Assembly: GCA_016235555.1 (NCBI GenBank)
Contig: JACRKC010000140.1
Span: forward strand, 1-51,700
Origin: Verrucomicrobiota bacterium
Lineage (GTDB): Bacteria > Verrucomicrobiota > Verrucomicrobiia > Opitutales > Opitutaceae
Length of the DNA: 51,700 nt
Direction of reading: 5' to 3'
Positions 1 through 51,700 of the stretch are shown here, in pieces. The notes under the pieces were generated by a model, which saw nothing but the letters and a program-made list of their open reading frames with translations, was not told the DNA's origin and did no database searches. A program made the translations under genes and the position numbers. Numbering within the stretch: the first letter of the stretch is position 1; every line of letters starts with the position of its first letter.

Positions 1-8
1 CGCCGTCG

Positions 9-64
9 GTAGTTTGATTTCGCATGGAGGCGGGGTGCGGCGACCCCGCCCTACAATCAAACTA
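9..64. repeat. Nested palindromic repeat, family B copy 1
   Basis: Outer arms GTAGTTTGATT and AATCAAACTAC enclose an inner G+C-rich hairpin (GGCGGGGT and ACCCCGCC). The inner part is shared with copies near 7984 and 8187. The right arm contains the stop codon of the minus-strand ABC permease (bases 62-64). Confidence 0.75.
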
Positions 65-1270
65 CGACACCGGCGCGATCGTCTCCGCGACGGGCGTCCG
101 ATACGCCTTCAGCGCCGGCACGATGCCGCCGAACGCGCACAGCGCGACCATCGCCACCGGGCAGATCCACAGCACCGGGTGCGACGCCGCCACGTCGAGC
201 ACCACGCCGGTCTGGGCGCGGATCAGGTTGGCCACGCCGGCGAGCAGCCCGAAATAAATCGCGAAGCCCGCGGCCGCACCGAGCACGCCGATGCACGCCG
301 CCTCCGCGACCACCGCACCGAAAATGGTCCGGCGCCGCGCGCCGAGCGCGCGCAGGATCGCGAGATCACGGCGGCGGGCGTTCATCGAATTGTAGATGCT
401 CGCGAGCACCGAGCCCGCCGCGACTACCGCCACGAGATAGGCCACGAGCGTCAGCACCTGGTCGAACCAGGAGATTTTTCCGAACAGCTCCGAGATGATC
501 GCGGCGACGGGCCACGCGAGCGTGAGCTTGTTGCCCTGCTTGTTGATCATCATGTCGAGCATGGGCCCCATCGCGGGCGTGCGCAGTTGCAGGAGCACCG
601 CGCTCACATCACTCGCCGCCTTCGGATCGTGCCCGCCCATCGTCTGGATACCCTTGAGCGGGAGCCACACGACGCGATCGGCCGGCGTGTTGGTCGGCGC
701 GAGGATGCCGACGATCGTGAAAACCTCCGCGTGCTCGTTCTTCGCATCGAACGCGAGCCCGTGGAACGGCCGGAACGTGTCACCCACCTTCAGCCCGAGC
801 CGCTCCGCCGCGAAACTCCCCGCCACCGCTTCCTTCGCGTCGGCCGCGGCGCCGAAAAGTTTTCCGCTCGCGACCGCGAACTTCCGCCCCTGCGCCACTT
901 CGACGTTCGTGAACAATTCCGGCAAGGTGCCCACCAGCCGGTAACCGCGGAGATTGTCGCCCACCGCGATCGGGATCGCCGTTTTGATCGCGGGGTGGCG
1001 CTTGATCATCTCGTAGTCGGCCCACGCGAGGTTGCCCGCCGACGCCTCGAGATGGAAAATCGCATTGAGCACGAGCTGGAGTTTCGAGCCGCGCGCGCCG
1101 AGCACGCCATCGAAGCCGGCGTTGGTCTGCGTGAACACGCGCTGCGACTGCGTCTTCACCATCCACACGCACATGAGCAACCCGCACGCGAGCGCGATGC
1201 TGCCCGCCGTGATCACGGTCGAAAGCGCATGCTGGCGCAGCGAACGGTAGATGATGAGCGGGAGAGTCAT
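62..1270 (-). CDS. ABC transporter permease, FtsX/MacB-like
   Basis: This 402-residue inner-membrane protein is the permease half of an ABC exporter of the MacB/LolC (FtsX-like) type. There is one transmembrane segment near residues 15-38, a large periplasmic domain, and three C-terminal segments around residues 275-300, 325-350 and 370-390. The cytoplasmic stretch with NARRRDLAILRALGARR is the typical FtsX coupling motif that contacts the ATPase. The matching ATPase gene lies directly upstream, 98 bases away, so the two probably form one operon. The substrate (lipoprotein, peptide or drug) cannot be told. The TAG stop falls inside a repeat arm. Confidence 0.9.
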   Translation of the reverse strand: MTLPLIIYRSLRQHALSTVITAGSIALACGLLMCVWMVKTQSQRVFTQTNAGFDGVLGARGSKLQLVLNAIFHLEASAGNLAWADYEMIKRHPAIKTAIPIAVGDNLRGYRLVGTLPELFTNVEVAQGRKFAVASGKLFGAAADAKEAVAGSFAAERLGLKVGDTFRPFHGLAFDAKNEHAEVFTIVGILAPTNTPADRVVWLPLKGIQTMGGHDPKAASDVSAVLLQLRTPAMGPMLDMMINKQGNKLTLAWPVAAIISELFGKISWFDQVLTLVAYLVAVVAAGSVLASIYNSMNARRRDLAILRALGARRRTIFGAVVAEAACIGVLGAAAGFAIYFGLLAGVANLIRAQTGVVLDVAASHPVLWICPVAMVALCAFGGIVPALKAYRTPVAETIAPVS

Positions 1271-1368
1271 TTCATTTCTGAACAGGGAGGCCGGGAAGAA
1301 CGGGAAGAAATATTTTTTCTCCGTCCAGCTTCCCGACCTTCCCGAACTTCCTGTTCAAATTCATAGCG
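1271..1368. repeat. Imperfect inverted repeat between the two ABC genes
   Basis: The gap is mostly an imperfect hairpin. One arm starts at TTTCTGAACAGG and runs through GGGAAG blocks near 1273-1305. The other has the complementary CTTCCC blocks and ends CCTGTTCAAA near 1330-1360. An A+T-rich loop separates them. It could modulate expression of the downstream permease or act as an mRNA hairpin. Confidence 0.5.
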
Positions 1369-2046
1369 TCACCTCGGCACCCCCTTCATCGCCGCGTTGA
1401 TCTCCGCAAAATCGCGCCGCAGCTCGAATTGCCCGAGCACCAGCTCGTCGTGCGACACGAGCAGCAACGCCGCGGCGTTCTCGCGGCACACGTCGCGGAT
1501 GAGCTTCAGAGCCTCGCCGGCGTGCTTGCGGTCGAGGTTGCCGGTGGGCTCGTCGGCCAGCACGAGCTTCGGCCGGTTCGCCAGCGCGCGCGCGACCGCG
1601 ACCCGTTGTTGCTGGCCGGTCGAAAGCTGACCCGGAAAATGGTGCAGCCGGTGGCCGAGCCCCACGCGCTCCAGCACCTCGCGCGCATGCGCCCGATCCG
1701 CGCCGCGCGGACCGAAGCCCATGCCGAGCACGACGTTCTCCAGCACCGTGAAGCCCTGGAGCAGGTTGAACGTCTGGAAAATGTAGCCGAGCTTCTCCGC
1801 CCGCAGCCGGTCGCGCTTCGCCTCGCCCAGCGCGGTCATCTCCACGCCATCGATCGCCACGCGCCCGCTGTCGGCCGCGAGGATGCCCGCGATCAGGTTG
1901 AGAAACGTCGTCTTCCCCGATCCACTCTCGCCGCGCAACGCGAGCTGCTCGCCGGCCGCGAGCGCGAACTCTCTCACGTCCACGATATCCACACGCTCGC
2001 CATCGGGGGCGACGAACGATTTGCGGAGATCGGAGACAGCGAGCAT
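1369..2046 (-). CDS. ABC transporter ATP-binding protein, LolD/MacB-like
   Basis: A 225-residue ATPase of the LolD/MacB class that powers the permease encoded downstream. Visible motifs are Walker A GESGSGKTT, the Q-loop region FQTFNLLQGFTVLENV, the signature LSTGQQQRVAVARAL, Walker B LVLADEPTGNLD and the H-loop SHD. The frame stays open upstream to 2121, but that extension is encoded by repeat DNA. The ATG at 2046, giving MLAVSDLRKSF, matches where this family normally starts. No strong ribosome binding site is visible. Confidence 0.92.
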   Translation of the reverse strand: MLAVSDLRKSFVAPDGERVDIVDVREFALAAGEQLALRGESGSGKTTFLNLIAGILAADSGRVAIDGVEMTALGEAKRDRLRAEKLGYIFQTFNLLQGFTVLENVVLGMGFGPRGADRAHAREVLERVGLGHRLHHFPGQLSTGQQQRVAVARALANRPKLVLADEPTGNLDRKHAGEALKLIRDVCRENAAALLLVSHDELVLGQFELRRDFAEINAAMKGVPR

Positions 2047-2182
2047 CGGGGAGACGCTATTGGCCACAAAAAGCACAAAAAGCACAAGACCCGGAATTCC
2101 GTATTTGCACTTTCGGCGCACTTCACGCCGCCACCACCACCTGTCGAGCCGTGGCCCGCCGCCCCGATCCGTGTGTCCGGGT

Positions 2183-2207
2183 ATTTGTCATCCATTAGAT
2201 GACAAAT
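2183..2207. repeat. TTTGTCATC palindrome, copy 1
   Basis: Arms ATTTGTCATC and GATGACAAAT flank the five-base centre CATTA. It is the exact reverse complement of the core of copy 2 (centre TAATG), so the two copies face each other across 32 bases. Confidence 0.85.
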
Positions 2208-2239
2208 GCCCCAAATCTCCTCCGGAGTAAAAAATCCGC

Positions 2240-2262
2240 TTTGTCATCTAATGGATGACAAA
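2240..2262. repeat. TTTGTCATC palindrome, copy 2
   Basis: Arms TTTGTCATC and GATGACAAA surround TAATG. The 23-base core is identical to the copy at 37529-37551. Confidence 0.85.
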
Positions 2263-2337
2263 CGCTCGAACGCTCCTTCAATCGCCTGCGGCCTTTCCTT
2301 TTGCGCTTTGGGTGTTTTTTGTGGCCAATCCTCCGTC

Positions 2338-3171
2338 GTGAGTTCCCCCGGTTTCCGCTTCCGCGCCGCCCTCGCCGCCGAGCGCCCGCTCCAAATCGCC
2401 GGCGCCATCAACGCCTACGCGGCCCTGCTCGCCGAGCGCGCCGGCTTCCGCGCCCTCTACCTGTCCGGCGCCGGCGTCGCCAATCACTCGCTCGGCCTCC
2501 CCGACACCGGCGACACCACGCTCGCCGACGTGCTCACCGACGCCCGCCGCATCGCCCGTCGCGTGCCGCTCCCGCTCCTCGTCGACATCGACACCGGCTG
2601 GGACGACCCCGCCCGCGCCGTCCGCGAACTCGCCGCCGTCGGCGTCGCCGCCGTCCACCTCGAAGATCAAGTTCCCGCCAAACTCTGCGGCCACCTCCCC
2701 GGCAAACAACTCGTCTCCACCGCCGAGATGTCCGCCCGCGTCCGCACCGCCGTCGCCGGCAAACCCGATCGCGATTTCGTGGTGATGGCGCGCACCGATG
2801 CCGCCGCCGTCGAGGGCCTCGACGACGCAATCGCCCGCGCCCAAGCTTACGTCGCCGCCGGCGCCGACATGATTTTCGCTGAGGCGCTTCACGCGCTCGA
2901 CGACTACAAGAAGTTCACCGCCGCACTCAGCGGAGTGCCCGTGCTCGCGAACCTCACCGAGTTCGGAAAGACGCCCTACTTCACGCTCACCGAACTCCGC
3001 ACCGCCGGCATCGCGATGGCCCTCTACCCCCTCAGCGCGTCCCGCACCGCCGCCGCCGCGTCACTTGAAGTTTACTCCGCGATCCGCAATGATGGCACGC
3101 AACAACACGTCGTCGCCAAAATGCAGACACGCGCGGATCTCTACGAGATGCTGGGCTATACTCCAACCTGA
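2338..3171 (+). CDS. prpB: Methylisocitrate lyase (PEP mutase/ICL family)
   Basis: A 277-residue member of the isocitrate lyase/PEP mutase superfamily. Methylisocitrate lyases cleave 2-methylisocitrate to pyruvate and succinate in propionate oxidation. Metal-binding acidic residues lie in VDIDTGWD (residues 82-89), and the catalytic loop reads KLCGH (115-119), with Cys117 as the expected base. The assignment is supported by a citrate/methylcitrate synthase gene 1.6 kb downstream on the same strand. The frame is open upstream to 2206, but that part is repeat DNA. The GTG at 2338 (MSSPGFRFRAALAAERPLQ) gives a normal N-terminus. Another PEP mutase-like lyase cannot be fully excluded. Confidence 0.85.
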   Translation: MSSPGFRFRAALAAERPLQIAGAINAYAALLAERAGFRALYLSGAGVANHSLGLPDTGDTTLADVLTDARRIARRVPLPLLVDIDTGWDDPARAVRELAAVGVAAVHLEDQVPAKLCGHLPGKQLVSTAEMSARVRTAVAGKPDRDFVVMARTDAAAVEGLDDAIARAQAYVAAGADMIFAEALHALDDYKKFTAALSGVPVLANLTEFGKTPYFTLTELRTAGIAMALYPLSASRTAAAASLEVYSAIRNDGTQQHVVAKMQTRADLYEMLGYTPT

Positions 3172-3758
3172 TGCCCTTTCCAAACTTACCTGATCAAATC
3201 GAAAGTTGTCGGGTGAGTCTCGCTAAGCAGGGCATACCCTTCACCGAGGATGCGTTGATCGAAACACTGGAGCGGCGGGATAATCCTTGGAGCGTTTTCT
3301 ATGCAGTCATAGCCCTTCGAAGTCTGGGCACGCTTCGCGCGATTAAGCCGCTGAAACTGGTGCTCAAGTTCCCCAAACAGGATGTGCAATGCGCCTCCAT
3401 CCTTACCATCGCCCATCTCGCCGGAGCTACTGAAACGCCCTTTTTTGTTTCGGCACTGGGCGACGCAGGTTATCGCCCGAAACTCTACGCACTCTGGGCG
3501 CTCCAAGATGCCGGCGATGAGCGGGGAATTGATGCAGTGGTCGCTTTTCTCGCGACCCGGATCTCAAAAGCGAAAACCGCAAAACCCAACGGATCGTTTT
3601 TCGCAACCGTCTATCATGGACTGGCGTATCTCGGTCGGTTTGTCGGGGTGCGGCCTGATCTTCGGGAACAGAATATCCCGTGGGTTCAATTTTTGGAATC
3701 TATGCACGAGCTCGACCGCTCCAAGTTCAACAAGCTTTTTGCCGACACAAACATTTAG
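3171..3758 (+). CDS. HEAT-repeat protein of unknown function
   Basis: A 195-residue protein with HEAT/PBS-like helical repeats over roughly residues 35-130 (for example WSVFYAVIALRSLGTLRAIKPL and YRPKLYALWALQDAGDERGIDAV). No catalytic motif is visible, and the repeats suggest a binding role. The ATG overlaps the prpB stop codon by one base (TGATG). Base usage differs sharply from the neighbours: the first 60 bases after 3180 hold 29 G+C, whereas flanking genes are far richer. This points to acquisition from elsewhere. Together with the next two features it separates prpB from prpC. Confidence 0.75.
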   Translation: MPFPNLPDQIESCRVSLAKQGIPFTEDALIETLERRDNPWSVFYAVIALRSLGTLRAIKPLKLVLKFPKQDVQCASILTIAHLAGATETPFFVSALGDAGYRPKLYALWALQDAGDERGIDAVVAFLATRISKAKTAKPNGSFFATVYHGLAYLGRFVGVRPDLREQNIPWVQFLESMHELDRSKFNKLFADTNI

Positions 3759-3778
3759 ACCAGTCAATTGCTTCTCCT

Positions 3779-3904
3779 ATGCCCGACTCACCTCAAGCTT
3801 CCGCTCCGAAAGTCAAAAAATCCGTCGCGCTCTACGGTGTCGTCGCGAGCAACACCGCTATCTGCATCATCGGTGTTTCAGCGTTTGAATTTTTGAGATG
3901 CTAA
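3779..3904 (+). pseudogene. Decayed 5' fragment of prpC
   Basis: An ATG-initiated frame of 41 codons. Its first ~32 residues align with the start of the intact prpC at 4735: KKSVALYGVVASNTAIC here against [17 protein letters not shown] there. Homology then ends abruptly and the frame stops at 3902. It is diverged, with lower G+C, so it is not a fresh duplication. It looks like the remnant of a citrate synthase gene cut short by whatever brought in the DNA at 3905-4734, or a relic carried in with the HEAT gene. Confidence 0.7.
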
Positions 3905-3930
3905 CCTGGCGCCTCAAACCTCGTTTAAGA

Positions 3931-3943
3931 TCACAAATTGTGA
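3931..3943. promoter_or_regulatory. Operator-like palindrome O1 upstream of the ORF6N gene
   Basis: TCACAAATTGTGA is a palindrome around a central A. The same 13 bases occur inside the ORF6N gene (feature at 4300-4326). It lies 112 bases upstream of the ATG, in a suitable place for autoregulation. Confidence 0.55.
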
Positions 3944-3963
3944 CCTAAAGATTCGAAGTCGAT

Positions 3964-3988
3964 ATGCGGTCACAGTTTGTGATCGCAT
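3964..3988. promoter_or_regulatory. Operator-like palindrome O2 upstream of the ORF6N gene
   Basis: A second, looser site: TCACA, GTT, TGTGA, extended by outer arms ATGCG and CGCAT with one mismatched pair between. The centres of O1 and O2 are about 39 bases apart, close to four helical turns, which would put two bound dimers on one face of the DNA. Confidence 0.5.
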
Positions 3989-4054
3989 GGTCCGTTCCTC
4001 CGCAGCCTTTACCCCTCGCGGGACTTCTGCATCGTCCGTCCCCGGCCGTTCCCC

Positions 4055-4663
4055 ATGCCGCCCGCCGCCAAACAAAAGTCCGCTGCGCTCGTGCCCACCA
4101 TCGAGGCAGCGATTCACATGCTCCGCGGCGAGCGCGTGATTCTCGACGCCGACCTCGCGAAAATCTACGGCGTCGAGACGAAAGTCCTCAAACAAGCGGT
4201 CCGGCGGAACCGGGAAAAATTTCCACGCGACTTCCTTTTCGAACTCAACTTGACCGAGGCGGTAAATCTGCAACACGCTGGCCGGTTTGATGATGCACGT
4301 TCAAGGTCACAAATTGTGACCTTGAAGCGCGGCGGAAATATCAAGCACCTGCCCTACGCCTTTACCGAGCACGGCGCGATCATGGCCGCCAACATCCTCA
4401 ACAGCCCGCAGGCCGTGCAGATGAGCGTCTTCGTCGTCCGCGCGTTCATCAAAATGCGCGCCGCACTCACCGACACGCGCGAACTCGCCCGCAAGCTCGC
4501 CGCGCTCGAAAAGGAGCTCACCGCGCGCCTCGACACCCACGAAACCGCCATCGTCGAAGTCCTCCAGCGCATCATGGCGCTGCTGGATCCACCGCCGCAG
4601 CCGGAACCGCCGCGCCGCGAAATGGGTTTCCATGCCGCACTCAAAACGAACGCGGAACGCTAA
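4055..4663 (+). CDS. ORF6N-domain DNA-binding protein
   Basis: A 202-residue ORF6N-domain protein, a family of probable DNA-binding proteins common on phages and mobile DNA. The ORF6N core spans about residues 12-110: LRGERVILDADLAKIYGVET, then the basic stretch LKQAVRRNREKFPRDFLF and LPYAFTEHGAIMAANILN. A predicted helical or coiled segment follows at about 130-175 (ELARKLAALEKELTARLDTH) and probably mediates oligomerisation. A perfect 27-base palindrome lies within the codons for SRSQIVTLK, matching operator-like sites upstream. The gene sits between a prpC fragment and the intact prpC, suggesting insertion into the propionate operon. The target and biological role are unknown. Confidence 0.85.
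   Translation: MPPAAKQKSAALVPTIEAAIHMLRGERVILDADLAKIYGVETKVLKQAVRRNREKFPRDFLFELNLTEAVNLQHAGRFDDARSRSQIVTLKRGGNIKHLPYAFTEHGAIMAANILNSPQAVQMSVFVVRAFIKMRAALTDTRELARKLAALEKELTARLDTHETAIVEVLQRIMALLDPPPQPEPPRREMGFHAALKTNAER
4300..4326. repeat. Perfect 27-base palindrome inside the ORF6N gene
   Basis: Arms TTCAAGGTCACAA and TTGTGACCTTGAA around a single A, with no mismatch. The core equals operator O1 upstream. The palindrome encodes part of the family segment SRSQIVTLK. Confidence 0.85.
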
Positions 4664-4720
4664 TCTCGGCCAATCTGCGCTGAATCGGATCAGCGGAGAT
4701 TAGCGTCCATTAGCGTTCCA
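4656..4720. repeat. Inverted repeat between ORF6N gene and prpC
   Basis: Arms GGAACGCTAAT (overlapping the ORF6N stop codon) and ATTAGCGTTCC bound the interval. A second pair, GCTAATCTC and GAGATTAGC, lies inside. It covers nearly all the space before prpC, so prpC transcription must read through it or start within it. Confidence 0.65.
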
Positions 4721-4734
4721 AAAATCCGTCCCCC

Positions 4735-5907
4735 ATGAGCGCCCTCACCCCATCCCCCGCTCGCACCCCGAAAAAATCCGTCGCCCTCTCCGGCGTCGTC
4801 GCGGGCAACACCGCCATCTGCACCGTCGGCCACTCCGGCAACGATCTCCACTACCGCGGCTACGACATCGCCGACCTCGCGCGCGACGCCACCTACGAGG
4901 AGGTCGCGCACCTCCTCATCCACGAGCGCCTCCCCAACGCCACCGAACTCGCCGCCTACCGCGCGCGCCTGATTTCGCTCCGCGGACTCTCCGCCCCCGT
5001 CCGCTCCATCCTCGAGCAACTCCCCGCCACCGCGCACCCGATGGGCGTGCTCCGCACCGGCTGCTCGGCCCTCGGCGCCCTCGCCACCGAGCCCTCCGCT
5101 CCCGGCGGCACCGGCCCCCACGATCCCGTCGTCGCCCGCGCGATCGCGGACCAGCTCATCGCGTGCTTCCCGTCGATGCTGCTCTACTGGCATCACTTCG
5201 CCACGACCGGAAAACGCATCGACGTCGAGACCGACGATTCCTCGATCGCCGCGCATTTTCTCCGCCTGCTCCACCAGCGCGCGCCGCAGCCGCTGCACGT
5301 GCGCGCGCTCGATCGCTCGCTGATTCTCTATGCGGAACACGAGTTCAACGCGTCCACATTCACCGCCCGCGTGATCGCTGGCACCGGCTCGGGGCTTTAC
5401 GGCTGCGTGACCGGCGCGATCGGCGCGCTGCGCGGGCCGAAGCACGGCGGCGCCAACGAGGTCGCGCACGAAATCCAGCTCCGCTATCGCACGCCCGACG
5501 AAGCCGAGGCCGACATCCGCGCGCGCATCGCCCGCCGCGAAATCGTCATCGGCTTCGGCCACCCCGTCTACACGATCAGCGATCCGCGCAACGCCATCAT
5601 CAAGGAGATCGCCCGCGAGCTCTGCGCCGACGCCGGCCAGCAGAACTTCTTCGCCATCTGCGAGCGCATCGAGCGCGTGATGGGGGAGCTGAAGAAGATG
5701 TTTCCGAACCTCGATTGGTTCAGCGCACCCGCCTACCACATGATGGGCGTGCCCACCGCGATGTTCACCCCGCTCTTCGTGATCGCGCGCACGGCCGGCT
5801 GGTGCGCGCACGTGATCGAGCAACGCGCCGACGGCAAAATCATCCGCCCCTCGGCGAACTACACCGGCCCGGCGGACCGACCGCTCGTGCCGCTCGTCCG
5901 GCGGTAG
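4735..5907 (+). CDS. prpC: 2-Methylcitrate synthase / citrate synthase
   Basis: A 390-residue citrate synthase-family enzyme of the short type used as 2-methylcitrate synthase, which condenses propionyl-CoA with oxaloacetate. Catalytic-site blocks are visible: [13 protein letters not shown] near residue 200, [10 protein letters not shown] near 236, GFGHPVYT near 273 and [14 protein letters not shown] near 327. The pairing with prpB supports the methylcitrate role, but ordinary citrate synthase activity is not excluded by sequence. The N-terminus [17 protein letters not shown] is partly duplicated at 3779. A hairpin with arms GCGGAAAA and TTTTCCGC lies 30 bases after the stop. Confidence 0.88.
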
Positions 5908-5936
5908 GCGGGTCCCCGCTCCGCGGAAGCACGCCT

Positions 5937-5955
5937 GCGGAAAACTATTTTCCGC
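5937..5955 (+). terminator. Possible terminator after prpC
   Basis: A perfect hairpin, arms GCGGAAAA and TTTTCCGC with loop CTA, lies 30 bases after the prpC stop. No long T tract follows, so termination strength is uncertain. Confidence 0.4.
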
Positions 5956-6085
5956 GCCCCGCGGCCCGCCGCGTGCAATTTACGTTCTGTTAGCGCGGAA
6001 ACGTCGTGTGTTCTCGAACCGGGCGCGCAGGCTGTGGTCTATCCCCGCGTTCGTTCACATCACCAACCCACTGCGCTCTTCGCTC

Positions 6086-7831
6086 ATGAATACTCGATCG
6101 TTTCTGCGTTTCATGCTCCTGGGCACGCTCGCCGTCCTCCTGCCCATCCAGGCTTCAGCGCAACCCACCGCTCCCACCATCACCACACAGCCTTCGGCGC
6201 TGACCGTGGCCGCCGGCGCCAGCGCGACCCTCAATGTCGTCGCCACCGGCTCCGGGACACTCACCTACAGTTGGTTCAAGGAAGGCCGCCTCGTCGCGTT
6301 CGGCGGCAACGCCTCGCTCGCCATCGCCGCCGTGACCGTCGCCGACGCCGGCGTGTATCGCGTCGTCGTCACCGGCAGCGGCGGCTCGACCGTCTCCAAC
6401 TCGGTCGCGCTCACCGTCACCGGCGCCGCGCCGCCACCGACCACGCCGCCGCCGGCCACCGGGACCGCCCCGGCCATCACGACGCAACCGGCCTCCGTCC
6501 TCGTCACCGCTGGCGCCAAGGCTGAGTTCACCGTCGCGGCGACCGGCACCGCCCCGCTTCGTTACCGCTGGCTCAAAAACGGCCGCGCGATCGAGGATGC
6601 GAGCGCCGCGACCTTCACCATCGCCGCCGCAAAACTCGAAAACGCCGCGCTCTACACCGTCGTTGTCTCGAATGCCGCCGGCAGCGTGACCTCCGCCCCG
6701 GCCGCGCTCACCGTCAACGCCACCGCCGGCATCATCACGACTGCGCCCGCAAGCCAGACCGTGAACGCCGGGGTCGACGCGAAACTCACCGTCACCGCCA
6801 CCGGCACCGGCCTCACCTACCAGTGGAAGTTCAACGGCCGCCCGCTCAAGGGCGCCACCAGCGCCACGCTCACGCTCGCCAACGCCAGCACCACCGTCGA
6901 CGGCAACTACGCCGTGACGGTGTCCAATTCCACCGGTCCGATCGCCGCCTCCGCCGCCGCCCTCGCGATCAAGACCGACGCCCGGCTCGTCAACATCGCC
7001 ACGCGTGGCCACGTCGGTGACGACGACGAAGTGCTGATCAGCGGCTTCGTCACGCGCGGCACCGGCAGCAAAAAGATGCTCCTCCGCGCCGTCGGCCCGA
7101 CCCTCAGCACCGCGTTCAACGTCTCCGGCTCACTCGCCGCCCCGCGGCTCACGCTTTATAGCGTCGCTCGCGGCAACCCCGTCGTCGACAGCAACAGCGG
7201 CTGGGGCGGCTCGGCCGCGCTCGTCACGGCCTTCGCCCAGGTCGGGGCGTTTCCGCTCCCGCCGGCGTCGCTCGACGCCGCGCTCCTCTCATCACTCACC
7301 GCCGGGGCCTACTCCGCCAACGTGTCCGCGCCGCGCGGCACCAGCGGCGTCGCACTGCTCGAAGTTTACGACGCCGACACCGGCACGCCGACCGCCGAGG
7401 TCGTCAACATCTCCACCCGCGCCCTCGTCGGTTCCGAGGTCGCCAACACGCTCATCGCCGGCTTCGCGATCACCGGCACCACCTCCGACACCGTGCTCAT
7501 CCGTGGCGTCGGCCCGAGTCTGGGCACGCTGTTCGGCCTGCGCCGCGCCCTCGGCGCCTCGCATGTCGCCGTCTACGATTCGCAGGGCCGCAAGGTCGCC
7601 GAAAACACCATCTGGGGCAAAGCCGGCCGCGGCGAAGACGACGACGATGATGACGAGGACAAACCGGACGACATCGACGACGCCAGCGATCGGTCGGGCG
7701 CGTGGCGGCTGCCGCGCGGCTCCCGCGACTCGGCGTTGCTGCTCACGCTCTCGCCCGGCGTCTACACGGCGCACGTGACCGGCGTGCGCGCCTCCGGCAT
7801 CGGCCTCGTCGAGATCTTCGAAGTGCGCTGA
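6086..7831 (+). CDS. Secreted Ig-domain protein
   Basis: A 581-residue exported protein. A signal peptide (MNTRSFLRFMLLGTLAVLL, ending near ASAQ at residue 26) is followed by three immunoglobulin-like domains at about residues 28-115, 130-212 and 214-294, each starting with TITTQPSA-like motifs. The first two are joined by a Thr/Pro linker. The C-terminal half holds two copies of a module opening LVNIATRGHVG and VVNISTRALVG, at about 300 and 438, each with a RAVGPTL/RGVGPSL motif. An Asp/Glu-rich insert at about 517-535 may bind calcium. It is probably an extracellular adhesin. The ATG at 6086 was chosen because it starts the signal peptide. Confidence 0.82.
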   Translation: MNTRSFLRFMLLGTLAVLLPIQASAQPTAPTITTQPSALTVAAGASATLNVVATGSGTLTYSWFKEGRLVAFGGNASLAIAAVTVADAGVYRVVVTGSGGSTVSNSVALTVTGAAPPPTTPPPATGTAPAITTQPASVLVTAGAKAEFTVAATGTAPLRYRWLKNGRAIEDASAATFTIAAAKLENAALYTVVVSNAAGSVTSAPAALTVNATAGIITTAPASQTVNAGVDAKLTVTATGTGLTYQWKFNGRPLKGATSATLTLANASTTVDGNYAVTVSNSTGPIAASAAALAIKTDARLVNIATRGHVGDDDEVLISGFVTRGTGSKKMLLRAVGPTLSTAFNVSGSLAAPRLTLYSVARGNPVVDSNSGWGGSAALVTAFAQVGAFPLPPASLDAALLSSLTAGAYSANVSAPRGTSGVALLEVYDADTGTPTAEVVNISTRALVGSEVANTLIAGFAITGTTSDTVLIRGVGPSLGTLFGLRRALGASHVAVYDSQGRKVAENTIWGKAGRGEDDDDDDEDKPDDIDDASDRSGAWRLPRGSRDSALLLTLSPGVYTAHVTGVRASGIGLVEIFEVR

Positions 7832-7859
7832 CCCGACCCGCTTCACCCCGGTGCATTTC

Positions 7860-7900
7860 CCGCCGGTCGCGTGGCGCCACGCGGCCGGCGGTTCTTTTTT
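7860..7900 (+). terminator. Rho-independent terminator of the Ig-domain gene
   Basis: A G+C-rich stem, outer arms CCGCCGG and CCGGCGG with CGCGTGG and CCACGCG inside, is followed by TTCTTTTTT. It begins 29 bases after the stop codon. Confidence 0.8.
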
Positions 7901-7983
7901 GGTTGGTCATTCTGAGCGCAGCGAAACCGGCGCCGATCACCCCGCCACCCCGCGTAAGACCGGCGCGGCCCCGCGGGCTGAGG

Positions 7984-8220
7984 TTGTAGGGCGGGGTCGC
8001 CGAACCCCGCCGGCTCAGCCGGAAAATTGCAGTCGGGGTGGAGCGCGTTGACCTCAACGCGCTTGGGTTACGACGTGAATCCTGGAAAGCGCGTTGGGGG
8101 CTCAACGCGCTCCACCGCTGCACCGCGCGGTCACGAATAAGCGCGAGTTCAACTGCACTGGTTCCGGCTCAGGGCACACACAGGCGCGGCGGGGTTCGGC
8201 GACCCCGCCCTCCTATGTAG
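7984..8220. repeat. Three-level nested palindrome (families B and A) before asnS
   Basis: Outer hairpins B2 (about 7984-8010) and B3 (about 8187-8220) are inverted copies of each other. Inside them lie GGCTCAGCCGGAA and TTCCGGCTCAGG. The centre is family A copy 1 (8038-8116), arms GTGGAGCGCGTTGA and CAACGCGCTCCACC. The flank after A1 (CGAATAAGCGCG, then GTTCAAC) reappears after A5 at 39379-39426. No gene is visible in 7832-8286. Confidence 0.8.
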
Positions 8221-8286
8221 CCCGTGCGCCGTTTTCCATGTTTGCCTCGCGGCACGGTGCGCGCTTCGGTGCACTCCAAAAATTCC

Positions 8287-9687
8287 ATGTCACGCACCCT
8301 CATCAAAGACGCGCTCAATGCCACCGCGCCCAACGACGCCATCCTCCTCCAGGGCTGGGTCCGCACGCGCCGCGACGCGAAGACGTTCTCGTTCCTCGAA
8401 CTCAACGACGGCACCTGCCTCAAAGGCATCCAGGTCATCGCCGATGCCTCGCTGCCGAACTACGCCGCGGAAATCGCCCGGGCCCACACGGGCGCCTCGG
8501 TCGAAGTGCGCGGCAAGCTCGTCGAATCGAAAGGCTCGGGCCAGAAGTGGGAAGTCGTCGCGAGCGAGTTCAAGATTCTCGGTGAAGCCGACGCCACCTA
8601 CCCGCTCCAGAAGAAAGGCCACACGCTGGAATTTCTCCGCGAGATCGCGCACCTGCGTCCGCGCTCGAACCTCTTCGGCGCCGTCTTCCGGGTGCGCTCG
8701 CGGCTCGCGTTCGCCGTGCACCAGTTCTTCCAGAGCAAGAACTTCATCTACGTCCACACGCCGATCATCACGGCCAGCGACGCGGAGGGTGCGGGCGACA
8801 TGTTCCGCGTGACCACGCTCGACCTCGAAAATCCACCGCGCGGCGAGGACAAGCGCGTCGACGCCACGAAGGATTTCTTCGGCAAGAAGACCTTCCTCAC
8901 CGTGAGCGGCCAGCTCGAGGGTGAGATTTTCGCCACAGCGCTGAGCAACGTCTACACCTTCGGCCCGACCTTCCGCGCGGAAAATTCCAACACCTCGCGC
9001 CACGCCGCCGAGTTCTGGATGATCGAACCCGAGGTGGCGTTCTGCGACCTTGCGGGCGACATGACGCTCGCGGAGGAATTCGTGAAGTATCTGATCCGCG
9101 ATGCGAAGGAGCACTGCGCCGCCGACCTCGAGTTCTTCAGCAAGTTCGTCGACAAGGAACTGCTCGCGCGCCTCGACTTCGTGTTGGACAAGCCCTTCGT
9201 CCGCTGCAGCTACACTGAGGCCGTCGAGATCCTCGAAAAGAGCGGCAAGCAATGGGAGCACCCCGTCTCATGGGGCGCGAACCTCCAGGCCGAGCACGAG
9301 CGCTACCTCACCGAGGAACACTTCAAGTGCCCCGTCACCGTCTACAACTACCCGCGCGCGATCAAAGCGTTCTACATGCGCAAGACTGACGGCTGCGCGC
9401 CCGACCGACAGACCGTCGCCGCGATGGATCTGCTCGTGCCCGGCATCGGTGAAATCATCGGCGGCAGCCAGCGCGAGGAGCGGCTCGCCGAGCTGCGCGA
9501 AGGCATGGCGCTGCACCACCTCGACGAGAAAGCCTACTGGTGGTATCTCGACCTGCGCCGTTATGGCAGCGTGCCACACGCCGGCTTCGGCCTCGGCTTC
9601 GAGCGGATGCTGATGTTCGTCACCGGCGTCTCGAACATCCGCGACGTGATCCCCTTCGCCCGCACCCCGGGCACCGCGGATTTCTGA
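8287..9687 (+). CDS. asnS: Asparaginyl-tRNA synthetase
   Basis: A 466-residue class IIb aminoacyl-tRNA synthetase. An OB-fold anticodon-binding domain covers about residues 15-110 ([20 protein letters not shown]). The catalytic domain follows: motif 2 [20 protein letters not shown], and motif 3 [20 protein letters not shown] near the C-terminus. The ending [16 protein letters not shown] is typical of AsnRS, as opposed to AspRS. The length is that of bacterial AsnS. The ATG at 8287 is preferred over an in-frame upstream ATG at 8224, which lies at the edge of repeat DNA. No strong ribosome binding site is visible. Confidence 0.96.
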
Positions 9688-9710
9688 GCGGGTTCTAAAA
9701 CGATGGATGA

Positions 9711-9813
9711 GGTAGGGACGCCTCTCCGAGGCGTCCTGAGTTCCCAGGTGATTTGCAGCTCCGGCGCCATGCGCACGCCGAAACCCAGGACGGCTCGGAG
9801 AGCCGTCCCTACC
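9711..9813. repeat. Palindromic repeat, family F
   Basis: Arms GGTAGGGACGCCTCTCCGAG and the complementary arm ending GGCTCGGAGAGCCGTCCCTACC enclose about 60 bases. It fills the junction between the convergent asnS and DUF1080 genes. Confidence 0.7.
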
Positions 9814-9828
9814 ACAGACAACGCCGCG

Positions 9829-10620
9829 TCACAGCGGCCGCACCCAGATGTTGCGGAAGCGATCCGGGATCGAATTCTTGTGATCCTGAAAGCGGAACGG
9901 CGCCTTGTCCGCGAAGGTGCCGTCCCACGTCGTCGCACGGCGGTTCAGCGTCGGGCCGAGCAGCTTCGTGTGGTTCTGCACGACGATGCCGTTGACGAGG
10001 ATCGTCACGTAGGCGGGCTCGACGACTTTGCCGGCTTCGAGGCGCGGCGCGGTGAAAAGAATGTCGTAAGTCTGCCACTCGCCGGCTGAACGCACGGCGT
10101 TCACCAGCGGCGGCGTCTGGCCGTAGACGGCGCCGGCCATGCCGTCGGCGTAAGTGAGGTTGTTGTCGCAATCGAGGATCTGGATCTCGTAGCGGTCCAT
10201 GAAGAACACGCCCGAGTTGCCTTTCTTCTGCGAATTGCCCGCCGTCTTCGGATCACTCTTCCACTCGATGTGAAACTGGCAGCTCGCGAAACTTTCCTTC
10301 GACCAGACGTCGCCGCCCTCGACGATCAGCTCGCCGTTTTCGATCTTCCACGGGCAGGGCGCGCCGTTCTTGCCGACGAGCGCCGCGGTGCTCTTGCCGT
10401 CGAACAACGCGATCGCGTCGGCCGGCGCCGCGCCGGGTTTGTCGCCGGGTTTGACCGCGCCGGGTCGCGGCCGGTCGATGTCATGCACTTTCCACGGGCT
10501 GCCGGGATAGATCGGCGGCGTGTCGGAGTAGCCGATCGGGTTCGGCTGGGGGGCTTTTTTCTCGGCGCCGTGCAGGAGCACGCCGGAGATCGCGAAGAAC
10601 AGGAGGGCGGAGCGTTTCAT
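9829..10620 (-). CDS. Exported DUF1080 protein (3-keto-disaccharide hydrolase family)
   Basis: A 263-residue exported protein. A hydrophobic N-terminus (MKRSALLFFAISGVLLHGAE) is a signal peptide or lipoprotein-like leader. The rest is a concanavalin-like DUF1080 domain, with ALFDGKSTAALVGKNG near residue 89, NSGVFFMDRYEIQILD and the C-terminal block HKNSIPDRFRNIWVRPL. Characterised DUF1080 proteins hydrolyse 3-keto-glycosides; the substrate here is unknown. The start was set by the signal sequence. The gene is divergent from an amidohydrolase and converges on asnS across a family F repeat. Confidence 0.88.
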   Translation of the reverse strand: MKRSALLFFAISGVLLHGAEKKAPQPNPIGYSDTPPIYPGSPWKVHDIDRPRPGAVKPGDKPGAAPADAIALFDGKSTAALVGKNGAPCPWKIENGELIVEGGDVWSKESFASCQFHIEWKSDPKTAGNSQKKGNSGVFFMDRYEIQILDCDNNLTYADGMAGAVYGQTPPLVNAVRSAGEWQTYDILFTAPRLEAGKVVEPAYVTILVNGIVVQNHTKLLGPTLNRRATTWDGTFADKAPFRFQDHKNSIPDRFRNIWVRPL

Positions 10621-10749
10621 AAGGTGGAGGTATTCGTCGGGGCTGCGGGGTAAGACGAGCGAGACTCGCCATCGGTTAAATCGGCGCGAGCCCCAAGTGC
10701 GCAGCGCGGCCGGGTTGATTTTGTCCACCGCGCCCTCAGCCTCGGCCAC

Positions 10750-12153
10750 GTGAAGCTCCCCGCCCGCCTCCTGCTCCGCGCCCTGCGCTCGCTCTCCTGG
10801 CTCGTTTTCCCCACGCTCCTCTCGGCCCAAACGCCGGCCGATCTCATCGTCACCAACGGCCTCGTGCTCACGATGAATGACCGGCGCGAGGTCCTCGAAG
10901 CCGGCACCGTCGTGGTGAAGGACGCCCGCATCGTCGCCGTCGGCCCGCGCGAGATCGCGTCGCGCTACGCCGCCGCGAAGACCATCGACGCCCGCGGCGG
11001 CATCGTGATGCCCGGCATGATCAACACGCACACGCACGCCGCGATGACCGTCTTCCGCTCGCTCGGCGACGACGTGCCCGACCGCCTGCGCCGCTACATT
11101 TTCCCGCTCGAAAAAAATCTCGTCGACCGCGAGCTCGTCTACTGGGGCACGCTGCACGGCGCGATGGAGATGATCGAGGGCGGCACGACCACCTTCGCCA
11201 ACATGTATTACTTCGACGAGGAGGCGTTTCGCGCGGTGAAGCAGATCGGCTCCCGCGCCATCCTTGGCGCCACCATCGTCAACTTCCCGGCGCCCGATGC
11301 GCCCGAGCCCTACGGCGGCCTCGCCAATGGCAAGAAATTCATCGCCGCCCACCGCGGCGATCCGCTCATCACCCCCGCCCTCGCGCCCCACGCGCCCTAC
11401 ACGCTCGACGCCGCGCACCTGCGCGAGATCGCCCGGGACGCCGCGGCGCTCGACGTGCCCGTGCTCATGCACGTCGCCGAGATGACCGAGGAGATGGAAC
11501 TGCTGCGCAAGGAGCACAACCAGACGCCGATCGAGTTTCTCGACGCCGTGGGCCTGCTCAACCGTCGCCTCATCGCCGCGCACTGCATCTTCGTCACCGA
11601 CTCCGACATCGCGCTGCTGAAGCAGAGCGACGCCGGCGTCGCGCACAACATGGTCGCCAACATCAAGTCCGCGAAAGGCGTCTCACCCGCGCTGAAGATG
11701 GCCGCGCAAGGTGTGCGCGTCGGCCTCGGCACCGACGGCCCGATGAGCGGCAACACCCTCGATGTGCTCGGCCAGCTCGGCTACGTGGCCAAGCTCCACA
11801 AGCTCACCGCCCGCAATCGCACGCTCGCCCCGTCGGTCGACATCGTCGAACTCGCGACCCGTGGCGGTGCCCGCGCACTCCACCGCGAGGCCGACCTCGG
11901 CTCGCTCGAACCCGGCAAGCTCGCCGACGTGATCGTGTTCGATGCCGACGCGACCAACCTCATCCCGAACTACGACCCCTACGCCACGCTCGTCTACGCC
12001 GCGTCGCCCAAGGACGTGCGCACGACGATCATCCACGGCCGCGTGGTGATGGAGGATCGCAAGCTTACGACGATCGACGCCACCGAGGTGAAGGCCCGCG
12101 TCCGCGCGTTGCAGAAAAAAATCTCCGCCGCGGTGGCCGCGGGAGTCAAGTAA
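10750..12153 (+). CDS. Exported amidohydrolase, MTA/SAH deaminase-like
   Basis: A 467-residue metal-dependent amidohydrolase of the ATZ/TRZ-MtaD group. An N-terminal hydrophobic leader (LLRALRSLSWLVFPTLLSAQ) suggests export, unusual for the cytosolic deaminases it resembles. Metal-site motifs are NTHTHAAMTVFR near residue 94, HVAEM near 239, AHCIFV near 278 and LGTDGPMSGN near 328. The substrate (deaminated purine, guanine or another amidine) cannot be fixed from sequence. Translation starts at a GTG. A separate, different amidohydrolase lies at 43666. Confidence 0.85.
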   Translation: MKLPARLLLRALRSLSWLVFPTLLSAQTPADLIVTNGLVLTMNDRREVLEAGTVVVKDARIVAVGPREIASRYAAAKTIDARGGIVMPGMINTHTHAAMTVFRSLGDDVPDRLRRYIFPLEKNLVDRELVYWGTLHGAMEMIEGGTTTFANMYYFDEEAFRAVKQIGSRAILGATIVNFPAPDAPEPYGGLANGKKFIAAHRGDPLITPALAPHAPYTLDAAHLREIARDAAALDVPVLMHVAEMTEEMELLRKEHNQTPIEFLDAVGLLNRRLIAAHCIFVTDSDIALLKQSDAGVAHNMVANIKSAKGVSPALKMAAQGVRVGLGTDGPMSGNTLDVLGQLGYVAKLHKLTARNRTLAPSVDIVELATRGGARALHREADLGSLEPGKLADVIVFDADATNLIPNYDPYATLVYAASPKDVRTTIIHGRVVMEDRKLTTIDATEVKARVRALQKKISAAVAAGVK

Positions 12154-12167
12154 CGCCGCTCGCGAAG

Positions 12168-12290
12168 GTGGAGCGCGTTGACCTCAACGCGCTGGTGGGA
12201 AAGTGGGAGCGGGTTTACCCCGCGACGCGTCGGGGCGTAAAGCCCCTCCCACCAAAAGCGCGTTGAGGGCAACGCGCTCCACCTTTACCG
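12168..12290. repeat. Family A palindrome, copy 2, with inner cargo
   Basis: Outer arms GGTGGAGCGCGTTGA and CAACGCGCTCCACC. The inner hairpin runs from GTGGGAGCGGGTTTACCCCG to the complementary GTAAAGCCCCTCCCAC. The same outer-plus-inner arrangement recurs at 37653 and, reversed inside, at 39255. It fills the junction between two convergent genes. Confidence 0.85.
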
Positions 12291-13223
12291 CCAGATGCCC
12301 TCGATGAAGACGTAGGTGCCGCCGCGTTTTTCCCAGCGCGGCTCCACCCACACGGCGCGGGCGCGCGGCGGGCGCTCAAAGTGTCCGCCCACCCAGAAAT
12401 AGCGGTCGCCATGCCACGCCCAGTAGCCGCCGACCCACACGTGACCGGACGGCGGACGGGCCGGCACCACCTCGCGCCGGGGGGGCGGCGGCGGTGGGAT
12501 TTGCACCATCACGACCTCGCGCGGTCCGGGTCCGTGGCCCACGACGCGCACGGGCGTCGCTTCCTGCCAGTAACCATCGACAAATACATAGCCGCTCCCG
12601 CGGCGCTCCCAGCGGGACTCCACCCACACGACATTGGCGCGCGGCGGCATTTCCCAGCGTCCCCCGATCCACACGTGCCTGCCGAGCCGCCAGCCCCAGT
12701 GCCCGCCGATCCAGACGTGCAACTGCGAGGGACGCTCCACGATGTATTCCCGCGGCGGTGGCGGTGGTGGCGCCGCCACGACAACCACTTCCTGCACGGG
12801 TGCGGGCGTCGACGGCACCGCGACCGTCGCTGGTGCCGGTGCGGGCGCCTCCTGCCAGTAACCTCCGGCCAGGACCACGCCGTTCGGCCGCTTTTCCCAG
12901 CGGGGCTCGACCCACACGACGTTGGCCCGCGGCGGAATTTCCCACCGCCCCGCCACCCACGCGTAGCGGCCCTCCTGCCAGCGCCAGTGACCGGCCACCC
13001 AGACGTGCTGGAGCGACGGACGCTCCTCAATGATCTCCTGGCTCACCTGCGGCGGCAGCGGCTCCCGGACGACCGCATTGTCCGGCAACGACGGGGCCAT
13101 CGGCACCGTCGGCGCATCGGGGATGGCCGGCACCTGGGCCATTCCCTGCGCACCCAGCCAGGTCAGGGCGAGCGCCAGCGCAGTGAGTCGGACGTTGCGG
13201 CCGGAAAAGGTCGTGGAATGCAT
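12285..13223 (-). CDS. Exported YXWGXW-repeat protein
   Basis: A 312-residue exported protein whose signal peptide ends near residue 30. It holds three repeats of the WXXGXW type (HVWVAGHWRWQEGRYAWVAG, HVWIGGHWGWRLGRHVWIGG, HVWVGGYWAWHGDRYFWVGG), each about 75 residues and each closed by a WVEPRWEKR-like strand and a GYWQ or GIWR ending. The repeats are joined by Pro-rich linkers. Proteins of this family are abundant in Planctomycetes and Verrucomicrobia and of unknown function, probably periplasmic or surface-located. Tandem repetition probably arose by internal duplication. Confidence 0.85.
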   Translation of the reverse strand: MHSTTFSGRNVRLTALALALTWLGAQGMAQVPAIPDAPTVPMAPSLPDNAVVREPLPPQVSQEIIEERPSLQHVWVAGHWRWQEGRYAWVAGRWEIPPRANVVWVEPRWEKRPNGVVLAGGYWQEAPAPAPATVAVPSTPAPVQEVVVVAAPPPPPPREYIVERPSQLHVWIGGHWGWRLGRHVWIGGRWEMPPRANVVWVESRWERRGSGYVFVDGYWQEATPVRVVGHGPGPREVVMVQIPPPPPPRREVVPARPPSGHVWVGGYWAWHGDRYFWVGGHFERPPRARAVWVEPRWEKRGGTYVFIEGIWR

Positions 13224-13565
13224 ACGCCCGGTTTAGACGCCCCACCGGGGGCAATGTTTCATCGGGCCGCGGCCGGACGATCTCGTAAAAGATCCCGGCG
13301 CCAGCTCCGGGGCCGCTGGCCCAACCACTCCGCAGGCCCTCAGCGCGTCTTTTTTGTTCTGATAGCCGCGAGCGCCCGCAAGTGGCCCGTCATCCACTCG
13401 CGGGCGCTCGCGGCTGCACCCGCCAAGCCGGAGCTAGTTTATCCGCCTCTGGCGGCGCCGCCGGCGACCAGGGCTTCGCGGGATCGGACCCACCGCGGAT
13501 GAAAAACTTTTTGCCCGGCCGAACGTCTTCATCGCACGCGGTCGGCGCTTGCCGCCATACTATCC
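13224..13565. other. Intergenic region with one hairpin
   Basis: There is no convincing gene in these 342 bases between divergent genes. It contains a family K hairpin at 13364-13416: arms AGCCGCGAGCGCCCGC and GCGGGCGCTCGCGGCT around a 20-base loop. A related element lies at 39103-39160. No clear promoter was seen. Confidence 0.6.
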
Positions 13566-15584
13566 ATGTCCTTTGCGGTGGCGCCTTCGATCACCCGCTG
13601 GTCCCTCCAGCTAGCCGGCGGCATGGTCGTGCTCGCCACCCTCGCCGCCTACCACGACAGCTTTGCCGGGCCTTTCGTGTTCGACGATTTCGCCTCGATT
13701 ACGAATAACCCGACGATTCGCCACCTCTGGCCTCCGGGCGGCTGGCTGAATCCACCCGCCGGCGCCGGCGTGGGCGGGCGTCCCGTGGCGAATCTCTCGT
13801 TTGCACTCAACTACGCCATCAGCGGGTCGGGCGTGTGGAGTTACCACGCGTTGAACCTGCTGCTGCATGGCGCCAATTCCCTCCTGTTATTGGGACTCGT
13901 CCGGCACAGCCTGTCGCTCCCGGCGCTCGCCCGCCGTTTCGGACCCGCCGCACTACAGCTGGCCACCGGCGGCGCGGTCCTCTGGGCCATCCATCCGCTT
14001 CATCCCGCCAGCGTCACCTACCTTTCGCAACGCACCGAGTTGCTCATGGCCCTGTGGTATTTGCTCACGCTCTATGGTTTCCTGCGGGGAGCCGCGCCCG
14101 GAGCCCCGCCGGCCTGGCTCGCGGTGTCCGTGATGGCCTGCGCCCTCGGCATGGCGACCAAGGAAGTCATGGTCACGGCGCCACTTGTCGTCCTCTGGTT
14201 CGATCGGATCTTTGTCGCCGGCACGCTGCGCGCCGCCTGGCGCGAACGCCGGGCCTATTACCTCGCGTTGGCCGCCACGTGGCTGCTGCTCGCCCTTCTC
14301 ATGGTCGGGCTGTCGGAGCGCGGTGTCGGGTTCGGTTTTCAGCTCAAATGGTGGAGCTACGCCGGCGCCAGTTGTTACGCGCTCTTCACCTACCTGAAAC
14401 TCGCCGTCTGGCCCGATCCCCTCGTCTTCGACTACGGCCCCAACGTCGTCGATGGCCTGGCCATCGCGCCCTTTGCGCTTGCGATCAGCGTGCTGCTGGC
14501 CGGGACCGTGGCGCTGGTCTGGTTGCGGCCGCGCGCCGGGTTCATCGCGGTGTGGTTTTTCGGCCTCGCGGCACCGGCCTCGAGCGTGGTGCCCATCGTC
14601 CGGCAACTGGTCGCGGAAAACCGTGCCTACCTCCCGCTCGCTGCGACCGCGATCGCCTTGGTGCTTGGACTGCACGTATTGTCCGGCCGGCGCTGGCTTT
14701 TCCCCGTGCTCGCGACCGGCGCCGCCCTCGGCCTGCTCACCGACCGCCGCAACCGCACTTTCCGCACTGAACTCGCCCTCTGGGCCGACACCGTCGCCAA
14801 GCGCCCGGCCAACTGGCGGGCGCACAACTGCCTCGCCGCCGCGCTCACCCAGGCCGGCCGGCTCGACGAAGCGATCACCCACTACGACGCTTCGCTCCGG
14901 CTCCGCCCGGATCTCGCCGAGACCGAGTATAACCTCGGCAACACCCTGCTGCTCGCGGGCAAAATCAGCGACGCGATCGCCATCTACGAGGCGGCTTTCC
15001 AACTGGAGCCGTGGCGCGCCGACGTGCCGACCAACCTCGGCAACGCCCTCGTGCAAGCCGGCCGCCCGGCCGACGCCCGCGCCTATTTCGAAGCCGCGCT
15101 GCGCGCCGCCCCGGACCTCGTCGCCGCCCATCAGGGTCTCGCCAACGCCTGGTCCGGCACCGGCGACTTCGACCGCGCGCTGGTCCACTACGAACGCGCC
15201 CTCCACCTCGATCCTGAGCTGGCTGACGCCCACAACGGTCGCGGCAACGCGCTCACCCACCTCGGCCGCAGCGCCGAGGCGCAGGCGGCGCTCGCCACGG
15301 CCCTCCGGCTTCAACCGGATTTCGCCGAAGCCCACTACAACCTCGGCGACGCCTTCGCTCTCGCCGCCCGCCCCGACGACGCGATCCCCCACTACGAAGC
15401 CTATCTCCGCCGCCGCCCCGCCGATCCGACCGCCCACCATAATCTCGGCACGGTCCTCGCCCAAGTCGGCCGGATCGGAGAAGCTCGCGCCCGCTACGAG
15501 GAGGCGCTGCGGCTCAAACCGGACTACGAGGATGCTCGCTCGAACCTGGCGCGATTGTCGCCATCGACCGCCAAGGGCAACTGA
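13566..15584 (+). CDS. TMTC-like membrane protein with C-terminal TPR repeats
   Basis: A 672-residue protein of two parts. Residues 1 to about 415 are polytopic membrane sequence resembling TMTC/DUF1736 and GT-C mannosyltransferase-like proteins. The acidic loop FVFDDFASITNNP near residue 37 is typical of that group, as is GRPVANLSFALNYAISG. From about 425 to 665 there are roughly seven tetratricopeptide repeats. A role in protein or lipid O-glycosylation is possible by analogy with TMTC proteins, but no substrate is indicated. It converges on a Gfo/Idh gene across three abutting palindromic elements. Confidence 0.82.
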   Translation: MSFAVAPSITRWSLQLAGGMVVLATLAAYHDSFAGPFVFDDFASITNNPTIRHLWPPGGWLNPPAGAGVGGRPVANLSFALNYAISGSGVWSYHALNLLLHGANSLLLLGLVRHSLSLPALARRFGPAALQLATGGAVLWAIHPLHPASVTYLSQRTELLMALWYLLTLYGFLRGAAPGAPPAWLAVSVMACALGMATKEVMVTAPLVVLWFDRIFVAGTLRAAWRERRAYYLALAATWLLLALLMVGLSERGVGFGFQLKWWSYAGASCYALFTYLKLAVWPDPLVFDYGPNVVDGLAIAPFALAISVLLAGTVALVWLRPRAGFIAVWFFGLAAPASSVVPIVRQLVAENRAYLPLAATAIALVLGLHVLSGRRWLFPVLATGAALGLLTDRRNRTFRTELALWADTVAKRPANWRAHNCLAAALTQAGRLDEAITHYDASLRLRPDLAETEYNLGNTLLLAGKISDAIAIYEAAFQLEPWRADVPTNLGNALVQAGRPADARAYFEAALRAAPDLVAAHQGLANAWSGTGDFDRALVHYERALHLDPELADAHNGRGNALTHLGRSAEAQAALATALRLQPDFAEAHYNLGDAFALAARPDDAIPHYEAYLRRRPADPTAHHNLGTVLAQVGRIGEARARYEEALRLKPDYEDARSNLARLSPSTAKGN

Positions 15585-15586
15585 GA

Positions 15587-15690
15587 CCAGTTACGGTGCG
15601 CTTTGAGACTGTAGGCCCGGCCGGTGGCCGGTCAGCCCGCCCACCGGGCGGGCCTACAAGATCAGGAGTCTCAAAGCGCGCCGTAACTGG
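15587..15690. repeat. Nested palindrome, family D copy 1
   Basis: Outer arms CCAGTTACGG and CCGTAACTGG, middle arms GCGCTTTGAGAC and GTCTCAAAGCGC, and inner hairpin TGTAGGCCCGGCC to GGCGGGCCTACA. The inner hairpin is the near-exact reverse complement of that of copy 2 (33108-33157). Confidence 0.85.
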
Positions 15691-15693
15691 TGT

Positions 15694-15831
15694 GATACCA
15701 ACGGTTGCTGAAGAATGGACTATTGGGTCCCGTGGGTAGGTCGGGGTTTATCCCCGACATCCGCCGTCGGCGGACAATGTCGGGCGTAAAGCCCGACCTA
15801 CGATGATCCAAATCTCAACAGCCGTTGGTAT
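15694..15831. repeat. Nested palindrome, family C copy 1
   Basis: Outer arms ATACCAACGGTTGCTGA and TCAACAGCCGTTGGTAT. The inner hairpin runs from GTAGGTCGGGGTTTATCCCC to GGCGTAAAGCCCGACCTAC (15736-15801). It begins four bases after the preceding element. Confidence 0.85.
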
Positions 15832-15833
15832 GA

Positions 15834-15942
15834 GACCGATTACGAAGAACCTTTGGATCGGAGGGCCGGCTCTTGTGGCCGAGCCGCGGCCCGCCGACGA
15901 ACGGCGGCACGACAAGATCCAAACGCGTCTCGTAACGGGTAT
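15834..15942. repeat. Nested palindrome, family M copy 1
   Basis: Outer arms ACCGATTACGA and TCGTAACGGGT, next arms TTGGATC and GATCCAA, and a core including GGGCCGGCTCTTGTGGCC and GCGGCCCGCCGACGA. A related element lies in reverse orientation at about 39995-40096. Confidence 0.75.
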
Positions 15943-15961
15943 TCGCCGGCTTTTCCCGGTC

Positions 15962-17080
15962 TCAGGCCTTCACCACGACGCGCTTCCCATCCTGGGCCGC
16001 CGAGGCATAGATGGCCTCGATGATCTTCAGGTCGCGCAGGCCCATCTCACCCGACACAGGCGACTCGCGGTCCTCCCGCACGCACCGCGCAAAGTCGTCC
16101 ATCTGCCGCGCCTGCTGGCTGATCGGCGTCGGGAAATGGAGTTCACCCTTCGAGGTGCCGCCCGTCTGGCCGTTATACGAATAAGCCGTGCGGATTTCGA
16201 TGTAGCCGCGCGGCGCCTCGGCCCGCACCTGGTTCAGGTTTTTCTGGTAACTCGTCGAGCCCTCGCCCCGCAGCCCGCTGGCAAACTCCATCGTCCAGTC
16301 GATCGTCTCCTCCACGTCGGCGAAAAGATCCGGCCGCGTCTTCGGCCCCTCCTTCGCCGTGACGGCGACCGGGGGCACGCCGTTCGACGCCATGCAGGCG
16401 CTCTGGAGAAAATAGATGCCGAGATCCATCAGCGGCCCGCCGCCGGCCAGCTTGCGCTCCGCGCGCCACACCTTCTGGCGCATGACGAAACTGAACCCGC
16501 CCTTGACGAGCGTGAAATCCCCGAACTCCCGCTCCCGCGCCAGCCGCCGCAGCTCGTCGTGATACGGATCGAAGTGCATGCGATAGCCGATCGAGAGCTT
16601 CACCTTGGCCGCCTTGCACGCGGCGAGCGCACGCTCCGCGTCGGGCACGTTGGTCGTGAACGGCTTTTCGCACACGACGTGCTTCCCCGCCTTCGCCGCC
16701 GCGATGACGTGCTCGCAATGCAGCGCGTTGGGTGTGACCACGTAGACGATGTCGATGTCCTTGTTGTCCGCGATCCGCGCCATCGTGTCGTAGCTGTAGG
16801 CACTCGTCTCCGGAAACCGGAACGCCTTCGCCCACAACCGGCCTTTGTCGGGCGAGCCCGTGACGACGCCCGTGACCCAGCAATGCTCGCTCATCTCGAT
16901 CGAGGGGACGAGCACCTTGGTCGCGTAGTCGCCGAGCCCGACGAAGCACCAGCCGAGTTTCTTCGGCTGCGCCTGCGCGCGCCCGCGCACGGCAAACGTG
17001 AGCGCCGCCGCGCCGGCGGCGGCGTGACCAAGAAATCTGCGACGCGTGACGAGAGCGGTGATCGAGGGGGGCTGGTTCAT
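15962..17080 (-). CDS. Tat-exported Gfo/Idh/MocA-family oxidoreductase
   Basis: A 372-residue NAD(P)-dependent dehydrogenase. A twin-arginine signal (TRRRFLGHAAAGAAALTFAV, residues 12-31) precedes the Rossmann domain, which opens KKLGWCFVGLGDYATKVLVP near residue 41. The EKPF signature of the family is present in HVVCEKPFTTNVPDAERALA near 143, followed by the C-terminal alpha/beta domain. Exported Gfo/Idh enzymes with Tat signals are typical of planctomycete-verrucomicrobial glycan catabolism. The neighbouring DUF1080 gene fits oxidation of a sugar at C3 and subsequent cleavage. The start at 17080 was chosen because it precedes the Tat motif. Confidence 0.9.
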   Translation of the reverse strand: MNQPPSITALVTRRRFLGHAAAGAAALTFAVRGRAQAQPKKLGWCFVGLGDYATKVLVPSIEMSEHCWVTGVVTGSPDKGRLWAKAFRFPETSAYSYDTMARIADNKDIDIVYVVTPNALHCEHVIAAAKAGKHVVCEKPFTTNVPDAERALAACKAAKVKLSIGYRMHFDPYHDELRRLAREREFGDFTLVKGGFSFVMRQKVWRAERKLAGGGPLMDLGIYFLQSACMASNGVPPVAVTAKEGPKTRPDLFADVEETIDWTMEFASGLRGEGSTSYQKNLNQVRAEAPRGYIEIRTAYSYNGQTGGTSKGELHFPTPISQQARQMDDFARCVREDRESPVSGEMGLRDLKIIEAIYASAAQDGKRVVVKA

Positions 17081-17565
17081 GGGGTGCGGCAAACGTGGCA
17101 AGCCACGCCCCACTTGCCAACCCGCGATTGCAACGTGGCGGGCACGGAGCGCATCTCGGTTTTCTGACTGAGGCGGGACGCCTCAGCCACGTGGACGAGG
17201 CGTCCCGCCTCGTCGATTGCAGAAAAGTGAGATGCGCCCGCGGGCACATTCCCGTGCCCGCATGGATCAAGGGCACCCGTTGAAATTCGCGCATCAGGCT
17301 GACGAAGGCCGAAAAGTAATGCGATGCTTCAGCCCGCACTTTTGTCCAACCCACCGCGGGCTCTCCGCGATCGCGATCCTACCCTCGTTGGCTCATTGCC
17401 CGGACCCCGGTAAGCCAACCACGCAGTTGAAAACCGGGGAAACGCCGTGGTAGCCGCGGTCACGGGGCGGGTGGTGGCGTCACACGTTTCTCCCGCCTCC
17501 TTCCGTCGGCTGCGACGGACGACGGCGTCGCTCCGCCCACGCGGACGCCGGGCGCGCCCGCCGCC
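17081..17565. other. Intergenic region holding a family G repeat
   Basis: No gene is seen in these 485 bases. The repeat at 17149-17237 has outer arms GCGCATCTC and GAGATGCGC. Inside are two hairpin arms reading GAGGCGGGACGCCTCAGCC and GACGAGGCGTCCCGCCTC. A copy in the opposite orientation occurs at 43514-43603. The rest shows neither repeats nor recognisable promoters. Confidence 0.7.
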
Positions 17566-18594
17566 TCACTTCACCACCGGCCTCAGCACGAGGTTGCGAT
17601 ACGAGACCGTGCCGTGGTCGCCCTGCAGGTAGATCGGGCCGGGCTTCGACTCGTCGCTCCACATCGCGCCGCCGGTGCAACCCAGCACGGGCTGGTTGTC
17701 GATGATCTTGATGCCGTTGAGCACGACGGTCAGGTGCCGGTCGACGAGCGTGATGTCCATCGTCTGCCACTCGCCACCTTTCTTCTCGGCGGCCGTGGTC
17801 GGCGTGATGCGGCTGTAAAGCGCGCCCATGTTGTGCGAGTCGAGCGCCTTGCCGAAGGAATCGACCACCTGGATCTCGTAGATGCCGCGGAGGTAGACAC
17901 CGCTGTTGCTGCCGGCGGGCACGTTGACCTCGAGCTTGAGGTTGAAGTCCGTGAATTCGCGCTCGGTGCGGAGATTGGCGAAGCGCTTCGCCGGCGTGCC
18001 CGGCGCGTGCGGCGGCACGCGATTGGTGAGCACGCCGCCCTCGACCACCCACGCGCTGTCGACGCTGGGCTCCTTCCTGGTCCAGCCGGCGAGATCCTTG
18101 CCGTTGAGGAGCGCGATCGGCTCGCCGAACTTTACCTTGGCCAGAGCGGGACGCGGCGGCAGCGGGAGGCTGCGCTTGCCGGAGAATTCGGCGCTATCGA
18201 GGCCGGCACCGTTGTTGCGGGGATTGAGCTGCGTGAGGCGCAGCGTGTCGTTGCCCTCGAGTTTCGCCGTGATCGTCTCGGTGAATTGCTGGGTGCGCAC
18301 GACCTTGCCGGCGGCGTCCTTCCGCTCGACGTTGCGCGTGCGCGTGACGATGAGCGTGTCGTCGCTGATGACGACACTCGACACGGGCAGCACACTGCCG
18401 CCGCCCCAGAGGAGCGCGCCGTCGTAGTAGCCTTTTTCCTTTTTGATTTCGAGCCAGCCGGCGGCGCCGTTGGGCAGCGTGAGCGCCCAGCGGCCGAGAA
18501 ACGTTTCGTTGGGCGCGGCTTGGGCGGCTCCGGCAAGGAGCGCGCAAAGCGCGAGGACGCGGAGAACAGGGTGCGAACGAGCGGAGGTGGACAT
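17566..18594 (-). CDS. Exported DUF1080 (3-keto-disaccharide hydrolase family) protein
   Basis: A 342-residue exported protein with a signal peptide ending near AQAAP (residues 24-28). An extra N-terminal beta-rich segment (about 30-150) precedes a DUF1080 domain from about 155 to the end, with ALLNGKDLAGWTRK, NSGVYLRGIYEIQVVDSFGK, WQTMDITLVDRHLTVVLNG and the final GDHGTVSYRNLVLRPV. It is longer and much diverged from the DUF1080 protein at 9829. Together with the Gfo/Idh gene downstream on the same strand it suggests a 3-keto-glycoside pathway. It may be co-expressed with that gene despite the 485-base gap. Confidence 0.9.
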   Translation of the reverse strand: MSTSARSHPVLRVLALCALLAGAAQAAPNETFLGRWALTLPNGAAGWLEIKKEKGYYDGALLWGGGSVLPVSSVVISDDTLIVTRTRNVERKDAAGKVVRTQQFTETITAKLEGNDTLRLTQLNPRNNGAGLDSAEFSGKRSLPLPPRPALAKVKFGEPIALLNGKDLAGWTRKEPSVDSAWVVEGGVLTNRVPPHAPGTPAKRFANLRTEREFTDFNLKLEVNVPAGSNSGVYLRGIYEIQVVDSFGKALDSHNMGALYSRITPTTAAEKKGGEWQTMDITLVDRHLTVVLNGIKIIDNQPVLGCTGGAMWSDESKPGPIYLQGDHGTVSYRNLVLRPVVK

Positions 18595-18895
18595 GGGGAT
18601 GAAATTCGTCCGCCACGCTGGCCGCGCGACGGGTGAAACACCAGCCCGCTTTCACGACGAGCTGCGGCAACGAAGGCCGAGGTGCCACCACGGCTTTCCG
18701 GTGTGAATGCACAAATCATTCCCGCGCAGGCCAGCGCGCTGGCGCGCGCCAAACCGCGCTCGCCAGCGAGTTGAGCTGACCTGCAGTTACGAAACCAAAC
18801 CGGAAAGTCGTGGAGGTGCCACGCTCTCGCCCGATTCCGGCTTGCCGGTCCGGCGCGTCACCGCTCGCTTTGCCACGCGTCTTCCCAGCCACCCC
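18595..18895. other. Divergent intergenic region with a nested inverted repeat
   Basis: The region separates divergent genes. Arms CCACGGCTTTCCGGT (near 18688) and ACCGGAAAGTCGTGG (near 18798) bound an inner G+C-rich hairpin with GCGCTGGCGCGCGCC and GCTCGCCAGCGAG at about 18725-18775. An ATG frame opening at 18707 joins the downstream gene but is encoded by this repeat. Confidence 0.55.
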
Positions 18896-20134
18896 ATGCG
18901 CCTCGTTCTCCTCCATGCCCTCGCGCTGTGCGCTCTCATCGGCACCGCCCGCGCCCGCGACGTCTCTTTCGAAAAACACACGCTCACCTCCGAGTATTGG
19001 TGCGACGGTCTCAACGCCGCCGATGTCGACCGCGACGGCCATGTCGACGTGATCGCCGGACCGTTCTGGTATGCCGGGCCCGACTTCAAGGTGCGCCGCG
19101 CGTTCTACGAACCCGTGCCACAGCCCCTCGAGTCCAACCCGACGAACTCCATGTTCTCGTTCGTCCACGACTTCAACGGCGATGGCTGGCCCGATATCCT
19201 CGTGCTCGGCCGCGTGCTCTTCCACGAGGCGGCGTGGTATGAGAATCCCGGCAAAGCCACCGTGTCGAACCCCGGCACGCGTTGGAAAAAACACTTCGTT
19301 TCGCGCCGCGTCTTCGGCGAATCGCCGCTCTTCGAGGACGTCGATGGCGATGGCCGCCCGGAAATCGTCTCGATCTCCGGCGAAACCGCCCAGGACAAGG
19401 TCAAGCAATGGGGCTGGTATGCACCCGAGTGGAGCGCGCCGGAAAAACCGTGGCGCTTCACGCCGATCACCGAACAGGCCGAGTTCAACCACTACTACCA
19501 CGGCGAGGGCATCGGCGACATCAACGGCGACGGCCGCGCCGACCTCGTGCTCAACGAAGGCTGGTGGGAGCAGCCGCCGCAGGGCGCGCCCGCCGGCACA
19601 CTCTGGAAGAAGCACGCGTTCACCTTCAGCAAGGATCGCGGCGGCGCGCAGATCCTCATCTACGATGTGGATGGCGACGGCAAAAACGACGTCGTCACGG
19701 CGATGAACGCCCACGGCTGGGGTCTCTCGTGGTTCAAGCAACTGCGCGGTGCCGGCGGCGCGATTTCGTTCACCGAGCACCGCGTGATGGGCACGCGCGA
19801 GGAAGAGCAGCAGTTCGGCGTGGCCTTTTCGCAGCCGCACGCGCTCACGCTCGCCGACCTCGACGGCGACGGCCTGCCGGACGTGATCACCGGCAAACGC
19901 CGCTGGGCGCACGGACCCACGGGCGATGTCGAGCCCATGGCCACGCCGGTGAACTACTGGTTCCAAACCGTGCGCGACGGCCGGGGCGGCGCCACGCTCG
20001 TGCCGCATCTCATCGACGATGCGTCCGGCCTCGGCACCCAAGTCGTCGCCGTCGATGTAAACCAGGACGGGGTCCCCGATGTGCTCGCCGCATCGAAGCT
20101 CGGCACGTTTGTTTTCCTCGCGAAACGGAGATGA
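18896..20134 (+). CDS. Exported FG-GAP/VCBS-repeat protein
   Basis: A 412-residue exported protein with a short signal peptide (MRLVLLHALALCALIGTARA). Repeated calcium-binding-type FG-GAP/VCBS blades are visible: NAADVDRDGHVDVIAG, HDFNGDGWPDILVLG, EDVDGDGRPEIVSI, GDINGDGRADLVLNEGWWEQ, YDVDGDGKNDVVTAM, ADLDGDGLPDVITGK and VDVNQDGVPDVLAA. This gives a seven-bladed propeller. The stop overlaps the start of the next gene (ATGA), and that gene overlaps a c-type cytochrome gene in the same way, so the three are translationally coupled. It may present or bind a substrate for the periplasmic redox partner. Confidence 0.88.
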   Translation: MRLVLLHALALCALIGTARARDVSFEKHTLTSEYWCDGLNAADVDRDGHVDVIAGPFWYAGPDFKVRRAFYEPVPQPLESNPTNSMFSFVHDFNGDGWPDILVLGRVLFHEAAWYENPGKATVSNPGTRWKKHFVSRRVFGESPLFEDVDGDGRPEIVSISGETAQDKVKQWGWYAPEWSAPEKPWRFTPITEQAEFNHYYHGEGIGDINGDGRADLVLNEGWWEQPPQGAPAGTLWKKHAFTFSKDRGGAQILIYDVDGDGKNDVVTAMNAHGWGLSWFKQLRGAGGAISFTEHRVMGTREEEQQFGVAFSQPHALTLADLDGDGLPDVITGKRRWAHGPTGDVEPMATPVNYWFQTVRDGRGGATLVPHLIDDASGLGTQVVAVDVNQDGVPDVLAASKLGTFVFLAKRR

Positions 20135-20766
20135 GCGCTTCCCGTCTACGCCCACCCGACGCCGGACCGGTCTTCGGCCGGCCCATCGACGCCCCCGCCA
20201 CCCGCGTTCGCCGCCTGCTGCTTCTTTACCTTTTCGGTTTCGCTGCCGTCCGCGCCGAAGTCCTCATCGAGCGCACCTTCCTGCCAGACGCGCACGCAAG
20301 CAGCTTCGCGTTCGGCCTGCCCGGTGGCATCAGCTTTTGCTACGACCCGGTGCGCGGCGGCGTGAACTACGCGTGGACCGGCGGCTTCCTCGACATAACC
20401 GGCGTCCGCCCCGTCAACAAACTCGTCACCGCCGCCAAACCGCTCGGGCCGGTCGTGTTTCGCGAGGCCGGCGAGGCACCGCTCCGCCGCGGCGACTTGC
20501 GGCACACTCCCACCGTCGAGTTCAAGGGCTACACCCTGCGCGACGCCTCCGTCGAGTTGCGCTACACGCTCGACGGCGTGCTCGTGCGGGAGGAAATCTC
20601 CGCCCTGCCCGCAGGCGCGGGGTTGCGACGGCGGTTCACCTTCGACGCCGCGGGCGCCGACAGTAAATGGTGTCGTGTCCTGCCGGGCCGCGTGCCGGAG
20701 CCGCTCGAGCGCGAGGCCACAGGGGCGTTCGTGCTCGAGCACAAATTCAGGAGCCCGGGGTCATGA
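20131..20766 (+). CDS. Exported protein of unknown function in the cytochrome operon
   Basis: A 211-residue protein. After about 30 basic and polar residues there is a hydrophobic stretch RRLLLLYLFGFAAVRAEVLI, probably a signal peptide. The mature part is beta-rich: ASSFAFGLPGGISFCYDPVR, then GVNYAWTGGFLDITGVRPVN and VEFKGYTLRDASVELRYTLD. No catalytic motif is recognised. The start overlaps the FG-GAP stop by four bases, and its own stop overlaps the cytochrome start by four bases (ATGA), so it probably works with the cytochrome. An internal start nearer the hydrophobic segment is possible. Confidence 0.72.
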   Translation: MSASRLRPPDAGPVFGRPIDAPATRVRRLLLLYLFGFAAVRAEVLIERTFLPDAHASSFAFGLPGGISFCYDPVRGGVNYAWTGGFLDITGVRPVNKLVTAAKPLGPVVFREAGEAPLRRGDLRHTPTVEFKGYTLRDASVELRYTLDGVLVREEISALPAGAGLRRRFTFDAAGADSKWCRVLPGRVPEPLEREATGAFVLEHKFRSPGS

Positions 20767-22598
20767 AGATCTTCCTTTGCCACCTCGCCGCGCTGCTCGC
20801 CTCGACCCTCGCGGTTCACGCCGGCTACCGCATCGAAAACGTCCCGCGCCCCGCCGAGATGCGCGGCGGCATCGTCGGCATCGCGTTCACACCCACCGGC
20901 ACGCTCGTCGTCACCACGCGCTATGGTGAAGTGTGGATGCGCCCGCCGGGGGGCGCGTGGCGCTGCTTCGCGCGCGGCCTCAACGAACCGCTCGGCGTCT
21001 CCGCCGAGTCGGACCGGATCGTGTGGGTCGCACACCGTCCCGAGTTGTTGAAATGCACCGACACCGACGGCGACGGTCGCGCGGACACCTTCGACACCCT
21101 CGGCGCGCAGTGGGGCATCTCGAACAACTACCACGAATTCTTCTTCGGCCTGCCCCGCGATCGCGCCGGCAATTTCTATGGCGTGATCGGCCTCACCTCG
21201 CTGGGTGACAAGCTCACGCTCTCACCGTCCGAGGTGCGCGGCAAACTCGACCCCACGCCGCTGCTCGAGCCGGCCGGCCACATCGCCGACCTCCCCTATC
21301 GCGGTTGGGCGGTCAAGATCGCGCCCGACGGAAAATTCACGCCGCTCGCCTCCGGCTTCCGGCAGACCAACGGCGTCGGCGTGAGCCCCGAGGGCGAACT
21401 CTTCGCCAACGACAACCAGGGCGAATACAAACCGTCCTGCGGCCTCATCCACGTCGAACCCGGCGGGTTCTATGGCCACGTCGCGGGTCTGAAATGGGAA
21501 CCCGGCTTCGATCCGAAATCGTTCACGACGGAGAAGGCGTGGCAGCGCTACCGCGGTCCGGCGGTCGTCTTTCCGCACGGCCCCATGGGTGTGTCCGGCG
21601 GCGAACCGGTGTGGGATACGACGGGCGGCAAATTCGGCCCCTACGCCGGCCAGGTCTTCGCCGGCGACTACACGCGGCTCGTCGTGCGCTCCAACCTCGA
21701 GCAGGTCGCCGGCGCGTGGCAGGGCGCGTGTTTCCCGTTTCTCGGCCGCAACGAAAACGCCCCCTACGCCAGCGGCGAGAAACTGCTCGCTGGCGTCACG
21801 CGCGGCGCGTTTGCCCCCGACGGCAGCTACTACCTCGGCGCGACCGCGGGCTGGGGCGCCGGCGCCGATGGGATTCAGCGCGTCGTCTTCGACGGCGTGG
21901 TGCCGGCCGACATCCACGAACTCACGCTCACCGCGCGCGGCTTCCGCCTGACCTTCACCCAGCCGATGAACGCGACGACGCTCGCGGCCATTGCCAATTT
22001 CGAACTCAGCCGCTTCCGCTTCTACTACCAGCACAAATACGGCTCGCCGCGCGTCGACGAGGAGCGCGTGCCGGTGATCGATACGCATCCCGCCGCGGAT
22101 GGCCGCTCGGTCGAGCTCATCGTCGCGGAGTTGAAACCCGGCTTCGTCTACGAGCTGTCCGCCGCCGCGCTGCGCACCGCCGATCAACAACCGCTCGCCA
22201 ACCCGCTCGCCTACTACACCGCCAACCGCCTGCTCGACGGCTCGCGTGTCACCGGCGACACCACGCGCCTCCCGCGTCCCGGTGAAACCGCCGGCGGCGC
22301 AAAGGACGCCGACCTCAAAACGACCGCTAGTCCCGCCGCCCTCGTCGCCGCCGGCGAGAAGGTCTACCGACTCTACTGCGTGCCCTGCCACCAGCCCGAC
22401 GGCCGCGGCATCCCGGGCGGCGCGGCCAATTTCCGCGACGACAAGACGCGCCTCGCGAAAACCGACACCGAACTGCTCAAGGTGATGGCCACCGGCCTCG
22501 ACACGAAAGGCATGCCGCCCTTCGAAGCGATCCTCTCGGTCCCGCAACGCAAAGCCGTGCTGGCCTACATCCGCGAGGCGTTTGGGGAAAAGAAGTAA
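20763..22598 (+). CDS. Exported c-type cytochrome with N-terminal beta-propeller
   Basis: A 611-residue exported redox protein. A signal peptide (MKIFLCHLAALLASTLAVHA) is followed by a six- or seven-bladed propeller of the sorbosone dehydrogenase/DUF7133 type, about residues 20-400 (TLVVTTRYGEVWMRP, GVSPEGELFANDNQGEYKPS). A middle domain follows, then a C-terminal cytochrome c domain from about 520 with heme motif CVPCH and distal-ligand candidate Met in LKVMATGLDTKGMPPFEAIL. It probably accepts electrons from a periplasmic sugar dehydrogenase. It is the last gene of a three-gene overlapping unit. Confidence 0.88.
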   Translation: MKIFLCHLAALLASTLAVHAGYRIENVPRPAEMRGGIVGIAFTPTGTLVVTTRYGEVWMRPPGGAWRCFARGLNEPLGVSAESDRIVWVAHRPELLKCTDTDGDGRADTFDTLGAQWGISNNYHEFFFGLPRDRAGNFYGVIGLTSLGDKLTLSPSEVRGKLDPTPLLEPAGHIADLPYRGWAVKIAPDGKFTPLASGFRQTNGVGVSPEGELFANDNQGEYKPSCGLIHVEPGGFYGHVAGLKWEPGFDPKSFTTEKAWQRYRGPAVVFPHGPMGVSGGEPVWDTTGGKFGPYAGQVFAGDYTRLVVRSNLEQVAGAWQGACFPFLGRNENAPYASGEKLLAGVTRGAFAPDGSYYLGATAGWGAGADGIQRVVFDGVVPADIHELTLTARGFRLTFTQPMNATTLAAIANFELSRFRFYYQHKYGSPRVDEERVPVIDTHPAADGRSVELIVAELKPGFVYELSAAALRTADQQPLANPLAYYTANRLLDGSRVTGDTTRLPRPGETAGGAKDADLKTTASPAALVAAGEKVYRLYCVPCHQPDGRGIPGGAANFRDDKTRLAKTDTELLKVMATGLDTKGMPPFEAILSVPQRKAVLAYIREAFGEKK

Positions 22599-22898
22599 GG
22601 CAGGCAGAAACGCGCGGCTAGAGCGGTTTCAGAAATTCCGGAGCTGTTTGTGTAGGTCGGGGTTTATCCCCGACACGTCGGGCCTTCAGCCGAATTGAAA
22701 CAGGTGGTGGGCGGGCCCGTCCCTGTGCCCGCATGGCGTCGCGTCACGTTGGTATCGAATGCGGGCACAGGGACGTGCCCGCCCACCACGATAGTCCAAA
22801 CACCAAAGGACGCTGGGATAACATTCTCCACATGCCGCTCCTTCGCGCCAGCTGCCGTTGCCAGCAAGCCGCCCACGATCTCCGCCCGCGCGTTTCGT
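22599..22898. repeat. Convergent junction with families C (partial) and E
   Basis: A GAGCGGTTTCAGAAATTCCG terminus at 22621-22640 is followed by a truncated family C hairpin (about 22652-22683). Family E copy 1 spans 22704-22789, arms GGTGGTGGGCGGG and CCCGCCCACCAC with ATGCGGGCACAGGGACG inside. The GAGCGGTTT terminus reappears inverted at about 29478-29497. No gene is visible. Confidence 0.75.
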
Positions 22899-23372
22899 TC
22901 AATCAAACCACTCATCCGCCGGGTCGAAGGCGGGGATGGCGGTGTTGATGATTTTGTATTTTCCGACGAGCCGGTGGCGGCAGCCGGGCTTGATGAAGAC
23001 CGACGTCATCGGTTTCACCGGGATGCGCTCGCCGTCGAGCTCCATGAAGCCCTCGCCTTCCAGCACGAGGTAGATTTCGGTCATCTGCTTGTGATAGTGC
23101 GTCCGCGCATCAATCGAGATGTCGACGAGGTGAATCGTCGCCAGCTTGTTGTCGGGCGTGGCGAAGCCGCGGCGCGACTGGCCGCACGGGCAGGGCACTG
23201 GCGCCACTTGGTCCAGTTGCGTGACCAGGTAGTTCTTCGTGGGTGGCGCCGAAGCGGATCCGTGTTTGCGCCGTCCCGTAGCGGAACGCGTGAGCGTTTC
23301 GCTCGAAGACACGAAAGCCTCACGGCTTCCGCTACGTCGAGCCACGGTCCTTTTCGAAGCGCCTCTAGTCAC
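22899..23372 (-). CDS. Cupin-domain protein
   Basis: The open frame encodes 157 residues. The C-terminal ~100 are a single cupin barrel: THYHKQMTEIYLVLEGEGFM with the His-rich metal motif 1, then PVKPMTSVFIKPGCRHRLVG as motif 2. The first ~40 residues are encoded by a family H palindrome and are probably not native. The only start in frame is a GTG at 23372 overlapping the stop of the upstream gene; a non-ATG start near residue 47 is an alternative. The function is unknown; small cupins often act as sugar isomerases, dioxygenases or binding proteins. Confidence 0.7.
   Translation of the reverse strand: MTRGASKRTVARRSGSREAFVSSSETLTRSATGRRKHGSASAPPTKNYLVTQLDQVAPVPCPCGQSRRGFATPDNKLATIHLVDISIDARTHYHKQMTEIYLVLEGEGFMELDGERIPVKPMTSVFIKPGCRHRLVGKYKIINTAIPAFDPADEWFD
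23275..23338. repeat. Family H palindrome in the 5' part of the cupin frame
   Basis: Arms CGTAGCGGAACGCGTGAGCG and the complementary arm ending CGGCTTCCGCTACG. The same hairpin forms the inner part of the element at 30861-31001. Confidence 0.8.
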
Positions 23373-25095
23373 GACGATCGGACGCCGAACCGGACGAACG
23401 CCGCCCGCCCCGCATCAGCCGCGAACCGCGCGGCTTCTCGTCCTTGGGCTCCTCGGCGCCGCCCTCGGGGGTCTCGTCGTCCTCCTTGTCGGCGAATTTC
23501 GACGCCTTGCAGTTGAGCCACAGCTCGTCCTTGGCGTTGCGGTTGAGCCAGAAAATCTCGGCGTCGACGGGGACGAACACCGGCTTCTCGCGCGGTTTTT
23601 CCGGCACGGCGAGGCCGGTCGCAGCGAGGGCCGCGAGGAGCTGCTCGGCGGTCTGGCCAAGGCCTTCGGCGAGTCGCTCGATCTTGCCGGCGAGTGCGCC
23701 GGTGCGGGTTTCCTTCATCGACGCGCGCAGGGTGACCAAGACCGCGGTCGACGGCGCGGGCGTTGCTGCCGACGGCGCGGCCGGCGCGACCTCTGGAGCG
23801 GGTGCCGGGGCCGGAGCCGCCACTTCCACGGGCGTCGGTGCGGCGTCGGCGGGCGCCGGTGCCGGCACGGCGACGGGAACATCGGTCGCGGCCGGCGCAG
23901 CCGGTGCAGGTGTCTCGCCGGCCGGCGCGGGCGCGATCACTTCGCCGTCCTTCTTTTCGCGGCCGTTGATCCACACGCCGCCGCGGGAATCCTTGTTGAG
24001 CCACCAGAGATCGGTGCCGATTTCGACGTAGGCCGGCTTGTCGTTCTGGTTGGCCGGCATGGCGAGACCGAGCGTGGCGAAACCCGCGATCAAGTCGGCT
24101 TCGCTGCACTTCAACGCCCGTGAGAGGAAACTCGTGCTGCCCGAACCGCCGGGACCCCGGCGGTTGCGGCGCATCATCGGGCGGATTTTTGCGAGCAGCT
24201 CGGCTCCGGCCGGGAGCGGTTCGGCTGGACCGGCCGGCGCTTCGGCTACCGGGGCCTCGCCTTCGGCTGGCGCCGTTGCACCGGGCGATTTGTCCCCCGC
24301 CTCCGGCCTCCCGCCTCCCGCCTCCCGCGCCGGTTCCTCCGGCGTGGCGACCGGCGTGCCTTTGACCGCTTTGAAGATCTGGCGCGGTTTTTCCTTGGTG
24401 TTGATCCAGAGTTCGCCGCGGCGGTTGATGTTCACCCAGTAGAGATCGCCGTCGTATTCGAGGAAGGCGGGTTTGGAGTCCTCGTCCTCGGGCATCACAA
24501 AACCGCACTCGACGAGCGCACCCTTGATGTCGTCCTCGGAGAAATCCCACTTCTTGGCGAGGTAGTCGACGCCCACGCTCATGCCGGGGCCGCGTTGGTT
24601 GCGGCGCATGTGGGGCTTCATCGCATCGAAAAAGCTCGGCAGCTCCTCCTCTTCCTTCGCGGTGAGCTTGTCCCACTCGTCCTTTTCCTCCTCCGGCGCA
24701 TCGGGGTCGTCGTCGTGCGAGGTATCGCGCATGCGGCGCAGCCCGTCGTCGGCGCCGAGCTTTTCCTCGGCGAGAAATTCCTGGCCCTTCTCGTCGGGAC
24801 CGGCGGCAGCCTGGGGCTGGTTGCTCGTGGCGGCTTTGAACTTGGCCTCGAACTCGGCGCGGAGTTTTTCCGCCTCGGCTTTTGCGGCGGCCGCGGCGGC
24901 GTCCTGGAGCGTCCAGTCACGCTGCGTGGGGCGCCGCGCGAGGCCGGTGAAGGCGAGCGGGTTGTCGGGCGCGACGGCGTATTGGATGATCTCCCATTCG
25001 TCGCGGCCGAGGTCCCCGAGAAATTTTTCCAGCAACGCCGGCGTGGCGAATCCGCCCTTGCCGCTGCTGATGACTTTGTATTCCCAGACTGACAT
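23365..25095 (-). CDS. Three-module protein of unknown function
   Basis: A 576-residue, probably cytoplasmic protein. The N-terminus (MSVWEYKVISSGKGGFATPA) resembles DUF4177-like small domains. Three related modules of about 75 residues follow, each opening with a basic motif (MKPHMRRNQRGPG, IRPMMRRNRRGPG, LRASMKETRTG). Each continues with a helical part ending in ALxxCGFVMPE/ATLGLAMPA/AATGLAVPE and closes with a WxNxxxxxELWIN-type strand pair. Long Ala/Pro linkers join the modules. One linker contains a tandem CCTCCCG repeat near 24300-24330. The modules may bind nucleic acid, but nothing proves it. It is divergent from the TonB-dependent receptor. Confidence 0.75.
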   Translation of the reverse strand: MSVWEYKVISSGKGGFATPALLEKFLGDLGRDEWEIIQYAVAPDNPLAFTGLARRPTQRDWTLQDAAAAAAKAEAEKLRAEFEAKFKAATSNQPQAAAGPDEKGQEFLAEEKLGADDGLRRMRDTSHDDDPDAPEEEKDEWDKLTAKEEEELPSFFDAMKPHMRRNQRGPGMSVGVDYLAKKWDFSEDDIKGALVECGFVMPEDEDSKPAFLEYDGDLYWVNINRRGELWINTKEKPRQIFKAVKGTPVATPEEPAREAGGGRPEAGDKSPGATAPAEGEAPVAEAPAGPAEPLPAGAELLAKIRPMMRRNRRGPGGSGSTSFLSRALKCSEADLIAGFATLGLAMPANQNDKPAYVEIGTDLWWLNKDSRGGVWINGREKKDGEVIAPAPAGETPAPAAPAATDVPVAVPAPAPADAAPTPVEVAAPAPAPAPEVAPAAPSAATPAPSTAVLVTLRASMKETRTGALAGKIERLAEGLGQTAEQLLAALAATGLAVPEKPREKPVFVPVDAEIFWLNRNAKDELWLNCKASKFADKEDDETPEGGAEEPKDEKPRGSRLMRGGRRSSGSASDRRD

Positions 25096-25188
25096 AAGTG
25101 GTTTTTCGATTTTGCGCTGAGCGGCGAAGCCATCCCAAATGCCGGGGCGCTTGCCGAGACAATTCGCGCGGGCGCGGCCCGCCCTATT

Positions 25189-27468
25189 GTGAACCGCCGC
25201 CACCTCCCAGCGTCCATTCGTCCCCTGCCGCACCATCGGTCGCGCAGCTCCGGGCTCGGGTTCGTAGCCCCGGCTTCAGCCGGAAGGATCGCCGGATTCC
25301 GGCTGAAGCGGGAGCTACGAGCCCTGACCGCTGCCGCAGTAGCGCTCATTGCAGTCGCATTCCTCACCCCGACAAAGCTACCGGCATACGAAATCGTTGT
25401 CCTTCGACCGGAAGTCATAACCGCGACCCGACTACCGCAACCCCCGGAGCACGTTGCTTCAACTATTCACTTTCTGGACGCAACAGCGCTGCGCGAAATC
25501 CCGGCGCTCACGCTCGACGGCCAGCTGCGTTCTATTCCGAGCTTCAGCCTCTTCCGCCGCAGTGACAGCTTTTCAGCCAACCCTTCCGCGCAAGGCGTCT
25601 CCCTCCGCGGCCTCGGGCCGAGTGGAGCCAGCCGTTCGCTCGTCCTCCTTGACGGCGTGCCGCTCAACGATCCCTTCGGCGGTTGGGTCGCGTGGACGAA
25701 GATTCCCCGCGACGGCCTACGCGCCGAACTGGTCCCGGGCGGCGGTGCCACCGCGTGGGGCAATGCTGCGCTTGGCGGCGTCGTGCAGTTGTTCTCGCCA
25801 GAACCACAACTCAATGCGACCGCGGTCGTGATTGGCAGCGGGGCGCGAGACACACGCAGTTTGGAGTTAAGCCACTGCCGCGGGTCAGGACTGGAGGAAT
25901 TTGATTTCTCCGGGAGAATTTTCTCAACAGCCGGGTTCCCTTTGGTCGCACCAGAGCGCCGCGGCGCGATTGATATCCCAGCATGGAGCCGCCACCGCTG
26001 GTTGTCCGGTCGGTGGAAGCATTCATTCAGTCCGTCTCTAATGCTCACCACGAGCGCACGAATCTACGAGGAGTTTCGTGGCAACGGCACTCCCTTTACC
26101 CGCAACGGCACACGCGAAAAATTCGCCTCGATTTCACTCAAGGGTGGACCGCGGGAGGATTTTCTCTGGCGCGCCGACGGTTACGTGCAGGACCAGTCGT
26201 TCGCCAGCACGTTCAGCTCCGTGAATGCCGCCCGCACCGCCGAAACGCCCGCCAGCGATCAATTCGCCGTTCCTGCCACCGCATTTGGCGCTGCATGGTC
26301 AGGTGCCTGGCAACACGTCGGCGGCTCAAAGAGCAGTGCCGGCGCCGATCTGCGCTTCACTCGCGGCGAGACGCGGGAAAACTTCACCTTCACCGCGGGC
26401 AATTTCACGCGCCGGCGCATTGCCGGCGGCGAGCAGACCTTCGGTGGTCTCTTCGCCCTGCACGAACGCCCGCTCGCGCCCGACCTCCGCGCGACGTTTG
26501 GCGCACGCCTCGACCGATGGCGCGACACCGCCGGACACCGCCGCGAAACCGATCGCAACACCGCCGCCATTTTCCGCGACGATCATTACGCTGGCCAGTC
26601 GGGCACCGAGTTCAGCCCCAGCGCAGGTCTCGTGTGGAGACAAACCGAAACATGGCGACTGCGCGCCAATGCACAGCAATCCTTCCGCCGCCCGACGCTC
26701 AACGAACTCTACCGTCCCTTTCGCCAAGGCGCCAACGTCACCGAAGCCAACGCCACTCTCCGCACCGAGCACGTCAGGAGCGGCGAAGCTGGCGTAGAGT
26801 GGATCCCAATTTTTCTATCTGACCAGCCTGCACCACTAGGAGTGATTCAGCTCTCGCATTTCAAACCGCCTCCTCGAAAGCCTCTTCTCACCCTCTCCGC
26901 CACCGCCTTCTGGAACGACCTCCGCGACGCCGTGGGCAATGTCACCCTCGTGCGCGGCCCCGGCACCTTCCCGCTCTTTGGCGCCATCGCCGCCGGCGGC
27001 TTCGGCCGCCAGAAACTCAACCTCGATCGACTCCGCGTGCAGGGCCTCGAACTCTCCGCGAAGTGGACTCCCGCGCCCACCGTCACCTTCACCGCCGAAC
27101 TCCTCTTCAACGACGCCACCGTCCGCCGCGCCACGCTCGCCCCCGCTCTCGTCGGCAAACGCGTCGCCCAGGTCCCGCGCCGCAACGCCTCGCTCGGTGC
27201 CACCTGGCGCGCCCCCGGCGGCATCGTGCTCACGCCGCGCGTCCGCTGGATCGGCCGGCAGTTCGAGGACGACGAAAACGCCCTCATCCTCGGCGAATGT
27301 GTCGTCACCGACCTCGGCGCCAGCCGCGCGCTCACGAAACACCTCGAACTGTTTCTAACCTGCGAAAACCTCGGCGCCACCCGCCTCGAAACCGGCCGCA
27401 GCGCCGATGGCGTCGTCAACATCGGCACGCCACGCCTCTTCCTCGCCGGTCTCCGCGGCCATTGGTAG
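25189..27468 (+). CDS. TonB-dependent outer-membrane receptor
   Basis: A frame of 759 codons for a TonB-dependent receptor. A plug domain begins near residue 75 (VVLRPEVITATRLPQPPEHV) and contains GVSLRGLGPSGASRSLVLLD and GVPLNDPFGGWVAW. The 22-strand barrel follows and ends in W, as expected for BAM insertion. The substrate is unknown. The listed GTG start is uncertain: codons for about residues 22-46 come from a palindromic repeat (25253-25324) lying directly before the hydrophobic signal segment LTAAAVALIAVAFLTPT. Much of 25400-26870 has a less G+C-biased base usage than the rest, suggesting a mosaic origin. Confidence 0.85.
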   Translation: MNRRHLPASIRPLPHHRSRSSGLGFVAPASAGRIAGFRLKRELRALTAAAVALIAVAFLTPTKLPAYEIVVLRPEVITATRLPQPPEHVASTIHFLDATALREIPALTLDGQLRSIPSFSLFRRSDSFSANPSAQGVSLRGLGPSGASRSLVLLDGVPLNDPFGGWVAWTKIPRDGLRAELVPGGGATAWGNAALGGVVQLFSPEPQLNATAVVIGSGARDTRSLELSHCRGSGLEEFDFSGRIFSTAGFPLVAPERRGAIDIPAWSRHRWLSGRWKHSFSPSLMLTTSARIYEEFRGNGTPFTRNGTREKFASISLKGGPREDFLWRADGYVQDQSFASTFSSVNAARTAETPASDQFAVPATAFGAAWSGAWQHVGGSKSSAGADLRFTRGETRENFTFTAGNFTRRRIAGGEQTFGGLFALHERPLAPDLRATFGARLDRWRDTAGHRRETDRNTAAIFRDDHYAGQSGTEFSPSAGLVWRQTETWRLRANAQQSFRRPTLNELYRPFRQGANVTEANATLRTEHVRSGEAGVEWIPIFLSDQPAPLGVIQLSHFKPPPRKPLLTLSATAFWNDLRDAVGNVTLVRGPGTFPLFGAIAAGGFGRQKLNLDRLRVQGLELSAKWTPAPTVTFTAELLFNDATVRRATLAPALVGKRVAQVPRRNASLGATWRAPGGIVLTPRVRWIGRQFEDDENALILGECVVTDLGASRALTKHLELFLTCENLGATRLETGRSADGVVNIGTPRLFLAGLRGHW
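25253..25324. repeat. Palindromic repeat within the 5' end of the receptor frame
   Basis: Arms containing GTAGCCCCGGCTTCAGCCGG and CCGGCTGAAGCGGGAGCTAC, with outer GGGCTCG and CGAGCCC. The element stays in frame with the receptor and encodes residues rich in Ala, Gly and Arg. Confidence 0.8.
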
Positions 27469-27510
27469 AACGGGCCTCCGACCCGCCCTCGAACAACCCG
27501 CAGAAAATAA

Positions 27511-27587
27511 CCACGGATTGCACGGATCTACACGGATGGATCCACGCTGCGGTGGTTTGATCCGTGTTCATCCGTGTGATCCGTGGT
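27511..27587. repeat. Hairpin of tandem CACGGAT/ATCCGTG units before msrP
   Basis: The left side has three spaced CACGGAT units beginning CCACGGATTG; the right side has three ATCCGTG units ending ATCCGTGG. They fold into one long imperfect stem. A TTTGCGCTTTTTGTGGCCA arm of the type seen at 2060 and 2307 follows at 27638-27656. Confidence 0.8.
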
Positions 27588-27706
27588 CAAAGATCCTCTG
27601 TGTTCCGTTGGGCCGGCCGCAGAGCCGCCCTACTTTCTTTGCGCTTTTTGTGGCCATCGTTTCCGTTTTCCGCGGAATAGCCCGCGTCCCCGAACCTCCC
27701 ACGCCC

Positions 27707-28678
27707 ATGCTCATCCGCACGCCCCCCGATTGGGAACTCCCCGAGTCCGCCGCCACGCCCGAGCAGCACTACCACGCCCGCCGCGATTTCCTCAAAACCC
27801 TCGGGCTCGCCGGTGCCGCGTTCGCCGCGCACGATCTGCTCTCGACCGACGTCCTCGCCGCCACCGCCGGCTTTCCCACCAAGGTCAACCCGGCCTACCG
27901 CGATCCCGCGCTCAAGCCGTCGAGCTACGAGGCCATCACCAACTACAACAACTTCTACGAATTCGGCACCAGCAAGGAAGACCCCGTCGTCCTCGCCAAC
28001 CGCGGCTGGAAAACCGAGCCGTGGACCGTCGAGCTCGCCGGCCTCTGCCGCGCGCCGCAGAAACTCGATGTCAGCGACCTCGTGGCAAAAATGGACGGCA
28101 TCGAGCAGCGCGTTTACCGTTTCCGCTGCGTCGAGGCGTGGTCGATGATCATCCCGTGGGACGGCTTTCCTCTCGCGAAACTCATCGCGCTCGCCGATCC
28201 GCTGCCCGACGCGAAATTTCTCAAGATGACGACCTTCCTCGACCCGAAGGTCTCGCCCGGCCAGCGCCAGGGCAACCTCGACTACCCCTACGTCGAAGGC
28301 CTGCGCCTCGACGAGGCGAACCACGAACTCTCGTTCATCGCCACCGGCATCTACGGCAAACCGATTCCCAACCAAAACGGCGCCCCGCTGCGCCTCGTCG
28401 TGCCGTGGAAGTATGGCTTCAAATACGTGAAATCGATCGTGAAGTTCGAGTTTACCGCCAAGCAGCCGTTGAACACGTGGCAGGCGATGCAATCGCGCGA
28501 ATACGGCTTCTACGCCAACGTGAATCCGACCGTCGACCACCCGCGTTGGTCGCAAGCGAGCGAGCGCGTGATCGGCGGCGGCGGCCTCGGCTCGCGCCAG
28601 CGCACGCTCATGTTCAACGGCTACGAAAAACAGGTCGCCGGGCTCTACAAGGGCCTCGATCTGCGGAAGAATTATTGA
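27707..28678 (+). CDS. msrP: Methionine-sulfoxide reductase catalytic subunit MsrP
   Basis: A 323-residue periplasmic molybdopterin enzyme of the sulfite oxidase fold that reduces protein methionine sulfoxide. A Tat signal is visible (ARRDFLKTLGLAGAAFAAHD, residues 24-43). The Mo-coordinating cysteine is in YRFRCVEAWSMIIPWDGFPL near residue 142. The block YEFGTSKEDP and the C-terminal KYGFKYVKSIVKFEF are typical. The length matches E. coli MsrP. msrQ follows, separated by a family A palindrome. The ATG at 27707 places the Tat motif correctly; the frame is open upstream to 27407 without supporting homology. Confidence 0.95.
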   Translation: MLIRTPPDWELPESAATPEQHYHARRDFLKTLGLAGAAFAAHDLLSTDVLAATAGFPTKVNPAYRDPALKPSSYEAITNYNNFYEFGTSKEDPVVLANRGWKTEPWTVELAGLCRAPQKLDVSDLVAKMDGIEQRVYRFRCVEAWSMIIPWDGFPLAKLIALADPLPDAKFLKMTTFLDPKVSPGQRQGNLDYPYVEGLRLDEANHELSFIATGIYGKPIPNQNGAPLRLVVPWKYGFKYVKSIVKFEFTAKQPLNTWQAMQSREYGFYANVNPTVDHPRWSQASERVIGGGGLGSRQRTLMFNGYEKQVAGLYKGLDLRKNY

Positions 28679-28679
28679 G

Positions 28680-28759
28680 GTGGAGCGCGTTGACCCCAAC
28701 GCGCTTTCAGGACTTCCGTCCACTCCCAACCAGCGCGTTGAGGTCAACGCGCTCCACCT
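28680..28759. repeat. Family A palindrome, copy 3, between msrP and msrQ
   Basis: Arms GTGGAGCGCGTTGACCCCAA and the complementary arm ending CAACGCGCTCCACC. It begins two bases after the msrP stop and ends one base before the proposed msrQ start codon. It could be translated as an extra 27-residue N-terminus of MsrQ. Confidence 0.85.
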
Positions 28760-28760
28760 T

Positions 28761-29402
28761 GTGCAACGTCTCGAAAACCTCCTCCGCCGCAAAGTCGTCA
28801 TCTGGACTCTGCTCGTCCTCCCCGGCCTTTGGCCGCTGTGGTTGATCTTCGTCGCGAAGAGCCCGAGCGTGCTCGCCGATCCGCTCAAATACGTGCTGCA
28901 CCACCTCGGCTTCACCGCGTGCGTGTTGCTCGCCACTGTGCTCGCGTTCACGCCGCTGCGCGTGCTCTGGCCGAAATGGGGCGTCGCCCTCGCGCTGAAC
29001 CGCCACCGCCGGCTCGTCGGCGTCGCGTCGTTCGCCTACGCCGCGCTGCATTTCACCGCGCATCTCGTCTACGAAGGCGGCACCGACGCGTCGTTCCTTC
29101 TCGAGATTCTCCGCAACTCGGTGAAAAAACCGTTCCAGCTCGTGGGCATGATCACGCTCGCGATTCTGCTCGTGCTGGCGATCACGAGTCTCAACGCCGC
29201 GATCAAGTGGCTCGGCGCGAAAGCATGGAAAAACCTCCACCGCCTCGCCTACCTCGCCGCCGCGCTCGCCGCGTATCACCAGGCGATCGCGCGCAAGACG
29301 TTTCCGCTGCAGGTCGTGTGGATCTTCGGCCCGCTCGTCCTCCTCGAACTCGCGCGCATGTGGAAGCACTTTGCGCCCGAAAAATCCGGTGCCGGCACGT
29401 AG
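28761..29402 (+). CDS. msrQ: Heme-binding membrane subunit MsrQ
   Basis: A 213-residue inner-membrane cytochrome b-like protein that passes electrons to MsrP. About six transmembrane segments are visible, beginning KVVIWTLLVLPGLWPLWLIF. Conserved histidines occur in YVLHHLGFTACV, NRHRRLVGVASFAYAALHFT and NLHRLAYLAAALAAYHQAIA, as expected for heme ligation. The GTG at 28761 gives family-like length; an in-frame GTG at 28680 would add residues encoded by the family A repeat. The TAG stop lies inside a family C repeat, so the gene is bracketed by repeats on both sides. Confidence 0.92.
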   Translation: MQRLENLLRRKVVIWTLLVLPGLWPLWLIFVAKSPSVLADPLKYVLHHLGFTACVLLATVLAFTPLRVLWPKWGVALALNRHRRLVGVASFAYAALHFTAHLVYEGGTDASFLLEILRNSVKKPFQLVGMITLAILLVLAITSLNAAIKWLGAKAWKNLHRLAYLAAALAAYHQAIARKTFPLQVVWIFGPLVLLELARMWKHFAPEKSGAGT

Positions 29403-29497
29403 GTCGGGCTTTACGCCCGACACTTGTCCGCCTGCGGCGGATGTCGGGGATAAACCCCGACCTACCCATACGGCTACGGATTTTCTGAAACCGCTCC
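29399..29497. repeat. Family C palindrome, copy 3
   Basis: The hairpin GTAGGTCGGGCTTTACGCCC to GGGATAAACCCCGACCTACC (29399-29466) contains the msrQ stop codon. It is followed by an inverted GAGCGGTTTCAGAAA terminus near 29480-29497. Confidence 0.8.
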
Positions 29498-29527
29498 ACG
29501 AGCCCGCGTGCAGGCGATTTCGTCGTA

Positions 29528-29603
29528 GCGGCGGGCGTCTCTGCCCGCCGAGGTTTGACGAATGCCGCGGACCAACGGGCAGGGACGCCCGCCGCCACAC
29601 CCA
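29528..29603. repeat. Palindromic repeat, family J
   Basis: Arms GTAGCGGCGGGCGTCTCTGC and GCAGGGACGCCCGCCGCCAC enclose a loop of about 35 bases. It occupies the rest of the msrQ convergent junction. Confidence 0.7.
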
Positions 29604-29644
29604 GCGTCTGCCACCACGCTTTGCAAACGATTGCGACGCCCGCC

Positions 29645-30784
29645 CTACCGCATCACGTGCGGCACGAAGCGGCTGAGGTTGCCGGTGATGCGCCGCGTCT
29701 CCTCGCGCACGCCGAGGCCGCAGGCCTCGTGATTCACCACCCACACGCCGCACACCGGACGCTGGCCGTCGAACACCGGGATCGGCGCGAGCGCCTGAAA
29801 GATGAAACCTTCGTCGCCGTAGTCGCCGCCGTTTTCTTCGACCGTCTTGCCGTGCTCGACGATCGAGACGTTGGCCCCTTCGCGGCTGAGACGCGGCTTC
29901 TTCACATAGCTTGCGCGCACGCCCGCCTCGTCGACAAACGGCGCCGGCGACTCATACGCCGCGAGCAGATTGGGATGGCCCGGATTGAGTTCCCAGAGCA
30001 CCGGCAGCAGGCCCTTGTTGCTCAGGAGCAATTTCCACGGCGGCTCGACGAACAGCGTCGGCGCCTCAGCGATGAAGTCGCCAAACGGCTCGTGCCACAT
30101 CCACTCCCACGGGTAGAGTTTGAACAGCGCATCGATCGGCGCGTCGTCCGCCGCCACGAACCGGCGCCCGGCCGGGTCCCACCCGAGCTCGTCGATCGCC
30201 GTCCACCCGACTTTGAAACCGGCCTGCGTGCACGTGTCGGCGAGGTAGGCGATCGTCTGCTCGTCCTCCGGCAGATCCTTCACGCCGGCAAAGTGCACCC
30301 GCTCGCTCGCCACGCCGCGCCACGCCTCGATCAGCCGCTCGTGGATCGAGTTGAATTGATCCCACCGCGGAAACACTTCCTGCAACCAGTGCCACTGCAC
30401 CACCGCGGCCTCGACGAGCGCCGTCGGCGTGTCGGCGTTGTATTCGAGCAGCTTGGGCGGCGTCGTGCCGTCGTAGGCGAGGTCGAACCGGCCGTAGACG
30501 CTCGGGTCGTCGCGCTCCCACGAGGCGAGGATCGCCGGCACGGCTTTTTCCGGGACGCCGAGGCGCGCCCACCAGCCGCGTTCGATCACGGCCTCGGCGG
30601 CTTTGATGCAGAGGTCGTGCAGCGTGTTGGCCGCCGCCTCCAGTTCGTCGATTTGCCGGGGCGAGAACTCGTAGCACGCGCTCTCGTCCCAATAAGGCCC
30701 CTGGTCGTGCGTGTGGTAGGTGAAGCCGAGCGCCTCGGCCTTCGCGCGCCAGTCGGCCCGCGGCTTGAGCGTGAGTCGGTTCAT
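29645..30784 (-). CDS. Glutathionylspermidine synthase-like ATP-grasp protein (YjfC-like)
   Basis: A 379-residue ATP-grasp protein of the glutathionylspermidine synthase C-terminal family. Family blocks are YWDESACYEFSPRQIDELEA near residue 31, YGRFDLAYDGTTPPKLLEYN near 96, FPRWDQFNSIHERL, FKLYPWEWMWHEPFGDFI and KKPRLSREGANVSI near the end. Stand-alone versions such as E. coli YjfC/YgiC are thought to make peptide-spermidine-type bonds, but their substrates are not established. Upstream on the same strand lie DUF1190-like and DUF350 genes, matching yjfL-yjfM-yjfC order. A nested repeat separates this gene from them. Confidence 0.88.
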   Translation of the reverse strand: MNRLTLKPRADWRAKAEALGFTYHTHDQGPYWDESACYEFSPRQIDELEAAANTLHDLCIKAAEAVIERGWWARLGVPEKAVPAILASWERDDPSVYGRFDLAYDGTTPPKLLEYNADTPTALVEAAVVQWHWLQEVFPRWDQFNSIHERLIEAWRGVASERVHFAGVKDLPEDEQTIAYLADTCTQAGFKVGWTAIDELGWDPAGRRFVAADDAPIDALFKLYPWEWMWHEPFGDFIAEAPTLFVEPPWKLLLSNKGLLPVLWELNPGHPNLLAAYESPAPFVDEAGVRASYVKKPRLSREGANVSIVEHGKTVEENGGDYGDEGFIFQALAPIPVFDGQRPVCGVWVVNHEACGLGVREETRRITGNLSRFVPHVMR

Positions 30785-30860
30785 GGCGAAGGCCTGGACT
30801 CACCGGTAGCCCGCTTCGTGAGAAGCGGGACCGGCCAGGCGCGCATCGTCCGTGCTCTCA

Positions 30861-31001
30861 CCAGACTGGGTGAAAACGTGGTGGCCGTAGCGGAAAGCGT
30901 GAGCTTTTCGCCCGACCGCAGGCCGAATCCCACGAAAACCTCGCGGTTTCCGCTACGCTTCGCGCGATGGCACGAATGCCGCCACATTTTCACCCAGTCT
31001 G
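30861..31001. repeat. Nested palindrome, family H with outer arms
   Basis: Outer arms CCAGACTGGGTGAAAA and TTTTCACCCAGTCTG, then GTGGTGGC and GCCGCCAC, and inner family H hairpin CGTAGCGGAAAGCGTGAGC to GGTTTCCGCTACG. A separate short hairpin, CCCGCTTC and GAAGCGGG, lies at 30814-30833. Confidence 0.85.
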
Positions 31002-31042
31002 TCACGAGCAGGGCTACAGGACTCGGGCGCCGAGAGGTCATC

Positions 31043-31591
31043 TCATGAAATCCCCGGCCGCGACGAGGAGCCGAAGCCGCCGCGCATGACATTCGCCTTG
31101 TGCTGCGTCGTGGCGCCGGTGTTGGCCTTTTGCACGGCCTGCGGACTCGGGCGCGACGACATCACGCGCGTGCCGCTGCTCGTCGTGCTGGAATTCGAGG
31201 GAGCAAAGCCGCTCGTGCGCTGCACTTCTTTCCTCTCGGCGTCATCCTCCTGCGCCGTGGGCCGCCACTGGCCGCCACGGAACCAGCCGCGGGCCGGATC
31301 GTGCGTGTTGAACGGCAACGGAAACCACGCCCCGAACGGCGCGTGATAGTAGCCAGCGCCCGGCAGGAAATGGTTCATCGGGTAGCTGGTCTGGTCGTCG
31401 ACCTTCGGCGGCTCGGTCGCACCGGCGCCGCCCGGCACCTTGTCATCGTCGAAATAGTTCGCGATGGCGATCGCGAGCGGGACGCCGATCAGGCCGGCCG
31501 CGATGAGCAACGGGGCGCGGAGTTCGGCCGCGGCGCGGCGGGCGCCGGGACCGGAGTTGAGGCCACGGCGTGGATGCGAGGGCGCGTTCAC
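31043..31591 (-). CDS. Membrane-anchored protein, DUF1190/YjfM-like
   Basis: A 182-residue protein with one hydrophobic segment near residues 28-45 (LLIAAGLIGVPLAIAIANYF) and a Gly/Pro/Ser-rich outer part. The sequence before the end, MRGGFGSSSR, resembles the RGGFG-type tail of DUF1190 proteins such as E. coli YgiB/YjfM. Its GTG start overlaps the stop of the DUF350 gene (GTGA), so translation is coupled. Position between DUF350 and the YjfC-like gene supports the assignment. The function in that family is not known; an envelope role is likely. Confidence 0.65.
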   Translation of the reverse strand: MNAPSHPRRGLNSGPGARRAAAELRAPLLIAAGLIGVPLAIAIANYFDDDKVPGGAGATEPPKVDDQTSYPMNHFLPGAGYYHAPFGAWFPLPFNTHDPARGWFRGGQWRPTAQEDDAERKEVQRTSGFAPSNSSTTSSGTRVMSSRPSPQAVQKANTGATTQHKANVMRGGFGSSSRPGIS

Positions 31592-31824
31592 CCCACGATG
31601 GCCGCGGCGACGATGAGGCAGACGCCGAGGATCACGGCGGCCCCCACGATGGCGGCGGCGGTGTTGCGGTTCTTCACGATTTCCTCGTGCAGATCGCCGG
31701 GCGTGCAACGGTCGAAGAGTTTGTAGCCGACGATGGCGAGGCCGATGCCGAGGAGCGCATAGAGCGCCGTCGCGCCGAGGCTTTCGAACGACAGGGCGGC
31801 GAGCGGAGTGAGCAGGGTATTCAT
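31588..31824 (-). CDS. DUF350 membrane protein (YjfL-like)
   Basis: A 78-residue membrane protein with two hydrophobic segments, ALYALLGIGLAIVGYKLFDR and AAAIVGAAVILGVCLIVAAA. The sequence between them (CTPGDLHEEIVKNRNT) is characteristic of DUF350. It starts at ATG 31824, where a few more upstream codons are open but lack family similarity. It is the first gene of a probable DUF350/DUF1190/ATP-grasp cluster. Family members are usually two to four transmembrane helices with unknown activity. Confidence 0.82.
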   Translation of the reverse strand: MNTLLTPLAALSFESLGATALYALLGIGLAIVGYKLFDRCTPGDLHEEIVKNRNTAAAIVGAAVILGVCLIVAAAIVG

Positions 31825-31933
31825 GGCAGGAAGAAAACGTCCCGCAGCTTGCCCATGCACACGACCGCGTAAATCAAAACCCGCGCCGCTGGAAATTCCC
31901 CGGCGGCTTCCACGCCGTCACTCCCGCACCGCG

Positions 31934-33061
31934 CTATTTCGTCACCGCCGCCAGAAACCACTCGACCGCAAACGTCGTGAGCTGCCCGCCCGGCCCGCGC
32001 AGATTGTATTCGCACGCGTGCGTGGCCCACGGAAGCGACACGAACACCTGCGAGACGTCGCGCGCCGCCAATCGCTTCGCCAGCCGCTCGCTCTGCCGGT
32101 GCCACACCAGCGGGTCGAGCCGGCCATGCACCAGCAACGTAGGCCGGGCGCTCTTCGTCACCTGGAGATAGCCGCTGGCGCTGTCGTAGGCCGCGCGCGC
32201 CGCCTCGGGCGGGCCGCCGAGATACTGGCGCAACAGGTGCGGCGACTTGAGCACGTCGTCCTCCCGGCCGAACACATACGCGAAATGCAGATCCGCCGGC
32301 GCGTAGAACGCGATCACGCCGCGGATCGTCGGATCGGCCGCCGCATAGGCTGTGGCTTCGGCGATGTTGCCGCCCGCGCTCCGGCCGAAAAGCACGAGCC
32401 GCGTCGGATCGATGCCGAGTGTCGGCGCGTTGGCCTTCACGTAGGCGAGCGCCGCCAGCACGTCGTCGCGCGGCGCGGGCCAGGTGAATTTCGGCGCGAG
32501 TCGGTAGTCGATTGCGGCGACCGCGAAGCCGCGGCGTGCAAGCCAGTGGTTGAAGTGCGCGATCTCCGTGCGGTCGCCGCCATCCCAGCCACCGCCATGC
32601 ACGACGATGACGCATGGCGCCCGCTCCCGACCCACCGCCCGATAGAAATCCATCGCCAGCCCACTGGCATAAGGGCGCGTCTCCGCCGCCACAGGCGCCA
32701 CTCCCTCGCCGGCCAGCGCGCCAAACGAAAACGCCGCGCGCCCCATCTCGACGCGGCCAAACTGGCGCTCGAGTTCCTCCGGCAGCGAACGTGCCAGCCA
32801 CCACGCGGTCGCCACCGGGCGCAGCAACAATACGGCCGCCAGCAGAGCCACCCCCACGATCCCGCGCGCGAGCCGGAGCGCCGGGCCCCGTTTCCACCAC
32901 GCCACCGCGACGACGAGCACCGGCGCCACCGCGAGCCAGTGACCATACTCGCCGGCCAGCAGCGCCGTTTTCCACGGCACCCAGTCCGGCGCCTTGACGA
33001 CGGTGAGCGAACCGAGGGTGGCGAACGCGACGGCGAGGGTCAGAAGGATCCAGCGAAACAT
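31934..33061 (-). CDS. Membrane-anchored alpha/beta hydrolase
   Basis: A 375-residue esterase/lipase of the hormone-sensitive lipase-like group. Three hydrophobic N-terminal segments (about residues 3-22, 40-58 and 66-90) anchor it. The catalytic domain begins near 125, with oxyanion motif HGGGWDGG, nucleophile motif GRSAGGN, an Asp in HGRLDPLVW and a His in WATHACEY. The substrate is unknown. It diverges from the GT-C-like gene across about 560 bases of repeats. Confidence 0.88.
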   Translation of the reverse strand: MFRWILLTLAVAFATLGSLTVVKAPDWVPWKTALLAGEYGHWLAVAPVLVVAVAWWKRGPALRLARGIVGVALLAAVLLLRPVATAWWLARSLPEELERQFGRVEMGRAAFSFGALAGEGVAPVAAETRPYASGLAMDFYRAVGRERAPCVIVVHGGGWDGGDRTEIAHFNHWLARRGFAVAAIDYRLAPKFTWPAPRDDVLAALAYVKANAPTLGIDPTRLVLFGRSAGGNIAEATAYAAADPTIRGVIAFYAPADLHFAYVFGREDDVLKSPHLLRQYLGGPPEAARAAYDSASGYLQVTKSARPTLLVHGRLDPLVWHRQSERLAKRLAARDVSQVFVSLPWATHACEYNLRGPGGQLTTFAVEWFLAAVTK

Positions 33062-33071
33062 GCGGAGGGGT

Positions 33072-33184
33072 TATTCCAGTTACGTTGGGCTTCGGCACAT
33101 TGGATATTGTAGGCCCGCCCGGTGGGCGGGCAGCCCGGCCACCGGCCGGGCCTACAATGCCAAATCGCAACGTAACTGGTATTA
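33072..33184. repeat. Nested palindrome, family D copy 2
   Basis: Outer arms ATTCCAGTTACGTTG and CAACGTAACTGGTAT. The inner hairpin 33108-33157 is the near-exact reverse complement of copy 1 at 15611-15658. Confidence 0.85.
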
Positions 33185-33255
33185 CGCGTCCCATCGCGCC
33201 AGAGATGCGGTCCGGGGGCGATGTCATTTTCCACCTGCGCCGCGCCGACCGGTGG

Positions 33256-33342
33256 GAGGTGGGCGGGCCGGTCCCCGTCCCCGCATGGACGGAGCCCGCG
33301 TGACCGTCGAAATGCGGGCCCCGGGACGTGCCCGCTCACCTC
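33256..33342. repeat. Family E palindrome, copy 2
   Basis: Arms GAGGTGGGCGGGCC and CCCGCTCACCTC with inner CCCCGCATGG and AATGCGGGCC. It shares arms and loop boundaries with copies at 22704 and, inside a coding region, 47893. Confidence 0.8.
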
Positions 33343-33388
33343 ACGCACATCGTCTCATCCGCCTTCGGAGGCGATCCTCGGTTGGGTC

Positions 33389-33550
33389 ACACCCGGCGCC
33401 GTGCGGGTGTAACAGGAAGTGAGGCCAGCAAACGGATGCCTTGGTTGGAGCGGCGGTCTGTGACCGCCGGCGGAGGAATGCTGGAGGTTCGACGGCGGTC
33501 ACAGACCGCCGCTACAGCTGGCTGACCGCACTTCCTGCTACACCCGGCGC
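33389..33550. repeat. Nested palindrome, family I
   Basis: CACCCGGCGCCG occurs at both ends in direct orientation. Inside are arms GTGTAACAGGAAGTG (33407-33421) and CACTTCCTGCTACAC (33529-33543), then GGCCAGC/GCTGGC, and the inner hairpin GCGGCGGTCTGTGACCGCC to GGCGGTCACAGACCGCCGC. No gene is visible in 33062-33621. Confidence 0.8.
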
Positions 33551-33621
33551 CGCGCGGGCCCGCGATTGCCACCTTGGCAAAGGCCGGCGCGGCTGGTTGC
33601 GTCACCCGCGATCCGCCTTCG

Positions 33622-35697
33622 ATGATTTCGCGCCTCAGTTGGTGCTGGTTCGGACTCACCCTCGCGCTGGCGCTGGGGTTGGTGGGCCTCAACGCGTGCG
33701 TGCGCGGGCGGGCCTATGACCAGGTGACCGCGGTCGCAACCGGGTCGGCGCCCGCGGGCGACCCGGGCGCGGGACGCCATCGCATCATCCCGCCCACGGC
33801 CAACGACTCGCTCTATTGGATCGCCTACGCCCAGCGCGTGGCGGCGACCGGCGGGTGGCGCCTGCGCACCACGGATCTCGACAATGCCCCGCGCGGCCGG
33901 GAGATCCATTGGTCGTCCGGGCTCACCTGGTGGCTCGTGGCCTGCGGCGGTCTGCGGCATCTGGCCACCGGCGAGCCGATGTCACAGGCGATAGAATACG
34001 CCGCCGCCTGCGCCAATCCGGCGCTGCTGGCCCTCGCCCTCGGCGCGCTGGCCGTGGCGACCGCGGCGCGGTTCGGGCCGGCCGCCGGCGGTCTCGCCGT
34101 CGTGGCGGCGGTGAGCGCCCCGCAACTGTTTTCCAGCTTCGGCGCCAACGAACCCGACCACCACGGCCTGATCAACGTGGCCGCGCTCGGCACGTTGTTC
34201 GGTTTGGTGGCGGGCGGTTTCGGCTTGGAGCGCACCGCCGCCGGGCCGGCGCGCGGCCTGCTCCCCGGCGCAGGCACGGCGCGGCGCTGGTTCATCGCGT
34301 CGGCCTGGTGCGGCGCGGTCGGGCTGTGGCTGAGCGCGGCGTCGCAGATTCTCGTGTTCCTCGGCCTCGGCCTCGCCGCGGTCGTCGCCAGTTGGCCGGC
34401 CGGCCGGAGCGGCGCGGACGAGGTGGCGCGGCCGGACCTGTGGCGCACTTGGGGGCGCTGGGGCGCCGGCCTGACCCTCGGATTCTACCTGCTCGAATAT
34501 TTCCCGGGCCACCTCGCCCTGCGCCTCGAGGTCAACCACCCGCTGCACGCGGCGGCGTGGTGGGGCGCGGGCGAGTGGCTCGCGGCCCTCGCCGCCTGGC
34601 GCCAGGGCACCGGCCGTCTCTGGCCCGCCGGCGCGCGCGACCGCGCGTGGCGCGCACTCGCCGGCGCGGCGCTCGCCGCGCCGCCCGCAGCCATCGCGAT
34701 CGGTGGCGTGGCGTGGTTCCGCATGCTCGATCCGATCTTCAGCGTGCTGCCGTCGCTCGTCGTCGAGGGGCAGTCGCTGCTCGATAACGTTCGCGCCGCC
34801 GGCCTGACCGCCGCGGCGCGCGATCTGGCGGCGCTGGCCTTGTTGCTGGCAGCCGGCCTCAGCGCTCTCGGTGCGCCCGGCCTCACGCGGGCCGGACGCG
34901 CCGTGGTGCTCGCCGTGCTCGCGGCCCACGGGCCGCTGCTGGCGGCGATGTGGCTGCAAAACCGCTGGACGATGCTCGTGGCGGCGATGGCGCCGCTGCT
35001 GGCCGTCGTGAGCATCGCGGCGTGGCGTTCCACCTGGCCCCGTTGGCGCACCGGGGCGGTCGTCGTCCTGCTCGCGGGGGCGGTTGCCGCGATCTTTCCG
35101 GTCCGGGTCGTCCGGCTGGCGCAGCGGATCGCCGCGATGAAAGCCATCTCCCTCGGCCGCGACGATGCGTTCGTCGTCACGGTGCGGCATTACGCGCAGG
35201 AGCTGCGTCGCCTCGGGGCCGCAACGTCCGCTCCGCCCATCGTGCTCGCCGGGCCGAACGAGTCGGCGCTGCTCGCCTACTACGGCGGCCTGCGCACCGT
35301 CGGCACGCTCTATTGGGAGAATCTCGACGGCCTGAAGGCCGCCGCCGCCATCTACGCGACGCCCGACCTCGCGGAGGCGAAGCGCCTGCTGGCCGCCCGC
35401 GGAGTCACCTATCTGTTTTCATTTCCGCCGGGCAATTTTGCCTTCGGCTACGCGGCGATCGCCACCGGCGCGCTCGATCAGCGCCGGGCCGGGCAGTCGT
35501 TCGCCGCGCTGGTTTTCACCTCGGGCCGTTTTCCCGTCTGGCTGCGTCCGATCTGGCTGCCGCCACCGCGCACGCTGGCCGGCCTGCCGCCGGCGCAGTG
35601 CTACCAATTCGTTCCCGATCAGACCGAGGCCGAGCAGCAGTTTCACCTCCAACGCTACCATCAACAAGCCGCGCTGCACGCCGCCCGGCAACCTTGA
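33622..35697 (+). CDS. Polytopic membrane protein, GT-C/STT3-like
   Basis: A 691-residue protein with roughly a dozen hydrophobic segments and a C-terminal soluble part from about 500. The first loop holds PTANDSLYWIAYAQRVA near residue 54 and GREIHWSSGLTWWL near 93. A later loop reads SFGANEPDHHGLINVA near 177. Paired acidic motifs of this kind resemble GT-C glycosyltransferases such as oligosaccharyltransferase STT3/AglB, but the catalytic motif of STT3 was not confirmed. The ATG at 33622 starts the first transmembrane segment. The RsuA-type gene follows after 31 bases. Confidence 0.65.
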   Translation: MISRLSWCWFGLTLALALGLVGLNACVRGRAYDQVTAVATGSAPAGDPGAGRHRIIPPTANDSLYWIAYAQRVAATGGWRLRTTDLDNAPRGREIHWSSGLTWWLVACGGLRHLATGEPMSQAIEYAAACANPALLALALGALAVATAARFGPAAGGLAVVAAVSAPQLFSSFGANEPDHHGLINVAALGTLFGLVAGGFGLERTAAGPARGLLPGAGTARRWFIASAWCGAVGLWLSAASQILVFLGLGLAAVVASWPAGRSGADEVARPDLWRTWGRWGAGLTLGFYLLEYFPGHLALRLEVNHPLHAAAWWGAGEWLAALAAWRQGTGRLWPAGARDRAWRALAGAALAAPPAAIAIGGVAWFRMLDPIFSVLPSLVVEGQSLLDNVRAAGLTAAARDLAALALLLAAGLSALGAPGLTRAGRAVVLAVLAAHGPLLAAMWLQNRWTMLVAAMAPLLAVVSIAAWRSTWPRWRTGAVVVLLAGAVAAIFPVRVVRLAQRIAAMKAISLGRDDAFVVTVRHYAQELRRLGAATSAPPIVLAGPNESALLAYYGGLRTVGTLYWENLDGLKAAAAIYATPDLAEAKRLLAARGVTYLFSFPPGNFAFGYAAIATGALDQRRAGQSFAALVFTSGRFPVWLRPIWLPPPRTLAGLPPAQCYQFVPDQTEAEQQFHLQRYHQQAALHAARQP

Positions 35698-35728
35698 CGC
35701 CGCCCGGCGCGCCGCGCGCAATCGCCCG

Positions 35729-36421
35729 ATGCGCCGCCTCGATCAACTGCTCGCCAACCTCGGCTACTGCTCCCGCCGCGAGGCGCGCGATTGGATCGCC
35801 GACGGCCGGGTGACGGTGCGCGGCGAGGCCGCGGACGATTGCGCGCAAAAGGCCGCGCCCGCCGAGGTGCGCGTCGACGGCGAACCGCTGGATCATCCCG
35901 ACGGCCTGCTGCTGCTGCTGCACAAGCCCATCGGCCTCGTCTGCTCGCACGATCTCCGCGAAGGCCCGAACGTCTACGCGCTGCTCCCCGCGCGCTGGCG
36001 CCAGCGCAATCCGCTCGTCACGAGCGTCGGCCGCCTCGACAAGGACACGAGCGGCCTCCTCCTCCTCACCGACCAATCGCCGCTCGTGCACCGGCTCACC
36101 TCGCCGAAACACAAGGTCCCGAAGCTCTACCGCGCCACCGTCGACCGCGACCTCGCACCCGATCTCGTGCCGCTGTTCGCGAGCGGCACGCTCCGGCTCG
36201 ACGGCGAGGACGCGCCCTGTGCGCCCGCCGGGCTGCGGCTCGTCACACCGCGCGAAGCCGAGGTCACGCTCACCGAGGGAAAATACCACCAGGTGAGGCG
36301 GATGTTCGCCGCGGGCGGCGCCACGGTGCTGACGTTGCATCGCGAACGCTTCGGTCCGCTCGCGCTCGACGATCTGGCGCCCGGCCAGTGGCGGGAGCTG
36401 CCGTTGGACACATTTGAGTAG
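35729..36421 (+). CDS. RsuA/RluB/E/F-family pseudouridine synthase
   Basis: A 230-residue RNA pseudouridine synthase. An S4 RNA-binding domain occupies residues 1-60 (RLDQLLANLGYCSRREARDW). The catalytic domain contains the GRLDKDTSGLLLLT motif with the catalytic aspartate near residue 97, and ends with EGKYHQVRRMFAAGG. The length and domain order match RsuA, which modifies 16S rRNA, but RluB/E/F cannot be separated by eye. The ATG at 35729 is preferred because it starts the S4 domain. A hairpin followed by a short T tract lies directly downstream. Confidence 0.88.
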   Translation: MRRLDQLLANLGYCSRREARDWIADGRVTVRGEAADDCAQKAAPAEVRVDGEPLDHPDGLLLLLHKPIGLVCSHDLREGPNVYALLPARWRQRNPLVTSVGRLDKDTSGLLLLTDQSPLVHRLTSPKHKVPKLYRATVDRDLAPDLVPLFASGTLRLDGEDAPCAPAGLRLVTPREAEVTLTEGKYHQVRRMFAAGGATVLTLHRERFGPLALDDLAPGQWRELPLDTFE

Positions 36422-36422
36422 T

Positions 36423-36476
36423 GCAGGCGTCCCACCTTCCGTCGTGCGATCGCCGGCGGGACGCCTGCGTTACTTT
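36423..36476 (+). terminator. Probable terminator after the pseudouridine synthase gene
   Basis: Arms GCAGGCGTCCC and GGGACGCCTGC enclose 24 bases. The sequence after the stem reads GTTACTTTTTC. It begins two bases after the stop codon. Confidence 0.5.
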
Positions 36477-36536
36477 TTCACCGGCACACCCCGCTCGAAG
36501 TTTGACGCGCCACCGCCCAGGGCCTGCGCTCGACGC

Positions 36537-37505
36537 ATGGAATCGCTCCCCACCCTCGCCGACCTCGAAGCCGCCACGACGCTCGTGCGCGCGGCCGGTC
36601 TGCCGGCCACACCCCAGTTCAGCTGGCCGCTGCTCAACACCCGCGCCGGCTGCGAGGTGTGGGTGAAACACGAAAACCACACGCCGCTCGGCGCCTTCAA
36701 AGTCCGCGGCGGCCTCGTCTACTTCGACTGGCTCGGACGCGCGCTGCCCGGCGTCCGCGGCGTGATCGCGGCCACGCGTGGCAACCACGGGCAGTCCGTC
36801 GCTTTCGCCGCCCGGCGGCACGGCCTGCGCGTCGTCATCGTCGTGCCGCACGGCAACAGCACCGAGAAAAACGCCGCGATGCGCGCGCTCGGCGCCGAGC
36901 TGGTCGAGCACGGCGCGGATTTCCAAGCCGCGCTCGATCACGCCCGCGGGCTCGCGGCGGCGCAGTCGTTGCACCTCGTGCCGTCGTTCGATCGGCGCCT
37001 CGTCGCGGGCGTGGGCACGCTCGCGCTCGAATTCCTCCGGGGCGCTCCACCGCTCGACACCGTCTACGTGCCGATCGGACTCGGCTCCGGCATCTGCGGC
37101 CTGATGGCCGTCCGCGACGCCCTGGGCTTGGCCACGAAGATCGTCGGCGTCGTGTCCGCGCGTGCACCGGCCTACGCACTCTCGTTCGTGGCGGACCGGG
37201 CCATCGAACACGAGGCGACGACCCGCATCGCCGACGGTGTCGCCTGTCGCGCGACCAACGCCGACGCACTGCGCCACATCCGGCACGGTGTGGAGCGCAT
37301 CGTGGCGGTGGACGACGATGCGGTGGAGGCCGCGATGCGTGTCTTGTTCTCCGATACGCACAACGTGGCCGAGGGCGCCGGCGCGATCGCCCTCGCGGCC
37401 GTGTTGCAGGAGCGCACGGCCCTCGCCGGTCGCCGCGTCGGCGTCGTGCTCACCGGCGGCAACGTCGACCGCGCGACCTTCGCCCGCGTCCTCGCCGCCC
37501 CCTGA
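36537..37505 (+). CDS. Threonine dehydratase-like PLP enzyme
   Basis: A 322-residue fold-type II PLP enzyme related to threonine/serine dehydratases. The PLP lysine lies in TPLGAFKVRGGLVYF near residue 56. The substrate-binding loop ATRGNHGQSVAF near 81 and the phosphate-binding GLGSGICGLMA near 180 are present. It is short, with no C-terminal ACT domain, so it is probably a catabolic-type or allosterically unregulated enzyme. Serine racemase or a related ammonia-lyase is possible. It ends at a convergent junction containing a TTTGTCATC palindrome. Confidence 0.85.
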   Translation: MESLPTLADLEAATTLVRAAGLPATPQFSWPLLNTRAGCEVWVKHENHTPLGAFKVRGGLVYFDWLGRALPGVRGVIAATRGNHGQSVAFAARRHGLRVVIVVPHGNSTEKNAAMRALGAELVEHGADFQAALDHARGLAAAQSLHLVPSFDRRLVAGVGTLALEFLRGAPPLDTVYVPIGLGSGICGLMAVRDALGLATKIVGVVSARAPAYALSFVADRAIEHEATTRIADGVACRATNADALRHIRHGVERIVAVDDDAVEAAMRVLFSDTHNVAEGAGAIALAAVLQERTALAGRRVGVVLTGGNVDRATFARVLAAP

Positions 37506-37528
37506 ACCCGCCGCCCACCCCCCGCCCG

Positions 37529-37551
37529 TTTGTCATCTAATGGATGACAAA
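37529..37551. repeat. TTTGTCATC palindrome, copy 3
   Basis: The 23 bases are identical to copy 2 at 2240-2262: arms TTTGTCATC and GATGACAAA with centre TAATG. It lies 23 bases after the dehydratase stop, in a convergent junction. Confidence 0.88.
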
Positions 37552-37652
37552 CAGGCAGCGGCGCGCGCGAAAGCGCTGGGCCTCAAGTGCAGCGACGGTC
37601 GGCAACCGCTTGGGAGGCGAACTGGCGCGCTGCCGGAACGGTGGCAGTCGAG

Positions 37653-37770
37653 GTGGAGCGCGGTGCCCTCAACGCGCTGGGGTGAAGGTGGGAGCGCGTT
37701 TACCCCGCGACTCGTCGGGACGTAAAGCCCCTCCCGTCAAAAGCGCGTTGAGGGCAACGCCCCCCACCTC
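37653..37770. repeat. Family A palindrome, copy 4, with inner cargo
   Basis: Outer arms GGTGGAGCGCGGTGCCC and GGGCAACGCCCCCCACC, with inner hairpin GTGGGAGCGCGTTTACCCCG to CGTAAAGCCCCTCCC. It is diverged from the copy at 12168 in both outer and inner parts. Confidence 0.8.
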
Positions 37771-37786
37771 AACGCACGCCTCCGGC

Positions 37787-38602
37787 TCAGCGCTCCTCGT
37801 CGCCCGAGATCAGCTTGAAGATGATCGGCACCTGCATGCGGGTGTTGACCTTGCGGCCGTTTTTCCAGCCGGCGCGGAACTTCCACTTCGACACGCCGAG
37901 CGCGGCGGCCTCGTCGAAGCCGGGGTGCGTGCTTTCGATCACCACCGGGTTGAGCACCTTGCCCTCGGTATCGACGATGAACTCGACCTTCACCACCGCG
38001 CGCTCGACCTCGCGCTTGAGCTGCGGCGGAAACACCGGCGAGGGCTGCACGATCGGCGTGGGCGGGCGGTCGAGATCGGCGATGTTGAAGATCACGAGGC
38101 CCTCACCGATCCGGCCGGTGCCGCGCGCGAAGTTCCCGGGGATCGTGAAGACCTTGGCCTGGCTGTAATCCGGCGGCGGGATGAGCGATTGGAAATCGAT
38201 CGTCTGCACGAAGTCCGTGGGCGCCGCGATCGTGGGCACGTCCTGCTGCATCGGCACGAGCGTGCCGGGATCGGGCGGCGGCTTGTCGTCGCCGCTCACG
38301 ATGGGCTCCGGTTCCTCGAGATCCTTGAGGTTGGGCATCGTGACCGTGAGCTGGATGAGATCCTCCTCGACGGCCACGCGCTTCGGCTTGGGCTTGAAAT
38401 TGAAACCCAGCAGGATCCCGGCATGAAGCCCCGCCGACAGGACCAGCGCCGCGGCGAGCAGGGTGCGCGGGGTGCTTCCCGGCTGGTAGTGCCATGATCC
38501 TGAGGCCGCTCCCGGTCGGACCCCGGGCGGCTGGCGGACCGTATTCTCGGCCGGCTCGTGACTGCCGGCCGAAACCAGAGGTAACGGGCAGTCTCTTAGC
38601 AT
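37787..38602 (-). CDS. tonB: TonB-family energy transducer
   Basis: A 271-residue periplasm-spanning protein. About 45 N-terminal residues precede the single membrane anchor TLLAAALVLSAGLHAGILLG. A Pro-rich and acidic spacer follows (KPKPKR, EEPEPIVSGDDKPPPDPG). The C-terminal TonB domain covers about 185-265 with VVKVEFIVDTEGKVLNPVVI and SKWKFRAGWKNGRKVNTRMQ. It would couple the proton gradient to outer-membrane receptors such as the one at 25189. No ExbB/ExbD genes are present in the window. The ATG lies directly downstream of the A+T-rich stretch at 38598-38613. Confidence 0.85.
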   Translation of the reverse strand: MLRDCPLPLVSAGSHEPAENTVRQPPGVRPGAASGSWHYQPGSTPRTLLAAALVLSAGLHAGILLGFNFKPKPKRVAVEEDLIQLTVTMPNLKDLEEPEPIVSGDDKPPPDPGTLVPMQQDVPTIAAPTDFVQTIDFQSLIPPPDYSQAKVFTIPGNFARGTGRIGEGLVIFNIADLDRPPTPIVQPSPVFPPQLKREVERAVVKVEFIVDTEGKVLNPVVIESTHPGFDEAAALGVSKWKFRAGWKNGRKVNTRMQVPIIFKLISGDEER

Positions 38603-38765
38603 ATATTTAGGATACGCCCGGGCCGAGCCGGAGCATGATCATCGATTGGCGGAAGCGGCGCATCCCTTGCGCGGAAAATTTCCCGCCGCCGCGTCGTTCT
38701 CCACGCGCCCGTCCGCGCGATTGGGGCTTCCGCTTCCCGCCCAACCGTGCATATCCCTCGGCCGC

Positions 38766-39074
38766 ATGTATGAATTTCCTCTCACCGGTGCGCAACGCTC
38801 GCACCTGCGCGGCCTCGGCCAGCGCCTCGAGCCCGCGCTCAAGCTCGGTCGCAGCGGGGCGACGCCCGAATTTTTCACGGAGCTGCAAAAGCTGTTGCGC
38901 ACGCGCGAACTCGTGAAGCTGCGGTTCGTCGGCGCGGAGCGCGACGAACGCGCGGCGCTCTGCGACCGCATCGCCGCCGAGGGCCGCTGCGTCTGCGTGG
39001 GCGCGGTCGGCCACACGGCGTTGTTCTACCGGCAGAATCCCGAGCCGGGCGAACGGCGCATCGCGCTCGGCTAG
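38766..39074 (+). CDS. yhbY: YhbY-family RNA-binding protein
   Basis: A 102-residue CRS1-YhbY domain protein associated with pre-50S ribosomal particles in other bacteria. Family motifs are LTGAQRSHLRGLGQRLEPAL near residue 6, LKLGRSGATPEFFTEL, and ELVKLRFVGAERDE. The ending GHTALFYRQNPEPGERRI is typical. The ATG at 38766 gives the family length; the open frame upstream to 38646 has no homology. Confidence 0.9.
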   Translation: MYEFPLTGAQRSHLRGLGQRLEPALKLGRSGATPEFFTELQKLLRTRELVKLRFVGAERDERAALCDRIAAEGRCVCVGAVGHTALFYRQNPEPGERRIALG

Positions 39075-39102
39075 CGTCGCGGCACCGAGATTTCGTGGGG
39101 TG

Positions 39103-39426
39103 TGGCCGCGAGCGTGAGCGAGTGGTTTCCGGGCGAACCACTCGCTCACGCTCGCAGCTACCCGGCGTTGCGATGTCACGATTCTGGGGGTCGCCGCACG
39201 GGCGGTCCGGCTCCGCCCGGCGGGCGGGGGACCTCAGCGGGAATGTTGCAGTCTAGGTGGAGCGCGTTGCCCTCAACGCGCTTTTTGTGGGAGGGGCTTT
39301 ACGCCCCGACGAGTCGCGGGGCAAACCCGCTCCCACCTTCAAACCAGCGCGTTGGGGTCAACGCGCTCCACCGTTGCACGGCGCGGTCCCGAATAAGCGC
39401 GCGTTCAACCGCCCGATTCCGGCTCA
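39103..39426. repeat. Convergent junction with families K and A
   Basis: Hairpin K2 (39103-39160) has arms GCGAGCGTGAGCGAGTGGTT and AACCACTCGCTCACGCTCGC. Family A copy 5 (39255-39373) has outer arms GGTGGAGCGCGTTGCCC and GGGTCAACGCGCTCCACC with the inner cargo reversed relative to copies at 12168 and 37653. The flank after A5 repeats that found after A1 (8117-8170). Confidence 0.85.
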
Positions 39427-39801
39427 GGCCCTCGCGGCGAACGCGAGGGCGAAGCGCTGCAGCGCGTTGTGCCCGCGCAGCCCGAGGCGCACGCTGATGT
39501 GCACGCGATGCGCCTGCACCGTGTGCGGGCTCGTGCCGAGCTCGGCGGCGATCTGCATCGTCGAACGGCCGGCGGCGACCAGGGCAAAGACGCGACGTTG
39601 CGCGGGCGTGAGACGCTCCCAGCCGCGCGGCATCACTGGCACGGGCTCCGCCGGCGCCACCGCCGCCGGTTCGGGCGGCGGTGGCGCAGCGGGTGTTGCA
39701 ATTTGCGCCGCGGACCGTGCAGCCCGGGTGCGACGACGCACGGGACTGCGGGGCTTGCTCCGACGACGGTGGGCGGGCTTGGTTTTGTTGCGGCGCTTCA
39801 T
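39424..39801 (-). CDS. Small LuxR-type DNA-binding regulator
   Basis: A 125-residue protein. The first ~55 residues are Arg/Lys- then Ala/Pro-rich and probably unstructured. The C-terminal half is a LuxR/GerE helix-turn-helix: LTPAQRRVFALVAAGRSTMQ, then IAAELGTSPHTVQAHRVHIS and VRLGLRGHNALQRFALAF. There is no receiver domain, so it is not a standard response regulator. It could act as a stand-alone DNA-binding protein. Operator-like sequences near 42018 and 48886 are of LuxR type and may be targets, but that link is inference. Confidence 0.82.
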   Translation of the reverse strand: MKRRNKTKPAHRRRSKPRSPVRRRTRAARSAAQIATPAAPPPPEPAAVAPAEPVPVMPRGWERLTPAQRRVFALVAAGRSTMQIAAELGTSPHTVQAHRVHISVRLGLRGHNALQRFALAFAARA

Positions 39802-40134
39802 CGGGTGATGACCGCAACAACTTGATCGACACTATCTCCCGCGGGACGGCCGGGCGCGTTGGTGGGCTGGACAAGAGGCAACACGGGGCGGGACCATACG
39901 CGTTAATTCGTAGCCCGTGAATCCGCACAAACACTTAACTCAGTTGAGTAGAATTACTTACAGGTATATTCCCTAGCCCATTTGGGGGTAGTGCCGGTGC
40001 GAGACGTGTTTGGACTTGGTAGGGCTTCCGCTCGTCGGCGGGCCGCGGTCCGGCCACAAGGGCCGGCCCTACGATCAAAATGTTCTTCGTAACTGGTATT
40101 ATTGGTAGCGGTCGCGGCGGCAGGGGTGCGGCAG
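39802..40134. other. A+T-richer intergenic region with a family M repeat
   Basis: No gene is seen. A 12-base palindrome ACTCAGTTGAGT lies at 39938-39949. TTACAGGTATATTCCC near 39957 weakly resembles the operator at 42018. CCCATTTGGG follows near 39980. These are candidate control elements for the LuxR-type gene. A family M element in reverse orientation occupies about 39995-40096, ending in CGTAACTGGTATT. Confidence 0.5.
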
Positions 40135-40161
40135 AAAAAAGCGCGCCCCGCAGGGCGCGCC
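40135..40161 (-). terminator. Rho-independent terminator of the beta-propeller gene
   Basis: On the minus strand the stem GGCGCGCCC and GGGCGCGC with a four-base loop is followed by TTTTTT. It starts about 25 bases after the stop of the gene at 40185. Confidence 0.85.
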
Positions 40162-40184
40162 GGGAGTCAGCGGGTTCGCTGCGC

Positions 40185-41948
40185 TCAAAACTGGTAGGCG
40201 ACGATCGTGTCCTTCCCCTTGAAGTGGAAGACGCGGTTCATCGCATCGTCGACGCGATAGTCGGGCTCCTTCTCCTTGAGCGGGAGTTCGCGATCGGTTT
40301 CGCCGGTGGCGAGATTCACGCCGAGCACACCGATGTCCTTCTCCACGGTCGTGAGCACGTAGGTGTAGCCGGCGGCGGTCTTCGAACTGCCGGCGCGGGC
40401 CGCGGACTTCTCGGTGTATTTGTTGTAGCTGTCGAGGTTGCTGTGGATCGTGTTGACGCCGCTGCTGTAGCCGCTGGAGCCGAGGCCGCCGCTCATTGCG
40501 ACCTGACCGTTGCCGTAGAGCGCGGCGGCGGCGGTGACGGCGAACATCGCGATGTTGCCGAGCGCCTCGCTCGGAGCGCCGTAGAAGAGCGACCAACTGG
40601 AAGTCTTCGCGACGGGATCGAAACCGAGCAGGTGCTGCTTGCCTTGCACGACCACGCGTCCGTTCACGAGGTTGACCGCGACGGGCACGTCGAGCAGCGC
40701 CTTGTTGGCCGAGACGGCGCCCTTCACGAGACCCGACACGCCGCCGAGGGCGCCGAGGCCGATCTTCGCGACGCCGCCCACGCCCATCTTGCGCTTGAAC
40801 TCGATCGGATTGCGGAACGCCTCGACCGGCGTCGCGCCGGAGGCGTCGATGCCGAGCACGTTGGCGCCGTCGGCGAACACCACGAGCTTCGACCCGGGCA
40901 CGACGACCATGTTGGTGATGCCGGCCTTCGCGGAGTCGAAGTGGTAGAGCGACTGGCCGTTGGCCGGGTCGAGCACGACGATGCCGAGCGGCTCCTTGAG
41001 CGTGGCGGTCTTGCCGTCGGAGAAGTTGCCGCCGTAGCGCGAAAAGACCTTGCCGTTCACGACCTCGAGCTGGGCGACGATGGCGTTGTCGCGGGCCTTG
41101 AAGAGGCCGGCGAAGTCGGAGATGCGGTCGCTCTTCCAGATTTCTTTGCCCGTCTTGCGGTCGATCGCGTAGACGCTGCCGCCGCCGCCGCCGTAGATGC
41201 GGTCGCCGTCGAGCCGCAGGGGCGCGTAGGTTTTCTTCAGGCCCTTGTTGCCGGAGGGAAACTCGACGCCCCACTTGATGGTGCCGGTGGTGAGATCCAG
41301 GCAGTGCACGCCGAGGTAGCCGAGATACATCTCGTCGCCGTCGACCACGGGATCGTGATAGCCGGAGAGATCCATCGTCGGGATGAAGCGGCCGGAGTTG
41401 TCCGCGATGTGGAGCGGGATGCCGCCGGGCTTCGTAAACTTCGTCGACCACTTCTGCTGGCCCGCGAGATCGTAGGCGCGGAGGTAGATGCCGGGCTCGG
41501 TGCCGTCCAGGCCGAACCAATTGAGCAGCACGAGCACGAGGTTCTTCTCCGCGACGGGCAGCGTGCCGAGGTATTGCGCCCCGAGCTCGGGCGTCTGCCA
41601 GACGGTTTTGCCCGTGAGATAGTCAATCTGAAACAGCGTGACCTTCTGGCCGGCGATGCCCTCGGCGGTGTTGCACATCAGCAGGGGCGTGCCGGGAATC
41701 TCCCGCGTGCTGTGCGGCGAGGTTTTCTTGAACTCGTTGCGCGTCCACAACGGCTGGCCCGACTCCGGATCGAAGGCCATGATCGCGTCGGGCGTGCCGA
41801 CGAGCAGCGTGCCGAGCGCGGTGAGCTGGTGCCACTTGGCATCGCCCGGGAGCTTGGCGGTCCAGAGCTGTTTCGCGGGCGCGGCGAACACGGACGGGAT
41901 GATAAGGCAGAGCAGGAGCCAGCCGGGGAGGCGCGGGGTCGATTTCAT
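40185..41948 (-). CDS. Exported PQQ-like beta-propeller protein
   Basis: A 587-residue exported protein with a signal peptide (LLLCLIIPSVFAAPAKQLWT). WD40/PQQ-like blades resembling BamB-type propellers occur throughout: IMAFDPESGQPLWTR, IDYLTGKTVWQTP, LDLTTGTIKWGVEF, YAIDRKTGKEIWKSD and LDPANGQSLYHFD. A Gly-rich insert of about 80 residues (from GVGGVAKIGLGALGGVSGL) interrupts the propeller before the last blades. No PQQ ligands were confirmed, so enzymatic activity is unproven. A LuxR-type operator-like palindrome lies 70-85 bases upstream. Confidence 0.78.
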   Translation of the reverse strand: MKSTPRLPGWLLLCLIIPSVFAAPAKQLWTAKLPGDAKWHQLTALGTLLVGTPDAIMAFDPESGQPLWTRNEFKKTSPHSTREIPGTPLLMCNTAEGIAGQKVTLFQIDYLTGKTVWQTPELGAQYLGTLPVAEKNLVLVLLNWFGLDGTEPGIYLRAYDLAGQQKWSTKFTKPGGIPLHIADNSGRFIPTMDLSGYHDPVVDGDEMYLGYLGVHCLDLTTGTIKWGVEFPSGNKGLKKTYAPLRLDGDRIYGGGGGSVYAIDRKTGKEIWKSDRISDFAGLFKARDNAIVAQLEVVNGKVFSRYGGNFSDGKTATLKEPLGIVVLDPANGQSLYHFDSAKAGITNMVVVPGSKLVVFADGANVLGIDASGATPVEAFRNPIEFKRKMGVGGVAKIGLGALGGVSGLVKGAVSANKALLDVPVAVNLVNGRVVVQGKQHLLGFDPVAKTSSWSLFYGAPSEALGNIAMFAVTAAAALYGNGQVAMSGGLGSSGYSSGVNTIHSNLDSYNKYTEKSAARAGSSKTAAGYTYVLTTVEKDIGVLGVNLATGETDRELPLKEKEPDYRVDDAMNRVFHFKGKDTIVAYQF

Positions 41949-42017
41949 GGGAAACGCGGAGTGAGTGGAGGTGCGCTGAGGCGTCGCGATTCTGCCGCAA
42001 ACGCCTCCCGGCGGGAA

Positions 42018-42033
42018 TACGCATACCTGCGTA
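42018..42033. promoter_or_regulatory. LuxR-type operator-like palindrome
   Basis: TACGCA, TACC, TGCGTA is a perfect inverted repeat. Read in reverse it is TTTACGCAGGTATGCGTATT, closely matching the site at 48886-48905. It sits between the divergent propeller gene and a short plus-strand unit. A TTGACT at 42042-42047 could be the -35 box of the latter. Confidence 0.6.
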
Positions 42034-42123
42034 AAGTGACGTTGACTCGCCCTCCGGCCGGCTTTTGCTCCGACGCATCCGCCCCCGACGGGGCCCGCTC
42101 CAACCCTCAACCGCGCAAAAACC

Positions 42124-42189
42124 ATGACTGAGCTTGTCCGCCACGCCCTTCGCCGTCCCTTGCCGGTTGCCTCGACCGCGCGCGCCTGA
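42124..42189 (+). CDS. Possible short peptide of a small transcription unit
   Basis: An ATG frame of 21 residues, MTELVRHALRRPLPVASTAR followed by A and a stop. It lies between a possible TTGACT promoter with an operator-like site and a strong terminator at 42209. It might be a leader peptide, a small protein, or chance within a small RNA. No clear ribosome binding site is seen. Confidence 0.3.
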   Translation: MTELVRHALRRPLPVASTARA

Positions 42190-42208
42190 TCGGCGCCGCG
42201 AATTTTCC

Positions 42209-42256
42209 CGAAAGCGAAAACAGGCCGCCCGCCCGGGGCGGCCTGTTTTGCTTTCG
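42209..42256. terminator. Strong, bidirectional-looking terminator before rsgA
   Basis: Stem arms AAAACAGGCCGCCC and GGGCGGCCTGTTTT extend outwards to CGAAAGC and GCTTTCG with one bulge. The loop is five bases. The T tracts inside the stem fit Rho-independent termination in either direction. Confidence 0.75.
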
Positions 42257-42313
42257 CCGCGCCGCCGCGCGTTCCGGTCCTCCGGCTTTCGCCGCTCCGT
42301 CTTTTTCACTTCC

Positions 42314-43471
42314 ATGCCACTCTCCTCGCTCGGCTGGGACGATTTTTTCGCCCGCCAATTCGCTCCGTATTCCACCGGCGGTTTCCTGCCCGCGCGCGTC
42401 GCGCTCGAGCACAAACACGCCTACGAACTCTATTCCGCCGTCGGCGAGCTCGCCGCCGAGTGCACCGGCAGACTGCTGCACACCGCCACCGCCCGCGCCG
42501 ATCTCCCGGCCGTCGGCGACTGGGTCGTCGTCCGCGTGCGCCCGGATGAAGCGCGCGCCTGCCCTGAGCAGCGCCGAAGGGCCGACATCCACGCCGTGCT
42601 CCCGCGCAAAACCAAATTCTCCCGTCGCGCCCCCGGCTCGCCCGCTCCCGACTCGCGCCCAAACTATGTCGCAATTGAGACAGAGTTTGGGCAGCGAAGT
42701 GGCGAGCAGGTCATCGCCGCCAATCTCGACACGGTGTTTGTCGTCACCGCCCTCGACTCGAACTACAACCTCCGGCGCATCGAGCGCTACCTCGCTGCGG
42801 TGCGGAGCAGCGGCGCCATGCCGGTCATCCTCCTCAACAAGTCCGACCTCGCCGCCGACCCCGCGGCCGCGCGTGTCGAGGTCGAATCGATCGCGATCGA
42901 TGCCCCAGTGGTCGTGCTGAGCGCGGCGCGCGATGCCAACCCGGCGCACACCCTCGCCCCATGGCTCGCCCCCGGCCGCACCGTCGCGTTGCTCGGCTCC
43001 TCCGGCGTCGGCAAGAGCACGCTCATCAACCGCCTCCTCGGCACCGCGCGCCAGCGCATTGCCGCCACCAGCGCCGAACGCGACCTCGGCCGCCACACCA
43101 CGACGCACCGCGAGTTGCTCATCACGCCCTCCGGCGCGCTCGTGATCGACACGCCTGGCATGCGCGAACTCCAGCTCTGGGACGTCGCGGCCGAATCGCT
43201 CGACGAAACCTTCGCCGACATCGCCGCGCTCAGCGCGCAGTGCCGCTTCCACGACTGTTCGCACCGCAGCGAACCCGGCTGCGCCGTGCAGGCCGCGCTC
43301 GACGACGGTTCGCTCGACTTGGGCCGCTGGCAGAGTTTCCAAAAACTCCGGCGCGAGCAGGCCTACGCCGCACGCAAAGCCGACCCGCGCCTCGAGCGCG
43401 AAAACAAAGCCGCGTGGAAGAAAATCCACAAAACCGCCCGCCAGATCCACCGGGCCAAATACGGCGAATGA
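42314..43471 (+). CDS. rsgA: Ribosome small-subunit biogenesis GTPase RsgA with in-frame inserts
   Basis: A 385-residue circularly permuted GTPase for 30S maturation. An OB-fold lies at about residues 40-115, then the G domain with G4 LLNKSD near 174, G1 [12 protein letters not shown] near 231 and DTPGMRELQ near 279. The C-terminal zinc site reads [14 protein letters not shown] near 312. Two in-frame palindromic inserts are visible: one encoding about ACPEQRRR in the OB-fold, and one encoding about [20 protein letters not shown] in the linker before [14 protein letters not shown]. Both lie at positions expected to tolerate extra residues. Activity is probably retained. Confidence 0.93.
42561..42582. 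repeat. Palindromic insert 1 in rsgA
   Basis: GCCCTGAGCAGC followed by GCCGAAGGGC: outer arms GCCCT and AGGGC in a 22-base element. It keeps the reading frame. Confidence 0.65.
42634..42708. repeat. Nested palindromic insert 2 in rsgA
   Basis: Inner arms GCCCAAACT (42657-42665) and AGTTTGGGC (42684-42692), with TGTC and GACA inside them. Outer arms GGCTCGCC and GGCGAGC extend the element. It keeps the reading frame. Confidence 0.8.
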
Positions 43472-43513
43472 CCCGCGCACCGTCCGACCGGGGCCCGGAG
43501 CGCGAACGACGGG

Positions 43514-43603
43514 ACGCATCTCACTTTGCTGCAATCGACGAGGCGGGACATCTCGTCCATGTGGCTGAGGCGTCCCGCCTCAGTCAGAAAAGTGAGATGC
43601 GCC
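43514..43603. repeat. Family G palindrome, copy 2
   Basis: The element runs from ACGCATCTCACTTTGCTG to CAGAAAAGTGAGATGCGC. It is the reverse orientation of the copy at 17149-17237. It fills the gap before the exported amidohydrolase. Confidence 0.85.
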
Positions 43604-43665
43604 CGAACGACAGCGGCGTCGTTTCCGCGATTGCGCGGCGCGTGGGACGGCGACTCACTCCCGCC

Positions 43666-44949
43666 ATGCGTTCCAGCCCCCGCTTTTTCGCGGCCACGCT
43701 TCTGCTCGCCGCCGCTTCCCTCGCTCCCGCCCGCACGCTCCTCCACTGCGGCACGCTCATCGACAGCCGCGGCGACGCACCGAAAAAAGAGATGACCGTC
43801 ATCGTCGACGGCCCGCGCATCGTCGCCGTCGAGGCCGGCTACGCGGCGCCGGCCGCTGGCGACAAAGTGATCGACCTCAAGGCCGCGACCGTCACCCCGG
43901 GCTGGATCGACTGCCACGTGCACCTCGACAGCCAGAGTTCGCCGACGAGCCTGCTGGAGAGTTTCCAGCTCAACCCCACCGACCGCGCTTTGCTGGCCGC
44001 GCACTACGCGAAAAAGACGCTTCTCGCCGGCTTCACCGCCGTGCGCAACCTCGGCGACGGTGGCAACTCCACCATCGCCCTCCGCAAGGCGATCAACGCC
44101 GGTTACGCCACCGGCCCGCGCATCTACACCGCCGGAAAATCCATCGCGACCACCGGCGGCCACGCCGATCCCACCAACGGCCGCAGCGCCGCGCTCATGG
44201 GCGATCCCGGCCCGATCGAGGGCGTGATCAACGGCCCCGACGAGGGTCGCAAGGCCGTGCGCCAGCGTTACAAGGATGGCGTCGACGTGATCAAGATCAC
44301 CGCGACCGGCGGCGTGCTCAGCCAGGCGACGAGCGGCATGGCGCCGCAGTTCACGCCCGAGGAGCTGAAGGCCATCATCGACACGGCGCACGACTACGGG
44401 CTGAAAGTCGCCGCGCACGCCCACGGCACCGAGGGCATGAAGCGCGCCGTCGAGGCCGGCATCGATTCGATCGACCACGGCACGTTCATGACCGACGAGA
44501 TCGTCGCGCTCATGAAAAAGCACGGCACCTGCTATGTCCCCACGATCAGCGCCGGAAGGTTCGTCGCCGAGAAAGCGAAGCTCGACGGCTACTTCACGCC
44601 GGTCGTGCGCCCGAAGGCGCTGCTCATCGGACCGCAGATCCAGGCCACCTTTCAACGCGCCTACCAGGCGGGCGTGAAGATCGCCTTCGGCACCGACCAG
44701 GGCGTCGCGCCGCACGGCGACAACGCGATGGAGTTCGTCTACATGGTCGAGGCCGGCATGCCGCCGCTCGTCGCGATAAAGAGCGCCACGCTCGAGGCGG
44801 CGAAGCTCATCGGCATCGACAAGGACGTCGGCACGATCGAGCCCGGCAAGTTCGCCGACATCGTCGCCGTGCCCGGCGACCTGCTCGCGGACATCAAGCG
44901 CGTGATGCAGGTGAGCTTCGTGATGAAGGACGGCGTCGTCTACAAATAG
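43666..44949 (+). CDS. Exported metal-dependent amidohydrolase
   Basis: A 427-residue amidohydrolase with a signal peptide ([20 protein letters not shown]). It resembles the Xaa-Pro dipeptidase/imidazolonepropionase-like group. Metal motifs are [12 protein letters not shown] near residue 85, the carboxylated-lysine region [11 protein letters not shown] near 209, [11 protein letters not shown] near 250, SIDHGTFM near 271 and [11 protein letters not shown] near 344. The substrate is probably a dipeptide or cyclic amide. The first hybrid kinase begins 60 bases downstream, so they may be co-regulated. Confidence 0.85.
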
Positions 44950-45009
44950 CGCCGGCCGGTGGAGGTCGCGGCGGTTGACGCGCGCGCCGCCGCCGCATGT
45001 CCTGCGCGC

Positions 45010-48000
45010 GTGCCGGTTTCGTTCCGCCTCCTCTGCCTCGTCGCGTGCACGTGCGTGCTTCGCGCCGCTTCGTCCGGCGAGGTCGGGCGTCCGTTTCTGC
45101 AGGCCTTCTCGCCCCGCGACTACCGCGCGCACCAGCAGATCTGGATGGGCGCGCAGGCGCCCGACGGCGTCATGTGGTTCGGCAACAGCCACTCCGTCCT
45201 CAGCTACGACGGCAGCGCGTGGCGGCGGATCGAGGTGCCGACCAGCTTCGTGCGCGCACTCGTCCTTGGCCGCGACGGTCGCGTCTACGTGGGCGGCACG
45301 GACCAACTGGGCTGCATCGCGTCCGATCCCACGGGACAGCACGTCTTTGTCTCCCTGCTGGATCATCTGCCGCCCGACCGGCGACAACTCGGCGTGATCT
45401 GGAGCGCGGCCGCGACCACCGATGCGGTGTGGTTCGCGACCGAGACCACGGTGTTGCGCTGGAGCAGCGGAAAATTCGAGACCTGGACGATGGCCAACAA
45501 GCCGCGGCAATACCTGCAGGCCGTCGGCGACGAACTCTTCCTCCATCGCCAGGGCGTCGGTTTGTTCCGTTTCGACGGCCGCGAATTCGCGGCCGTCTCG
45601 GAAGCGCCCGAGTTCGCGCAATCGAGCGCCTGCTTTGCCGAGCCGCAAGCCGACGGCAGCATCCTGCTCGGGCTCTCCGCCGGCAAATTCTTCGAGTTGC
45701 GCGCGGGTCGGTTGACCGCGCGGCCGACACCGGTCGATGCGCTGATCGCCCGCTCCCGCCCGCGGCTGATGGTGCGCCTACCTGACGGCACGCATGTGTT
45801 CGATACCAACGGCCTCGGCGTGATCGTGACGGATGCGGCGTTTAATTTTCTCACGCGCGTGACCGGCGCATCCGGGCTCGGCAGCGACGTCGTGCTCAGT
45901 CTCACGCCGGACCGCGAGGGCGGCGTCTGGGTGGGCTCCAACAACGGCGTGGTCCGCCTCGAACCGATGCCACGTTTCTCCGCGTTCGACCAGGCCGTCG
46001 GGCTGCCGCGCGGGCTCATCCACGATTTGCGCCGGCACGACGGAACGCTGTTCGCCGCGACCCCGGCCGGGCTGTTCCGCCTCGTGCCCGCCGGTCCGGC
46101 TACGGCGGAGCCCGCGCATTTTGCCCCGGTCCCGCTCGAACCCGGGATCTGCTGGTCGCTCGCCTCGCACGCCGACGGTCTGCTGATCGCCAACGCCAGC
46201 GGCGTGCTGCAACTCCCGGCCGCCGGCCCGGCCCGCAAAATTTTTCCCGTGCCCGGCGGCGTCAGCAAACTCGCCGTGCTGCCGCGTCATCCGGACCGGG
46301 TGTTCGTGGGCCGCTTCACGGGTTTCAATGTCCTGCACCGCACGGACGGCGCGTGGCGCGACGAGGGCGGGCCGGCGGGGTTGTCAACCGAGGTGCGCAC
46401 GATCGCGGAGTCGGCCGACGGCGCGTTGTGGCTCGGCACGCCCACGCGCGGCTTCCTGAAACTCACGCGCCCGCCCGGGAGCGAACACTGGTCGGACGCG
46501 ACCGTCACCGCCTACCGCGAACAACGCGGCCTGCCGCCCGGCCAGGGCTGGAGTCACGTCTACCAGGTCGGCGACTCGGTCGTATTCGTCACCGACGCCG
46601 GCACGTTTCTCTACGACGCCGCGGCGGATCGGTTCGTGCTCGCCGCGGCCTACCAACTCGCCGGCCGCCACGCCCGCACGCAATTGTGGCCGCTCGCGCC
46701 CACGGATCGCGCCGACCGCGTCTGGGCGCAGGCCGACACGGAGGACACCGATCTGCCGCGCCAGCTCGGCGCGCTCACGCTGCGTGCGGCCGGACCGGCG
46801 GAGTTTGCGCCGCTGCCGCGCAAAATTCTCGAGCGCGTCGCGTTCGGCGGCGCGCGTGCGCTCAGTTGGGAGCGCGGCGCCGACGGCGAAGTGCTGTGGC
46901 TCGGCGGCCCCGACGGCCTGGTGCGCGCGGACCTCGGCCGGTCCGAGCCGCCGGCGGCGAAATTCGACGTGCTGCTCCGCGAGGTCGCGCTGCCCGCCGG
47001 AGCGCGGCGCGTGCCGGCGACCGAGGCGACCGCGCCGCGCTTCGACTACGGCCCCGCGCCGCTGACGTTCACGTTCAGTGCGACGCGCTTCGGCGCCGGC
47101 CCGGGTTTGCGTTACCAGACGCGACTGCGCGGCTACGATGTCGAGTGGTCGCCGTGGAGCCCGCGCCCGGAGGCCACCTACACGCACGTGTGGGGCGGGC
47201 CGTTTGTGTTCGAGGCGCGCGCGCAGGACCCCGACGGCCGCGTGAGCACGACGGCGGCGTTTGCGTTTTCCGTGACGCCGCCGTGGCAATTCCGGCCGGT
47301 TGCGATCGTCGGCTACGTGGCCGCACTGTTCCTGGCGGTGTTTGGCTTTGTGCGGTGGCGGCTGGCGCTCGCCCGCCGCCGGGAGACCGAATTGGCGGCG
47401 CTCGTCACGCAGCGCACGCACGACCTCGCGAGCGCGCGCGACCAGGCCGAGGCGGCGAGCCGCGCGAAGAGCGCGTTTCTCGCCGCGATGAGTCACGAAC
47501 TGCGCACGCCGCTCAACGGCGTGATCGGCTACGCGCAAATCCTGCAGGGCGACCGCCGTCTCGCGCCCGACCAGCAGGAGCGCCTGCGCATCGTCCAGTC
47601 GAGCGGCGAGCACCTGCTGCGCATGATCAACGACGTGCTCGACCTCGCGAAAATCGAGGCGGGCAAGATCGACCTGCGCCCCGCGCCCTTCGCGCTGGTC
47701 GAACTCGTGCGCGACCTCGCCGCCACGCACGCCGCGGCCGCCGCCACCAAGGGCCTCGCGTTCGCGATCGACGCGGCGCCGGACCTGCCCGTCTGGGTCG
47801 AGGGCGATGCGCACAAGCTCCGGCAGATCCTCGACAACCTCCTCGGCAACGCGGTGAAGTTCACCCCCCACGGCGGCGTCACGCTGCGGGTGGTGGGCGG
47901 GCGCGTCCCTGCGCCCGCATTCGCCGCCATCCAGCCCGGCGAACCATGCGGGCACGGGGACGTGCCCGCCCACCTCCACTTCGCCGTCACCGACACCGGT

Positions 48001-48867
48001 CCCGGCATCGCGCCGGAGGATCAGGCGCGGCTCTTTCAACCGTTCGAACAGGCGCGCGTCGCACGCCCCGCGGCCCCCGGCACGGGTCTCGGCCTCGCCA
48101 TCAGCCGTGCGCTGGTCGAGCGCATGGGCGGCACGCTCGCGCTGGCGAGCGCGCCCGGCGCCGGCAGCACGTTTTCCTTCGCGATCGCGCTGCCGCCCTG
48201 CGGGCCGGGCGCGCTGGCCGGCACCGCGCGCATCACCGGCTACGCCGGCCCGCGGCGCCACGTGCTCATCGTCGACGATCACGCGGTGAACCGCCGGCTC
48301 GTCGTCGATCTGCTCACGCCGCTCGGCTTCACGTGCGCCGACTACGCCTCCGGCGGCGCCGCCCTCGCCGAACTGAAAGCCGGCGCCACGCCGTGGCCCG
48401 ACCTGGCCATCGTCGACGTGCGCCTGGGCGAACTCGACGGGCTCGCCGTGACGCGCGCGCTGCGCGCCCTCCCGCGCGGGACGGGCCTGCGCGTGCTGCT
48501 CACCTCGGCCTCCGTCCTTACGTTCAACCTCGAGGAAGGCCGGCGCGCCGGCTGCGATGAATTCCTCCCCAAGCCGTTTCGCGCCGAAGAACTCCTCGAC
48601 ACGCTCCGCCGGTTGCTCGCCTTGGAGTGGCGCGAAACCGCGCCGGACCCGCTACCGGCCGCCGAGCGGGCGGCGGCCCCGCTGCCCGAGGCGCTGCGTT
48701 CCACCCTGCGCGACGCGCTCGCCCAGGGCGATCTGGAGGCGCTCCGCCGGCACCTCGCCGAGGCACGCGCGGCGCAGCCCTCGCTGGCCGCGGCGCTCGA
48801 CGAACTCGATGCGGCCGCCGCGGGTTTCGACCTTGCGCGGCTGCGCCAACGCCTCGCCGCCGACTGA
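45010..48867 (+). CDS. Hybrid sensor histidine kinase (Reg_prop, Y_Y_Y, HisKA, HATPase, REC)
   Basis: A 1285-residue one-protein two-component system. A signal peptide precedes a large periplasmic Reg_prop beta-propeller (about 30-690). A Y_Y_Y domain lies near 690-755 and a transmembrane segment near 762-785. The HisKA domain has His829 in SHELRTPLNG. HATPase follows: N box near 935, DTGPGI near 995, GTGLGL near 1024. A receiver domain starts near 1084 with phospho-acceptor Asp1136 and Lys1188. A helical tail ends the protein. Residues 962-990 are encoded by an in-frame family E palindrome inside the HATPase domain. The GTG at 45010 gives a signal peptide; another GTG in frame lies at 44959. 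Confidence 0.9.
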   Translation: MPVSFRLLCLVACTCVLRAASSGEVGRPFLQAFSPRDYRAHQQIWMGAQAPDGVMWFGNSHSVLSYDGSAWRRIEVPTSFVRALVLGRDGRVYVGGTDQLGCIASDPTGQHVFVSLLDHLPPDRRQLGVIWSAAATTDAVWFATETTVLRWSSGKFETWTMANKPRQYLQAVGDELFLHRQGVGLFRFDGREFAAVSEAPEFAQSSACFAEPQADGSILLGLSAGKFFELRAGRLTARPTPVDALIARSRPRLMVRLPDGTHVFDTNGLGVIVTDAAFNFLTRVTGASGLGSDVVLSLTPDREGGVWVGSNNGVVRLEPMPRFSAFDQAVGLPRGLIHDLRRHDGTLFAATPAGLFRLVPAGPATAEPAHFAPVPLEPGICWSLASHADGLLIANASGVLQLPAAGPARKIFPVPGGVSKLAVLPRHPDRVFVGRFTGFNVLHRTDGAWRDEGGPAGLSTEVRTIAESADGALWLGTPTRGFLKLTRPPGSEHWSDATVTAYREQRGLPPGQGWSHVYQVGDSVVFVTDAGTFLYDAAADRFVLAAAYQLAGRHARTQLWPLAPTDRADRVWAQADTEDTDLPRQLGALTLRAAGPAEFAPLPRKILERVAFGGARALSWERGADGEVLWLGGPDGLVRADLGRSEPPAAKFDVLLREVALPAGARRVPATEATAPRFDYGPAPLTFTFSATRFGAGPGLRYQTRLRGYDVEWSPWSPRPEATYTHVWGGPFVFEARAQDPDGRVSTTAAFAFSVTPPWQFRPVAIVGYVAALFLAVFGFVRWRLALARRRETELAALVTQRTHDLASARDQAEAASRAKSAFLAAMSHELRTPLNGVIGYAQILQGDRRLAPDQQERLRIVQSSGEHLLRMINDVLDLAKIEAGKIDLRPAPFALVELVRDLAATHAAAAATKGLAFAIDAAPDLPVWVEGDAHKLRQILDNLLGNAVKFTPHGGVTLRVVGGRVPAPAFAAIQPGEPCGHGDVPAHLHFAVTDTGPGIAPEDQARLFQPFEQARVARPAAPGTGLGLAISRALVERMGGTLALASAPGAGSTFSFAIALPPCGPGALAGTARITGYAGPRRHVLIVDDHAVNRRLVVDLLTPLGFTCADYASGGAALAELKAGATPWPDLAIVDVRLGELDGLAVTRALRALPRGTGLRVLLTSASVLTFNLEEGRRAGCDEFLPKPFRAEELLDTLRRLLALEWRETAPDPLPAAERAAAPLPEALRSTLRDALAQGDLEALRRHLAEARAAQPSLAAALDELDAAAAGFDLARLRQRLAAD
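47893..47974. repeat. Family E palindrome inside the sensor kinase gene
   Basis: Arms GTGGGCGGGCGCGTCCCTGC and CACGGGGACGTGCCCGCCCAC (broken here by one extra base pair position) match the intergenic copies at 22704-22789 and 33256-33342. The insert region is 87 bases (29 codons), so it preserves the frame. Confidence 0.85.
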
Positions 48868-48885
48868 ATCGGGCCGCGGCTGACC

Positions 48886-48905
48886 CTTACGCGTCCCTGC
48901 GTAAG
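48886..48905. promoter_or_regulatory. LuxR-type operator-like palindrome before the second kinase
   Basis: CTTACGC, GTCCCT, GCGTAAG is a perfect seven-base inverted repeat. In reverse it reads CTTACGCAGGGACGCGTAAG, close to the 42018 site. TTGACG follows at 48920-48925, exactly 35 bases before the GTG start. Confidence 0.6.
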
Positions 48906-48954
48906 CGCCCCGCGCGCGATTGACGCACCCCGGCGCAACCGCGATTTCAACCCC

Positions 48955-51700
<2,746 letters not shown>

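Follow-up and report, generated by a model that had tools for sequence, protein, structure and literature searches.

The 51,700-nucleotide stretch of DNA analysed here (the window) makes up an entire contig of an 8.03-Mb draft genome in 140 contigs, and its right-hand end encodes a hybrid histidine kinase, copy A, together with a tandem paralogue, copy B (Table 1). The nearest named homologues of the kinase come from Opitutaceae and other Verrucomicrobia MAGs. Copy B is cut by the contig end; because contig C136 opens with a perfect 141-base overlap to positions 51560–51700 of the window, the two contigs can be joined and the gene can be read beyond position 51700. Both copies give HATPase_c matches well over the cut-off, despite the inserts that their ATP-binding domains contain.

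Table 1. Positions of the kinases, their domains and the family E elements in the window
Feature	Position	Strand	Remarks
Hybrid histidine kinase, copy A (propeller, HisKA, HATPase_c, receiver)	44959..48867	+	1302 residues, open throughout
HATPase_c domain holding the element, residues 949-1078	47803..48192	+	Pfam, family E-value 4.9e-25
Family E REP dimer (REPIN-type), VVGGRVPAPAFAAIQPGEPCGHGDVPAHL	47890..47976	+	29 in-frame codons
Left REP half of kinase element, tag and small hairpin	47892..47920	+	0 mismatches to family E pattern
Right REP half of kinase element, inverted	47946..47974	-	0 mismatches to family E pattern
Other family E REP dimer	22706..22787	+	No gene on either side by coding model
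Other family E REP dimer	33258..33340	+	Halves with 1 and 2 mismatches; no gene on either side by coding model
Tandem kinase paralogue, copy B	48955..51700	+	Cut by contig end; continues on contig C136

A REP dimer in the HATPase domain of copy A

The element in copy A is an imperfect palindrome of exactly 29 codons, lying in phase 0 of the kinase reading frame between the residues VTLR and HFAVTDTGPGI. It is the palindrome that the earlier note had placed at 47893–47974, inside the HATPase domain of a sensor kinase and ahead of FAVTDTGPGI, a location borne out by the Pfam match. Each of its two inverted halves consists of a GTGG tag and, after it, a separate small hairpin, GCGGGC-N10-GCCCGC (by inspection), and the pattern that defines the REPs of this family, termed E, is GGTGGGCGGGCNCGTCCCNGNGCCCGCAT. 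An unpaired tetranucleotide beside a small stem-loop characterizes the superfamily of GTAG/GTGG-tagged REPs, two inverted REPs in one hairpin characterize REPINs, and a REP inside a reading frame, itself in frame and open, is an intragenic REP: the kinase element has all of these properties. Folded as single-stranded DNA (with DNA parameters), it reaches −45.3 kcal/mol (z −8.5), which none of 200 shuffled sequences equalled. A search of Rfam returned nothing above the gathering score; the one sub-threshold hit, to mir-448, is a chance match that scored 19.8 bits where 90 are required. The kin copies previously reported at 22704 and 33256 are also real (Table 1).

An AlphaFold2 model, built from 51 aligned sequences and numbered as residue minus 814, has a pLDDT of 88. 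Strands 159–167 and 191–198 are confidently placed, and the stretch between them lies at a pLDDT of about 51–54; the peptide encoded by the element is thus modelled as a disordered β-hairpin loop. The best fold match of the model is GacS (7z8n). Another solved kinase, 7p8e, also carries a long insertion, peculiar to it, at this position of the alignment, so the loop is permissive in kinases generally.

Families E and T across the genome

The family E half matches the genome 55 times on the forward and 55 times on the reverse strand, as against 0 and 0 for the reversed pattern; the family therefore has the dispersed copies typical of the tagged REP superfamily, and the zero control counts rule out a chance palindrome in the kinase. 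The broader reading, in which the palindrome is due to chance, an assembly error or a pseudogene, could draw on the draft state of the genome, many of whose 140 contigs begin or end at REPs, yet we consider it extremely improbable: the kinase is open over 1302 codons with all its domains, and in an independent assembly (L134) the corresponding site likewise carries a family E element, in frame.

The census of elements covered 108 of the 110 family E REPs and 88 of the 100 family T REPs (the second family, described below), the unfetched T REPs being those at contig ends. These gave 68 E and 66 T elements, 40 of the 68 being +− pairs by pattern; once those lying too close to an end (7 E and 12 T) had been set aside, 61 and 54, or 115 in all, were classified, single REPs being assigned an assumed span of 84 bases. 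The codon model with which their flanks were scored was trained on 16 kinase ORFs and recovers the true frame in 95.5% of 180-base windows, as checked on that same training set only. By this measure 15 of the 115 elements (8 dimers by pattern and 7 single REPs) are in frame and open inside genes, namely 5/61 of family E and 10/54 of family T. The search for family E copies overlapping coding sequence that had been proposed thus yields five in frame, the kinase included, while for 40 of the 61 the model detects no coding signal to the left or to the right; like REPINs, the family lies mostly outside genes.

The Pfam assignments of the hosts of in-frame elements are diverse. For family E they are this kinase, two TIR/TPR-type proteins (in one of which, L259, the TIR match is below the cut-off), RecD2 and a glycosyltransferase. 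Family T is found in copy B, a HisC-type aminotransferase, a small-domain methyltransferase (PrmC/HemK by structure matches), an M20 peptidase, a CusA-like pump, a family 9 glycosyltransferase, a PMT-type (ArnT-like) protein and a TPR protein, as well as in L277, which has a ManA-like look with both matches below their cut-offs, and L285, which has no match. In two of these hosts the alignment to a solved structure breaks at or around the element: HisC against 3hdo (107|135; element 108–133) and RecD2, where the break surrounds the element, against 3e1s (491|524; element 501–523). In the two TIR/TPR-type proteins (L038 1448–1531 and L259 1632–1715) the family E REP sits at a like place, after a hydrophobic segment, and the element peptide is NAGAGTRPPT; this is perhaps a second recurrent, or a duplicated, site.

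Three candidates for frame-breaking intragenic copies, with coding signal on both sides and no common frame, were rejected: L249 and L282 sit at gene junctions, each overlapping the end of one ORF, and at L311 the coding signals are on opposite strands. At L276 (1500–1583) a family T REP provides the stop codon of the upstream gene, much as PMC3733652 describes for other REPs. No target-site motif emerged from the flanks of 40 E and 20 T dimers, which display weak end preferences only (for E dimers, G then A before and T then C after). Beyond this genome, family E has matches in 4 of the 18 other genomes tested (G057, G059, G061 and G063) and family T in 6 of the 18, and the family E pattern has 0 matches in 10 relatives, including G003.

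Family T was recognised through copy B. The earlier note had pointed to the HATPase domain of the paralogue beyond 51700 as a comparison, and its loop also contains a REP dimer, though of another family: the palindrome TTGTAGGGCGGGGTC... (z −8.5), which keeps the frame and occupies the corresponding position, belongs to a GTAG-type family with 51+49 matches in the genome and 0 for the control. The RAYT of family T is a 178-residue ORF at L112:78-614(-), which matches the NCBIfam REP-associated tyrosine transposase NF047646 with 108 bits (cut-off 80) and has T REPs on both sides, so that this family has the cognate RAYT flanked by the same REP that is expected of REPINs. No such gene was found for family E among 10 Y1_Tnp matches, searched in fetched flanks of up to 1.5 kb with up to 5 substitutions in a draft assembly where a gene may be missed, and we accordingly term family E only 'REPIN-type'. 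At least five other Y1_Tnp loci (L106, L110, L113, L114 and L115) are flanked on both sides by REP-like hairpins of a different type.

Several further repeats were noted. A further REP type, GTAGGTCGGGGTTTATCCCCGAC, has several copies, at 15733–15777, 22621–22675 and 29442–29496 of the window, and hairpins resembling it flank the Y1_Tnp genes at L110, L113 and L115. A dispersed inverted repeat built on GTGGAGCGCGTTGA..TCAACGCGCT occurs at 8014–8156, 12162–12300, 28656–28760, 37629–37773 and 39233–39412, with longer homology between its copies. Inverted copies of a GAGGCGGGACGCCTC-type repeat, 92% alike, lie at 17149–17239 and 43512–43602, the latter inside a long open frame upstream of an amidohydrolase-like ORF.

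The loop in homologous kinases

In the alignment of the HATPase region (in which L047 is the kinase itself and L080, a second locus of the same gene, was left out) the loop measures 32 residues in copy A, 33 in copy B and 10–29 in the other rows. Among orthologues with a short loop the nearest is G025, with 65% identity across the whole protein; it reads VTLCVVTAADRVTFSVVDTGPG here, a net 21 codons shorter. The earlier note had put the addition at about 29 codons and had looked to a homologue lacking exactly these as support for insertion. The figure holds for the length and phase of the element, but the net gain relative to G025 is 21, and a homologue without exactly these 29 codons was not found among those aligned. 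Since exact removal of the 87 bases would leave fewer loop residues than any of the homologues has, insertion alone does not account for the loop, and the alignment indicates that native loop residues were lost or replaced as well. Of 73 distinct loops, that of copy B has the highest inverted-repeat score (24), followed by those of this kinase (20), of one copy in G064 (15) and of the L134 kinase (13); the score after these is 12, and the others do not exceed 10.

The L134 kinase (G057A, from genome G057) is orthologous to copy A (G000A), and the left half of its family E element is a variant with three mismatches, in which the small hairpin is still paired. By eye, the two elements have the same orientation and the right end at the same codon distance, the left end of the L134 element being one codon nearer. 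A single inherited insertion would predict that the two kinases group together. In the tree of the C-terminal modules, from which the loop columns were omitted and in which 8 of 14 inner branches are open, the L134 kinase groups with copy B in a clade of six rows (96/99) to which copy A does not belong, and forced pairing of the L134 kinase with copy A is rejected (p-AU 0.0018). In the sensor tree copy A joins G063 (99/97) and the L134 kinase joins G059x (100/99), and their pairing is again rejected (p-AU 4e-5). One vertically inherited insertion common to both kinases is therefore ruled out.

Other copies have filled the loop with a different kind of repeat. In 7 of 17 aligned copies it contains a heptamer-like stretch that departs from (CTCAACT)3 at 1 to 6 of its 21 positions, a closeness that none of 300 windows from other parts of these genes reached; the remaining ten copies (three with REP dimers and seven without a recognised repeat) come no nearer than 10–12 mismatches. 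The weakest heptamer loops, with 6 mismatches, are those of G059y and G064y, and the latter also has AACCCGG units (22 matches in that genome against 0 for the control), some of them inside the same gene. Genome counts of CTCAACT in G000 (43+32, against 38+26 for the reversed pattern) say little, since reversal turns this pattern into almost the same repeat. In G059, CTCAACT arrays (for example C13:35676-35799 and C76:17356-17479) often form inverted pairs about 100 bases apart, which resemble a second kind of palindromic element. Taken over all aligned copies, the loop is long and repeat-derived in 10/17.

It is quite possible, although we would stop short of calling it probable, that the loop before the G1 box received REP dimers of two families, three or more in all, and a number of heptamer arrays independently and in frame; it would then be a recurrent landing site, either because the site attracts such repeats or because a longer loop is selected, a reading that adds to in-frame insertion as such. 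The different REP family in copy B, the heptamer arrays and the rejection of a sister relationship between copy A and the L134 kinase all favour it. The shared orientation and right end of their elements speak against it, however, as do the many open branches of the C-terminal tree; moreover, the long insert of 7p8e implies that tolerance may suffice.

The same shared features would be expected had a short gene conversion, between kinase copies or between genomes, spread one family E insertion and so mimicked two, an account that we rate as possible, though not as probable. Exchange has probably happened in these genes, since identity between copies A and B is 0.81 in the HK modules and 0.28 in the sensors, and the HK and receiver modules of the tandem kinases cluster otherwise than the sensors, so that modules have been either exchanged or kept alike. 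The top-scoring match of the L134 element among 46 others (only three of them other G057 dimers) is that of copy A, by 51.5 to 51.0 for the next, although at a lower identity (0.76 versus 0.82). Conversely, the element of copy A is nearer to a copy in its own genome (0.88) than to that of the L134 kinase (0.76, rank 15 of 46). Between the two kinases, similarity at four-fold sites next to the loop does not exceed that in the rest of the domain, which argues against a long conversion tract and for reinsertion, a short or old tract being compatible with it; and conversion leaves the family T element of copy B unexplained.

That the added loop is functional, altering ATP binding, lid movement or partner contacts and being kept by selection, is in our view unlikely. 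Its length and repeat-derived make-up in so many copies would fit, as would the preservation of the family E arms in the L134 kinase, where 12/15 four-fold sites are identical as against 0.63–0.75 in the HATPase/HK flanks, but this difference is not a clear one. Furthermore, the loop sequences differ wholly between copies, the stretch is modelled as disordered, and the other in-frame elements sit in unrelated proteins. The alternative raised in the earlier note, an element that tunes nucleotide binding, found no support here.

Probable in-frame insertion and known systems

We regard it as very probable that a family E REP dimer inserted in frame into the β-hairpin loop that leads to the G1 box, where it now gives rise, on translation, to a disordered loop tolerated by the domain. 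Homologues without the element, 14 other in-frame elements of two families and the structure model support this, and with it the suggestion made previously that a mobile element is tolerated here as a surface loop. In other bacteria it is established that RAYT transposases handle such repeats as single-stranded hairpins, and REPs built like these presumably spread in that way. The dimer in the kinase, like family E as a whole, would accordingly have moved as single-stranded hairpin DNA handled by such an enzyme; insertions that break a protein would be lost, whereas open, in-frame ones in a permissive loop would remain, and the element is presumably translated as a nearly neutral loop that the domain tolerates.

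Di Nocera et al. (2013; PMC3733652) report the highest number of intragenic GTAG REPs in Opitutus terrae, REP dimers that encode 20–30 residues in frame in many unrelated proteins, one O. terrae REP family that is mostly GTGG-tagged, REPs that can supply stop codons, and different REPs at about the same site in recB of two Xanthomonas species. As described there, the O. terrae elements resemble the kinase element in being in-frame dimers from the same phylum (and, by the kinase homologues, the same bacterial family), and family E is likened to them by description and by its GTGG tag. The lineage is therefore not new for the phenomenon: in-frame REP insertion as such is already known in this bacterial group, and the kinase case adds a member. 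Unlike the O. terrae cases described there, the present one concerns a single kinase loop, which holds a different REP family in each tandem copy and, in other genomes, family E again or heptamers.

REPINs, as described by Bertels and Rainey (2011; PMC3116915), are dispersed, mainly extragenic doublets of inverted REPs, which fold into a single large hairpin and are linked to RAYT genes. The present elements share the inverted doublet and the dispersal, and family T the RAYT link; the kinase element differs in lying inside a gene, and its family in having no RAYT found here. The earlier note had likened the element to Rickettsia palindromic elements, described in a review (PMC10969869) as palindromic repeats of about 150 bases that occur in frame in unrelated proteins. 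The comparison, by description only, stands for the effect but not for the make-up: this is a GTGG-tagged REP dimer of about 82 bases, in another lineage, where intragenic REPs are known from O. terrae.

The recurrence of different repeats at one loop of related kinases seems, by contrast, to be new: in open-licence PMC literature we found no report of repeated filling of one kinase loop, of a REP in frame in a histidine kinase loop, or of a heptanucleotide repeat in Verrucomicrobia. With its short-loop orthologues, the kinase would be a clear case, judged from sequence comparison, of mobile repeats becoming protein sequence outside Rickettsia. If the loop is indeed a recurrent landing site, selfish repeats repeatedly extend an ATP-binding domain at one spot; were this repeated filling in tandem kinases confirmed, nature would have provided a test of whether insertions of this kind are only tolerated, drawn to the site or favoured by selection.
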